A DNA stretch of 38,776 nucleotides from a virus. Positions 1-38,776 of the stretch are shown here, piece by piece; the first letter of the stretch is position 1; each line of letters opens with the position of its first letter. Made by a program: the position numbers and the translations under genes. The notes under the pieces are model-generated. The model ran no database searches and was not told the DNA's origin. It saw only the letters and a program-made list of their open reading frames with translations. Where the stretch lies: positions 1 through 38,776 of the IMG/VR virus record IMGVR_UViG_3300049793_000046. One strand, given 5' to 3'.

Positions 1-66
1 CGGCCAGTCGATTCGATAAGTTATGACCCCGCCATAGAATTTATAGACCGGATAAAAAATATGTGA
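1..66 (+). CDS. C-terminal end of HNH endonuclease (continues from right edge)
   Basis: Reading from base 1 in frame gives 21 codons and a TGA at 64..66. This is exactly the phase left open by the HNH gene that runs off the right edge at 38776. Joined, the protein is 138 residues and its catalytic zinc-binding end (NHGKGNWDQT) leads straight into this tail. HNH proteins of this family normally carry a short extension after that motif, so the join makes a natural protein. The inference is that the window is a circular or terminally redundant genome cut inside this gene. Confidence 0.75.
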   Translation, partial: RPVDSISYDPAIEFIDRIKNM

Positions 67-110
67 CCTGCTTGTCTTGTGTCATGGGCGAAACATTTAC
101 AAGGGAAGAA

Positions 111-569
111 ATGAAGCGCGATAAATTCATCACAAGGCCGATCCTGCTACGCACCGAGGCTCAGCGCGACATTATCCGGCGATTGGCAGAAAGCCTTCCA
201 TGCGATGCAGACAAGCCTCTGGAAGTCGTTTTCCGTGAGCAGGTAAAGGCGCGCAAGCTAGACCAAAATGCGCTGATGTGGGTCGGGCCGCTGAAAGACC
301 TGCAAGAGCAATGCTACGTCAACTGGCGCAAATACAGCGCCGCAGTGTGGCATGAGCACATGAAATCGTTATACCTGCCAGAAGAATTCGATGCCGAGCT
401 ATGCAAGAACGAAAGCTATTTGAAATGGGATTTCAGTCCATCCGGTGAGCGCGTCCTGGTCGGCAGCACGACCGAATTAACGATCAAGGGTATGTCGCAA
501 TATCTGGAGCAGATTTACGCATTCGGGGCAAATCACGGCGTCGAGTTTTCGGCAAATAATAAGTATTGA
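111..569 (+). CDS. ninB: NinB-family recombination protein (Orf/YbcN-like)
   Basis: 152 residues if started at ATG 111, which has a good ribosome site (AGGGAAG) just upstream; an upstream GTG at 63 lacks one. The family (lambda Orf/NinB) binds ssDNA and SSB and acts as a recombination mediator for phage recombination functions. Family features seen are an early LxLD-like region (KARKLDQNALMW) matching the NinB RSLDQNRKLW block, a central Trp-rich segment, and the C-terminal IYAFGANHGVEFS block that matches the NinB IQAFGTERGVKWS ending. It follows an HNH gene, as in lambdoid nin regions. Its place downstream of an ssDNA-binding-like protein and Gp157 fits a recombination module. Confidence 0.85.
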   Translation: MKRDKFITRPILLRTEAQRDIIRRLAESLPCDADKPLEVVFREQVKARKLDQNALMWVGPLKDLQEQCYVNWRKYSAAVWHEHMKSLYLPEEFDAELCKNESYLKWDFSPSGERVLVGSTTELTIKGMSQYLEQIYAFGANHGVEFSANNKY

Positions 570-645
570 AATAAATCAATTTCCCATTGCAAAATTGCGT
601 AAGGGAAAATAAAATAGTGGCTCAAACAACAAATAAGGGGAAGAA

Positions 646-753
646 ATGATCATCAAAATCTTGGCCGTATGGGGAATGATTTCGACCGCATGCGCATGCG
701 TATGCATTGCCATTTGCAGGATTAACGGCGTGACGGAGAATATCGATGAGTAA
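646..753 (+). CDS. Small Cys-rich membrane protein, 35 aa
   Basis: ATG at 646 is preceded by AAGGGGAAGAA, a strong ribosome site, and the stop at 751..753 overlaps the next start (ATGAGTAA, 8 bases). The peptide begins MIIKILAVWGMIS and then has alternating Cys and small hydrophobic residues, giving one probable transmembrane helix through about residue 24 and a short polar tail. Four Cys sit in the helix. No function is recognised; coupling to its neighbour and the ribosome site make it a likely gene. Confidence 0.6.
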   Translation: MIIKILAVWGMISTACACVCIAICRINGVTENIDE

Positions 754-1303
754 CCAAAATGTACTGCTGCAAGATGATGCATTCGCGCCGGCAGCACCCG
801 ATACGCTAGAGCATTTGCCATCTTTTCATTGCATGGTTATGGCCTGCACAGCACTGATGATCGGTAAAGCGCCAATGATTATACTGCGCGATATCCTGTC
901 TGCATACCGGCGTGGATATCGCGGACTGCCGACGTATCACGAGCTGGCTGCGATGGTGGATAGGTCAGATCGCCGTGAATTGCAGGCAGAAGGCAAGCAC
1001 CCGGTGCCATGCGCACGCTTCTGCGAGTCGAATGCTTATGAGATTGAATTGCGTAGGCTTAAGTCGAAGCTTGCTGAGGCCAGCAAGGATACGGAGCGAC
1101 TGAAAGTGCGACTCATTACATTTGCGGATGCTGAATACGTGCGAGGAATCCGTATTGCACAACAAACTGAAACATTGGGATGGGATCAGAAAGCAAAAAC
1201 CGGACAGTTCTCGCAAAAAGAATACGACTCCCATAAAGCCATGAATGAAGCATTCGGCGCTCACAAAGGGATATATGCCGCCATGAAAGGACAATCAGAA
1301 TGA
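746..1303 (+). CDS. Hypothetical protein, 185 aa
   Basis: Start overlaps the stop of the preceding membrane peptide; the stop overlaps the next gene by 4 bases (ATGA), so it sits inside a coupled operon. The sequence has a hydrophobic stretch near residues 28-47, a polar middle, and a predicted coiled-coil or helical segment around 95-125 rich in Lys, Glu, Leu and Arg. The C-terminal third is rich in Gln and Lys. I recognise no catalytic motif. A role as a rapidly evolving accessory protein is possible but is not shown by the sequence. Confidence 0.75.
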   Translation: MSNQNVLLQDDAFAPAAPDTLEHLPSFHCMVMACTALMIGKAPMIILRDILSAYRRGYRGLPTYHELAAMVDRSDRRELQAEGKHPVPCARFCESNAYEIELRRLKSKLAEASKDTERLKVRLITFADAEYVRGIRIAQQTETLGWDQKAKTGQFSQKEYDSHKAMNEAFGAHKGIYAAMKGQSE

Positions 1304-1803
1304 CCAAGATAATTACGTTTGATCCGGCTGTTTATCGGCTGGTGCCGCTTGATATCGCACAGAAAATAAGTCATGCATTGCATTGTGCTGACGTATTAAT
1401 CGATGCAGTACCAACTAGACTGCAAGAATCTTCGAATGAGCAACTTGCAAATATTGGCGATCTTGTCAACAACAAAGGCGTTTATCAAATAGTCGCTACT
1501 GCGAAAAAGGAATTTTACGATTTCCTCGCTTCTGCGCCCGACACCCTGCCCGGAGTGGTGGAACACAGCGGGGAGCCGGTGGCATGGTGCCGACGGGATA
1601 CCGTTATCGAATGGAAAGACCAATTGTTTAATATAACCAATATGTTTCCATCAAAGTTTGGCCTAAAAGACCCATTGCCACTATTCACCCACCCGCCAGC
1701 ACAGCCAGATACCGCCGCACTGCAGGCGTGGATTGCAGAGCTAGAGGCAGCATTACATCGTGCTGAAACGGTTATTTACATGCCGCAAAAGGAATCTAAA
1801 TGA
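1300..1803 (+). CDS. Hypothetical phage accessory protein, 167 aa
   Basis: Starts in a 4-base overlap with the previous gene and ends in a 4-base overlap with the next. The middle carries a motif often seen in phage and prophage hypothetical proteins: a GEPVAW segment (about residues 88-93) followed some 30 residues later by PLFTHPP (about 126-132). The tail is a short helix rich in Ala, Glu and Leu. The next gene has a related AAPPAP ending to its own N-terminal half, suggesting shared modular parts. Function unknown. Confidence 0.75.
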   Translation: MTKIITFDPAVYRLVPLDIAQKISHALHCADVLIDAVPTRLQESSNEQLANIGDLVNNKGVYQIVATAKKEFYDFLASAPDTLPGVVEHSGEPVAWCRRDTVIEWKDQLFNITNMFPSKFGLKDPLPLFTHPPAQPDTAALQAWIAELEAALHRAETVIYMPQKESK

Positions 1804-2819
1804 GTTTCGATACCGACCCAAGAGAAGAGCAAGACGCCGAGATGTATGCGGCATTCGCAGCAAAAGACAAGCGCATCGCGGAACTGGAAGCGCATATCCT
1901 ACAAAAAGCACAGTCGGATAAATTGGACCGGTTATGTGATGTTAATCCTGCAATTGCCGCGATACGTGATGCAGCGCAGGCTGGGCAGGAGCAAGTAGCG
2001 GCATACGCCTATGAAATTATAGACCGCGACGAAAGCGGTGGTCCTGGCGGGACGAAGCTCTGTTACGCAGCGTGGATTGATCGATACCAACGAGCGACGC
2101 CGGAAGATATTGTCCGCAAGCTCTACGCCGCCCCACCAGCGCCAGTCAACGTGCTTGCCACCGCGCAGGCTGCGATTGAGGCGGCAATAGAGTGTGTTCC
2201 TGCTGGCAGTTGGATTAGAGACGAAATCCGCGCCATCCTGGCCGCGCAATCGACAGATGCAGGGAACGTGCTGAAGAAGATCAAGCCATTTTGCGCGGAC
2301 TGTGGCAAGCGCAATTTTGAAGGGGCAATACATACTTGCACGCCACCGATAGCTGAGGCTGCGCGGGATGAAGGCGCATCGCATGTGCCAGTGGGATACA
2401 AAAGCTTATATGCCGCTGCGACATGCACATACTGCGGATTGAGTCAGAACGATGTCAAGCGGGATGATGTGGCGGTGGATGCGGCCGTGCGATTTGCCGG
2501 AATGGTGTTGTCGGCACACCGGAATGACGGGTACCCAGGCGACATTGACGGCGCGGATTTGGAGAGAATGGCAATGGAGTGTGGCATGACCGAAAAGAAA
2601 ACAGTCATGGAGCGATGTGGAGAAACATGCTCTTGCGCAGAGTTTGACGCGGCATTTCCTACCGAATGCCTGTTCGAGTGTGGTAAGTGCGGTCGATGGA
2701 ATACGCCGCAGGAACTCAGCGGGGAATTTGTCGAATTTACCGGGACCACGGCGCACGGCAAAAAAAAGGCCGTGCGCATGCCGGTGTGCAATGACTGCGC
2801 GAAAAAGGATGTGCCATGA
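1800..2819 (+). CDS. Hypothetical protein with several Cys-pair zinc knuckles, 339 aa
   Basis: The N-terminal 45 residues are a charged helix. The middle holds a segment with the AAPPAPVNVL linker common to phage accessory proteins. The C-terminal half contains several CxxC pairs: CADC near residue 162, CTYC near 204, CGKC near 298 and CNDC near 332. That number implies zinc-binding or structural Cys clusters. The CGKC...CNDC pair at the end resembles a zinc ribbon. The start overlaps the upstream gene, and the stop overlaps the downstream tiny membrane ORF through ATGA. No enzymatic motif is seen. Confidence 0.75.
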   Translation: MSFDTDPREEQDAEMYAAFAAKDKRIAELEAHILQKAQSDKLDRLCDVNPAIAAIRDAAQAGQEQVAAYAYEIIDRDESGGPGGTKLCYAAWIDRYQRATPEDIVRKLYAAPPAPVNVLATAQAAIEAAIECVPAGSWIRDEIRAILAAQSTDAGNVLKKIKPFCADCGKRNFEGAIHTCTPPIAEAARDEGASHVPVGYKSLYAAATCTYCGLSQNDVKRDDVAVDAAVRFAGMVLSAHRNDGYPGDIDGADLERMAMECGMTEKKTVMERCGETCSCAEFDAAFPTECLFECGKCGRWNTPQELSGEFVEFTGTTAHGKKKAVRMPVCNDCAKKDVP

Positions 2820-2908
2820 CCGCACTATTTGCGCTGATAGTCTGCCTGCACTATCACGCGCCGTTTTACGTGTTTGTCATCGGCGCGTTGTGCTTGATGC
2901 TTGGCTAG
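2816..2908 (+). CDS. Tiny membrane protein, 30 aa, last gene of rightward operon
   Basis: ATG at 2816 overlaps the preceding TGA as ATGA, which is the only initiation evidence. The peptide is almost entirely hydrophobic (MTALFALIVCLHYH then FYVFVIGALCLMLG) and would span the membrane once or as a hairpin. Its TAG stop lies in the palindrome CTAG (2905..2908), which also forms the stop of the convergent holin gene on the other strand. Function unknown. Confidence 0.5.
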   Translation: MTALFALIVCLHYHAPFYVFVIGALCLMLG

Positions 2909-3330
2909 GCCACGCCCTTGCCCTTTTCCCAGGATCGCATACCACCAAGACCGAGCAATCCAAGCAATACCTGCAAGGTGATGGTGGTATCGATCGCAGG
3001 GAATGTGCCAGCGTAGTGATAGATGACCATCGCAACAAACCGCGCTACAGGCTCCATAATCGCAGCATAAGCCAATGCAATCCCGCATATCCAAATAATG
3101 AACGGACGGCCACCACTGACGAATAAGCGCGGATTTGCGGCTTCTACCGCATTCACGCCGATCTGACCTTGCGCAAGCTGGAATGCCTGGTCCAATTCCT
3201 TAAATTCGCCGGCCTGTTCCGCCTTGAATAACTCCAGTTTTGCAGCGTCGCGTTCGGCTGGATTCGGCCAGATGCGATCAATCAGCTTGCCACCAAAGTC
3301 AAGAACAGAGCTTATGCCTGTAATGTCCAT
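2905..3330 (-). CDS. Holin, 3-TM family (GTA holin-like)
   Basis: 141 residues from ATG 3330, which overlaps the lysozyme stop by one base and has GGGAGGGG directly upstream. The N-terminal part is amphipathic and soluble-looking (GGKLIDRIWPNPAERDAAKLELF, Gln/Glu-rich to about residue 55). Three hydrophobic segments follow, roughly residues 70-90, 92-112 and 118-132, ending in a Lys-rich tail. The WPNPAERDAAK motif is characteristic of the 3TM phage holin family. The protein would oligomerise in the inner membrane and release the adjacent endolysin. It is the last gene of the late operon. Confidence 0.8.
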   Translation of the reverse strand: MDITGISSVLDFGGKLIDRIWPNPAERDAAKLELFKAEQAGEFKELDQAFQLAQGQIGVNAVEAANPRLFVSGGRPFIIWICGIALAYAAIMEPVARFVAMVIYHYAGTFPAIDTTITLQVLLGLLGLGGMRSWEKGKGVA

Positions 3331-3773
3331 CACCCCTCCCGCATCATCGTGATCAAACGCTGTGCGCGCGCGCCGGTTTGTTTTGCCCATGCCGACGCCA
3401 GCATGCCGTCGGCGGCATCGTTGTATCTTCCGACCTGCATCGCTGTCAATGTATTCTTGAATTGCGCTAGTTTCGTGATGCCTAAATTAAAACAAAGATT
3501 CGCTAAAACTTGCTGCCGTTTGTCGCTCATCTGTTTCCACCATGGGAAAAGATTGTCGAGTTGCGTGACGATCTTGTCGATATCATTCCCGTTCAGATAT
3601 TCGAGTTCATCTTTACTGATGCCGACGCCATTCAAGTTCCTGCCGCGGCCGATGGTGATGTTGCCCTTAATGGTATCGCCAGGCCTCAACTCCTTGCCGG
3701 TCGCGTCATCATATGGTTTGAACCGATCGCATTCATCGATTGCGAGTTGCGTCTTTAGTGCTTGAATATTCAT
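3330..3773 (-). CDS. Endolysin, GH24 lysozyme
   Basis: 147 residues from ATG 3773, chosen because GGAGG lies just upstream and the ATG overlaps the preceding stop as ATGA. The enzyme cleaves MurNAc-GlcNAc bonds of peptidoglycan. Catalytic features of the T4-lysozyme family are visible: E14 in the DECDRFKPY motif, D22/D23 about eight residues on, and T40 in the TIGRGRNL motif. A 14-residue loop (GKELRPGDTIKGN) separates the Asp and Thr, longer than in T4 lysozyme. There is no N-terminal signal-anchor, so release depends on the downstream holin. Confidence 0.9.
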   Translation of the reverse strand: MNIQALKTQLAIDECDRFKPYDDATGKELRPGDTIKGNITIGRGRNLNGVGISKDELEYLNGNDIDKIVTQLDNLFPWWKQMSDKRQQVLANLCFNLGITKLAQFKNTLTAMQVGRYNDAADGMLASAWAKQTGARAQRLITMMREG

Positions 3774-3982
3774 GTTTCCTCCGAAGTCCATTTTTCCACT
3801 CCGCCATGTCTTGAGCATGTGCCGCTGCGGTGCCTGCTGTAGCTCAGTGTTTTGTCCCTGCATGTCGCCGTGACAAATGGCTGTGCCGGCTTGGCCTTTA
3901 TTTCAATGTCATAGGCCATGGCGAAATATAGAAATCCACTCAAGCATAATGCCAGCAGCAGATAAAAAAGCCAGTGCTTCAC
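3770..3982 (-). CDS. Exported or membrane-anchored DUF3761 protein
   Basis: 70 residues. Residues 1-23 form a signal peptide or membrane anchor (HWLFYLLLALCLSGFLYFAM). The exported part carries the DUF3761 signature: a Cys followed by Lys/Asp/Thr, SYSRHRSGTCSRHGGV and a Trp. No lipobox is present, because the residue before the Cys in LLALC is Leu. Start and stop both overlap neighbours by 4 bases, so it is part of the lysis cassette, between a membrane/coiled-coil protein and the lysozyme. A spanin-like or periplasmic accessory role is only inferred from position. Confidence 0.75.
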   Translation of the reverse strand: MKHWLFYLLLALCLSGFLYFAMAYDIEIKAKPAQPFVTATCRDKTLSYSRHRSGTCSRHGGVEKWTSEET

Positions 3983-4248
3983 GCCTTATCCTGCTTTGTC
4001 GAAATTGCGCCCATGATCTCCATTCTGTCGCTGCGCATTTCCTGCTTGATTTCATTGAGCATCAGCCGATTATCTTCCTTGAATTCTTTGATAATCACAT
4101 GGACATCATCTTTCATCACGTATTTTTCTGCCACTTTAATGACCAGCGAATGATGCCCGTCATGCAGTCGCCACAGCCACGCACTGACGGCTGTGACGGC
4201 GATCCCGAGGAACCAGATGAAATACTGCACTGGTATTTTTTCGTCCAT
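3979..4248 (-). CDS. Membrane-anchored coiled-coil protein of the lysis cassette, 89 aa
   Basis: One transmembrane segment near residues 8-26 (QYFIWFLGIAVTAVSAWLW) is followed by a charged helical domain (KDDVHVIIKEFKEDNRLMLNEIKQEMRSD) expected to form a coiled coil. The topology (short N-terminus, one TM, long periplasmic helix) is that of inner-membrane spanins, but the sequence does not match a spanin family I recognise. It ends in a 4-base overlap with the DUF3761 gene. An Rz-like role is possible; a holin-regulating role is an alternative. Confidence 0.65.
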   Translation of the reverse strand: MDEKIPVQYFIWFLGIAVTAVSAWLWRLHDGHHSLVIKVAEKYVMKDDVHVIIKEFKEDNRLMLNEIKQEMRSDRMEIMGAISTKQDKA

Positions 4249-4255
4249 ATCAATA

Positions 4256-4675
4256 TCAATTCAAAAGATAGGCACTGACGGACAACACCATGTTCGGCGT
4301 TGATGCGCCGATGAGTTGCATCCGCCATGTGGACGGCAAGATATCGGAAGCAGATCCGTTTGTAATCGAATTAATACCCGGATAAATTTTCAGAATCGTG
4401 ATGCCTGTTGCGCTGATGGCAGGGCCGACCAAGACATCATAGTAAGCGCCAGAGATTGGATCCTTAGCCTGGATGTGCGGCGTATAGCTGCCGCTGGTAG
4501 CCGTCGTCACATTCACCATGACATGAGCGCCGCGATAGCCGAAATTTCCCATGTCGATCGAATTGACCGTGGTAGCCGTCCTGGCCTCGGATCGCAAGAC
4601 GGGAATTGAGGCATTCGGCGTTTGTGCGATTGCAAATGACCAGGCAAACGCTAGCAGCAATAAAAGATATTTCAT
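4256..4675 (-). CDS. Exported virion-like protein, 139 aa
   Basis: Start at 4675 is preferred: GGAG lies 7 bases upstream and the protein then begins with a clean Sec signal peptide (MKYLLLLLAFAWSFAIA, cleavage before QTPNAS). A longer form from 4696 would overlap the preceding stop as ATGA but lacks a ribosome site. The mature part is beta-rich with many Thr, Ser, Gly and Ile and resembles small virion or fibre-associated domains (for example GNFGYRGAHVMVNVTTATSG). It lies between the lysis cassette and another exported virion-like gene. Function unknown. Confidence 0.7.
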   Translation of the reverse strand: MKYLLLLLAFAWSFAIAQTPNASIPVLRSEARTATTVNSIDMGNFGYRGAHVMVNVTTATSGSYTPHIQAKDPISGAYYDVLVGPAISATGITILKIYPGINSITNGSASDILPSTWRMQLIGASTPNMVLSVSAYLLN

Positions 4676-4692
4676 CACAGTCTCCATGTGTT

Positions 4693-5529
4693 TCATGGGT
4701 TTTTGATTAATATGCCAGACGATCCAACCGAGACATCGATCCCGGCCGTGCTGACAGATCCGATTTTAAATGCAAGGGTTTGTTTTTCAGCAATAACAAC
4801 GCCGGTAGTCACCGTAATTGTTGGATTACTCCCGTTCGGAATAGTTAAAGGCAATCCCTGAAATTTTGTTCCTCCCGGTAGAATAATATCGACAATAGTT
4901 GTTACGGTTGAATTTGGATTTCCTGATTTATTTCCCATTAAAAAGAAATTTTCCAGCACCAAAGTATAGCCGGCTGGCACTGTAAAGCGGCCGTGCCGAG
5001 ATGCTCCCGCCCCGGCAAATATATAGCCCTGCGAACTGCCAGCGCTCGTAACGCGTATCGTGATATTCCCGGCATTCACATTGCTGCTGCCGGTCGTAAT
5101 GCAGGTTGCATTGTTGATGACGAGGTAGGATTTGATCAATGCGACGACGGATGTGCCATTCGGCACGACGACCTCGCTGATCTGGTCGTAATTGGCATCC
5201 AATCCTTGCGTCAGCACCGATCGGCATCCCGTCCCGGCCGCCGCATCATTTACGCTCGATGACAGCAATTCCATCGTGCTGACCACCGTCAGCGTGGTCC
5301 ATGCCGTCGCAAGCTCCCATGCATTCACGTTACTGACCGCGCCATCCGTATTCGGGGAGTAGCCAAAAGCCGTCACCAGGCTCGCGTTGGGCACAAGTCC
5401 GGTAGCGACATCGACGATGTAATCGGAGATGGATCGTCGATCCAGCGCATTGAAATTATTGCCTGCATTGGCTGATACGCTACCGATCAGTAATGCAATA
5501 CCAATAATCTGCGTTAATAGTTTTTTCAT
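4693..5529 (-). CDS. Exported beta-rich protein resembling phage structural/receptor-binding domains, 278 aa
   Basis: Residues 1-22 are a convincing Sec signal peptide (KKLLTQIIGIALLIGSVSANA, cleavage before GNNF). The mature protein carries a domain I associate with virion proteins of podoviruses and marine phages: GYSPNTDGAV...NAWELAT, then MELLSSSVNDAAAGTG, GLDANYDQISEVVVPNGT and a VNAGNITIRVTSAG strand pair, ending in repetitive beta segments. Virion proteins are not normally given signal peptides, so this is odd. It lies directly downstream of the tailspike. Possible roles are a secreted receptor mask, superinfection exclusion, or surface display; none is proven. Confidence 0.7.
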   Translation of the reverse strand: MKKLLTQIIGIALLIGSVSANAGNNFNALDRRSISDYIVDVATGLVPNASLVTAFGYSPNTDGAVSNVNAWELATAWTTLTVVSTMELLSSSVNDAAAGTGCRSVLTQGLDANYDQISEVVVPNGTSVVALIKSYLVINNATCITTGSSNVNAGNITIRVTSAGSSQGYIFAGAGASRHGRFTVPAGYTLVLENFFLMGNKSGNPNSTVTTIVDIILPGGTKFQGLPLTIPNGSNPTITVTTGVVIAEKQTLAFKIGSVSTAGIDVSVGSSGILIKNP

Positions 5530-5544
5530 ATTTTCCTTTTCTGC

Positions 5545-5560
5545 CCCGCAGTCAAGCGGG
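5545..5560 (-). other. Small hairpin between tailspike and exported-protein gene
   Basis: In the leftward transcript a 5-bp stem CCCGC/GCGGG with a 6-base loop lies 16 bases before the ATG at 5529. It is not followed by a T-run, so it is not a terminator. It is close to the ribosome site (AAAAGGAAAAT) and could influence translation or 5' stability. Confidence 0.3.
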
Positions 5561-5575
5561 TGATTCGGTAATCAA

Positions 5576-7654
5576 TTAGAGTGATGGGGACTCTATAGCG
5601 GCCATTCGCACTCGAACCGACTGTAGTTCTGCGACGATATTTGCAATCACCTCCGCACTAGATGCCTGCATTGTCTGCAGTCTCATACTTCCGTCTTCAT
5701 TGATCGCATCCTTTTCACCTACTACGCTTGACGGGGAAGCCGCTTGGAACTCATGCGCGATAAATCCTACACCTCTACTGCCGTCCGTTACCCAATTCCA
5801 CGTTTTCGGCTTCAGAGAATCAATGAATGCGCCAGAATCAATCAGAGGGATTGGGTTCAGTTTGAGTCTGTAATCGGATGTGGTGTTGTATTGAGTTCCC
5901 GTAGTACTGGTCGTAATCGTTCCAACTACTGTGCCGTTGTATTGGTAGTACGATTGACCTTTACCTGTTCCGTTATAGGAATTGTTTGAAATCATGATTG
6001 GCGAGTACGCACCGTCCTGCGCTAATGTAAGGCCATTAATCCCACCGACACCGCCTGAGGGTGATGCCGTGGTATTGAATAAGAAATTACCTGCGGAATC
6101 AAAGCGCGCCCTAAAAGCGGCATCAGTCGTTGCATTGTTGGGTGATGTGAGGAAATCTATATTCCCACCAGCAGCATTCGCGTTCGTTCCAGCTCTGGTT
6201 ACCTCCATTCGCGCCAAATCAAAATTAGTTAGTCCAACGTTTGTCCCGCCGGGGCCGCGCCAACGCAATTTCCCGTAAGGTGCGCCATCAGTATTGGTTG
6301 CTAGTTTCGTTTGCAGTAGCACATCCTGCGCAACTGAAGGATTTGTGAACCGTTGATCAGACCCCACTGTGACACCAGTTAATCCCCGCGCACCTTGCAC
6401 AATCATCGAGCCCTCGTTCGGCTCAAATGAAAGCGACTCGATACTTCCATTGAACACCTGAATTGCACCCGTAGTCGTTCCAAGTGTGCATGCAGCGCTA
6501 GTTTCCAGCCTGATTGTTCCGTGCAATCGCGCAGGCACTGCTCCTTGATGCTCCCACAGCACAGTTGTTGCATCACCAAATACCATTACATTGAATGGCG
6601 TGCTGTAGATTTGCGGATCACCAACACCGGCCTGACTTACTTTTACGCAGCGTTCTGTTCCTTTGATTTCCCCAAGGCAGCCAGGACCTAAGCCCGAGCC
6701 GTTATAGCTGCTGTTGCCGTAGAATTCCAACCAGTACTGTACATCGTAGCCAAACCAGCAGTTGCCGAGAACATTGAACTCGGCAAATCCGCCGCCGCTG
6801 GTCGTCATGCGAACTGCTGATTTCACCTTATCAAACGAAACATAATCAATATTCAGCCCGCCAGTATTTTCAAGCTCGATGCATATGCCATTGGCTTCCG
6901 ATAGGTGTTCCATATGGAACCCGCGCCATTGGCGGAAGAATGCGCCCGGGGAACCACCGACAACCTTTAGCAGTGGGGATGCGGCAGGGAATCCAGCAAG
7001 TGCCTTGATATGTACAGAGTTTGTACCGTCACCTACGATTTCTGGAACCATGAAATCAGATGTTGAAATATTACAAAATACTGTATTGCTCAGCCCGTAA
7101 CTGCCCATTGGAATTTTTAGCCTGCGCTTATTGCGCGTGTTATACGTCCCAGCCGCCCACAAGAACGCGGCATTCCAAGCGCCCGTCACGTCTGGAAATC
7201 CATTTGCGAGCGCAGAATCCTTCTGTGCTTGTGACATAAAATCCGTGACGCTCGCAGTTTCTGAGAATTTGTCTGCTATCGTTCGAATTACAGCACCTAC
7301 TGCATTACGAATCCATCCCACCAGCCCCGCACCATCCGGTCCGGCAAGATCGGCCCCTATTGGATCAGCGCGGCGCGTCCGTACCATTGATCCATCGGAC
7401 CTCTTGAGCGTCAAATCATAGCTGCCGGCCGTCAGATACAGCGGCGCAGGCAATTCACCGCGCGCATTCATCGCGATGTATTGGCCGCCTGCGCCATCTG
7501 CCGTGTAAGTATGGGGTATCGAGCCGGCCGCATCGGTGTAGGCGGTTTTTTGTGTTGTCGTACCATACACATACGTGTAGAGCCTGAATCCGACACCCAG
7601 CTCGCCGAGGTCGGTGAATTCCTGGACGTTCCACACGCCTGATAATGATGCCAT
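5576..7654 (-). CDS. Tailspike/tail fibre with self-cleaving S74 chaperone domain, 692 aa
   Basis: Occupies the P22 gp9 position at the end of the virion genes. The N-terminal about 100 residues (to SMVRTRRADPIG) look like a virion-attachment domain. A VTDFMSQAQKDSA...GAWNAAFLWAAG segment and a long Gly/Ser/Asn-rich region (about 150-560) resemble the pectate-lyase-like beta-helix of tailspikes. The last about 100 residues are an intramolecular chaperone of peptidase family S74, with the TSDYRLK motif giving the catalytic Ser593-Lys598 dyad, GFIAHEFQ, and a C-terminal coiled coil. The chaperone trimerises the fibre and is then cut off before Ser593. Start overlaps the previous stop by one base (TAATG). 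Confidence 0.88.
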   Translation of the reverse strand: MASLSGVWNVQEFTDLGELGVGFRLYTYVYGTTTQKTAYTDAAGSIPHTYTADGAGGQYIAMNARGELPAPLYLTAGSYDLTLKRSDGSMVRTRRADPIGADLAGPDGAGLVGWIRNAVGAVIRTIADKFSETASVTDFMSQAQKDSALANGFPDVTGAWNAAFLWAAGTYNTRNKRRLKIPMGSYGLSNTVFCNISTSDFMVPEIVGDGTNSVHIKALAGFPAASPLLKVVGGSPGAFFRQWRGFHMEHLSEANGICIELENTGGLNIDYVSFDKVKSAVRMTTSGGGFAEFNVLGNCWFGYDVQYWLEFYGNSSYNGSGLGPGCLGEIKGTERCVKVSQAGVGDPQIYSTPFNVMVFGDATTVLWEHQGAVPARLHGTIRLETSAACTLGTTTGAIQVFNGSIESLSFEPNEGSMIVQGARGLTGVTVGSDQRFTNPSVAQDVLLQTKLATNTDGAPYGKLRWRGPGGTNVGLTNFDLARMEVTRAGTNANAAGGNIDFLTSPNNATTDAAFRARFDSAGNFLFNTTASPSGGVGGINGLTLAQDGAYSPIMISNNSYNGTGKGQSYYQYNGTVVGTITTSTTGTQYNTTSDYRLKLNPIPLIDSGAFIDSLKPKTWNWVTDGSRGVGFIAHEFQAASPSSVVGEKDAINEDGSMRLQTMQASSAEVIANIVAELQSVRVRMAAIESPSL

Positions 7655-9525
7655 TATTTATTCCCTGTTGTTGTTGCTGCGGTGGATGGCGTAATGCGAG
7701 CGGCGTGCATCAGCAATTGCATTAGTGCGTTTGGTGCTCTGCGCTGGCCTTGTTGCGCCGCCGTTCTAGCCGCTTGGGCGGCATTTGAATCAAGCACCGC
7801 CTGTGCCAGTGCCTGCTGAATCTTCGGCTCAGCTACGCCGCCATACAGCAGGTTAAGCGGCTTGCCGATGGCGGTATTGGCTAATACACTTTCAGCCCAT
7901 GATGCCGGCAGGCCGGTTGCGCCGACGATCTGACGCAACACGTTCTGCGATGCCATGCGCTGTGCGGTTGCTGATCCTGGTCCATTGCCTGCGGTTGCGA
8001 CTGCTGCCGCCCGATCAGTTTCACTGGCGACATTGCGCAGTAGATTCATTTGATCCGGGCTGAGAATATTTTCCAACTCGTTGCCCAATCCTTTGCGCCC
8101 GGTCGCCTGCTCGATCAGACGCGGCTCATCGCGCAAGATGCCGAGCAAGGCATTCGCCTGCATTCGTGGATTGCCGGCCAGGTCGCTGGTATTCGATGTT
8201 GACTTACGTGCGATGTGCTCGCCGATGTCCATCGCGTTAATTGGTTTGGATGCCTGTGCATAGCTGGTGCGCGCCGTCTTGAACTCAGGATTGGCGCGCT
8301 CCATCCAGTCGAGTATCTGGCCGCGTAGATTTTTGACCGTGTCGCCTGCTTTGCCAGTGAATCCAGACGCTGGATCGGTCAGCATCTCGTCCATCGCCAT
8401 CTTCAGATCTTGCAGGCCTTGTCCGGTTACCTGCCTGCTTGATTGTCCACTGACGCCAACACCTGACATTGGGCTAAATGGCTGAACGTTAAATGAAAAT
8501 GGCCGGCCCTGATTCGCCGCCAGCGACTTGGCGCGCTCGACTGCCTGCTTGACTGCCGGCCGACTAAGTAAGTCCGATAATTCTTTATCAACTGTGTAAT
8601 TAGCATTGGTCGCCTGCTGGTACAAGTCGGAACTTGCCGCCTTGCGCGCCGCTTCCGCCGCGCCGCGCTGTGTACTGTCGCCAGCCAATGATTGCAGTGC
8701 ATTGACGCGTGCCGCATTGTTATCGGCCAGCCGCTGCCCGATCCGATTCGCTATCTGTGGATCGACTGAGCGCAATGCGTCTTGTAGCCGAGCAAGTCCG
8801 GCATCGCCGGTCTGTTCTGCCAGTGTCGGCAATGCGCCGGTAACGGTCGGCGCATTTGTTGCGCCAGCAATGCTGGCTGGATTCAGCGCGAAGCGGTCTA
8901 TCATGCGCCCTGCAATGCGCTTAATCCCCTCTGGATAAAATGGCTCAGAAAGTGCCTTCGCGCCTTGAGCCACACCAGATATCGTGCGCGCAGCCGCCAC
9001 TCCGCCAGCACCCGCCGCGCCGCCCATTGCCGCATTCGATAGCGTTTCTTTTGTACTAATCGACGGCTGGATCAGCCCTTGCGCTGCACCGATGGCTGCC
9101 GCGCCGCGCAAAGTCGCTGCGCCAGGGATTGCGATAGTCGGCAATGCTATCGCCAGATTTCCGGCGAAATTCCCGGCCTGACCCGCACCGGTGCGCATCA
9201 ATGGCTCATCGCGCTTGCGCGCTTCCGCCACGTCGTCACGGCTGGTTAATCCAAGGTATTGGCCGATACCGCGCCCCGTATCCGCAAATGCCTTGCCTGC
9301 ACCAGCCAGAGCACGGGTCGTCGTTTCGCCGATGTTGATGCCGGTATCGAAGTTCTGGCCGAATGGATTCAGTACCTGCAGCGTGTTACCGCCCGCCGAT
9401 GGGTCGATGGCTTGTGATTGCGAACTCATGCGCCGCACTTCCGCTGCTAATGTCTTGGCCCCGGCCGTATCGCCGGCAGCATTCGCCTTGATGAGTGCCG
9501 CGCTCAATTGGTCAATGGTCGCCAT
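7654..9525 (-). CDS. Large internal virion / DNA-ejection protein (P22 gp16 position), 623 aa
   Basis: Ala-rich, low-hydrophobicity protein placed just before the tailspike, where P22 has gp16. Two Gly/Ala-rich hydrophobic stretches near residues 120-150 and 165-185 (NFAGNLAIALPTIAIPGAATLRG and MGGAAGAGGVAAART) could insert in a membrane during ejection. The rest is helical with many Gln, Ala and Arg. No lytic transglycosylase motif is seen, unlike many large ejection proteins. With the two upstream genes it forms the predicted ejection set. The assignment rests on synteny and composition, not on a recognised sequence motif. Confidence 0.65.
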   Translation of the reverse strand: MATIDQLSAALIKANAAGDTAGAKTLAAEVRRMSSQSQAIDPSAGGNTLQVLNPFGQNFDTGINIGETTTRALAGAGKAFADTGRGIGQYLGLTSRDDVAEARKRDEPLMRTGAGQAGNFAGNLAIALPTIAIPGAATLRGAAAIGAAQGLIQPSISTKETLSNAAMGGAAGAGGVAAARTISGVAQGAKALSEPFYPEGIKRIAGRMIDRFALNPASIAGATNAPTVTGALPTLAEQTGDAGLARLQDALRSVDPQIANRIGQRLADNNAARVNALQSLAGDSTQRGAAEAARKAASSDLYQQATNANYTVDKELSDLLSRPAVKQAVERAKSLAANQGRPFSFNVQPFSPMSGVGVSGQSSRQVTGQGLQDLKMAMDEMLTDPASGFTGKAGDTVKNLRGQILDWMERANPEFKTARTSYAQASKPINAMDIGEHIARKSTSNTSDLAGNPRMQANALLGILRDEPRLIEQATGRKGLGNELENILSPDQMNLLRNVASETDRAAAVATAGNGPGSATAQRMASQNVLRQIVGATGLPASWAESVLANTAIGKPLNLLYGGVAEPKIQQALAQAVLDSNAAQAARTAAQQGQRRAPNALMQLLMHAARITPSTAATTTGNK

Positions 9526-10761
9526 TTATTGTCCGTATTTTTTTAGCAAAAATTCGATTTCTGGCGCGTGCTGACTCGATGATGGCACCTGAATTTTCGC
9601 GTTTGATCCAGCACTTCTGATAAATCCGTCGATTGAAGTTTTGCGATTAGCGGCCTTCTGCTCAATCACGCCCTTAGAATCCCCTGGCTGCGGGAAATAT
9701 TGTTTTGCCGCATTCGAAAATTCGCCGCTACTGATCGCTGCGCCGGATTCCTGTCGCAGCAATGCATTGATGAAATCTCGCTGCGCTTGCTCGACCTTCT
9801 GGCTGTTTTCGCTCAGCGCTATGTTTGCGCCTGCTTCCAGTGCTCCGCCGACGCCCCACACATTGCCTAACCCTTGTTTTAGGCTGATTGCGCCAGGACT
9901 ATAATTGCCAGTCAAATCCTTAAGAATCTTGTCTGCCTTCATAGCCCTGTCGCCGAATGCCGCAGACTTACCCTGAAATTCGGTCAGGGGCTTATTGCTC
10001 CCACTTGGATCGGCAGGCCCGCCAGGAATGAACGACATGCTACCGTCAGGATTGGCACGGTAGCCTGCCGGAACTTTCCCCGCCGCCTGTGTTACGCCAA
10101 AATGCCGCTCAGACTGCGCGCGCCCTGCTGCCGCAGTCTGAGCGCCGATATCCTGCCCGCGCTGAGTGGCTGCAACAGTCGCAGCAGCGCGCGAGTTCTC
10201 GGCTTCTGCCTTGTAGCGATCCAAGACCGGAATCGCATTCTGTGTCGCCGCCTGCTTGAATGCTTCCACCGACGGATATTGATTGGCCTTTTGCAGCATT
10301 GCATCACGCTGATCCGCTGGAAAAATGCCTTTGGCGATACCTTGATCGAGATATGTCACAATATCTTGCGGCGTTCGAATGCCAGCGATATCCTGCGCAT
10401 GTTGCGCGACTGTTGCAAACTTGGTTTCTTGTTCCGTTTTGGCTGTTGTTGCGCCGAAATTCTGCGCATGAGCTTTGGACAATTCAATATCTGACTGCGT
10501 CTTTTGCTGTCCAAGCAATTGCGTCTGCAACGCTTGGGCAGCTTTATAGTTGCCGCCTGCCTGTAGCGCCTGCATCAACTTGTTCTGATCGCCACCCGAT
10601 TGTTGATAGGCAGATCGCATGGCACGGTCATCGGCCGCAGTCTGACGCGCCGCAGCCATTTTGAGCTGGTTTTCTTCCTGCGCATCGAGATCTGCCGAAT
10701 AATCGGCCATTGATCGCACAGGCTTCAGATATTGCTGGAAAATATTTGGGTCAGCAGCCAT
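9526..10761 (-). CDS. Internal virion / ejection protein (P22 gp20 position), 411 aa
   Basis: Long Gln/Ala-rich helical N-terminal region (residues 20-220), a Gly/Pro hinge near 225-255 (GYRANPDGSMSFIPGGP), and a C-terminal domain with FINALLRQESGAAISSGEFSNAAKQYFPQPGD. That last block recurs in structural proteins of many podoviruses and siphoviruses. It sits between the gp7-like and gp16-like genes, in the gp20 position. Function as an injected or internal-head protein is inferred from order and composition. Confidence 0.65.
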   Translation of the reverse strand: MAADPNIFQQYLKPVRSMADYSADLDAQEENQLKMAAARQTAADDRAMRSAYQQSGGDQNKLMQALQAGGNYKAAQALQTQLLGQQKTQSDIELSKAHAQNFGATTAKTEQETKFATVAQHAQDIAGIRTPQDIVTYLDQGIAKGIFPADQRDAMLQKANQYPSVEAFKQAATQNAIPVLDRYKAEAENSRAAATVAATQRGQDIGAQTAAAGRAQSERHFGVTQAAGKVPAGYRANPDGSMSFIPGGPADPSGSNKPLTEFQGKSAAFGDRAMKADKILKDLTGNYSPGAISLKQGLGNVWGVGGALEAGANIALSENSQKVEQAQRDFINALLRQESGAAISSGEFSNAAKQYFPQPGDSKGVIEQKAANRKTSIDGFIRSAGSNAKIQVPSSSQHAPEIEFLLKKYGQ

Positions 10762-10763
10762 AT

Positions 10764-11441
10764 TTAACCTAAAGAACTGTTTAGTCGAGCCATTTCAGAA
10801 TCATAGCCGCCACTATTGCTGTTTGGCGTGCTAGCCCATTTTTGTCCAATCGCACCCAATTGATTTGCAGTATTGCCCCAGATGTTGCCCTGCGCGAGTT
10901 GTCCCGCTGCCGCAGCATTGCCCTGACTGCCGATCAGGCCGCTGATATTGCCTGCGGCGGTCGCTCCCGCTGCCGCACTGCTGCCGGTCGCGGATTGGCC
11001 GATGCCGGCCAGCGCGGCGAGCCGGTTTAGTCGATCCTGCCGGCGCTGATAGGCGGCGTTGTAGCCGGTGGTCGCGTAGTTGGTGCCATATTCGGATGCA
11101 GCCTTTAGCGCCGCGCCCGATACCCGGCCACCGGCCGCCGCCGCCTTGCGATCGAGCGCCTGCTGACCCTGTTGCAGGCCGAATTGATAGCCCGGCTCTG
11201 CCATCGCGTCTGCGGCCGTGACAGGACGATTCATTTCGGATTCCAGCCCGCCGAGTGCGCGGGTTCCGGCTTCCCGATAAGGTGTGTAATCGCCGCGCGT
11301 CAGATCATACTGACGCCGCTGTTCGGCGATCCCGGATGCGGTCGAAGCGGCTTGCGTGTCCGCCGCGTTACTGGCCGAATCCGAAGCCATTGCGCCTCCA
11401 ACTAGCGTGGCTCCGGCTACTGCAACATATCCCCAAGTCAT
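10764..11441 (-). CDS. DNA-injection protein, P22 gp7-like, 225 aa
   Basis: The N-terminal 20 residues are hydrophobic (TWGYVAVAGATLVGGAMASD), as in P22 gp7, which is processed and ejected with the DNA. The remainder is Ala/Gly/Gln-rich and helical, with DYTPYREAGTRALGGLES and a PGYQFGLQQGQQALDRKAAAAGGRVSG block typical of this phage family. Its start overlaps the cupin gene stop by 4 bases. Position immediately before the two larger ejection proteins matches the P22 gp7-gp20-gp16 order. Confidence 0.75.
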   Translation of the reverse strand: MTWGYVAVAGATLVGGAMASDSASNAADTQAASTASGIAEQRRQYDLTRGDYTPYREAGTRALGGLESEMNRPVTAADAMAEPGYQFGLQQGQQALDRKAAAAGGRVSGAALKAASEYGTNYATTGYNAAYQRRQDRLNRLAALAGIGQSATGSSAAAGATAAGNISGLIGSQGNAAAAGQLAQGNIWGNTANQLGAIGQKWASTPNSNSGGYDSEMARLNSSLG

Positions 11442-11890
11442 TCAATCATCCCCTGTTCCAGCGCCGCATACGTGGGCGCTATCACGTGCTCTTCGATTTT
11501 TTCCATATCAGTTTCTTCGGTCGGGTGATAGGTGGTCCAGATAGTCTCTTCTTGGGCGACCACTACACGCTTAGTGCCGGGTTGCGACACAAACGTCACG
11601 GGCCCGATAATTTCATCTTTGCCGAATTCCGTAACCACCCAAACTCTTCCCTTCGAAATCGTGTTGACATGCGCATGACGATGGATTTTGCCGATGATGA
11701 TGCCGCCCTTTGGGATCGTCATTTGTCGTGCGTATAATCCCGGCGCGAAAATATGCTCCACCGGAAAATCAGGCTCCCATGGCTGTATAAATTCGGCGTG
11801 CATCAATGACTGGAAATCCAGAATCTGCGCACGGCTCGCCCCATTCGCCATGCGTTCAATTGCGCCGTGAATGGTGGCTAGATCGCTCAT
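11438..11890 (-). CDS. Cupin-like phage protein, 150 aa
   Basis: The central part has the fold signature of a small cupin: GGIIIGKIHRHAHVNTISKGRVWVV, with the metal-binding-type HxH and a Gly-rich turn, then PGTKRVVVAQEETIWTTYHPTEE. Such proteins are common next to structural genes of podoviruses, but their role in the particle is not established to my knowledge. The N-terminal 50 residues are helical. Start and stop are coupled to neighbours by 4-base overlaps, placing it firmly in the virion operon. Confidence 0.65.
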   Translation of the reverse strand: MSDLATIHGAIERMANGASRAQILDFQSLMHAEFIQPWEPDFPVEHIFAPGLYARQMTIPKGGIIIGKIHRHAHVNTISKGRVWVVTEFGKDEIIGPVTFVSQPGTKRVVVAQEETIWTTYHPTEETDMEKIEEHVIAPTYAALEQGMIE

Positions 11891-12258
11891 CCTGAAACCC
11901 CTACTTCGCCCTCGCCCGTGATCGTCAATGCTGTTGCCGTGCCTGATCCGCCAACCAAGAAATCGGCAGCATCCAAGCGCAGCGCGCCGTAATAATCAAA
12001 TTCAGAATTGGCCGGCACTGAACGCGCCGTACCGAGCACCTCTGTACCCGCTGCATTGGCCCCGGTCGCGCCTAGCCAAGTGGAAAATGTGGCCGCCGCA
12101 TTGGTCTTGTTTGTGATACGCACGTGATTCAGCACGATATATTGCGCCGATGATCCTGCATTGACACCGCCCGATGCCGCCGCGGGATTCAGCAGATTGG
12201 TCGTCAACGTGGTGGTCAGCGCCACCGGGCCGAAGCGGAATTTTTTATTGCTAGCCAT
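11887..12258 (-). CDS. Small virion protein candidate, 123 aa
   Basis: Start at ATG 12258 with AAGGA upstream; a TTG one codon earlier is less likely. The sequence is beta-rich with Thr/Ala/Asn repeats (VALTTTLTTNLLNPAAASGG, then VRITNKTNAAATFSTWLGATG) and no signal peptide or membrane segment. It lies between the collagen-like gene and the cupin gene in the tail and head-completion part of the operon. Probably a small capsid- or tail-decorating protein; the exact role is unknown. Confidence 0.65.
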   Translation of the reverse strand: MASNKKFRFGPVALTTTLTTNLLNPAAASGGVNAGSSAQYIVLNHVRITNKTNAAATFSTWLGATGANAAGTEVLGTARSVPANSEFDYYGALRLDAADFLVGGSGTATALTITGEGEVGVSG

Positions 12259-12267
12259 CAAATATCC

Positions 12268-12921
12268 TTAAAGTGGGAATTCAAACCATTTTCCCAGGGT
12301 CGCGGTGCCATTGGTTGTCGTGCTGATCAAGATGTAGGTTCCGCCCGGATTCACAATAAACGCGACCTGAAAGCTATTGTCTTCGCCCAACAATCCTGCC
12401 TGTATGCCGATAATTCCTGAGGCCGCAACGGTCGGCGGTGTCGCGGTATCCATCTTGGCCTGCACATAGGCATTGCCCGCAGCCACTGTGATGGCGCATC
12501 GCACCGTTGCCATCACCAGCAGCGGTTCCGCGCTGGTATTCGTGTAGGTCGTATTCAGTGCGCGCGTGGCATCCAACGGCGTGCGGTATGGGGACGGCGC
12601 AAACATGAATATTCCAGCCTCACCATCTTCGCCGTCCATCCCGGGGATAGATATTCCCATCGGCCCCATCGGTCCTTGCAACCCCGGCGGCCCCATGGGC
12701 CCAGGCTCGCCCTCTTCCTGGCTATCCAGCACAACGGCACTTTGCGGCAACTGATTGATCGTGGTGTAGAGATTGGTCGGTGCCACGATGCCACCGGCAC
12801 GATCGGAAAGAACCGTGAAATAGCGCATCCATTCCATGTCGATTTCAACCGGCAAGCGCTGCCCCTGCACCATCACTGATCCGATTGCGATGCGTGCCTG
12901 AGGCAGTGTGAGCGTGCTCAT
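12268..12921 (-). CDS. Collagen-like trimeric tail protein at the tail-needle position, 217 aa
   Basis: Residues 71-103 are a near-perfect Gly-X-Y collagen repeat (GEPGPMGPPGLQGPMGPMG, an ISIP interruption, then GMDGEDGEAG), which forms a trimer. The N-terminal 70 residues form one domain and the C-terminal 110 a beta-rich knob. The gene follows gp10 directly, overlapping its stop by 4 bases. In P22 the trimeric coiled-coil tail needle gp26 occupies this place, and no gp26 homologue is otherwise visible. A needle or tail-tip function by collagen triple helix is an inference. Confidence 0.7.
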   Translation of the reverse strand: MSTLTLPQARIAIGSVMVQGQRLPVEIDMEWMRYFTVLSDRAGGIVAPTNLYTTINQLPQSAVVLDSQEEGEPGPMGPPGLQGPMGPMGISIPGMDGEDGEAGIFMFAPSPYRTPLDATRALNTTYTNTSAEPLLVMATVRCAITVAAGNAYVQAKMDTATPPTVAASGIIGIQAGLLGEDNSFQVAFIVNPGGTYILISTTTNGTATLGKWFEFPL

Positions 12922-14294
12922 CCTGCGTCCACTGCTGCGGCATGAATCGCGAACGGGACGTCATCCGAGCAACGTATGCGGAACACCCGGTTGATCGATG
13001 TGCCGAGTCCGAGCCATCGGATGCGCTGCATCCAGCGCCCGGTCACGCCGAGTGATCGCAACAACATCGGGCCGTAGGTAATGCCGCCATCGTTGCTGAT
13101 TTCCAGCGTTACGTTGCCGCCATGGCCGGATTTCATCGCAAGTTCCAAACTGTGATAGCTCAGCGGCTCCATGCTGTCCTGGATTAGATGTGGCCATGTG
13201 CGTTCACGCACCAGCACGCGGGTATTGAGCGTATTGGTGTCGGCATCGAGCCGCACCAGTTTTCCGTCGGCATCCCCGGCAAAATGATCGACGCCGACGG
13301 AAGTGACCAAGCGCGAGCGCAGCGGCTGCCATCCTGCATCCCATTCGCCACGCTCATGCCATTGCTGCAAGGCCGCATCATAGATCCATGTAGTTTCAAG
13401 TCCTGGCGCGTGGATGCCGACGAATTCATGGCCCTCGATTTGATAGCACCACATCTCCGCCGCCGACAGGTCGCTGCTGCCGCGCAACGCTTCTTCCACT
13501 GCGATGGTGGATACGCGCGAAGGTTGATTGCCGGATAGCATATAGACGATGCCTGTACCTCTGTCGGTCTGGCCGATCCAAAATATGGTATCGGCCGCTT
13601 CAATTGCGGCGCGTTTGCCGACGCAGCCGACATCCATCGTGTAACTGTTGTATCGCACGAACGGAAATGCCGGATCGCCGCTATTGATCCAGAATTCGCC
13701 CGATTTGGTGCCCAGAAAAAGAACCTGCCGATGCGTGACTCTGTGGGTCACGATATCATCCGGCGCGGAATCGGCGCTGCTGAAATCAAGCGCGTCAAGC
13801 AATGTGCCGTCATCGATCTTCGACAAATAGAATTGATCTGTCTCCGGATCGACGAAGATGAAATAGCCGTCGAGTTCACGCACATCGTCGGAACCTCGCC
13901 AGCCAGCCGCCGTGATTTGCGTCAGCGTGTTGGTTGCCAGCGTGTAGATGTAAAGGTTGGGCCCATCTACGATGGCAATTTGCGTCTTGTTGTCGTCCAT
14001 GCCGACGAAGCCGCTTGATGTGGCAAGCGTGCCGCGATTGGTTGTTGTGCCCGTGGTCGTGACCTCGTATAGCGTGCTGCCAGCCACTACAAACCAGCGG
14101 CCCCCGACATCTTTGGAGCCGCGAATCGACGCGCCCAAATCGGCAATCTGCACCTCGCCGGGCGTGGACTGCATCATCCAGCGGTCACCGTCGAGCCGCT
14201 GAGGATAGCAGTTGACCGAGCGCTGGACTGCTGCCTTACGGTCGGCAAGGAAGTACGACGGTCCGGCGCATTCGACAATCTTTCTGGCGGCCAT
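12918..14294 (-). CDS. Tail accessory factor, P22 gp10-like (head-completion/DNA stabilisation)
   Basis: 458 residues, close to the 472 of P22 gp10. Family hallmarks: an N-terminal segment ending SVNCYPQRLDGDRW, STPGEVQIADLG, and repeated beta-propeller-like strands with GGRWFVVAGSTLYEV, VDGPNLYIYTLA, LDGYFIFVDPETDQFYLSKIDDG and VLFLGTKSGEFWINSGD. gp10 forms a hexameric ring below gp4 and closes the portal after packaging. It lies directly after the gp4 homologue, as in P22. The start is adjacent to the gp4 stop. Confidence 0.85.
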   Translation of the reverse strand: MAARKIVECAGPSYFLADRKAAVQRSVNCYPQRLDGDRWMMQSTPGEVQIADLGASIRGSKDVGGRWFVVAGSTLYEVTTTGTTTNRGTLATSSGFVGMDDNKTQIAIVDGPNLYIYTLATNTLTQITAAGWRGSDDVRELDGYFIFVDPETDQFYLSKIDDGTLLDALDFSSADSAPDDIVTHRVTHRQVLFLGTKSGEFWINSGDPAFPFVRYNSYTMDVGCVGKRAAIEAADTIFWIGQTDRGTGIVYMLSGNQPSRVSTIAVEEALRGSSDLSAAEMWCYQIEGHEFVGIHAPGLETTWIYDAALQQWHERGEWDAGWQPLRSRLVTSVGVDHFAGDADGKLVRLDADTNTLNTRVLVRERTWPHLIQDSMEPLSYHSLELAMKSGHGGNVTLEISNDGGITYGPMLLRSLGVTGRWMQRIRWLGLGTSINRVFRIRCSDDVPFAIHAAAVDAG

Positions 14295-14951
14295 TTAGCC
14301 CCCGAACAGAATCGATTGCCGCACAGATCGCGACTTGCTATAGGAATATACATCGATGATTGTCGGATCATATTTTTTGATCGCGTTTCGTGCGGCCGTC
14401 TCGGCGCGGATCAGTTCCGGCGGCATCCGTCCCAATATTGATGGGGCCAACTGCACCGCGAGCAACGCGCCAAGCGCCGACTTGTAGCCGGGCGGCATCG
14501 TGTAATCGGTAGTCTGGTCGGCAAATGCTGAGACGCCGATACGGGTTTGCAACTTCAGCGCCTGGCCGGTCGGACTCGGATCGAGATAGACCGTGCTCAG
14601 GCCATCATGGGCCCAGACATTCGGCACGCCAGTCGGGCGCGGCGTCAGCAACTCGTTGTACTGCTGCATCGTGATGGGTGTCATGGGCCGGCCATCAGCC
14701 GTCATGCTGATGATCTCTGCGCCAGGCGCAATGGCGGCCCATGATCCAGCGCCCAATGTGATATTGCCGGTCTGGACCGCGCTGGTCAGCACATCCCTGT
14801 ACAAAAACTGCTGCTCTGCGCTGAGTTCATCAACCAGCAGATTCAGCCGACGAAAACCGACTGCGGACTCATCAGGGCCGAGAGTCTCGCCCGGATATAA
14901 CCGGTTCAATCGCTCATAGGTATCGGTGATGATCGAAATGGCAGTGGTCAT
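14295..14951 (-). CDS. Tail accessory factor, P22 gp4-like
   Basis: 218 residues, slightly longer than P22 gp4 (166). Features of the family are an N-terminal helix (ISIITDTYERLNRLYPGETLGPDE), FRRLNLLVDELSAEQQFLYRD, and the PPGYKSALGALLAVQLAPSI block followed by an amphipathic helix. gp4 binds the portal and starts tail assembly. It overlaps the preceding stop by one base (TGATG) and is followed immediately by gp10. Confidence 0.8.
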   Translation of the reverse strand: MTTAISIITDTYERLNRLYPGETLGPDESAVGFRRLNLLVDELSAEQQFLYRDVLTSAVQTGNITLGAGSWAAIAPGAEIISMTADGRPMTPITMQQYNELLTPRPTGVPNVWAHDGLSTVYLDPSPTGQALKLQTRIGVSAFADQTTDYTMPPGYKSALGALLAVQLAPSILGRMPPELIRAETAARNAIKKYDPTIIDVYSYSKSRSVRQSILFGG

Positions 14952-15142
14952 CAGGATTCCTTGCGGGATGGTCGTCCGGGTTTGCGCTTGATTATTTCGG
15001 GCTGCACGATGTCAACCGGCACAATGCCAGCCTTGGCCTCTTTACTGCGTGGCCAGATTACCCACCCGTCGCGCGTCAATGCCAATGCCTCATCGTGGCC
15101 GACATGCTTGTTTCCGTGTTCTGGATGCTTGATATAGGTCAT
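14951..15142 (-). CDS. Small basic protein with AT-hook-like tail, 63 aa
   Basis: First gene after an intrinsic terminator in the late operon. The body contains GHDEALALTRDGWVIWPRSKEAK and the C-terminus is strongly basic with KRKPGRPSRK, which matches the GRP core of AT-hooks and could bind the DNA minor groove. No homologue is recalled. It may be a head-tail joining or DNA-contact protein, but this is only composition-based. Its stop overlaps the gp4 start by one base. Confidence 0.65.
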   Translation of the reverse strand: MTYIKHPEHGNKHVGHDEALALTRDGWVIWPRSKEAKAGIVPVDIVQPEIIKRKPGRPSRKES

Positions 15143-15146
15143 GGTT

Positions 15147-15174
15147 AAAAAGAGGGGCCACTACAGCCCCTCTT
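15147..15174 (-). terminator. Intrinsic terminator after coat-operon head genes
   Basis: In the leftward direction a 9-bp perfect stem (AAGAGGGGC/GCCCCTCTT) with a 7-base loop is followed by a T-run of five. It lies between the gene following coat (ending 15181) and the 63-residue basic protein (start 15142). Partial termination here would give more coat and accessory protein than downstream tail genes, a familiar way to set the high coat:tail ratio. Confidence 0.8.
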
Positions 15175-15180
15175 ATATCG

Positions 15181-15672
15181 TCAAGACGTCGCGAAAGGAT
15201 CAGCCAGAGTGCCTGATCCAACCAGATCGCCCTCGATCTGCCATTGGGTCGCGCTGATACAGGTCAGCTTGTAGCTGCCGCCGATCAGGCCGCCCTTGGT
15301 CACGCCATCGGATGAGATCGCCACGTGTGTGGTCCCATTGGCCTGGAATACGTCACCGGAGTCTGCCACGGTCAGCGAGCCAAGCATCACCGAGCCGACG
15401 ATGAACACGGTCGCCGCATTGGTGATGACTTTGTGCGCGTTGGTCGTGTCCGCCACGCTGGTGCTGAACTCAAACTGCATGCCGACCACCGGAGCGGGCA
15501 GCGTGTAGACGACGCCAGCAGCGCGGTCGAACAGGCACAGCGCGCCAGATTCTTTTGCCAGCAACGTGCGTGTTGCTACGCCCTCAGTGATCACCTCGCG
15601 ATGCGCACCAGGTTGAATCGAGCCAGACGGGCCGCCGTAATTTACCCGTTCAATTGCGGTAGAAATTGCCAT
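15181..15672 (-). CDS. Small head-associated protein candidate, 163 aa
   Basis: Directly downstream of coat (22-base gap) and ended by an intrinsic terminator, so likely made at coat-like level. The sequence is beta-rich with GALCLFDRAAGVVYTLPAPVVGMQFEF, a VFIVGSVMLGSLTVADSGDVF segment and a Gly-rich tail. It has no signal peptide or membrane helix. Such small proteins after coat are often head decoration or vertex proteins; this assignment is from position and expression context. Confidence 0.65.
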   Translation of the reverse strand: MAISTAIERVNYGGPSGSIQPGAHREVITEGVATRTLLAKESGALCLFDRAAGVVYTLPAPVVGMQFEFSTSVADTTNAHKVITNAATVFIVGSVMLGSLTVADSGDVFQANGTTHVAISSDGVTKGGLIGGSYKLTCISATQWQIEGDLVGSGTLADPFATS

Positions 15673-15694
15673 GATATTTTTCCTTGATTAATGA

Positions 15695-16954
15695 TTAGGC
15701 GTTGGCGGATCCGATGATTCTTGACCCCCATTCTGGCCTCAGCGCGGCCATTCCGTACATCATATCGACGCGCAGTAGTAGCTCATCGTTGCGGATGTCG
15801 GATGCCATCCAGGCGCGCAGCGAGAGGTTGCCCTTGTCGCCGGCGACCGGTCCACGGCGCACGCATTTCTGCGCATCGTCCAGCAGCGGTAGGTCAGCCG
15901 TGACGAACTGGTACGCATCGCGGTGATACATCAACTGCTGCACGTAGTTGGTGCTGGCCGCGCCAACGAACACGATATCAGCGTTGTCGGCCGGCGTGCC
16001 GGAACAATTCTGCCGCGGGTTGTTTGTGTCGTAGATCATTGCTGGGCTGAACGTGATGCTGGTAGTGGTCGCAGAAACCACAACGAATTGCTTCAGATGC
16101 GCAAATGCCATCTTGGTTTCTGGATGCACATCGTAAATACCGACCTCGCCCGAACCAGAGCCGACCGTGAACACCATGCCAGCCACCGGCGCAGCGGTCA
16201 GGCCGTCAACAGTCAGCGTTGTGATGCCGCTGGTCAGTGTGCCAGCATTAATCTCGCCGGCCACGTCCGCGCTGTTGGACAGTGTCCACATGCGGTCATT
16301 TTCATACCAGTCCGCCATTGCGGTGCGGCCCATCATGCCCTCACGGTATTGCTCCTGGATCTGATTGGAGTCCTGGAACAGCCCTTTCAGGCCATTGACC
16401 ATACCGCCCATCGAGATGGAATCGGCCATGATGAAACGGTTGCCATCCTTCGGTGCCAGGCCTTGATTGAGTTTTGCGCGGGCGGAACCAACGGCCACTA
16501 AGTCAGTCAATGCTGTGCCTGCGGTGCCTGCGACATTTGATGTAGCTTTGGTGCAGAATGCCAGGAAATCAGCCTCGATTCCCGAGCACATCACCGCAAT
16601 CGCAGGCTCAATGTATTGCTTGGACAACGCATCGAATGCACCATCATTGTCAACAGACTGGATCAGCTCCTGCGAGTTGAAGCGCATGTCAACGCCATCT
16701 TGCGTTGCGACGGTGATAGTCTGGGTTTGCTCGTCCTGGTCCTGCACGGACATAACCCGGCTGCCTTGGCGACGCTTGTATTGATTCGGGGATTTCACTC
16801 GCAGCGTGGAACCGTGCGGCTTGTTACTGCCACCGGCCGCATTGAACGATGCATCGTATTGGCGATCAATCGTGCCGATGAATGACAGTTTTTCATGCGC
16901 TAGGCGCAAGCTTTCCTTTGCTACAAGGTCGGTGACCTTAAAGATATTGCTCAT
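15695..16954 (-). CDS. Major coat protein, P22 gp5-like
   Basis: 419 residues against 430 for P22 coat. The N-terminus MSNIFKVTDLVAKESLRLAHEKLSFIGTIDRQYD and the block STLRVKSPNQYKRRQGS are characteristic of the P22 coat family (HK97 fold with an inserted domain). Later motifs include SQELIQSVDNDGAFDALSKQYIEPA, and DRMWTLSNSADVAGEIN leading into an Ig-like insertion (about 225-300). It assembles on the scaffold into a T=7-type procapsid. The start is preceded by an unusual structured leader (16971..17014). Confidence 0.9.
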   Translation of the reverse strand: MSNIFKVTDLVAKESLRLAHEKLSFIGTIDRQYDASFNAAGGSNKPHGSTLRVKSPNQYKRRQGSRVMSVQDQDEQTQTITVATQDGVDMRFNSQELIQSVDNDGAFDALSKQYIEPAIAVMCSGIEADFLAFCTKATSNVAGTAGTALTDLVAVGSARAKLNQGLAPKDGNRFIMADSISMGGMVNGLKGLFQDSNQIQEQYREGMMGRTAMADWYENDRMWTLSNSADVAGEINAGTLTSGITTLTVDGLTAAPVAGMVFTVGSGSGEVGIYDVHPETKMAFAHLKQFVVVSATTTSITFSPAMIYDTNNPRQNCSGTPADNADIVFVGAASTNYVQQLMYHRDAYQFVTADLPLLDDAQKCVRRGPVAGDKGNLSLRAWMASDIRNDELLLRVDMMYGMAALRPEWGSRIIGSANA

Positions 16955-16970
16955 GTCTTTTCTTTCCAGT

Positions 16971-17014
16971 GCGCCTCACGGCGTTTGTATTGGGTGCCAG
17001 CGCCTCACGGCGTT
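16971..17014 (-). promoter_or_regulatory. Tandem GNRA-type RNA hairpins upstream of coat gene
   Basis: Two exact 15-base copies (AACGCCGTGAGGCGC in the leftward RNA) start 29 bases apart in the 73-base gap between scaffold stop and coat start. Each folds as CGCC-GUGA-GGCG, a 4-bp GC stem capped by a GNRA tetraloop. No T-run follows, so it is not a terminator. It lies just before the coat ribosome site and could control coat translation, mRNA stability or a processing point. Confidence 0.6.
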
Positions 17015-17027
17015 AAGCGTTATTTTG

Positions 17028-17837
17028 TTACCCTCGGGCTTTGATTTGTTCGCGTCGCCGCTTATCGAAATCGTCTCCCGACAGCTCAATCAATGCTTTC
17101 TTGACGGGCGCGGCTCCTTTGACTGATTCCAACGGCACCGCTGCTTTGCTAGGTTTCGGTTTGTCCTTGGCTTCGATAGCCATCCTTGCCTCCAGTTTGG
17201 CAATTGCCTTTCCGGCTTGCGCTGATGTCATTCTCGAAATGCGTTCGGATTCGTCGATATTATCTGGGTCTGCAAGCCATTCGATCACCTTTGCAGGCTC
17301 ATCGGCTTCGAAGATCGCTTCTGTGGCCGGCTTAGGCTGGCCGCTGCGTTCCGTTAATCCGCCGAATGCGTCATCCAGATCGGATGACAATTGATCAAAA
17401 CGATCTTGTCCCCAGGTTTTGGCAAGCGATTGAACAACACTCTGACGGCGCTCGGTTTCGGTGGCCTGCTCGAGGAAGGTCGGTGCGAGCCTATGGGCTT
17501 CGGCTTTGACCATTTCCGCCAGTTCGGCGCGAGTGAGCGATAGAGGTTCGCTATCGTTTGTTGATTGTTGATAGGGTACATCATTTTTACTGTGTGTCAA
17601 GTCGAGTTGCGCTCGTGCCTCGGACAATTGCCGTGTGCGGCGATCAATGCCGCGACGCAGTCGCTCGATCTCGCGTTGTTCCGGTGTTTTTTCAGGCTTA
17701 ACCTTGGCTTCGGCCTCTTGTTCCGTCGTCAGTTCGCCGTCATTGGCATTTTCATCAATGGCACGGTTAGCTTCAAGTTCCGCGCTGCTTGCCGCTGCCG
17801 ATTCGGCGTTTGGCAATGCCTGGGTTTCGTCTGTCAT
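17028..17837 (-). CDS. Scaffolding protein, 269 aa
   Basis: Acidic and coiled-coil-rich protein between portal and coat, where P22 has scaffold gp8 (303 residues). The N-terminus is disordered and acidic (about 1-60), a Lys/Arg/Glu-rich coiled coil spans about 50-90 (PEQREIERLRRGIDRRTRQL), and the C-terminal 60 residues form a basic helix ending ELSGDDFDKRRREQIKARG, like the coat-binding helix-turn-helix of P22 scaffold. It drives procapsid assembly and leaves on packaging. It overlaps the portal stop by 4 bases. Confidence 0.8.
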   Translation of the reverse strand: MTDETQALPNAESAAASSAELEANRAIDENANDGELTTEQEAEAKVKPEKTPEQREIERLRRGIDRRTRQLSEARAQLDLTHSKNDVPYQQSTNDSEPLSLTRAELAEMVKAEAHRLAPTFLEQATETERRQSVVQSLAKTWGQDRFDQLSSDLDDAFGGLTERSGQPKPATEAIFEADEPAKVIEWLADPDNIDESERISRMTSAQAGKAIAKLEARMAIEAKDKPKPSKAAVPLESVKGAAPVKKALIELSGDDFDKRRREQIKARG

Positions 17838-19978
17838 GATATTGGCGCTTCTGGCGCAGTTGGCTGTAAATCGGTCGGTTGTTCTGCCATCGGTTCTTGC
17901 GACCCGAACGGCTGTTCCTGCTCTTGCTCCTGTTCCTGCGCTTCGCCAGGCAGTGGATCGGGTTGCATCAGCATCTGGTTGATCAGGTCGCGCGTCACGG
18001 CCTCGATCTGATCGACGTTCGCGCCGGTGACCTTGAGCCGGTTTGTTTCTGCGTTGTAGGCCTCGATGTCGAGCTCACGTTCCCGCACTTCGCCCAGGCG
18101 CTTGGCATCGGCTGCCGCCGCAATGGCTTGATCGGCATCCTCTTGCGCATCTTTCGCGTGCTGTATCGCCTCTTGCAATGCCTGTTGAATCTGCTGCATC
18201 TGCTGCGCCATCGCGGCCGGATCGGGCGCATCTTTCTGGCCCTCTGGCTGCAAAATCGCCTTGACCGGTGCCGGTGCCATCGCGGCCATCGCTTGCGCGA
18301 ATTTGTCCGAGCCTGGGAAATCCAGTGTTTGCGCCCAGAACGGCGCGACGACCGGGGCTAATTCTTTGTTTCCACGCATGATCTCGCCAAATGCCGCATT
18401 GGTCTGGGTGCGCTGGGTACTGTAGCTTGCGCCGACGACCACGCGCACCGCATATTTGCCGACGGCCGGGTTAATCGTGACGCCATCGGGCCCGCGCTCG
18501 AACGCGGTTTGCTGTTCAGGGTCTACCGTGACCGAGCCAGCCGACTGATCAACGCCGATGATCGGTTGTTTGCGTCGCGTATCGCTGAGTTTGGCATCCA
18601 TCTGCATGACGATGGTGCCGAGCAATCCCAATGATGCCGCCATGTGGCTAGGGAAATGCGCGACACTGGCCTCGCCCTGTTGCTTGCGGTTCTCAATCGC
18701 GACGCCGCTGGTTTCGTTGCTCGGCGCACCCAAATTGGCCTGGTACATGCCGATGCTAGCCTGGATGTCACGCAGCGCTTGTGTCGCTCCCATCTCATGG
18801 TTGCCCAGATTGACGGCGGGATTGACGCGCTGCGGCGTAGCAATCCCGCCTTGCTCATCAATATCGTTGTATGGCATCCACGCCCTCGTCTGCGTGCTCA
18901 TGCGATCCAGCAGGGTTTCGACGCCGGCGGCCGCGCGTTTGCTTACCCACCACGGATTTTTTGGTGCGGTGCCGATGTAGGCTTGCTGTTCAGAGATATG
19001 GTAGTTGTAGGCTTGCTGCGGTGCCCTGGCTCGGCGCGGAATGCCGCAATAGCGCATGCGACCATCAGCAAATCCCACATAGCCATAGATTGGGACAATG
19101 CCGATATGCTCCGCAGGATAAATCGACTCCTCGAGGACGTCCGATCCCGACATGCGACGCCATTTGATGCATTGATATTTGTCGGCGTAATTGCGCTCAA
19201 TTGGCAGCGCCATGCCTGCGGATTGGCATGCGGCATGATAATCATCTTCGAGATCCGATGCTTGCTGCCCCTGCGCATCGGTGTAGATGATCATGTTGCG
19301 CATTTTAGTTTCTTGGAGCCATTGCTCAACTGTTAGTACAGATTTGCGCTCCTCGCTGCGGGTCAGTCGCTGCGTGTCACCGAAATCGCGCATCTCTTTT
19401 TTAGGCCAGCGCCGTTCGAATTCCCGAGGATTCATTGCGGTCAGAATGAATCCGAAAGTGCCATCTGAACCGTCGGTTTCAGTGCTCCATGGATCAAACA
19501 GCACTTTCAATGGGTCGGGTTCGCTGCTGATGCGCGGCTCTTGCCAGCCCAATGCACGATCGACATATTCAGGACGTACCACCAAATAGCCGACGCCAGC
19601 CCTCGCCGCACTGGTCAGCGCGCGGGCATAGTGGCTTTCGGCTTTGGAGGCGTATTCGATATGCCTAAAACGGCCGTCGATTTGTTCGGCGGCCAGTTTA
19701 TCGGCTCCGCCCATGACCGGGATTGCATGCAGGCTGGGCGGTTGTTTCTCGATTTGGCCGGCGACATTGGCTACATATTGGCCGGTTTGATCATGCACGA
19801 GGCAAGGGCGGCGTCCGCCAGGATCATTTTCCCGCTGCAAGCGGATGTCATATTCCCATTGATTTGGATTGCTTGGATCGGAGAATTCAAGATCTTCGGC
19901 GATCTGCTTGCGCTGCGAAGACATCGCGTCCATTGACTCGTTATACAACTCCTGCGCGTCGCTGAGCACGTCTGCCAT
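17834..19978 (-). CDS. Portal protein, P22 gp1-like
   Basis: 714 residues (P22 gp1: 725). Seen are an N-terminal helix (LYNESMDAMSSQRKQIAEDLEFSDP), the QWEYDIRLQRENDPGGRRPCLVHDQTGQYVANVAGQI block typical of P22-type portals, a DPWSTETDGSDGTFGF region and a C-terminal Ala/Gln/Asp-rich barrel helix (about 600-670) with poly-Gln/Glu stretches. It forms the dodecameric vertex ring through which DNA is packaged and ejected. A promoter with extended -10 (20005..20013) precedes it. Confidence 0.9.
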   Translation of the reverse strand: MADVLSDAQELYNESMDAMSSQRKQIAEDLEFSDPSNPNQWEYDIRLQRENDPGGRRPCLVHDQTGQYVANVAGQIEKQPPSLHAIPVMGGADKLAAEQIDGRFRHIEYASKAESHYARALTSAARAGVGYLVVRPEYVDRALGWQEPRISSEPDPLKVLFDPWSTETDGSDGTFGFILTAMNPREFERRWPKKEMRDFGDTQRLTRSEERKSVLTVEQWLQETKMRNMIIYTDAQGQQASDLEDDYHAACQSAGMALPIERNYADKYQCIKWRRMSGSDVLEESIYPAEHIGIVPIYGYVGFADGRMRYCGIPRRARAPQQAYNYHISEQQAYIGTAPKNPWWVSKRAAAGVETLLDRMSTQTRAWMPYNDIDEQGGIATPQRVNPAVNLGNHEMGATQALRDIQASIGMYQANLGAPSNETSGVAIENRKQQGEASVAHFPSHMAASLGLLGTIVMQMDAKLSDTRRKQPIIGVDQSAGSVTVDPEQQTAFERGPDGVTINPAVGKYAVRVVVGASYSTQRTQTNAAFGEIMRGNKELAPVVAPFWAQTLDFPGSDKFAQAMAAMAPAPVKAILQPEGQKDAPDPAAMAQQMQQIQQALQEAIQHAKDAQEDADQAIAAAADAKRLGEVRERELDIEAYNAETNRLKVTGANVDQIEAVTRDLINQMLMQPDPLPGEAQEQEQEQEQPFGSQEPMAEQPTDLQPTAPEAPIS

Positions 19979-20004
19979 GGATTCACCCTGATTGATTTCG
20001 GGTG

Positions 20005-20013
20005 ATTATAGCA
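20005..20013 (-). promoter_or_regulatory. Extended -10 promoter upstream of portal
   Basis: Read leftward the sequence is TGC followed by a perfect TATAAT, an extended -10 element. The matching -35 region is poor, which is acceptable for extended -10 promoters. Transcription would start about 27 bases before the portal ATG. It sits directly behind a terminator-like hairpin, as if re-starting the late operon after the terminase genes. Confidence 0.45.
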
Positions 20014-20055
20014 AAAAACTATTTAATATGCGAAAGCAATAGTATATTTAAATAG
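20013..20055 (-). terminator. AT-rich hairpin with T-run after large terminase
   Basis: Leftward, CTATTTAA pairs with TTAAATAG over 8 bp (the outer arm contains the terminase stop codon) and is followed by six T. The loop of 21 bases can form a small inner GC-GAAA-GC hairpin. All-AU stems make weak terminators, so partial termination is likely at best. Confidence 0.4.
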
Positions 20056-21454
20056 CAGCGCCTTGTGCCGCACTGCTGGCGTAGTCATAGCCCGTCTTTG
20101 GCTTTGGCGTAATCATAAAACTCATCATCAGCGCATCGGCCATGTTCGGCGATGGTATTCCCTTGGCGCGCATCTCATCTTTGCTGATCAACTGGATCAG
20201 CCGCGAACCTGATGTGCGCTTGCGCTGCTGGCGTACCAATTCGGCCTTGAGCAACTCAATTTCCTGTTTTCCGATGCTGGACGACAGACTGATTAACTCG
20301 GCCGGGTCCAGATATTCTCCTTTTTCCAGCGCCTTGTAAGTATTCTCGAAACGGTCACGCAGTAACCACCATCCTTGCGCGCGCAGGTTGCGGAATACGT
20401 CTTCGTTGCGTTTGTCGCCCTTGTAGATGCCAATCCTCGGCGAATCGCCAGCACCAAAACCTTGCACTTCGATAGTCCGGCCTGCTACGCGCTCTTTCAG
20501 CCCAACCTTGACGCCAGCACCTACGCCTATGCTGTCATAGACAATGATGTCAGCCCGGTAATCAAAAGCGTCATCAAAAGCGAGAGCTATTGCATCGTCA
20601 ATGTCGCCATGCATCCATTTTTTGACATGCTCTACCAGCATGCCGTAACGCCTGGCCGTAGCCTTGGCATCCTTGCCGCTATCTGCCGGGTCAAAGCTCA
20701 GCACACGTTCGCCCCTGGGCTTATATTTCAGCCGCAGATGAGAATCAATCGCGGCATCAACCCAATCCGCATCGATGATGGAATCATCATAATCGGCATT
20801 GCACTCACCTTCCCAGATGTGCAAATATTTCTTGTAATTGATCTTTTTATCGCGTTCCATCTCAATGCGTAGCACTTCGGGAAAGTATGGGTTATCCCTG
20901 AAAGATACTTTGCGCACATAGATATAATCATCCTCGTGAAATCCTTTGTCGTTGATGGCGTCAACATAGGGCGCGACAAAGCGCTGATAGGTTGCCGCCT
21001 CAGACTCATTGGGATTGAACGATATCCAGATTTCAGAATTGGCTGAACGCACTGTGGGGATCAGGATTTTCCAAGTATTGTCTGAGACTGTTTCAGCTTC
21101 CTCAATCCAGACCTTGGTGTAGCCAAACTTGGATTTCAGCGATTCGATATTGCGCGCCAATCCGATGAATCGAAAGCATGAGCCATTTTGCCCGTAGATT
21201 GCTGTCGTCTGGATGTCAAAGAATGGGCGCAGCCCCATTGCATCAATCTTTGCTACGATCAAAGCATAGCTGGAATCCTCAATCGAATTCTGAAATTCGC
21301 GACCACAAAGGATTTTATCGCCATGTGCCCACGCGAAATACACCAGTTTTTCGGCGTATTCCTCGGATTTGGCAGCTCCGCGCCCACCATAGAAACATTT
21401 GATGCGTTTAGGATGAACCAGCGCCTCGAACGCCTCAATCAGCTGAATTTCCAC
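20048..21454 (-). CDS. Terminase large subunit
   Basis: I place the start at GTG 21454, giving 468 residues beginning (V)EIQLIEAFEAL, the usual N-terminus of this family. Longer in-frame starts would overlap the small-subunit gene by over 100 bases. The ATPase has Walker A GGRGAAKS (Lys29 of this form) and Walker B KVWIEEAE (acidic pair at 118-119). A coupling region FNPNESEA follows. Nuclease acidic residues are visible in LSFDPADSG, VYDSIGVG and PNMADALMM. It powers headful packaging and cuts concatemers. It overlaps the small-subunit stop by 20 bases. Confidence 0.9.
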   Translation of the reverse strand: MEIQLIEAFEALVHPKRIKCFYGGRGAAKSEEYAEKLVYFAWAHGDKILCGREFQNSIEDSSYALIVAKIDAMGLRPFFDIQTTAIYGQNGSCFRFIGLARNIESLKSKFGYTKVWIEEAETVSDNTWKILIPTVRSANSEIWISFNPNESEAATYQRFVAPYVDAINDKGFHEDDYIYVRKVSFRDNPYFPEVLRIEMERDKKINYKKYLHIWEGECNADYDDSIIDADWVDAAIDSHLRLKYKPRGERVLSFDPADSGKDAKATARRYGMLVEHVKKWMHGDIDDAIALAFDDAFDYRADIIVYDSIGVGAGVKVGLKERVAGRTIEVQGFGAGDSPRIGIYKGDKRNEDVFRNLRAQGWWLLRDRFENTYKALEKGEYLDPAELISLSSSIGKQEIELLKAELVRQQRKRTSGSRLIQLISKDEMRAKGIPSPNMADALMMSFMITPKPKTGYDYASSAAQGAAI

Positions 21455-21791
21455 TAGGGCGAACAATCTTGAAAGTAATTTCAGTGGCGGAAGCGATAGG
21501 CGCACCGTCTTTGCCGCCCATCTCGATACTGGATAGTTTGGCATGCACATAAGGCGCGGCTGCTTTTGCGGCCTCAAATCGCAATGTCGCGGCGGTTAAA
21601 AATTCTCGCGGCTCAAGCGATGGATCCGGTTCTTTGCGCATTACTTCCAGCATAAATTCCAGCGGAGTGATGCCGGACTCGGCCACTGCTTTTTGTACTT
21701 CTGCTGTTTTTTTATTAGGTGATCCTGGCTTGCGTCCTGCGCCTGGACGCGCACCACCATTGATTTTTTCTGATTTTTTTCCAGTTGCCAT
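21435..21791 (-). CDS. Terminase small subunit
   Basis: 118 residues starting MATGKKSEK with the GGARPGAGRKPGSPNKKT motif frequent at the N-terminus of proteobacterial phage small terminases. It continues with a helical region (LEFMLEVMRKEPDP, then AATLRFEAAKAAAPYVHAKLSS). Small terminase recognises the packaging site and stimulates the large-subunit ATPase. Located immediately upstream of the large subunit, so a pac site may lie in or near this gene. Confidence 0.8.
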   Translation of the reverse strand: MATGKKSEKINGGARPGAGRKPGSPNKKTAEVQKAVAESGITPLEFMLEVMRKEPDPSLEPREFLTAATLRFEAAKAAAPYVHAKLSSIEMGGKDGAPIASATEITFKIVRPSGNSAD

Positions 21792-21796
21792 ATAAT

Positions 21797-21955
21797 TTAT
21801 TTGCTACGTTTGACAGACTTGCTCGGCATCGTGGCTGCTTCGCGCTTGACCGAATAGGCAATCGCTACCGCCTGCTTGGGCGGCTTGCCGGCTGCGACTT
21901 CCTTGCCGACGTTCTTTTGAAACGCCTACTTACTGGTAGATTTGATCAATGGCAT
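21797..21955 (-). pseudogene. DUF6496-like small protein broken by an in-frame TAG
   Basis: Starts ATG 21955 with AGGAGC upstream. The reading frame spells MPLIKSTSK, a TAG at 21926..21928, then AFQKNVGKEVAAGKPPKQAVAIAYSVKRE and a basic tail to TAA. Small phage proteins of this type read MPLIKSxSKxAFxKN with an amino acid at the TAG site, so a single C to T change in CAG explains it. TAG is used as a genuine stop in several coupled genes here, so recoding is unlikely. It may be a nonsense allele, or require a host amber suppressor. Confidence 0.7.
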
Positions 21956-21973
21956 ATTAATTGCTCCTGATGA

Positions 21974-22081
21974 TTATTTATAGGGCCAGTTGCTCAATAT
22001 TTTTGATGGATTCGATTGGACGGGATCAAGCCGCTTGAGTTGCTGGCCGAACAATATCATCATCATTGATAGCCAGCTCAT
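21974..22081 (-). CDS. Possible micro-protein, 35 aa
   Basis: ATG 22081 with a weak GGAT upstream; the peptide begins MSWLSMMMILFGQQL, a short hydrophobic helix, then a polar Lys/Pro/Asn-rich tail. It lies between the 55-residue gene and the broken DUF6496-like gene, in the same direction. No homologue is recognised and the initiation signal is weak, so this may be chance. Confidence 0.3.
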   Translation of the reverse strand: MSWLSMMMILFGQQLKRLDPVQSNPSKILSNWPYK

Positions 22082-22119
22082 AACATCCAATCGTAAAATT
22101 GTGCCTTAATTCTACATTA

Positions 22120-22287
22120 TTACTCCATCACATCATCGCAGAATTCAGCAATGGCCTGGTCATCCCGCAGATACCAACCCAATTTACGCCTGATTTCCTC
22201 CATTGATGGGAGCGGCTCTGCCGATTGCGTCCTGGACTGCATGTAATAGCGCACGGCTTCCTTGCTGGGGCTGGTCGTATTCGGCAT
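22120..22287 (-). CDS. Hypothetical protein, 55 aa
   Basis: ATG 22287 with a strong AGGAGGA ribosome site. The protein MPNTTSPSKEAVRYYMQ... contains LGWYLRDDQAIAEFCDD and is acidic at the C-terminus. No motif identifies it. The strong start signal and compact fit (33 bases to the next candidate) argue that it is real. It is the first leftward gene upstream of the terminase cluster. Confidence 0.6.
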   Translation of the reverse strand: MPNTTSPSKEAVRYYMQSRTQSAEPLPSMEEIRRKLGWYLRDDQAIAEFCDDVME

Positions 22288-22369
22288 GTCGTCCTCCTAG
22301 ATGAATGATAGTTTCATCATAGTAAGTTAATGCCCAAATACAACCATTATTTCACTGCAATAAATTTTC

Positions 22370-22397
22370 TTGACAGCTCCAATACAGCCGCTATACT
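22370..22397 (+). promoter_or_regulatory. Strong sigma70-type promoter of a rightward two-gene cassette
   Basis: TTGACA (22370..22375, consensus) and TATACT (22392..22397, 5 of 6) are separated by 16 bases. Transcription would begin near 22404, about 40 bases before the first cassette ATG (22446), which has GGAG upstream. It faces away from the flanking leftward genes, so the cassette is expressed independently. Confidence 0.8.
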
Positions 22398-22445
22398 AGA
22401 GACATCAACGCATCACTTCAACCAGACGCATAACCGGAGATCATC

Positions 22446-22928
22446 ATGACGATTACCTATACATTCCCATCCGATTTCAAAATCCCGCAACTGCGCGGCA
22501 TTACCTGCACTGGCGGCACATTTTGCAATGCCCAGGGCCGCTGGATGGATGGCGATAATGCTGTATCATTTGCTGCGCCAATCGTTGATGGTAAAAAAAT
22601 TATTGCGCTGATCGCTGGGAAGCCTGAATTGGAGTCATTGTTTGCTGAATATAAAATGCAAATCGAAGCAAAAAAACAAGCCGAAGCAGAATACAAAAAA
22701 ACACCATGCGGACAGCGCGATGAATTGGTAGCGGCTGAGCTCAACACCTACAGCCCAGATAATTTTCCAGGTTCTTCTGCATGGCGCAGAAATCACGCCT
22801 GCATCAATGATCTAGAGGCATTTGATGCCGCTCATCCAGAGCTGGTTGCTGAATTAGCATCAGATCGCGAAGCCAAGGCAAAAACCGATTATGCTGCGCT
22901 CTCCGATTTTGTGAAATCCGGCAGCTAA
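22446..22928 (+). CDS. Hypothetical cassette protein, 160 aa
   Basis: First gene under the strong promoter at 22370..22397, with an AACCGGAGATCATC leader. Short Gly/Cys-rich N-terminal part (ITCTGGTFCNAQGRWMDGD), then a Lys/Ala-rich helix about residues 57-80 and a helical, acidic C-terminus with several Trp and Tyr. Four Cys are present but not in a clear zinc pattern. No family is recognised. With the 59-residue neighbour it forms an independent rightward unit between leftward late and early regions, as in phage morons. Confidence 0.7.
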   Translation: MTITYTFPSDFKIPQLRGITCTGGTFCNAQGRWMDGDNAVSFAAPIVDGKKIIALIAGKPELESLFAEYKMQIEAKKQAEAEYKKTPCGQRDELVAAELNTYSPDNFPGSSAWRRNHACINDLEAFDAAHPELVAELASDREAKAKTDYAALSDFVKSGS

Positions 22929-22976
22929 TCAATCAACCCCACCAGTTTGCTTGGCATTATACCTAAGGACATTATC

Positions 22977-23156
22977 ATGGAAATCAAAGTTCGCATCGTT
23001 TCGCAATTCGGCAATAAACGCATATTCCCAGCATGTCCCAAAGCCGAATTATTCTGCCATATCGCTGGCACTACTACACTGACCGATCAGTCCATCAAAT
23101 CAATCAAACAGCTTGGTTACGCGGTCTCTGTTGTACAGGATGTGCAGTCGCTTTAA
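22977..23156 (+). CDS. Small conserved phage/proteobacterial protein, 59 aa
   Basis: Second gene of the cassette, AAGGA about 7 bases before ATG 22977. It reads MEIKVRIVSQFGNKRIFPACPK...AGTTTLTDQSIKSIKQLGY...VQD, a pattern I recall as a recurrent small protein of proteobacterial phages and mobile elements: a short beta strand, a central Thr-Leu-Thr turn and an amphipathic helix ending in LGY. Function is unknown. A terminator follows 11 bases after the stop. Confidence 0.65.
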   Translation: MEIKVRIVSQFGNKRIFPACPKAELFCHIAGTTTLTDQSIKSIKQLGYAVSVVQDVQSL

Positions 23157-23166
23157 TACTTGACTA

Positions 23167-23187
23167 CCCCCTAAAGGAAGGGGTTTT
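23167..23187 (+). terminator. Rightward intrinsic terminator of the two-gene cassette
   Basis: CCCCT pairs with AGGGG over a 6-base loop and is followed by TTTT. It lies 11 bases after the stop of the 59-residue gene and closes the cassette that starts at 22370. Confidence 0.65.
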
Positions 23188-23203
23188 ACGAAACAATCCC
23201 GAT

Positions 23204-23240
23204 AAAAAAGCCGTCGGGCAATTTAATGCTCATCGACGGC
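23204..23240 (-). terminator. Leftward intrinsic terminator of the tRNA-like unit
   Basis: Read leftward, GCCGTCG pairs with CGACGGC (7 bp, GC-rich) across a 17-base loop and is followed by six T. It faces the rightward cassette terminator 17 bases away, so the two convergent units are insulated from each other. It ends the leftward RNA that contains the tRNA-like elements. Confidence 0.8.
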
Positions 23241-23309
23241 AAGGATGCATTTCAGCATCAGGGAGAGACTGTTATCAATCGGACCACCTCCAATCGATCA
23301 TTGCAAAAC

Positions 23310-23381
23310 TGGTCACCCAGCCGGATTCGAACCGGTCTGCCTGGCTCATGGCCTGGCTGTGCGCCACTACACTACAGGGTA
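23310..23381 (-). tRNA. tRNA-like element 1 (non-canonical cloverleaf, CCA encoded)
   Basis: 72 bases leftward from TACCCTG to ACCA. D-stem GTGT/GCAC with AGTGGC loop, T-arm CCGG-TTCGAAT-CCGG and encoded CCA are tRNA hallmarks. Departures: acceptor pairs TACCCTG with CTGGGTG with a T-T mismatch and a T-G end pair; acceptor plus T-stem totals 11 bp, not 12; the anticodon stem CCAGG/CCAGG has a central A-A mismatch; the loop CCATGAG lacks U33. I do not assign an amino acid. It could be a decayed tRNA or a tRNA mimic. Confidence 0.45.
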
Positions 23382-23385
23382 ATTC

Positions 23386-23458
23386 TGGCGGGCCTAACGG
23401 GATTGAACCGTCCTCAATCGATCTTGGATGCTCGACCTATGCCAAATCATTACAGCCC
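23386..23458 (-). tRNA. tRNA-like element 2 (non-canonical, CCA encoded)
   Basis: 73 bases leftward, immediately upstream of element 1 (4 bases apart). Acceptor GGGCT pairs with GGCCC, then G plus encoded CCA; T-arm GACGG-TTCAATC-CCGTT is normal; a D-stem TGAT/GTCG can form. The anticodon arm is irregular: TCGAGC/GATCGA pairs with one G-A mismatch, leaving a loop with ATCCAA. A CCA anticodon (Trp) would be read if the loop is ATCCAAG, but this is uncertain. As in element 1, acceptor plus T-stem is one pair short. Confidence 0.4.
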
Positions 23459-23483
23459 TAAAATTGTGTTGGTGGCTATCCCG

Positions 23484-23556
23484 TGCGCACACACGTTGCC
23501 ATCGAAGGCAGAATAACCAAATCTGTAGCTCTTTGATATTCGTCTATGTGTGCGCA
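23484..23556 (-). ncRNA. tRNA-like element 3: cloverleaf-shaped RNA closed by a 10-bp stem
   Basis: TGCGCACACA and TGTGTGCGCA form a perfect 10-bp closing stem 53 bases apart. Inside are a CAGA/TCTG hairpin with a 9-base loop and a T-arm-like TGCC-TTCGAT-GGCA hairpin, giving a branched tRNA-like outline. It is the first element of the leftward RNA started at the promoter 23570..23597, beginning almost at the predicted 5' end. No CCA end and no acceptable anticodon are seen. Confidence 0.4.
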
Positions 23557-23569
23557 TATGACAACCAGT

Positions 23570-23597
23570 ATTCTACAGCAACATTGCGCAACATCAA
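23570..23597 (-). promoter_or_regulatory. Leftward promoter of the tRNA-like RNA unit
   Basis: TTGATG (23592..23597 leftward) and TAGAAT (23570..23575; 5 of 6) with a 16-base spacer. Transcription would start near 23563 and run to the terminator at 23204, producing an RNA of about 360 bases with no credible protein gene. It lies in the gap downstream of the leftward gene ending at 23605. Confidence 0.55.
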
Positions 23598-23604
23598 ACT
23601 TATT

Positions 23605-24021
23605 TCACGCCATCCGCATCAATATCTCAATCATGCCGCGCAACTCTCTACGCGCTGCCGAAGACGTTAGCTCATCGCATAATGTCACACATGCTTTAAC
23701 GGCTTGATATTCGCTGCCATTAAATCCCCATGCTCCGCGCTCTCCGCGATTGATGACATTAATCATTGCATCCTGTCCTGATTTCGCTATTGCCTGCGAT
23801 TCTGGCGAGCGCTTCTGTGCAAGTAATGCGCATAGGTTACTCACGTTGGCTAGCGTATATGCATTGGCTTCGTTCCCCTGACCCGCAATAAATGACTCAA
23901 TGCACGCGTGCGGCATCAATAATAATTGGTTCATGTCGTCTCTCGGCACCGCGAACGTAATTGGCAGGCTAGGCTGCGAACTTGGCCTGTATTTCTTGCT
24001 CCTTTTTTTAGGCTGAGACAT
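23605..24021 (-). CDS. Hypothetical basic protein, 138 aa
   Basis: Start at ATG 24021, which gives MSQPKKRSKKYRPSS, a basic N-terminus; it overlaps the previous gene by 14 bases with GGGA upstream. The rest is helical with an INRGERGAWGFNGSEYQAVKACVTLCDEL block and a C-terminal helix LRGMIEILMRMA. It is the last gene of the leftward early operon before the tRNA-like unit. No family is recognised; a nucleic-acid-binding role is only suggested by the basic start. Confidence 0.65.
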   Translation of the reverse strand: MSQPKKRSKKYRPSSQPSLPITFAVPRDDMNQLLLMPHACIESFIAGQGNEANAYTLANVSNLCALLAQKRSPESQAIAKSGQDAMINVINRGERGAWGFNGSEYQAVKACVTLCDELTSSAARRELRGMIEILMRMA

Positions 24022-24349
24022 TGCTGGTCCCGAATAATGCAGCGACCAGGTAATCGCGATTACAACCCGCATCAGCAACAGTTTTTGGTTCAGGCGGCCT
24101 GACGATTCGCCCCTCTTCGGTGATCCGATACAAATTTATTGAAAAACATCCATTTACTGGCTGTTTTTCATGGGAAATGTGCCCGTTATTTTTCATCTTC
24201 CCCAAATAGTGCCTTAACGTATTTGTGTTGATCCCCGTTAAATATTCAATCTGGCCAGTGGTTAGACCACTTCCGCAAAGAAGAACGCGGATTTTCTCAA
24301 TGTTGGTCCTCTTTACATCGCCTCGGCGAATGTCCATTGGATTTCTCAT
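24008..24349 (-). CDS. Winged-helix/HTH DNA-binding protein, 113 aa
   Basis: A helix-turn-helix is visible at about residues 17-55 (IEKIRVLLCGSGLTTGQIEYLTG then NTLRHYLGKMKNNG), with a wing-like hairpin after it (CFSINLYRITEEGRI). This is the arrangement of small winged-helix regulators. It starts in a 4-base overlap with the next upstream gene, which has a similar fold, so the two are probably paralogous regulators. The DNA target is unknown. Confidence 0.65.
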   Translation of the reverse strand: MRNPMDIRRGDVKRTNIEKIRVLLCGSGLTTGQIEYLTGINTNTLRHYLGKMKNNGHISHEKQPVNGCFSINLYRITEEGRIVRPPEPKTVADAGCNRDYLVAALFGTSNVSA

Positions 24350-24738
24350 GCCGCCACCCCCAATGCCGAGAACCAGGTCGCCTTGGTTTTTGAGGACGCA
24401 GCCTTGTCGGCGTGATAGCGGGCCCGCTTGGCGGCGAGCTTGTCCTCTAGTTCGCCAGATTTCCTGATTTTCTTTTTATGGCGCGCCCATATCTGAGATT
24501 GCGTATAGGGCTGCAACTGGCAATAGGCATCAACGCCCGGGCCGGCCTGCCAAATCTGAATAAAAGCGCCGCCGCCGGGCGTCCTTTCCCAGCCAATAAC
24601 ATGAATCCTGTCGCCCTCATGTAGTCGCTTGATGACGTTGAATGCCGTCTTGGTCGGCATGCCGGTTATCTCGATGAGTCCGCGGCGTGTCGCCGGCATG
24701 TGCTCGAGCAGTTTTTCATCGGTATTTTTGCGACCCAT
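24346..24738 (-). CDS. Winged-helix/HTH DNA-binding protein, 130 aa
   Basis: Residues 5-48 form an HTH (LLEHMPATRRGLIEITGMPTKTAFNVIKRLHEGDRI), followed by a wing with VIGWERTPGGGAFIQIWQAGPG, a tail pattern seen in small phage HTH proteins. The C-terminal 50 residues are strongly basic and rich in Lys, Arg and Ala. A GGGAGG ribosome site precedes ATG 24738. Coupled to the 113-residue HTH gene, so the pair may be co-regulators of the early or late switch. Confidence 0.65.
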   Translation of the reverse strand: MGRKNTDEKLLEHMPATRRGLIEITGMPTKTAFNVIKRLHEGDRIHVIGWERTPGGGAFIQIWQAGPGVDAYCQLQPYTQSQIWARHKKKIRKSGELEDKLAAKRARYHADKAASSKTKATWFSALGVAA

Positions 24739-24781
24739 TTTATCCTCCCATTGTTATTTTCGGTGTTGAAATTATCTCCGA

Positions 24782-24859
24782 TTAAATTCCATCGCGCAAT
24801 ACTATTTTCTTAATCCAGTCGCTTTTCTCTGCCCATGTAATTACTAGACGCTCAATCAT
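24782..24859 (-). CDS. Possible micro-protein coupled to RusA, 25 aa
   Basis: ATG 24859 overlaps the end of the RusA gene, with AAGG just upstream but very close. The peptide MIERLVITWAEKSDWIKKIVLRDGI is amphipathic. Coupling and position make it plausible; the small size leaves it uncertain. Confidence 0.35.
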   Translation of the reverse strand: MIERLVITWAEKSDWIKKIVLRDGI

Positions 24860-25208
24860 CCTTGATCTCCGATATAACGACTGTCATCTTGCCTCCCTTA
24901 ACTACACCCCTACGAACCAAATGTAATGAGTCCACTTGAGAGTCATCCAAAAAGACACCAGCATGCGTGAGCGCATCGAGCGCGGCTTTTACCCGGTTAT
25001 CGATGTCGGCGCGCCGTTTGGTTGGCATGTGCACCGCAATGAATACCGACACTCGGCCCGTGATCATTGGCAGTTGTCGCTCCGCCACGATTTCGCACAC
25101 AGCCTGGCGGAATGCGACGCCCGCCGGCCTGATGAATTTGCGCCCGTTGCGCGCTACGCCGTACGCGTGGTTGATCGTCGGACTGATGGGCAGATCGAGT
25201 GTGATCAT
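24852..25208 (-). CDS. rusA: RusA-family Holliday junction resolvase
   Basis: 118 residues, close to E. coli RusA (120). The catalytic pattern is visible: RRADIDNRVKAALDALTHAGVFLDDSQVD gives D68, D70 and D89, with the same spacing as D70, D72 and D91 of RusA. The N-terminus LPISPTINHAYGVA matches the family. The dimer cleaves four-way junctions symmetrically and resolves recombination or replication intermediates before packaging. It starts in a 4-base overlap with the upstream 57-residue gene. Confidence 0.9.
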   Translation of the reverse strand: MITLDLPISPTINHAYGVARNGRKFIRPAGVAFRQAVCEIVAERQLPMITGRVSVFIAVHMPTKRRADIDNRVKAALDALTHAGVFLDDSQVDSLHLVRRGVVKGGKMTVVISEIKDD

Positions 25209-25378
25209 AAAAATCCTATTCGTCGTTTTTTTATCTCGACTTGGACGCCGGTTACTTCAAAAATAACCGCATGCAGGTCGTCGATAATATCCGTGTCCGT
25301 ATCGCTGCTCACGCCATGTGCGGCACCAACGCCCCACGGCATAGGCTCCCACAAATATCCATCGTCCAGAATAATCAT
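25205..25378 (-). CDS. Hypothetical protein, 57 aa
   Basis: Start taken at ATG 25378, where GCGGGG precedes and ATGA overlaps the upstream micro-protein stop. The peptide MIILDDGYLWEPMPWGV contains clustered Trp/Pro, an acidic centre (DTDTDIIDDL) and a basic end. No function is recognised. It is coupled at both ends, to a membrane micro-protein and to RusA. Confidence 0.6.
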   Translation of the reverse strand: MIILDDGYLWEPMPWGVGAAHGVSSDTDTDIIDDLHAVIFEVTGVQVEIKKRRIGFL

Positions 25379-25530
25379 AATTTCCCCGCCAGCCATGCGC
25401 CCAGCGCCAGCATGATCCCGATATCGCACACGATCAATGTAAAAATAGCAGACAATCTCGCCAAACTTTTGATCGTGATCGTGAGAATAATTTTAATTAT
25501 CGACTCAATAGTTGCGATTAAATATTTCAA
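25375..25530 (-). CDS. Membrane micro-protein with TTG start, 51 aa
   Basis: Start TTG 25530 overlaps the HNH stop (CTTTGA), with AGGGGG about 8 bases upstream. The peptide has two hydrophobic runs (residues 3-20, rich in Ile, and 29-48) joined by KSLARLS, so a two-helix hairpin is likely. Its stop overlaps the next start as ATGA. A non-ATG start is supported by the ribosome site and by tight coupling on both sides. Confidence 0.55.
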   Translation of the reverse strand: MKYLIATIESIIKIILTITIKSLARLSAIFTLIVCDIGIMLALGAWLAGKL

Positions 25531-26162
25531 AGTAATAGCCCCCTTGACTGCATAAATTCAATCGGATCTTTCGCGTGCTTCTGTAAATTACATGGCTGTC
25601 TCAATAGCTGAATGTTGTCATCCGTATTAGATCCGCCACGGGCTAACGGCATGATGTGGTCAAGATGATAGTTATTTCCTAGAGGTTTTTTGCAACATGC
25701 GCATTTTCCTTTTTGCAAACTGAAAAGTTTTTCAGCTAGGCCATTGGATAACTTTCCGCCTGAAGATCGCTTTCTTGCTCGATAGTTTTGCCAGTGAATA
25801 CGGACAACATCAGGATTAGCTATTTTCCACGCTGCGACATTTGCTTTTCGCTTATCTCGGTTTGCGGCATACCATGCCGCATGCCTTGCCTTCGCAGAAT
25901 CTTGATTTTTTATCCTCCATGCCGCAGATTTTGCTCTTCCAATCTCAGGATTAGATGCGTACCGATTCTTGTCCGCTTCCTTTATCTTTTCTGAATTAGC
26001 TTTTTTCCATGCCGCAGAACTTACTTTTACTTTATCCGGATTGGCTTTGCTCCACGCTATTGATCTTGTCTTTGCGCATGCCTTGCACCGCATGCCAGCA
26101 AATTCAGCAGAGCACTTGCGGCATATTTTTAATATCGAATTTTTTTCTACTAAAACAGACAT
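25527..26162 (-). CDS. HNH endonuclease with helical repeats, 211 aa
   Basis: An N-terminal zinc knuckle (CRKC and CKAC, residues 14-29) is followed by about six tandem 15-residue repeats (residues 35-123) of the form AAWKxANxDK, a likely DNA-binding array. The HNH domain lies at 150-200: CACC, LDHIMPL with His167/Asp169/His170, and DDNIQLL with CNLQKH. Such free-standing HNH enzymes act as homing endonucleases. It has GGGGGT before ATG 26162. Repeats plus HNH suggest recent mobility into this operon. Confidence 0.8.
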   Translation of the reverse strand: MSVLVEKNSILKICRKCSAEFAGMRCKACAKTRSIAWSKANPDKVKVSSAAWKKANSEKIKEADKNRYASNPEIGRAKSAAWRIKNQDSAKARHAAWYAANRDKRKANVAAWKIANPDVVRIHWQNYRARKRSSGGKLSNGLAEKLFSLQKGKCACCKKPLGNNYHLDHIMPLARGGSNTDDNIQLLRQPCNLQKHAKDPIEFMQSRGLLL

Positions 26163-26250
26163 TTGATACCCCCAAATGGTAATTGAATGGTGTCGGTAAT
26201 CATCCTATTTGGGAGAATGAAAGGCCTTCGAATGCCCTGTCCCGACAGAG

Positions 26251-26325
26251 TTATTTTATCATCCGCATGATGATCATCGCAAGGATGCCAGCGATGGTAG
26301 CGATTGTTGCGAGTGCGTATTTCAT
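26251..26325 (-). CDS. Membrane micro-protein, 24 aa
   Basis: ATG 26325 overlaps the preceding stop (ATGA) and GGGG lies upstream. The peptide MKYALATIATIAGILAMIIMRMIK is one transmembrane helix with a Lys at each end. It resembles other one-helix phage micro-proteins in this genome. Function unknown. The 88 bases downstream, up to the HNH start, hold no other gene. Confidence 0.5.
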   Translation of the reverse strand: MKYALATIATIAGILAMIIMRMIK

Positions 26326-26525
26326 TTCATCCCCAATTCTGATTTCAAAAAAGCATTCTCGGCGCGTAACGCTGCCGCCTCACCTTGCGCGACCAACATT
26401 CGTCCCTTGGCCGTCCGACGATCTGCGCGGCTCATTGCCGGGCAAACCGCGTCATACGCGGCCTGTTTTTCGGATCGAAGATTGATTTCTTGAATTTCCA
26501 TTTCGCTATATTGCTGCATTCTCAT
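26322..26525 (-). CDS. Hypothetical helical protein, 67 aa
   Basis: Start ATG 26525 with GGGAG about 8 bases upstream. The peptide is helical with a coiled-coil ending (AAALRAENAFLKSELGMK) and a basic middle. It lies between a Cys-rich protein and a membrane micro-protein. Could be a small DNA- or protein-binding adaptor; no specific evidence. Confidence 0.6.
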   Translation of the reverse strand: MRMQQYSEMEIQEINLRSEKQAAYDAVCPAMSRADRRTAKGRMLVAQGEAAALRAENAFLKSELGMK

Positions 26526-26577
26526 TGAATCACTCCCTATCGCGTTATTTAAGGCCTGGCCATAGCATCCTAGCCGG

Positions 26578-26796
26578 TTATGGTCGTTCGTCGCTCACAG
26601 GCCGCATTCCGGCCGCCGAATAGGCTTTGCGAACTGCCTGCAACTGCTCCGTGCCGGCCACGATACCGATAACAGGGGCATTCAGGCGCAATCCCTCGGC
26701 GGTCAGCGGCGCAAGCCATCGCAGGCAGCACGCCACGCATTCCAGCGTCACTGTGCCGTGGCGTGCGCCGCAGGGGCATGGTTTAGGCTTTGTCAT
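26578..26796 (-). CDS. Cys-rich small zinc-binding protein, 72 aa
   Basis: Start ATG 26796 overlaps the previous gene by 14 bases. The N-terminus MTKPKPCPCGARHGTVTLECVACCLRWL has CPC, a His and CVACC, a likely single zinc-ribbon or knuckle. The second half is Ala/Gly-rich with QAVRKAYSAAGM. Small zinc-ribbon proteins like this are common in phage replication operons and often have regulatory roles, but the target is unknown. Confidence 0.65.
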   Translation of the reverse strand: MTKPKPCPCGARHGTVTLECVACCLRWLAPLTAEGLRLNAPVIGIVAGTEQLQAVRKAYSAAGMRPVSDERP

Positions 26797-26959
26797 CCAT
26801 CGCTTCTTTTGCGAATGCGACTTGCACTGGCATCAGATCACGGTCACCCAATTTCTCGTGCTCCAATATTCGCTTGGCCCACGCCAGATGATCGACCACG
26901 CCATTTGAAAAAAATCGCGGATATTTGCTATGCGCACGTTCGCGTGCGTTGTCACTCAT
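26783..26959 (-). CDS. Hypothetical protein, 58 aa
   Basis: ATG 26959 overlaps the helicase-loader stop (ATGA). The peptide MSDNARERAHSKYPRFFSNG... is helical with mixed charge and ends in EAMDDKA. Translational coupling to the loader supports expression. No function is recognised. Confidence 0.6.
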   Translation of the reverse strand: MSDNARERAHSKYPRFFSNGVVDHLAWAKRILEHEKLGDRDLMPVQVAFAKEAMDDKA

Positions 26960-27612
26960 GCTGAAACCCTTAGCGTGCTCATCAGCATTTTCAATTGTTC
27001 GCGGCCTTTTGATGTCGGCGGCGCGAGCAAGGGATTCATTTTGGTGCCAAGCATGCGTATAAGCCCTTCAGCGGCGTCGGGCGGCAGCAATGCTATGGCG
27101 CTCTCAAGCGGTATCCGTTTCAGTCTCACGGCGTCGGCTAGGGCTGTCTGGCGGCTGTTTTTATCCTCGCCGAACGACATAGACCATTTAATCGGGCATT
27201 TCTGGTCGCGGGCTTCCGTCACCAGCTTGGCGTAGACTTCCTTGAACGCCATCCGCGCCGCGATGCGGTCGCCGTCCTGGATCAGCGGCAAGGCCGCGCC
27301 CCACGCCTGCGCCATTTCATCGGTCCATGATGCGCTTTGATTTTCATCGGTTGGCAGCATTGCCCATGCCTCTTCCGGCCCTGGTCGTCCGTCCAGCATC
27401 TTGCAGCGTTTCGCAATACCGGCCGGCACCGGTGCAAATTCGCCGTGCTCGTCGCAGTACGCGGCAAACGCCATGCCGATGACTTGCAGCGGGTACGGCG
27501 TCAGCACATCGACCCACGCGCCAATGATGCCGGCGTCTGGCAGCGGCTTGCCGTATGCGCCCATGGTCTTGGTCAGCATTTGCAGAAACTGTTTTTTATC
27601 ATTCGCGTCCAT
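26956..27612 (-). CDS. Putative phage replication / helicase-loader protein, 218 aa
   Basis: Start ATG 27612 chosen, with GGAG 5 bases upstream and TAATG overlap with the initiator stop; a GTG at 27618 is the alternative. The N-terminus carries a pattern found in phage replication loaders: LTPYPLQVIGMAFAAYCDEHGEFAPVPAGIAKRC (a Trp/Tyr-rich helix then FxPxPxxI). The remainder is helical. The order (initiator then loader) is that of lambda O-P-type modules. The role is to bring the host DnaB helicase to the phage origin. Confidence 0.65.
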   Translation of the reverse strand: MDANDKKQFLQMLTKTMGAYGKPLPDAGIIGAWVDVLTPYPLQVIGMAFAAYCDEHGEFAPVPAGIAKRCKMLDGRPGPEEAWAMLPTDENQSASWTDEMAQAWGAALPLIQDGDRIAARMAFKEVYAKLVTEARDQKCPIKWSMSFGEDKNSRQTALADAVRLKRIPLESAIALLPPDAAEGLIRMLGTKMNPLLAPPTSKGREQLKMLMSTLRVSA

Positions 27613-28484
27613 TAGCACTCCATTTCGATCGTGTTTTCGTCATCGTGTCGCACATCTGCCATCACCTCGGCAATGATTCGGGCATTGCGTTGCTCAAGCG
27701 TTTCGGTTGCCGATATTGCCTGTCCAGTATCCAGTTGGATAAACCGGTCAATTTTCTCGGCATTGCGCAAAATTAGCCCCAGCCCGTTGTATTTCGTTTT
27801 CTGTTCGTTCTGGCCCATGTTGTACGGAGATTTGGAGCATCCACGAATGGCCTTGCAGATGTCGGCCGGCGTGTACAGCTTGAGCGCCTTCTCGATCAGC
27901 TTGATGCGGTTTTTGTCCAGCACAGATTTTTTGGAGTCCATGACTTTTTGCCAGTAGCCAAAAACCTCCGCAATCACGTCGAGCGGCTTTTGCTCGACAA
28001 TGGTTTTTTTCGGCAATCCGGAATCAGCAATCAAGGAATCAGGATGAGGGATGAGGGATGAGGGAATCAGGATGAGGGAATCAGCCGGAGTAGTTCCGTT
28101 TTTATCGCGATTAATACGGAAGTCAGTCAAATCCTTGATTTCATTGTCTTTTTCTGTGATGTCTGGAATGTCGCTACCTGAATCGCGCTCGTTCTTGTGT
28201 GGGTTCTGATGGCGGTCGAAATTGATCACTTTTATGTAGCGCTGACCTTGCACGGAATAAATCGAGATAAATCCAGATAAATCTAGATTGCTCGCGAGTT
28301 GCTCGATATCGCAATCATCGTATGGCAGCAACTGCGCCTTGATGCGCTTCGGCCTGTACTCGATGCAGCCTTTGAAATCGGCAATCGTCCACATGCCAAT
28401 AAACAGAAGCCGCGCAATCGGATCCAGATCGCCCAAGTCATCATTCTGGAAAAATCCCGGCTTGATATTGCGCGCCCTAGCCAT
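27612..28484 (-). CDS. Putative phage replication initiator, 290 aa
   Basis: Start ATG 28484 (GGGGAG upstream; overlaps the ASCH stop by 8 bases). The N-terminal half has the block MARARNIKPGFFQNDDLGDLDPIARLLFIGMWTIADFKG, common to phage initiator-like proteins with a winged-helix fold, then IKVINFDRHQNPHKNE. The C-terminal part (residues 170-260) is a DnaD-like helical domain (IEKALKLYTPADICKAIRGC). The linker about 120-165 is Ser/Ile/Pro-rich; direct repeats in its DNA at 28035..28082 could be origin iterons, as O-type initiators bind inside their own gene. Confidence 0.75.
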   Translation of the reverse strand: MARARNIKPGFFQNDDLGDLDPIARLLFIGMWTIADFKGCIEYRPKRIKAQLLPYDDCDIEQLASNLDLSGFISIYSVQGQRYIKVINFDRHQNPHKNERDSGSDIPDITEKDNEIKDLTDFRINRDKNGTTPADSLILIPSSLIPHPDSLIADSGLPKKTIVEQKPLDVIAEVFGYWQKVMDSKKSVLDKNRIKLIEKALKLYTPADICKAIRGCSKSPYNMGQNEQKTKYNGLGLILRNAEKIDRFIQLDTGQAISATETLEQRNARIIAEVMADVRHDDENTIEMEC

Positions 28485-29226
28485 TTGAATCCACTCCCCG
28501 AAATTCAATTACCCATACCCACGGATTCGCGGCCCATGATCCGGCGCCGTTGATCCGCTCCCACAGGGCGGCATAGTCGTCTTCTGCAGACTCAAGGCCC
28601 TCATCTTTTTCGAGGCCGTCGTAGAAGTAGCGGCCGGCCCACTCTTCAACGTGCGATCCGCCCTCATAGCGCGTATCGACGATGAGGTGGCGGCAGTCGA
28701 TCCCCTCTGCCAGCGCATCCGCCTCGCTGATGTCCTGCAAGCGCTCGACGCGCACCGAGACGATTTCGAGCGTGATGCGACTGGCCCATCGCGGCATGTG
28801 GATCGACGGCTTCCAGCGGCATACAAGGTTGTCGTCTGCATCCATATATTCCGGTGTCTCGCCGCCATCCGCTTTGTAATGGCAGTATTCAGGTGTATGC
28901 GAGTCGGGCGGCTCAATTTCGCCAAACCACATTGGACCGTTAAATGTCTCGCGCACCCATAGCCGGTCGCCGGGCTGCCCATATGTGCACTCGGACTCCC
29001 ACCCCTCAACATCCGATGTCGTGTATAGGAATTTCTTGCTCCCGCCATCCATCAACATTGCGCTGGGCGGCAGGTAATCGTTATGGCAGAGGAAGTCATT
29101 GCCATCCCATTTAAAGCCGTTCGGATAGGGTTGGTTCTTGCAAATGCGGCGCGTCTGCGTCTTGCTGCCGTCGAGCAGAGCGCGCACCATCGGACCTCTA
29201 AACAAAATAGGACGTTCTTTTTTCAT
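28477..29226 (-). CDS. ASCH-domain phage protein, 249 aa
   Basis: The usual phage ASCH family pattern is seen: KERPILFRGPMVRALLDGSKTQTRR at the N-terminus, YGQPGDRLWVRETF, SIHMPRWASRITLEIVSVRVERLQDISEADALAEGI and the end NPWVWVIEF. ASCH domains have a PUA-like fold and are thought to bind RNA or modified nucleotides. The protein is the first gene after the structured leader at 29241..29318, so it may be controlled by it. It is coupled to the initiator gene by an 8-base overlap. Confidence 0.8.
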   Translation of the reverse strand: MKKERPILFRGPMVRALLDGSKTQTRRICKNQPYPNGFKWDGNDFLCHNDYLPPSAMLMDGGSKKFLYTTSDVEGWESECTYGQPGDRLWVRETFNGPMWFGEIEPPDSHTPEYCHYKADGGETPEYMDADDNLVCRWKPSIHMPRWASRITLEIVSVRVERLQDISEADALAEGIDCRHLIVDTRYEGGSHVEEWAGRYFYDGLEKDEGLESAEDDYAALWERINGAGSWAANPWVWVIEFRGVDSNG

Positions 29227-29240
29227 ATTGTTTTACCCAT

Positions 29241-29318
29241 AAAAAAAGGCTTCACCTGGGGCATCTCTTGCGAGATGTTGAACGCTCAGCTTAATACTGA
29301 GTCCCCATGTGAAGCCTT
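29241..29318 (-). ncRNA. Three-way-junction RNA with U-tract (leader/attenuator or sRNA)
   Basis: Leftward RNA: AAGGCTTCAC pairs with GTGAAGCCTT (10 bp), one mismatch, then a further 5 bp (GGGG core) close a junction. Inside are a hairpin CATCTC-GCAA-GAGATG with a GNRA loop, and a hairpin CTCAG/CTGAG with a 7-base loop. Seven T follow the closing stem, as in an intrinsic terminator. It sits between the promoter 29378..29405 and the ASCH/replication genes. It could be a stand-alone small RNA or an attenuator that gates the replication operon. Confidence 0.7.
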
Positions 29319-29377
29319 ACTAAGATAATTGCCGTTCAAAGCAGATACTATTCTATCATGCAATACAGCAATTTTAC

Positions 29378-29405
29378 TTTATACCAGAGAAATATTTATT
29401 TTCAA
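29378..29405 (-). promoter_or_regulatory. Leftward promoter before the structured leader
   Basis: TTGAAA (29400..29405, 5 of 6) and TATAAA (29378..29383, 5 of 6) with a 16-base spacer and a TG one base before the -10 (extended). Transcription would start near 29371 and run through the three-way junction into the ASCH and replication genes. The inverted repeat AATTGC/GCAATT (29327..29332, 29368..29373) lies at the 5' end. Confidence 0.65.
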
Positions 29406-29419
29406 ACACTAACCATAAA

Positions 29420-29755
29420 TCAACACTTGCAACCGGAAGTTGTGGTAGTTAAAGCCACGCCAAATAGTTTCAGCACGTAACCCTCAAGCGCCCAAACTTT
29501 TTGCTTGGCGTTGTCGAAGGCGATCTTGCGGCCCAGCTCTGCATTGAAATTGGCGGGACTTGCGCAGGCGCTTTCTCCGGTCACAGTGAATCCGCTCGGC
29601 AGCTCGATACAACACACGGTCAGGCAGGTATTGCCAAATACGTGGTATTGCGCCGCTTCTGGCAGTCCGCACAGTTCGTTGATTCGTTCTGGCGTCACGC
29701 GCGGTGCAGTCAATCCCTTGGCTTGAATCTCTTGTTCGATTGCTTGGTCATTCAT
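29420..29755 (-). CDS. Phage Gp49/Gp66-family protein, 111 aa
   Basis: Start ATG 29755 in an ATGA overlap with the Tad2-like stop. The family signature is plain: MNDQAIEQEIQAKGLTAPRVTPERINEL, then VFGNTCLTVCCIELPSGFTVTGESACASPANF, and LGRKIAFDNAKQKVWALEGY. The C-terminus ends SGCKC. The function of this family is not established; it is very common in phages of proteobacteria. It is the last gene before the promoter and structured RNA of the replication operon. Confidence 0.85.
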   Translation of the reverse strand: MNDQAIEQEIQAKGLTAPRVTPERINELCGLPEAAQYHVFGNTCLTVCCIELPSGFTVTGESACASPANFNAELGRKIAFDNAKQKVWALEGYVLKLFGVALTTTTSGCKC

Positions 29756-30240
29756 GCGGTCATACTCCAATCATCAGACAGGCAGTCATTCACACTCGGA
29801 ACCCATGTGCTTACAGTTCCATCCACATTCTTGATTGCCATATATGCGTTATACGGAACCATTGCGCCATCACCAAAATGGCTTTTAGCAGCGTCAGTCT
29901 GAACCAGATATTCATTTGCAGGCACCAGATAGACAAACATGCCTTTACCGTTCCATCCGGAACGCGCAATGCTAAATCCTTTCTTCATCGCTTCAATTGC
30001 TAGGCCAAATGGCAAGCCAGACGTTTCACGATAGGCTAATTCGGCTTGTTCTTTTGGCGACCACGAAACGTATCCAGCATATTGCACAGTGTTCGGTTTC
30101 CCGCCATCCGTGTATTCAACCAAGTAGCCGGCATCTTCGCCATTCTCGTCCGTTGGTAATTGCCATCCACGGAAAATATTGTATTCAACCCGCGTCATCG
30201 GCCGCATGTTGACAATTTTTGTCCCGATATATTTCAGCAT
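29752..30240 (-). CDS. DUF2829 protein, Tad2-like anti-Thoeris candidate, 162 aa
   Basis: The C-terminal half (about residues 78-160) matches DUF2829/Tad2: FGLAIEAMKKGFSIARSGWNGKGMFVYLVP, then YNAYMAIKNVDGTVSTWVPSVNDCLSDDWSM. Tad2 proteins are known to sequester the gcADPR signals of Thoeris defence. An N-terminal about 75-residue module (YIGTKIVNMRPMTRVEYN...GYLVEYTDGG...YVSWSPKEQ) is frequently joined to phage proteins of this kind. Located in the early leftward region, as expected for a counter-defence gene. Activity here is inferred from the family only. Confidence 0.82.
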   Translation of the reverse strand: MLKYIGTKIVNMRPMTRVEYNIFRGWQLPTDENGEDAGYLVEYTDGGKPNTVQYAGYVSWSPKEQAELAYRETSGLPFGLAIEAMKKGFSIARSGWNGKGMFVYLVPANEYLVQTDAAKSHFGDGAMVPYNAYMAIKNVDGTVSTWVPSVNDCLSDDWSMTA

Positions 30241-30258
30241 TTCATTTCCTCATTAAAT

Positions 30259-30276
30259 CCGCGCAGAGTGGCGCGG
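30259..30276 (-). other. GC-rich hairpin upstream of the Tad2-like gene
   Basis: CCGCGC and GCGCGG form a 6-bp stem over a 6-base loop in the leftward RNA, 19 bases before the Tad2-like ATG at 30240. It lacks a T-run (followed by ATTTAA), so it is not a proper terminator; a translational or stability role is possible. Confidence 0.3.
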
Positions 30277-30289
30277 CGACACATTAATC

Positions 30290-30457
30290 CTACGACAATG
30301 CCTCGTAAATACGCCGCTGAGCATTGCCATCCGTCATGCTATGCAGCGCGGACATCGCATCATCTCGGGATAGGTACACACGGCCAATTGCGCGCCAGCC
30401 CCCAGGTAATGCAAACTCCTGTACCACCCAGCCGATTCCATTCGTGGTGCGGCTCAT
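30290..30457 (-). CDS. Hypothetical protein, 55 aa
   Basis: ATG 30457 overlaps the HTH stop (TCATGA). The peptide MSRTTNGIGWVVQEFALPGGWRAIGRVYL... contains Trp- and Gly-rich beta segments and ends with a helical RRIYEALS. Strong translational coupling. It precedes the Tad2-like gene by 49 bases. Function unknown. Confidence 0.6.
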   Translation of the reverse strand: MSRTTNGIGWVVQEFALPGGWRAIGRVYLSRDDAMSALHSMTDGNAQRRIYEALS

Positions 30458-30681
30458 GATGCGATCAATTCGCGGATTTTATCAATCGAATATCGCGTTT
30501 CATCAAACACGATCAAGATCATGTCGGCTGTGACCGGCAATTTCCCGTGTCGTATTTTGCTGATCTGCGGCGGCTTAATGTCAAGAAAGCGCGCTAATGC
30601 AGCGTCATTCTTTAAGCCATAGCCGGTGATGATGTGATCAAACAACTTGCCGCTGGCGTCAATGGTATTTTCTTTGCTCAT
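30454..30681 (-). CDS. HTH (Cro/XRE-like) regulator, 75 aa
   Basis: AGGAAC lies before ATG 30681. Residues 20-55 form a helix-turn-helix: YGLKNDAALARFLDIKPPQISKIRHGKLPVTADMILIV, with the ISKIRHG recognition-helix pattern of small phage XRE regulators. It would bind as a dimer to an operator. It is likely a Cro-like repressor of the early region but has no partner CI visible. It is coupled to the 55-residue gene after it. Confidence 0.75.
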   Translation of the reverse strand: MSKENTIDASGKLFDHIITGYGLKNDAALARFLDIKPPQISKIRHGKLPVTADMILIVFDETRYSIDKIRELIAS

Positions 30682-30744
30682 ATTGTTCCTGTGTAATTAA
30701 AAATGCCACATCTCTGCGGCTTGTTGATATGATGCAGCCTAGCC

Positions 30745-30990
30745 CTAGCCGTCGCCGGAGCCGTCGCCGTAGCCGGAGCCGGAGCCGTCGCCGGAGCCGT
30801 CGCCGTAGCCGGAGCCGGAGCCGTCGCCGGAGCCGTCGCCGTAGCCGGAGCCGTCGCCGTAGCCGTCGCCGTAGCCGTAGCCGGAGCCGGAGCCGTCGCC
30901 GTAGCCGTCGCCGGAGCCGTAGCCGGAGCCGTAGCCGGAGCCGTCGCCGTAGCCGTAGCCGTCGCCGGAGCCGGAGCCGGAGCCGTACCT
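30745..30990. repeat. Hexanucleotide repeat tract (GGCTCC / GGCGAC / GGCTAC units)
   Basis: About 240 bases composed of three related 6-base units, with higher-order copies (a block of about 36 bases recurs nearly exactly at least three times). It is in phase with the Gly-Ser/Asp/Tyr protein. Slipped-strand mispairing is expected to change its length without breaking the frame. GC content is far above that of the flanks. Confidence 0.9.
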
Positions 30991-31011
30991 GAAAATCTTA
31001 TTTGTAGCCAT
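30745..31011 (-). CDS. Gly-Ser-Asp-Tyr repeat protein, 88 aa
   Basis: Start ATG 31011 with AAGGA upstream, overlapping the DUF6948 gene by 14 bases. After MATNKIFRY the protein is made only of Gly paired with Ser, Asp or Tyr (GS, GD, GY dipeptides) to the end. The stop region is TAGGGCTAG, giving two close TAGs. Such low-complexity chains are flexible and could bind metals or nucleic acids or phase-separate, but there is no direct evidence. The DNA is a hexanucleotide repeat (see the repeat feature), so length is likely to vary. Confidence 0.6.
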   Translation of the reverse strand: MATNKIFRYGSGSGSGDGYGYGDGSGYGSGYGSGDGYGDGSGSGYGYGDGYGDGSGYGDGSGDGSGSGYGDGSGDGSGSGYGDGSGDG

Positions 31012-31372
31012 GAATAGCATCCTTAACGCCAGATGCGACAGGGATCAATTCGCAAACGCCAGTCAGGTAAATTTCAGGATTGATGACATCAATTTTGCAT
31101 CCGCCATCTTCCGGGCCGCGTTGCGCCAATCCTGACAATGCAATGCCGTCTTTTGCTTTCCAATTCCACAGGCGACGCGAATTTTTCAATATGATGTTTT
31201 CACCATCGACACTCACAACCTCGCCAGCATGTACGCCCGCCGCATAACAACGGGCGATTACATATTTCCCTATCATTGCATGATTCTGTTTTTGTGCTTG
31301 ATTTGATTGCGTCTCGCCAAACAGTGCAGCGAGTTCTTTGGCTTGCCCAATCGTGAGGTCATTTATGTTCAT
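30998..31372 (-). CDS. DUF6948-like phage protein, 124 aa
   Basis: Start ATG 31372 with AGGGATAC upstream; longer forms extend into the terminator and have no ribosome site. The pattern MIGKYVIARCYAAGVHAGEVVSVDGENIILKNSRRLWNWKAKDGIALSGLAQRG...CKIDVINPEIYLTGVCELIPV matches a phage family now named DUF6948, whose function is not known to me. It follows an intrinsic terminator, so it probably has its own promoter (a TATAAT overlaps the terminator). Confidence 0.75.
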   Translation of the reverse strand: MNINDLTIGQAKELAALFGETQSNQAQKQNHAMIGKYVIARCYAAGVHAGEVVSVDGENIILKNSRRLWNWKAKDGIALSGLAQRGPEDGGCKIDVINPEIYLTGVCELIPVASGVKDAIHGYK

Positions 31373-31391
31373 TTGTATCCCTATGGTTATT

Positions 31392-31426
31392 AAAAAAATG
31401 CATACCAGATAATTCTGGTATGCATT
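31392..31426 (-). terminator. Strong intrinsic terminator after Ref-like nuclease gene
   Basis: Leftward, AATGCATACCAGA and TCTGGTATGCATT form a perfect 13-bp stem with an ATTA loop, followed by seven T. It separates the Ref-like gene (ending 31466) from the DUF6948-like gene (start 31372). A TATAAT on the same strand (31427..31432) adjoins the stem, so transcription from it would begin inside the hairpin and skip termination. Confidence 0.9.
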
Positions 31427-31465
31427 ATTATACTGCAATGTTTAGATGGGGAAATTGTTATTTAC

Positions 31466-31828
31466 TCAGAAATTCCCACGCAATATCGCATCACATCGCA
31501 CCTTCAATTCCATCTGCGTGCCGTATTTGGCCTCAAATCTGGCTTTATACGGATGCACCGCAATCGCGGTTCCGTTATCCTGGTGATGTCCGGCGCATAG
31601 CGGCAGAACTAGCTGATGACATCCCGGTTTCGTCCGTCCATCAATGTGATGAATGCTCACATGGGGATTGAATCCGCCGTCCAGCATGCAAGCCACGCAA
31701 CCCACCTCGCCAGCCAACTTTGACCAATACCGGCTATCCTCTGGCGAAATGGCGCGCTGACTTGATTTCATGCGCTTCTTTGGCTTCGATGTGAACGTCG
31801 TGCGCTTTAGTGGCGTGGCGCGGATCAT
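31466..31828 (-). CDS. Ref-like RecA-dependent HNH nuclease, 120 aa
   Basis: The C-terminal two-thirds reads EVGCVACMLDGGFNPHVSIHHIDGRTKPGCHQLVLPLCAGHHQD...AVHPYKARFEAKYGTQ, the signature of the phage P1 Ref family. It has paired Cys, the IHHIDG catalytic His pair, and the LPLCAGHHQ zinc ligands. Ref nicks or cuts DNA at RecA-formed displacement loops. The N-terminal 30 residues are basic (KRTTFTSKPKKRMKSS), as needed for DNA binding in this family. It starts in a 4-base overlap with the next gene upstream. Confidence 0.82.
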   Translation of the reverse strand: MIRATPLKRTTFTSKPKKRMKSSQRAISPEDSRYWSKLAGEVGCVACMLDGGFNPHVSIHHIDGRTKPGCHQLVLPLCAGHHQDNGTAIAVHPYKARFEAKYGTQMELKVRCDAILRGNF

Positions 31829-32097
31829 TGAAACAAACTCCCGCTCGGCACATGCCGCCAGCTGCCATAGCTCACCGCTTTTTCAATCGTGCGCACATGC
31901 ACGCCGAATTTCATCGCCATCGCCTCGTTGCTCAGATGCTCGCGGATGTGCTGGCGCAAATCCTCCCGTTTCTGCTGCGCCTCGCGGATTTCCTGCACTT
32001 GCGCCTCGCTCAGTTTCGATTGCGGCAAGTCCACCCCTCGCGGGGTGAATTCATGCGCGCGCATTAGGTAGTCGTCGCGGTTCATGCGGTTTCTCAT
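31825..32097 (-). CDS. HTH DNA-binding protein, 90 aa
   Basis: ATG 32097 with GGCGG upstream; an inner ATG at 32085 is possible. The C-terminal region has an HTH (LRQHIREHLSNEAMAMKFGVHVRTIEKAVSYGSWRHV), with VRTIEKAVSYGSWRHV like the DNA-contact part of homing-endonuclease (NUMOD-type) repeats and phage regulators. The N-terminal 30 residues are charged. It is coupled to the Ref-like nuclease, for which it may be a DNA-binding partner. Confidence 0.65.
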   Translation of the reverse strand: MRNRMNRDDYLMRAHEFTPRGVDLPQSKLSEAQVQEIREAQQKREDLRQHIREHLSNEAMAMKFGVHVRTIEKAVSYGSWRHVPSGSLFQ

Positions 32098-32152
32098 AAT
32101 TTGCCGCCAATGTAACCATCATTTACAATAGCAATAAGCCCGACATTATCGC

Positions 32153-32158
32153 GTATAA
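32153..32158 (+). promoter_or_regulatory. -10 element giving a leaderless HNH transcript
   Basis: TATAAT lies 7 bases before the HNH ATG (32166), so the predicted start of transcription coincides with the A of the ATG. There is no ribosome site. A -35 is poorly matched. This would make the HNH mRNA leaderless. Confidence 0.4.
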
Positions 32159-32165
32159 TTGACCT

Positions 32166-32978
32166 ATGACATACAAAGATCCGGCGCAACGACGCGCATA
32201 CATGAACGCAAGAGCCGCAAAGATTCGTAGCGGAGAGCATATTCCATCGAAAGAACGAAACGCAAGGAAGGGAGATGATATGACGTGCGCTAATTGCGCA
32301 AAATCTTTTTATAGATCGCCCGCCAATCGAGCCTCGTCTGGTGATCGTGGCGTCAACGATTACTGCTCTCGGACGTGCATGAGCGAGGCATTTAAGGGTA
32401 AATTTCTTGGAGAAAAATCCCCTAGATTTCTTAGTCGAATTAAGATCCCATGTGATAATTGCGGATCGACTGTCGCACGACCCCCATGGGAGTCTAGCAA
32501 AGAAGGTGAGATGACATTTTGCAATCGCGCCTGTTTCGGTGAATGGAAGTCCAAAAATTGGATGGGATCTGAAAACCCGGTTTGGAATGGCGGCAAAGGA
32601 AACTATTATGGACCTAATTGGATTCGCCAATCTAGGGAAGCTAGGCATAGGGACGGGCATTCCTGCCAGTTTTGCTGGGTCAATGAGCATCATCTTAGGC
32701 GCGCTCTGGACGTTCATCATATTCAACCATTTAGATTTTTTGGATTAGATAATTTTAAAGCCGGAAACAGTATTAGAAATTTGATTAGTTTGTGCGATAA
32801 ATGCCACACATACTTAGAAAAATTTTCTGCTCCCGGCGAAATTAAAACATGGGAAGATTTAAAATCTAAAGGTGATCCTCTGATTGCTGAGAGGTTTCTC
32901 GATTTTCATCAAACAAATCAACGTTCTCGGCCTCAAGATCAAGGTGAACAGCAGCAAGATTTTTGCATGCCTGTCTAA
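32166..32978 (+). CDS. HNH homing endonuclease with zinc knuckles, antisense to its surroundings, 270 aa
   Basis: Three parts are seen. Residues 41-71 (CANC, CSRTC) and 96-123 (CDNC, CNRAC) are two zinc knuckles. Residues 137-170 hold a WNGGKGNYYGPNWIRQSREARHRDGHSCQFC region. The HNH core has DVHHIQP (Asp182, His184-185), NLISLCDKCH and a C-terminal helix. It is oriented against all neighbouring early genes and has a -10 box abutting its ATG. The last about 37 residues overlap the 3' end of the convergent methyltransferase gene by 113 bases. A selfish homing gene is the best reading. Confidence 0.82.
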   Translation: MTYKDPAQRRAYMNARAAKIRSGEHIPSKERNARKGDDMTCANCAKSFYRSPANRASSGDRGVNDYCSRTCMSEAFKGKFLGEKSPRFLSRIKIPCDNCGSTVARPPWESSKEGEMTFCNRACFGEWKSKNWMGSENPVWNGGKGNYYGPNWIRQSREARHRDGHSCQFCWVNEHHLRRALDVHHIQPFRFFGLDNFKAGNSIRNLISLCDKCHTYLEKFSAPGEIKTWEDLKSKGDPLIAERFLDFHQTNQRSRPQDQGEQQQDFCMPV

Positions 32979-33876
32979 AATATGAACTTTTTAGCTCCGC
33001 CCCAACCCCTCTCCTCCCCAAACTAACAGCGCCATAAATTTCAGAGCCAACCCCAAGAAACGGAGAAAAAACTGTTTCTCCGGGGTTTGACCGCAATACT
33101 ACACATCTCTCAATGACATCCAGTTGAAGCGGATGGACGTGCTTCTCATCCTCACTATCTCGAGCTTCTCTGTATGGTAAAACACGCTGCATTCGGATGT
33201 CATCCCACATGCAATCAGCGTATTGACGCCATATCCAATGCGAGTAACGGTTTTCTGTTTGTTTCCCAGTCCATCCACGATAGGACAAAATATCTGCTGG
33301 CATAAGTCGTTCGCCAGCATATTTCAACATACCTACAGGGTGCGCGACAGGAACGGGGTTTTTCCCATCACGCCGGAACAGAAGTAAATAATCTGCAGAA
33401 GCAATTCCACAATCAATAGAGTCAGCAACAAGAGACGCATGAGCCAAGTTCTTCTGCATGGTACGGAGACGAACTTGCAAAGGCTCTTTCCATATAGCAT
33501 GGCGTCCCGCATACTTCCAACCCTCGCGTTCATGAAGCTTGATTATGTCACCAGGAAAGTCAATGTATGAGTCGGTGCCACCATTGCTGCGCGGGACGTC
33601 CATGCAATGCACGCAACTCATGCGCCCAGGCATCGTGATCCGAGCAAGCTCCCTAACCATGAATGTATATTGCTGAAAAAACGTATCGTAGTCATCGCAG
33701 TTTGATAGATCATTCGGATGACTTGAATAGGTGTACAGACCGCCATTGCTTGCTCCGAAGGGCGGGCTGTAAACTGATAAATGTATAGAGCCAGTAGGAA
33801 GTGATTGCATCACGCTCATACAATCAGCATTGTAAATTGCAAATTCATCGGTAACCACAGAATCAAGAACAGCCAT
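32866..33876 (-). CDS. DNA methyltransferase, beta-class (amino-methylating)
   Basis: 336 residues with the catalytic SPPF motif at 37-40 ahead of the SAM-binding region FSPFLGVGSEIYGAVSLGRRGVGAEL near residue 268; this order is that of beta-class N6-adenine or N4-cytosine methyltransferases. The DPPY-type box is SPPF, so N4-cytosine or N6-adenine cannot be told apart. It lies directly after the helicase gene (27-base gap). Together they may modify phage DNA, as an anti-restriction device, or control replication timing. Its 3' end overlaps the convergent HNH gene. Confidence 0.85.
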   Translation of the reverse strand: MAVLDSVVTDEFAIYNADCMSVMQSLPTGSIHLSVYSPPFGASNGGLYTYSSHPNDLSNCDDYDTFFQQYTFMVRELARITMPGRMSCVHCMDVPRSNGGTDSYIDFPGDIIKLHEREGWKYAGRHAIWKEPLQVRLRTMQKNLAHASLVADSIDCGIASADYLLLFRRDGKNPVPVAHPVGMLKYAGERLMPADILSYRGWTGKQTENRYSHWIWRQYADCMWDDIRMQRVLPYREARDSEDEKHVHPLQLDVIERCVVLRSNPGETVFSPFLGVGSEIYGAVSLGRRGVGAELKSSYFRQACKNLAAVHLDLEAENVDLFDENRETSQQSEDHL

Positions 33877-33903
33877 TTTTAACCCCTTATAAATTATTTT
33901 AAA

Positions 33904-35274
33904 TTACATCCAACCTGGAACTATCACGGGTTTTGTGTAATTATTTACCCGATCAATACCTGTTGCATTCTGCATCTCCGCCACCAACCGTGAAAACATC
34001 TCGTCGGCCTGCACTGCCTTGCGCTGCAAATTCTTCATCACACCGCGTTCGCCCTCGGTCGTCACGATATCGACCGTGACCGGGCGTTTTTGCCCAAAGC
34101 GCCAATTGCGCCGCACCAGTTGATAATACTGCTCGAACGAATGCGACGGAAAAACGACAGCATGATTGCAATGCTGGAAATTTAAACCCATCGCACCTAT
34201 CTTTGGCTTTGTGATCAGGATGCGCGCCTTGTCTTCTGCGAATGCGGTGAGCTTTTCCTCTTTCGCGTCGTCGCTGTCGCTGCCGGATACCTGCACCGCA
34301 TCAGGGATCAATTTTTCCAGCAAATCACCCTCGTCGTTCAGATGACACCAGACGTTCGCCGGCTGGCCAGTGTGATTGACCATCGCCGCAACTTTCTCAC
34401 AGCGTTCCTCGATGCTGCGACGGCGATCCTCGCGCTGCTCTTTCAGCCCAATCGCCGGCATTGCAAACAGCATGCCATCGGCCAGCGTGTTGGTCTCAAC
34501 CAGGTGCTCCACCTCATTCAATTCAGGTAGCATGAATGCGCTATCGTCATAGCCTAGATCGGATGGCTTGCGCACAGCTAGCGCCCATGAGCATACCCAA
34601 CGCCAGAAAGGTATTTCCGCATGACCTTTGAGCCTGAACTTGATAACCTCGCCGCGCATGCGCCCAGTCGCACTATTGTTCAGGTCATTTTTGAAGAAGC
34701 GATTCAACATGTCCATATGTCCCATGTAACCCAATGCCTCGGACGATGTGCCAAGCTCAATGTAATCGTTTGGCGCTGCCGTGGCGGTCTGCAATAGCCG
34801 GTACTGGACCTTGCGCATAAACGCGGTAATCTGGCCGCGTCGTGCGCCTGCAAACGATTTTAGAATGCTCGACTCATCGCACACCACGCCGCCAAAATCA
34901 TCCGGGTTGAAATATTGCAGGCGCTCGTAATTGGTCACGATGATGCGGTCGCCGGCACGGATGACTCCATCACGCGACAGCCTGGCTTGTACGCCGAATT
35001 TCTCGGCCTCGTGGATGGTCTGCTGGCCGACTGCCAAAGGCGTCAAGTACAGAACTGGCTTTGCGGCATGGCGCACGACATTTTCAGCCCATACCAGACC
35101 CATTGGCGTCTTCCCAAGTCCGCAATCTGCAAATTTCGCGACGCGCCCTTTGCGAACATTGAACTCGACGATATGCTTTTGAAAGTCGAACAGGAAATCG
35201 GGCATCCACAGCGGTTTAAATCCGCTATCCGCACCGCCCTGCGATTTGGCATTAATGAAATCTTGATAGTTCAT
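33904..35274 (-). CDS. SNF2/DEAD-type helicase, 456 aa
   Basis: Motifs in order are a Q-like region, Walker A DCGLGKT (about residues 50-56), VTNYERLQ, a DEAH-like box VVCDESS (133-136), TATAAPND, and the motif VI region FPSHSFEQYYQLVRRNWRFGQ. Phage SNF2-like ATPases of this kind often pair with a methyltransferase. A good ribosome site (AGGGGAAGAA) precedes ATG 35274. It may remodel DNA during replication or recombination; it is not a replicative helicase by sequence. Confidence 0.85.
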   Translation of the reverse strand: MNYQDFINAKSQGGADSGFKPLWMPDFLFDFQKHIVEFNVRKGRVAKFADCGLGKTPMGLVWAENVVRHAAKPVLYLTPLAVGQQTIHEAEKFGVQARLSRDGVIRAGDRIIVTNYERLQYFNPDDFGGVVCDESSILKSFAGARRGQITAFMRKVQYRLLQTATAAPNDYIELGTSSEALGYMGHMDMLNRFFKNDLNNSATGRMRGEVIKFRLKGHAEIPFWRWVCSWALAVRKPSDLGYDDSAFMLPELNEVEHLVETNTLADGMLFAMPAIGLKEQREDRRRSIEERCEKVAAMVNHTGQPANVWCHLNDEGDLLEKLIPDAVQVSGSDSDDAKEEKLTAFAEDKARILITKPKIGAMGLNFQHCNHAVVFPSHSFEQYYQLVRRNWRFGQKRPVTVDIVTTEGERGVMKNLQRKAVQADEMFSRLVAEMQNATGIDRVNNYTKPVIVPGWM

Positions 35275-35294
35275 TTCTTCCCCTGTTTGTTATT

Positions 35295-35477
35295 TTAAGA
35301 ACTGCGATTTACGCACCGCATGCAGACATCGCTACCCGCTGCAAATTGGGTGATGCTGCGACGCTGCCGGCAAGCGCCCTGGCAGTGCCGCATCGGGCTG
35401 TAGTACCCGGCTCGGCTCTCTGTCTGGATTGCGCGATGCAGATTCATCACACCGCCGTCACTGTTGTGGCGGCTCAT
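35295..35477 (-). CDS. Small Cys-containing protein, 60 aa
   Basis: ATG 35477 overlaps the regulator stop (ATGA) with AGGGGAGGAGCAA upstream, a strong ribosome site. The C-terminal half has CQGACRQRRS...DVCMRC, two Cys pairs spaced for zinc binding. The rest is basic. Likely a small zinc-knuckle protein. It lies between the HTH regulator and the helicase gene. Confidence 0.65.
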   Translation of the reverse strand: MSRHNSDGGVMNLHRAIQTESRAGYYSPMRHCQGACRQRRSITQFAAGSDVCMRCVNRSS

Positions 35478-35650
35478 TTGCTCCTCCCCTTTAAAAAATT
35501 ATGCAGCTTGTTAATCGTTGCCATGGTTGCATTTCCGCCAGCCATAAACCGCGCAATTGTTTGCCGTGTGGTGAGCGCGCCCCTTGCAATTGCGCTCCAA
35601 TCCTTCGGCCTTTCATTGAGCTTCTTTTTTACGTACTCCTGCTTGTCCAT
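35474..35650 (-). CDS. Small HTH regulator (first leftward early gene), 58 aa
   Basis: Start ATG 35650 with AAGGAAACCCG upstream. Residues 15-52 form a helix-turn-helix: WSAIARGALTTRQTIARFMAGGNATMATINKLHNFLK, the recognition helix being TRQTIARFMAG. It resembles XRE/Cro DNA-binding proteins of minimal size. It lies at the divergent promoter region (35680..35770), the classic place for a Cro-like switch regulator. The repeated CATATTTA boxes there could be its operators. Confidence 0.7.
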   Translation of the reverse strand: MDKQEYVKKKLNERPKDWSAIARGALTTRQTIARFMAGGNATMATINKLHNFLKGRSK

Positions 35651-35679
35651 CGGGTTTCCTTGTGCGTTAATGTGATTGA

Positions 35680-35688
35680 AGTATAGCA
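35680..35688 (-). promoter_or_regulatory. Leftward early promoter (extended -10)
   Basis: Leftward TGC followed by TATACT (35680..35685), an extended -10, 5 of 6 to consensus; the -35 is weak. It would begin about 25 bases before the HTH regulator gene (35650), and drives the whole leftward early region. It is back-to-back with the rightward promoter at 35742..35770. Confidence 0.6.
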
Positions 35689-35690
35689 AA

Positions 35691-35717
35691 CATATTTACC
35701 GAATGGAATCATATTTA
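35691..35717. promoter_or_regulatory. Direct repeat CATATTTA, candidate operators
   Basis: CATATTTA occurs at 35691..35698 and 35710..35717, 19 bases apart (about two helical turns), just behind the leftward -10. The spacing places two protein copies on one face of the helix. A plausible binding site for the small HTH regulator encoded next door. Confidence 0.4.
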
Positions 35718-35741
35718 AGTAAATAAAATTACACAATTATC

Positions 35742-35770
35742 TTGCGATCCAGAATTTAATTGCGTAGAAT
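35742..35770 (+). promoter_or_regulatory. Rightward early promoter
   Basis: TTGCGA (35742..35747, 4 of 6) and TAGAAT (35765..35770, 5 of 6) with a 17-base spacer. Start near 35777, about 29 bases before ATG 35806, which has AGGGAAGAA. It drives the rightward operon to the ssDNA-binding, Gp157, HNH and NinB genes. Confidence 0.7.
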
Positions 35771-35805
35771 AGATTTCATTGAAGCAAACAACAACGAGGG
35801 AAGAA

Positions 35806-36153
35806 ATGAATAAGCAAGATGCTCTAGCTAATGTCTCTGGAATGCTGGCCGAATTGATGCGGCCCAAGCAACCGCAGATTGCCGATGATCTGATCCTGCT
35901 GTATGCAGGCTACCGCGTGATCGATGGGCCGCTACTGGACCTGTACGGGACATTCGACCGCGACGGCTACGAGGTAGAGGATATCTCGCTCAGCACCACG
36001 ATGATCAGCCTGTACGAAATCATTGACGAATTGATGCTGAAAAATTTGTCTGACTGGTGTGATTTGCATCTGGCAAATTGCTGTCAGATGTATGCCGAAG
36101 CAAAAATGGAAGCCGCGATTGATGCGGCTGAAGATAAGAAATTGTACGATTAA
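35806..36153 (+). CDS. Hypothetical protein, 115 aa, first rightward early gene
   Basis: Start ATG 35806 with AGGGAAGAA upstream. The protein is acidic and helical, with DLILLYAGYRVIDGPLLDLYGTFDRDGYEVEDISLS and a C-terminal helix rich in Ala, Glu and Lys (CCQMYAEAKMEAAIDAAED). No membrane segment. First gene from the rightward promoter, so an early host-takeover or regulatory role is possible. No family is recognised. Confidence 0.7.
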   Translation: MNKQDALANVSGMLAELMRPKQPQIADDLILLYAGYRVIDGPLLDLYGTFDRDGYEVEDISLSTTMISLYEIIDELMLKNLSDWCDLHLANCCQMYAEAKMEAAIDAAEDKKLYD

Positions 36154-36167
36154 CCGGGAGAAATGAA

Positions 36168-36503
36168 ATGACTGATTACACCATCATCCGCAGCGATGCG
36201 GCCCCCGAAAGTCGCATCTGGCAGGGCGGCCATTATGCGGTCAGGAATGACAAGGGAACCGTTGCGCTATTTCTGTTTGAATATCCAGAAACAAAATGCA
36301 AGATTTGTGCGCACAATGAAGCTGAATCGCTGGCAGCTGCCAAGGCTTTCATGGCAATTGATGATCTGGTGAATGCGTGCAAGGTTAGCCTTTCGTATGT
36401 CGAGGCAGTTTGCTTTAACACTCCGAATGCAAAAAAACGGAATAACTATGCTGATGCAGCAGAAATTATCCGTTCAGCACTTGAGAAGGCAGGAGTGGCA
36501 TGA
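36168..36503 (+). CDS. Hypothetical protein, 111 aa
   Basis: ATG 36168 with GGGAGAA upstream. Contains RIWQGGHYAVRNDKGTVALFLFEYPETKCKICAHNEAESLAAAKAFMAIDDL, with a CKIC pair, and a C-terminal helix (ADAAEIIRSALEKAG). It is coupled to the next gene by ATGA. No function is recognised; the CxxC pair may be structural. Confidence 0.7.
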   Translation: MTDYTIIRSDAAPESRIWQGGHYAVRNDKGTVALFLFEYPETKCKICAHNEAESLAAAKAFMAIDDLVNACKVSLSYVEAVCFNTPNAKKRNNYADAAEIIRSALEKAGVA

Positions 36504-36688
36504 TCCGACTCATATTCAAGCGCGACGAGCTTTGCACCATGTCAGGCTTGCAGGAAACCACATTCGAGACGGTTGATATTGACTGCTTGTCCATTGAAAT
36601 GAGATTGACTCGCACCGGTAATTTTCAAAGCGGGTTCGATTGCACGCAATTGGTTGGCGTCGAAGTTATTGAAGGGAGCTCGATATGA
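36500..36688 (+). CDS. Hypothetical protein, 62 aa
   Basis: ATG 36500 overlaps the upstream stop and its own stop overlaps the next gene as ATGA. The peptide MIRLIFKRDELCTMSGL... alternates hydrophobic and charged residues, ending QLVGVEVIEGSSI, suggesting a small beta-sheet protein. No function is recognised. Confidence 0.6.
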   Translation: MIRLIFKRDELCTMSGLQETTFETVDIDCLSIEMRLTRTGNFQSGFDCTQLVGVEVIEGSSI

Positions 36689-36780
36689 TAGCCCTGCTGC
36701 GCGCCGTCGAGCGCATTCCTGAATCGGTTTGCCTGGCGCTGATCATCGTGCTGATTGCTGTTGCGGGGGCGCTCTCATGA
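36685..36780 (+). CDS. Membrane micro-protein, 31 aa
   Basis: ATG 36685 overlaps the upstream stop; the stop overlaps the next start as ATGA. GGGAG lies just upstream. The peptide MIALLRAVERIPESVCLALIIVLIAVAGALS has a charged N-terminus then one transmembrane helix (residues 14-30). One of several tightly coupled one-helix micro-proteins in this genome. Confidence 0.5.
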   Translation: MIALLRAVERIPESVCLALIIVLIAVAGALS

Positions 36781-36971
36781 CCTACCCACTGGCGCATAAG
36801 ATCATCAAGCCATTTCACTACACCAATGCGGCCAATACCAATATCCGCATCCTTTTCGAAAGATTCCGCAATGCAGAAATTACGCGCTACCCTGTTCTGG
36901 ATGGGGATCTTGTACCGACTGGCGCGACGCAGCGGGAAGAGCCGGAGTTTAGCCGCGCGGAATGCTTTTAG
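36777..36971 (+). CDS. Hypothetical protein, 64 aa
   Basis: ATG 36777 overlaps the micro-protein stop. The peptide MTYPLAHKIIKPFHYTNAANTNIRILFERFRNAEITRYP... is basic and helical, ending acidic (EEPEFSRAECF). No motif. It ends with TAG, 9 bases before the next gene. Confidence 0.6.
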   Translation: MTYPLAHKIIKPFHYTNAANTNIRILFERFRNAEITRYPVLDGDLVPTGATQREEPEFSRAECF

Positions 36972-36980
36972 GGTGATGCG

Positions 36981-37154
36981 ATGATCGACCTGACAAAGTT
37001 CCATCGATTGGCGGCGCTGCTGAAACGGCGCAAGCCAACCACGCAAACGTTGTTCCCTCCGATGCGTGAAATACCTGCCGAATGGCGTAATAATAGTGAG
37101 GCAAAAACGCATTTGCAGGAAATTGAAAATGAAAAGAACGATTTACCATTTTAA
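36981..37154 (+). CDS. Small protein ending in an SSB-like tail, 57 aa
   Basis: ATG 36981 with AGGGTG upstream. A basic N-terminal half (MIDLTKFHRLAALLKRRKP) is followed by a helical segment with NNSEAKTHLQEIENEKNDLPF. The last residues NDLPF mimic the C-terminal DDDIPF tail by which SSB recruits repair and replication enzymes, and the downstream gene ends in DKDIPF. It may act as an SSB-tail decoy or adaptor. This is an inference from the tail alone. Confidence 0.6.
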   Translation: MIDLTKFHRLAALLKRRKPTTQTLFPPMREIPAEWRNNSEAKTHLQEIENEKNDLPF

Positions 37155-37201
37155 ATAGGTAAGTCCGCACCTGTAACGCGGGCATTTTTAAGGAAAACAT
37201 C

Positions 37202-37843
37202 ATGGGATTCATTGCAAAAGATTCAGGCGGCGGTAATTTCAAACGCGTACCAGCTGGAGTATTCATTGGCCGCTGCTATTCGCTGATCGACATGGGCACA
37301 CAGCTGACGGATGGACAATATGGGCAGAAATTGCAGCATAAAATCCGCATCGCATGGGAATTGTTCGGAGACGACGATCAGGGCAATCCTCTGACGGTAG
37401 ATGTGGATGGACATGAAATGCCGATGACAATCAGCAAGTCGTACACGGTCAGCCTGCATGAGAAAGCCGGATTGAGGCGTGATTTGGCGGCATGGCGCGG
37501 CAGGGATTTTTCCGAAGAAGAAGCTAAGGCTTTCGACGTATCGAAACTGGTCGGCGTGTATTGCATGCTGAATGTGACTACCAGCGAAACCAACGGCAAA
37601 ACCTATAGCAATGTGGCCGGCATCACGCCGCTGCCTGGCGCGCTCAAGAATGCAAAGCCAGCTCCAGTTCATGAGCATGTTTTGTTTGATCTTGATAATC
37701 CAGATATGGGAGTGTTCAACAAATTCCATGAAAAGCTGCAAGAGGTGATTATGAAGTCGCCAGAGTGGGCAGCGCATGGTAATTCAAATATTGGGCATCA
37801 ATCAGATGACGACGGTTTTCAAGATAAAGACATCCCATTTTAA
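37202..37843 (+). CDS. ssDNA-binding-like phage protein with DIPF tail, 213 aa
   Basis: ATG 37202 with AAGGAAAAC upstream. The N-terminus MGFIAKDSGGGNFKRVPAGVFIGRCYSLIDMGTQ...LQHKIRIAWELFGDD is typical of phage replication/ssDNA-binding proteins. A middle block TISKSYTVSLHEKAGLRRDLAAWRGRDFS follows, and the last residues are DDDGFQDKDIPF, an SSB-like C-terminal interaction tail. It is expected to coat ssDNA and recruit partners. It is followed by Gp157 and, further on, HNH and NinB, a recombination/replication group. Confidence 0.75.
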   Translation: MGFIAKDSGGGNFKRVPAGVFIGRCYSLIDMGTQLTDGQYGQKLQHKIRIAWELFGDDDQGNPLTVDVDGHEMPMTISKSYTVSLHEKAGLRRDLAAWRGRDFSEEEAKAFDVSKLVGVYCMLNVTTSETNGKTYSNVAGITPLPGALKNAKPAPVHEHVLFDLDNPDMGVFNKFHEKLQEVIMKSPEWAAHGNSNIGHQSDDDGFQDKDIPF

Positions 37844-37854
37844 TTAACCAAGGA

Positions 37855-37875
37855 CGCGGCCTGTAATGGGCCGCG
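37855..37875 (+). other. Hairpin holding the upstream ATG of the Gp157 gene
   Basis: CGCGGCC and GGCCGCG form a 7-bp stem with a TGTAATG loop. The loop contains an ATG (37866) in frame with Gp157. A similar hairpin with a CCTGTAA loop lies at 37165..37181 before the ssDNA-binding-like gene. A shared regulatory leader is possible. Confidence 0.35.
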
Positions 37876-37883
37876 CAACAAAT

Positions 37884-38375
37884 ATGAACATCATTCTCTA
37901 TCGTGGCACAGAAGAATTTTCAGCCGAACTGAGCGTCGACCAGGATACCGGTGAAATCATGGCCGATTATCCGCTTGACGTTCTGGTGCAGCGCAATCCC
38001 ATCGGCACCGCAGCTTTCGTGCTCAACACGCTGGCAACCGCCGATATGATCGATGCGCACATCAAGATCATGCAAGCGAAGAAAAAAGCGCTCACAAACA
38101 ACGCAGAACGCGCTAAGGAAGCATTGAAACAAGTGATGCAGATAACGGGCGTGCTGAAGGTCGAATCGCTCGACAAGACATTTAAAGCGATTCTGAGTAA
38201 AGAGCGCGACAAATCCGTCGAAGTGTTTGATGAGAACCAGATTCCAGCAGACTACATGCGCGAAGTGCCGGCAACATACACGCCAGACAAGACGTTAATC
38301 AAGAAAGCGATTGCGGACGGGTTTGACGTGCCTGGTGCAAAGATCGTTGCGAAAGACCGGCTGACAATCGGATAA
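37884..38375 (+). CDS. Phage Gp157-family protein, 163 aa
   Basis: Start taken at ATG 37884, because the earlier ATG (37866) lies in the loop of a GC hairpin and has a poorly spaced ribosome site. The sequence shows the Sipho_Gp157 features: a long central coiled coil (NTLATADMIDAHIKIMQAKKKALTNNAERAKEALKQVMQITG), then VESLDKTFKAILSKERDKSVEVFDENQIPADYMR and a C-terminal IKKAIADGFDVPGAKI. The family is frequent in recombination operons of phages; precise role unknown. Confidence 0.8.
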   Translation: MNIILYRGTEEFSAELSVDQDTGEIMADYPLDVLVQRNPIGTAAFVLNTLATADMIDAHIKIMQAKKKALTNNAERAKEALKQVMQITGVLKVESLDKTFKAILSKERDKSVEVFDENQIPADYMREVPATYTPDKTLIKKAIADGFDVPGAKIVAKDRLTIG

Positions 38376-38425
38376 CTGTTTGATATTGCTTCCGCCAAAA
38401 GAGAGTTGCCCAATGAGGACTAATA

Positions 38426-38776
38426 ATGAGTAAGAAATCAAAGAAAAAAGGAAGGCTGCTTGGTATAGGTGGAGCGTGGAAAAGTGGGCGAGTTGAAATT
38501 TTAGTTTCTGGCAGCAAGAAGCGCAATCCATTATCCGCACCCCCTACTTCAGATGAATTTTTAAAGTCATTTGAATGGCGAAAACTCCGGCTCACCATTA
38601 TTAAAAAATATGGTGCCACATGTCAATGCTGCGGAGCTAGCCCGCAAACTGGTGCCGTGATAAATGTTGATCATATCAAGCCGCGCAAAAAATTCCCCCA
38701 TCTAGCGTTAGATGAAAACAATTTACAAGTGTTGTGTAATGATTGCAATCACGGCAAAGGAAATTGGGACCAGACA
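38426..38776 (+). CDS. HNH endonuclease, N-terminal 117 residues (runs off right edge)
   Basis: ATG 38426 with GAGGACTAATA upstream. A basic N-terminus (MSKKSKKKGRLLG) is followed by FLKSFEWRKLRLTIIKKYGATCQCCGA, then NVDHIKPRKKFPHLALDENNLQVLCNDCNHGKGNWDQT: zinc-binding Cys66/68/69, catalytic His83, Asn99 and Cys104/107. It is open at the right edge and continues in phase at base 1, ending at 64..66 (138 residues in all). Unlike the HNH at 25527..26162 it has no repeats. It lies just before NinB. Confidence 0.85.
   Translation, partial: MSKKSKKKGRLLGIGGAWKSGRVEILVSGSKKRNPLSAPPTSDEFLKSFEWRKLRLTIIKKYGATCQCCGASPQTGAVINVDHIKPRKKFPHLALDENNLQVLCNDCNHGKGNWDQT

Follow-up and report, generated by a model that had tools for sequence, protein, structure and literature searches.

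The locus and its leader RNA

The window (the whole 38,776-nt stretch of IMG/VR virus record IMGVR_UViG_3300049793_000046) carries on its minus strand a structured RNA element, at 29343-29241, directly ahead of a group of genes that includes one for a replication initiation protein (Table 1). A sequence-only reading of this DNA had called these genes ASCH, initiator and loader. The initiator is supported by PHROGs; the ASCH assignment found no support in Pfam or among solved structures, and the loader assignment none in Pfam. The same strand has, upstream of the element, a gene for a protein of the N4 gp49 / Sf6 gene 66 family (PF13876, 29420-29770), directly adjacent to the element, and a Tad2-like gene (PF11195, E 2.7e-22, 29752-30240), whose product is possibly a Thoeris anti-defence protein.

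Table 1. Coordinates of the RNA element, its promoter and the genes downstream of it in the window
Feature	Position	Strand	Remarks
Extended -10 promoter element TGATAGAAT, poor -35	29350..29358	-	At family-conserved position
P0 hairpin UGC-UUUGAACG-GCA	29330..29343	-	3 bp in the window, stronger in most relatives
Pseudoknot B 5' strand UUGAACG, in P0 loop	29333..29339	-	Pairs with 29278-29284
Pseudoknot B 3' strand CGUUCAA, in junction J2/3	29278..29284	-	
Pseudoknot A 5' strand CUUAGUA, just 5' of P1	29318..29324	-	Partner is the P2 loop UAUUAAG
P1 5' arm AAGGCUUCACAUGGGG	29303..29318	-	A.G mismatch at the A after CAC
P1 3' arm CCCCAGGUGAAGCCUU	29246..29261	-	
P2 hairpin CUCAG-UAUUAAG-CUGAG	29285..29301	-	Loop engaged in pseudoknot A
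P3 hairpin CAUCUC-GCAA-GAGAUG, GNRA loop	29262..29277	-	
U-tract (U7), intrinsic-terminator-like end	29241..29247	-	T-run conserved in relatives
First downstream gene, phrog_874, unknown function	28477..29226	-	Start 15 nt after the U-tract
Replication initiation protein, phrog_16167	27612..28508	-	PHROGs, E 6e-69
Next operon gene, phrog_6028, unknown function	26956..27618	-	

The element forms a three-way junction, and the helix that closes it, P1, doubles as a terminator hairpin with a U-tract. P1 (AAGGCUUCAC-A-UGGGG paired with CCCCA-G-GUGAAGCCUU) has 15 bp and one A.G mismatch; it encloses the hairpins P2 (CUCAG/CUGAG) and P3, and is followed by U7. An intrinsic terminator consists of a stable GC-rich hairpin with a run of U directly after it, and this is how P1 and U7 are arranged. 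The closing stem with its mismatch, the two hairpins, one of them with a GNRA loop, and the seven U noticed in the sequence-only reading are all present, and the fold goes well beyond chance: z was -5.6 for the plus strand and -5.1 for the RNA strand, and 0 of 200 shuffles were as good. The RNA is, however, larger than first described. It starts at the hairpin P0, and P0 and both pseudoknots, the most diagnostic parts, had been missed. Pseudoknot B is a 7-bp helix between junction J2/3 and the P0 loop, the latter being the equivalent of CUUGGnnn of the family described below; in pseudoknot A the strand 5' of P1, whose last nucleotide also belongs to P1, pairs with the P2 loop. Together with the P1 three-way junction and the U-tract, these are the features by which family members are recognized. 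Covariance model R2 matched the element with E = 1.5e-14, a value that is not independent, since the window was among the sequences used to build R1 and R2; the helices are independent. A scan with R2 found no second copy in the window, the best other match on the RNA strand having E = 0.38. Among the early genes the minus strand also has a terminator-like site, a 13-bp hairpin (AATGCATACCAGAATTATCTGGTATGCATT) followed by T5 at 31397-31426, which was rejected as a family member (R2 E = 0.38).

The sequence-only reading had also described a good promoter. What stood of it is the extended -10 element, which lies where the family has one; the -35 is poor, and the TTGAAA/TAAAGT pair at 29405-29376 is no more than chance would give (4 promoter-like sites found, 4.4 expected). 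When the best -10 box was sought within 20 nt, with A required as its second base and T as its sixth, 117 of 150 members had it ending 5-8 nt before P0; since both the composition of the box and the length searched were preset, it is this peak, and not the presence of a box, that counts as evidence. The peak suggests that transcription probably begins at the base of P0 or close to it. The Burkholderia phages have an extra hairpin between the putative -10 and P0, a point against the attenuator reading given below.

On the 3' side, about two thirds of the members have the start of the longest nearby ORF 15-19 nt after P1, and an SD-like sequence lies 3' of P1 in 89 of 100. This geometry leaves little room for another promoter, so the transcript of the first gene should cross the terminator. 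It must be noted that constant spacing alone is weak evidence of regulation, because in other phages, at Vibrio loci, plain terminators too stand directly ahead of start codons. A short match to the 3' part of the phiPLPE element recurs in many Vibrio and enterobacterial phages, and the four loci examined contained only a plain terminator, with a start codon or an intergenic stretch after it; R2 detected no family member in the three of these phage records to which it was applied.

A new RNA family with covarying pseudoknots

The element is a real and widespread structured RNA of about 100 nt, and it represents a new family outside Rfam 15. Members were found with sequence patterns and with models built from them, and the E-values of the models are rough. 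When IMG/VR was scanned with a pattern that fixed no more than the ten outer bases of either P1 arm, with any 45-75 bases between them, 66 loci were obtained, where by our own estimate one or two were expected, and the same architecture was present in all 66. Patterns without a fixed P1 yielded members with an entirely different P1 sequence, in which pairing was retained. At least about 150 distinct members pass a strict descriptor, an earlier version of which had no match in 394 kb of shuffled sequence.

Across the family, pseudoknot B pairs the P0 loop CUUGGnnn with the strand nnnCCAA at the P2-P3 junction, and pseudoknot A pairs five to seven bases just 5' of P1 with the P2 loop. Among 52 distinct members selected on P1 alone, B was present in 51 and A in 49, and the numbers fell to 12 and 9, respectively, when the partners were swapped between members. 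In an alignment of 80 members, 96.8% of the pair positions can pair (74.9% after shuffling), pairing drops to 37-44% if the partners are slid by one to three columns, and 37 of the 42 pairs have compensatory changes on both sides. A second alignment, of 57 members and with the different-P1 ones included, gave 96.0% paired positions and compensatory changes in 37 of 41 pairs. Covariation in related leaders was the check named beforehand in the sequence-only reading, and the family passed it. The helix of pseudoknot B is 99.6-100% paired, with compensatory changes, and that of pseudoknot A 93.5-99.0%.

The U-tract was kept in all P1-selected members, which had been chosen without requiring it. 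In 81 of 100 distinct members pseudoknot A shares the first one to three bases of P1, which pair beside the U-tract, part of such overlap being expected by chance. The conserved unpaired or junction bases are the C of the P0 loop, the UG of J1/2 and the GA of J3/1, and P3 often has a tetraloop of a kind typical of stability. Two types can be distinguished: type I members have the core CACA/GGUG with an A.G mismatch (46 of 57), whereas in type II this position usually pairs. Sequence and covariation together support each predicted part of the layout, namely the promoter, P0, the two pseudoknots, the three-way junction, P1 with the U-tract, the ribosome site and the start codon. There is strong support for the view of a structured element ahead of replication genes that goes far beyond a plain terminator.

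At gathering scores, the 4227 models of Rfam 15 gave no match at the element in the window, in 14 further viral loci or in four cultured-phage loci, and low-threshold scans of single members returned only chance-level matches. In the literature searched we found no paper describing this RNA; it may have been listed earlier as an unnamed candidate in a large survey of structured RNAs in viruses.

Carriers, downstream genes and copies per genome

Five cultured phages carry the element: the Burkholderia phages BcepMigl, BcepIL02, DC1 and CSP3 (E = 1e-13 to 1e-16) and Iodobacter phage phiPLPE (3153-3258, E = 1.2e-13). It is also present in the uncultured myovirus MW202462. In the Burkholderia phages the sequences of P1 and pseudoknot A differ but the pairing is retained, and the element stands 11-12 nt before a small gene, which encodes a winged-helix protein in BcepMigl; after this gene a replication protein follows within one or two genes, and so does a DnaC-like gene in the three phages whose examined stretch reaches that far. 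The hosts of the cultured carriers are betaproteobacteria. In one uncultured locus (L107) a Betaproteobacteria-1 RNA (RF02932; 5962-6078, minus strand) lies about 140-180 nt from the element, which supports a betaproteobacterial host.

The genes 3' of the element are early genes, mostly of replication, gene calls in the uncultured loci being mechanical. Across the family they include genes for replication initiators, O-like proteins, RecT, ERF, a helicase and HNH endonucleases, and YqaJ-like recombination genes. The element was absent from the loci of relatives of the gp49-family gene, which precedes it in the window. It was likewise absent from the loci of relatives of the "ASCH" gene, where 29 upstream regions were read and most of 80 loci were searched with R1; the RNA thus spreads without being tied to that gene. 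Searches over the full length of other related or nearby phages were negative as well, indicating a patchy distribution. The window sequence, used as a nucleotide query, found nothing in plasmids or in E. coli genomes. Bacterial and archaeal genomes amounting to 257 Gb were scanned with a pattern, and the 19 stretches returned were all due to chance; a covariance-model search of 369 genomes of one class and 6 of one family found no member. Prophage copies may nevertheless exist, since the pattern fixed one P1 sequence and the model covered few genomes.

R2 matched in all 46 viral records searched, and most of them had a single copy. Five records had two copies, which point outward in three (G006, G014 and G413) and lie on the same strand in the other two (G408 and G411). 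The two copies in G006, and likewise in G014, stand ahead of different genes, one before recombination genes and the other before replication genes. Two fragments, L096 and L270, each contain two copies. The two copies, where compared (L270, L362, G006, G014), are usually one of type I, with the A.G mismatch, and one of type II, with a paired position and a different P1.

Possible functions

To our knowledge, the control of entry into phage early operons is understood in depth for a few models only, N/nut, Q and put. We think that the element is a cis-acting leader RNA which would serve as a conditional transcription terminator, i.e. an attenuator, of phage early operons, chiefly those of replication, and give this reading a probability of about 0.5. 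Among the three functions first offered in the sequence-only reading, a riboswitch-type attenuator, a put-like antitermination element and a free small RNA, a leader attenuator fits the geometry best. RNA polymerase would begin at the base of P0 or close to it; the hairpins P0, P2 and P3 would fold first, and the two pseudoknots would lock the junction. As the 3' arm emerges P1 would close, transcription would terminate, and a stable RNA with both ends in helices would be released. Since the stretch up to the start codon has little or no space for a further promoter, expression of the replication genes would depend entirely on polymerases that pass the terminator. The extent of read-through is presumably set by a signal, such as a phage or host protein, an elongation factor or a ligand, that senses the pseudoknotted core. 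Pseudoknot A, sharing one to three nucleotides with the base of the terminator helix beside the U-tract, would be a plausible lever. We found no conserved alternative fold that could act as an antiterminator.

In its order of parts (a 5' leader, an aptamer-like core, and a terminator directly before the SD and the ORF) the element resembles terminator-type riboswitches and attenuators; it differs from them in matching no known family and in the genes that it would control, which are diverse phage early genes. A ligand-binding riboswitch, in which the helix closing the aptamer would itself be the terminator, would account for the promoter, the pseudoknotted core and the few conserved bases in the P0 loop, J1/2 and J3/1. 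These unpaired bases are few, however, Rfam gave no match, and the downstream genes vary between phages and share no metabolic theme, which argues against one metabolic ligand; we consider this explanation very unlikely. Still less would we favour an elaborate but constitutive terminator or mRNA-end stabiliser that only insulates the replication operon from upstream transcription. The strong hairpin and U-tract are always present, and plain terminators occupy similar places in other phages, but such a function has no need for two covarying pseudoknots and a covarying P0 across unrelated phages, and we regard it as highly improbable.

A promoter, a compact RNA and a terminator also make up a complete transcription unit, and the element could be the gene of a free small RNA of about 100 nt, acting in trans, perhaps on a protein of the host or of the phage, with the operon fed by leaky read-through. 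The helical 5' and 3' ends, the sequestration of both pseudoknotted loops and the frequent stability-type tetraloops of P3 would suit a stable RNA. On the other hand, there is no exposed conserved stretch for antisense pairing, and the near-constant position directly before the start codons of early genes would be needless for an RNA acting in trans. It is an unlikely explanation in our opinion, although one to be kept in mind.

It is interesting to compare the element with two known antitermination systems. The put RNA of phage HK022 suppresses downstream termination via the zinc-binding domain of the RNA polymerase beta' subunit. It is about 70 nt long with two stem-loops, and of putL and putR, which lie downstream of the early promoters of divergent operons, one heads the recombination and the other the replication operon (PMC9378689). 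Our element is likewise a structured RNA at the start of an early operon, with one copy per operon in the two-copy genomes, and its action in cis at the level of transcription, if real, would be a further likeness. A processive antiterminator of the put kind, which would bind the RNA polymerase elongating it and so let the enzyme resist later terminators of the early operon, would be well placed just after an early promoter. The outward-facing pairs in three genomes, in two of which the division between recombination and replication genes is that of putL and putR (PMC9378689), are consistent with it, and the compact fold, in which the paired bases UUGG/CCAA are invariant, suggests that a protein recognizes it. 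In contrast to put, whose description has no such feature (PMC9378689), the element ends in its own terminator hairpin and U-tract; moreover, with about 100 nt, a three-way junction and two pseudoknots it does not have the two-stem fold of put. Most genomes, like the window, have only one copy, and two of the five pairs are on the same strand. Taken together, we judge a put-like function to be rather unlikely.

Like lambda nutR/tR1, the element is located in several genomes between cro-like and O/P-like replication genes, and includes a terminator. The lambda nut site consists of boxA plus boxB. Unlike nutR/tR1, the element is a highly structured RNA, has its own promoter in most members, and shows no enrichment of boxA-like sequence nearby: the lambda boxA-like GCTCTT was found upstream in 4 of 100 members, inside in none and downstream in 1, compared with 10 of 100 in shuffled flanks.

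We suggest, tentatively, that the family may form a new class among the regulatory RNAs of phages, in which a double-pseudoknot terminator would gate the early operons for replication and recombination in many unrelated phages of betaproteobacteria, by an RNA-only or RNA-polymerase-binding mechanism distinct from those of N/nut, Q and put, and that paired copies in some genomes may coordinate two operons. If this is true, phages would have a new way of gating their own replication, one that is easy to assay, and structural work would gain a new RNA fold. The five cultured carriers make the family testable, and an in vitro assay with E. coli RNA polymerase is possible now.

The window also contains adjacent DNA methyltransferase and helicase ORFs (32866-33876 and 33904-35274, minus strand), and both match one fused protein of 765 amino acids that heads an element in another locus (L340, 11351-13648); the pair in the window is possibly a split fusion gene.
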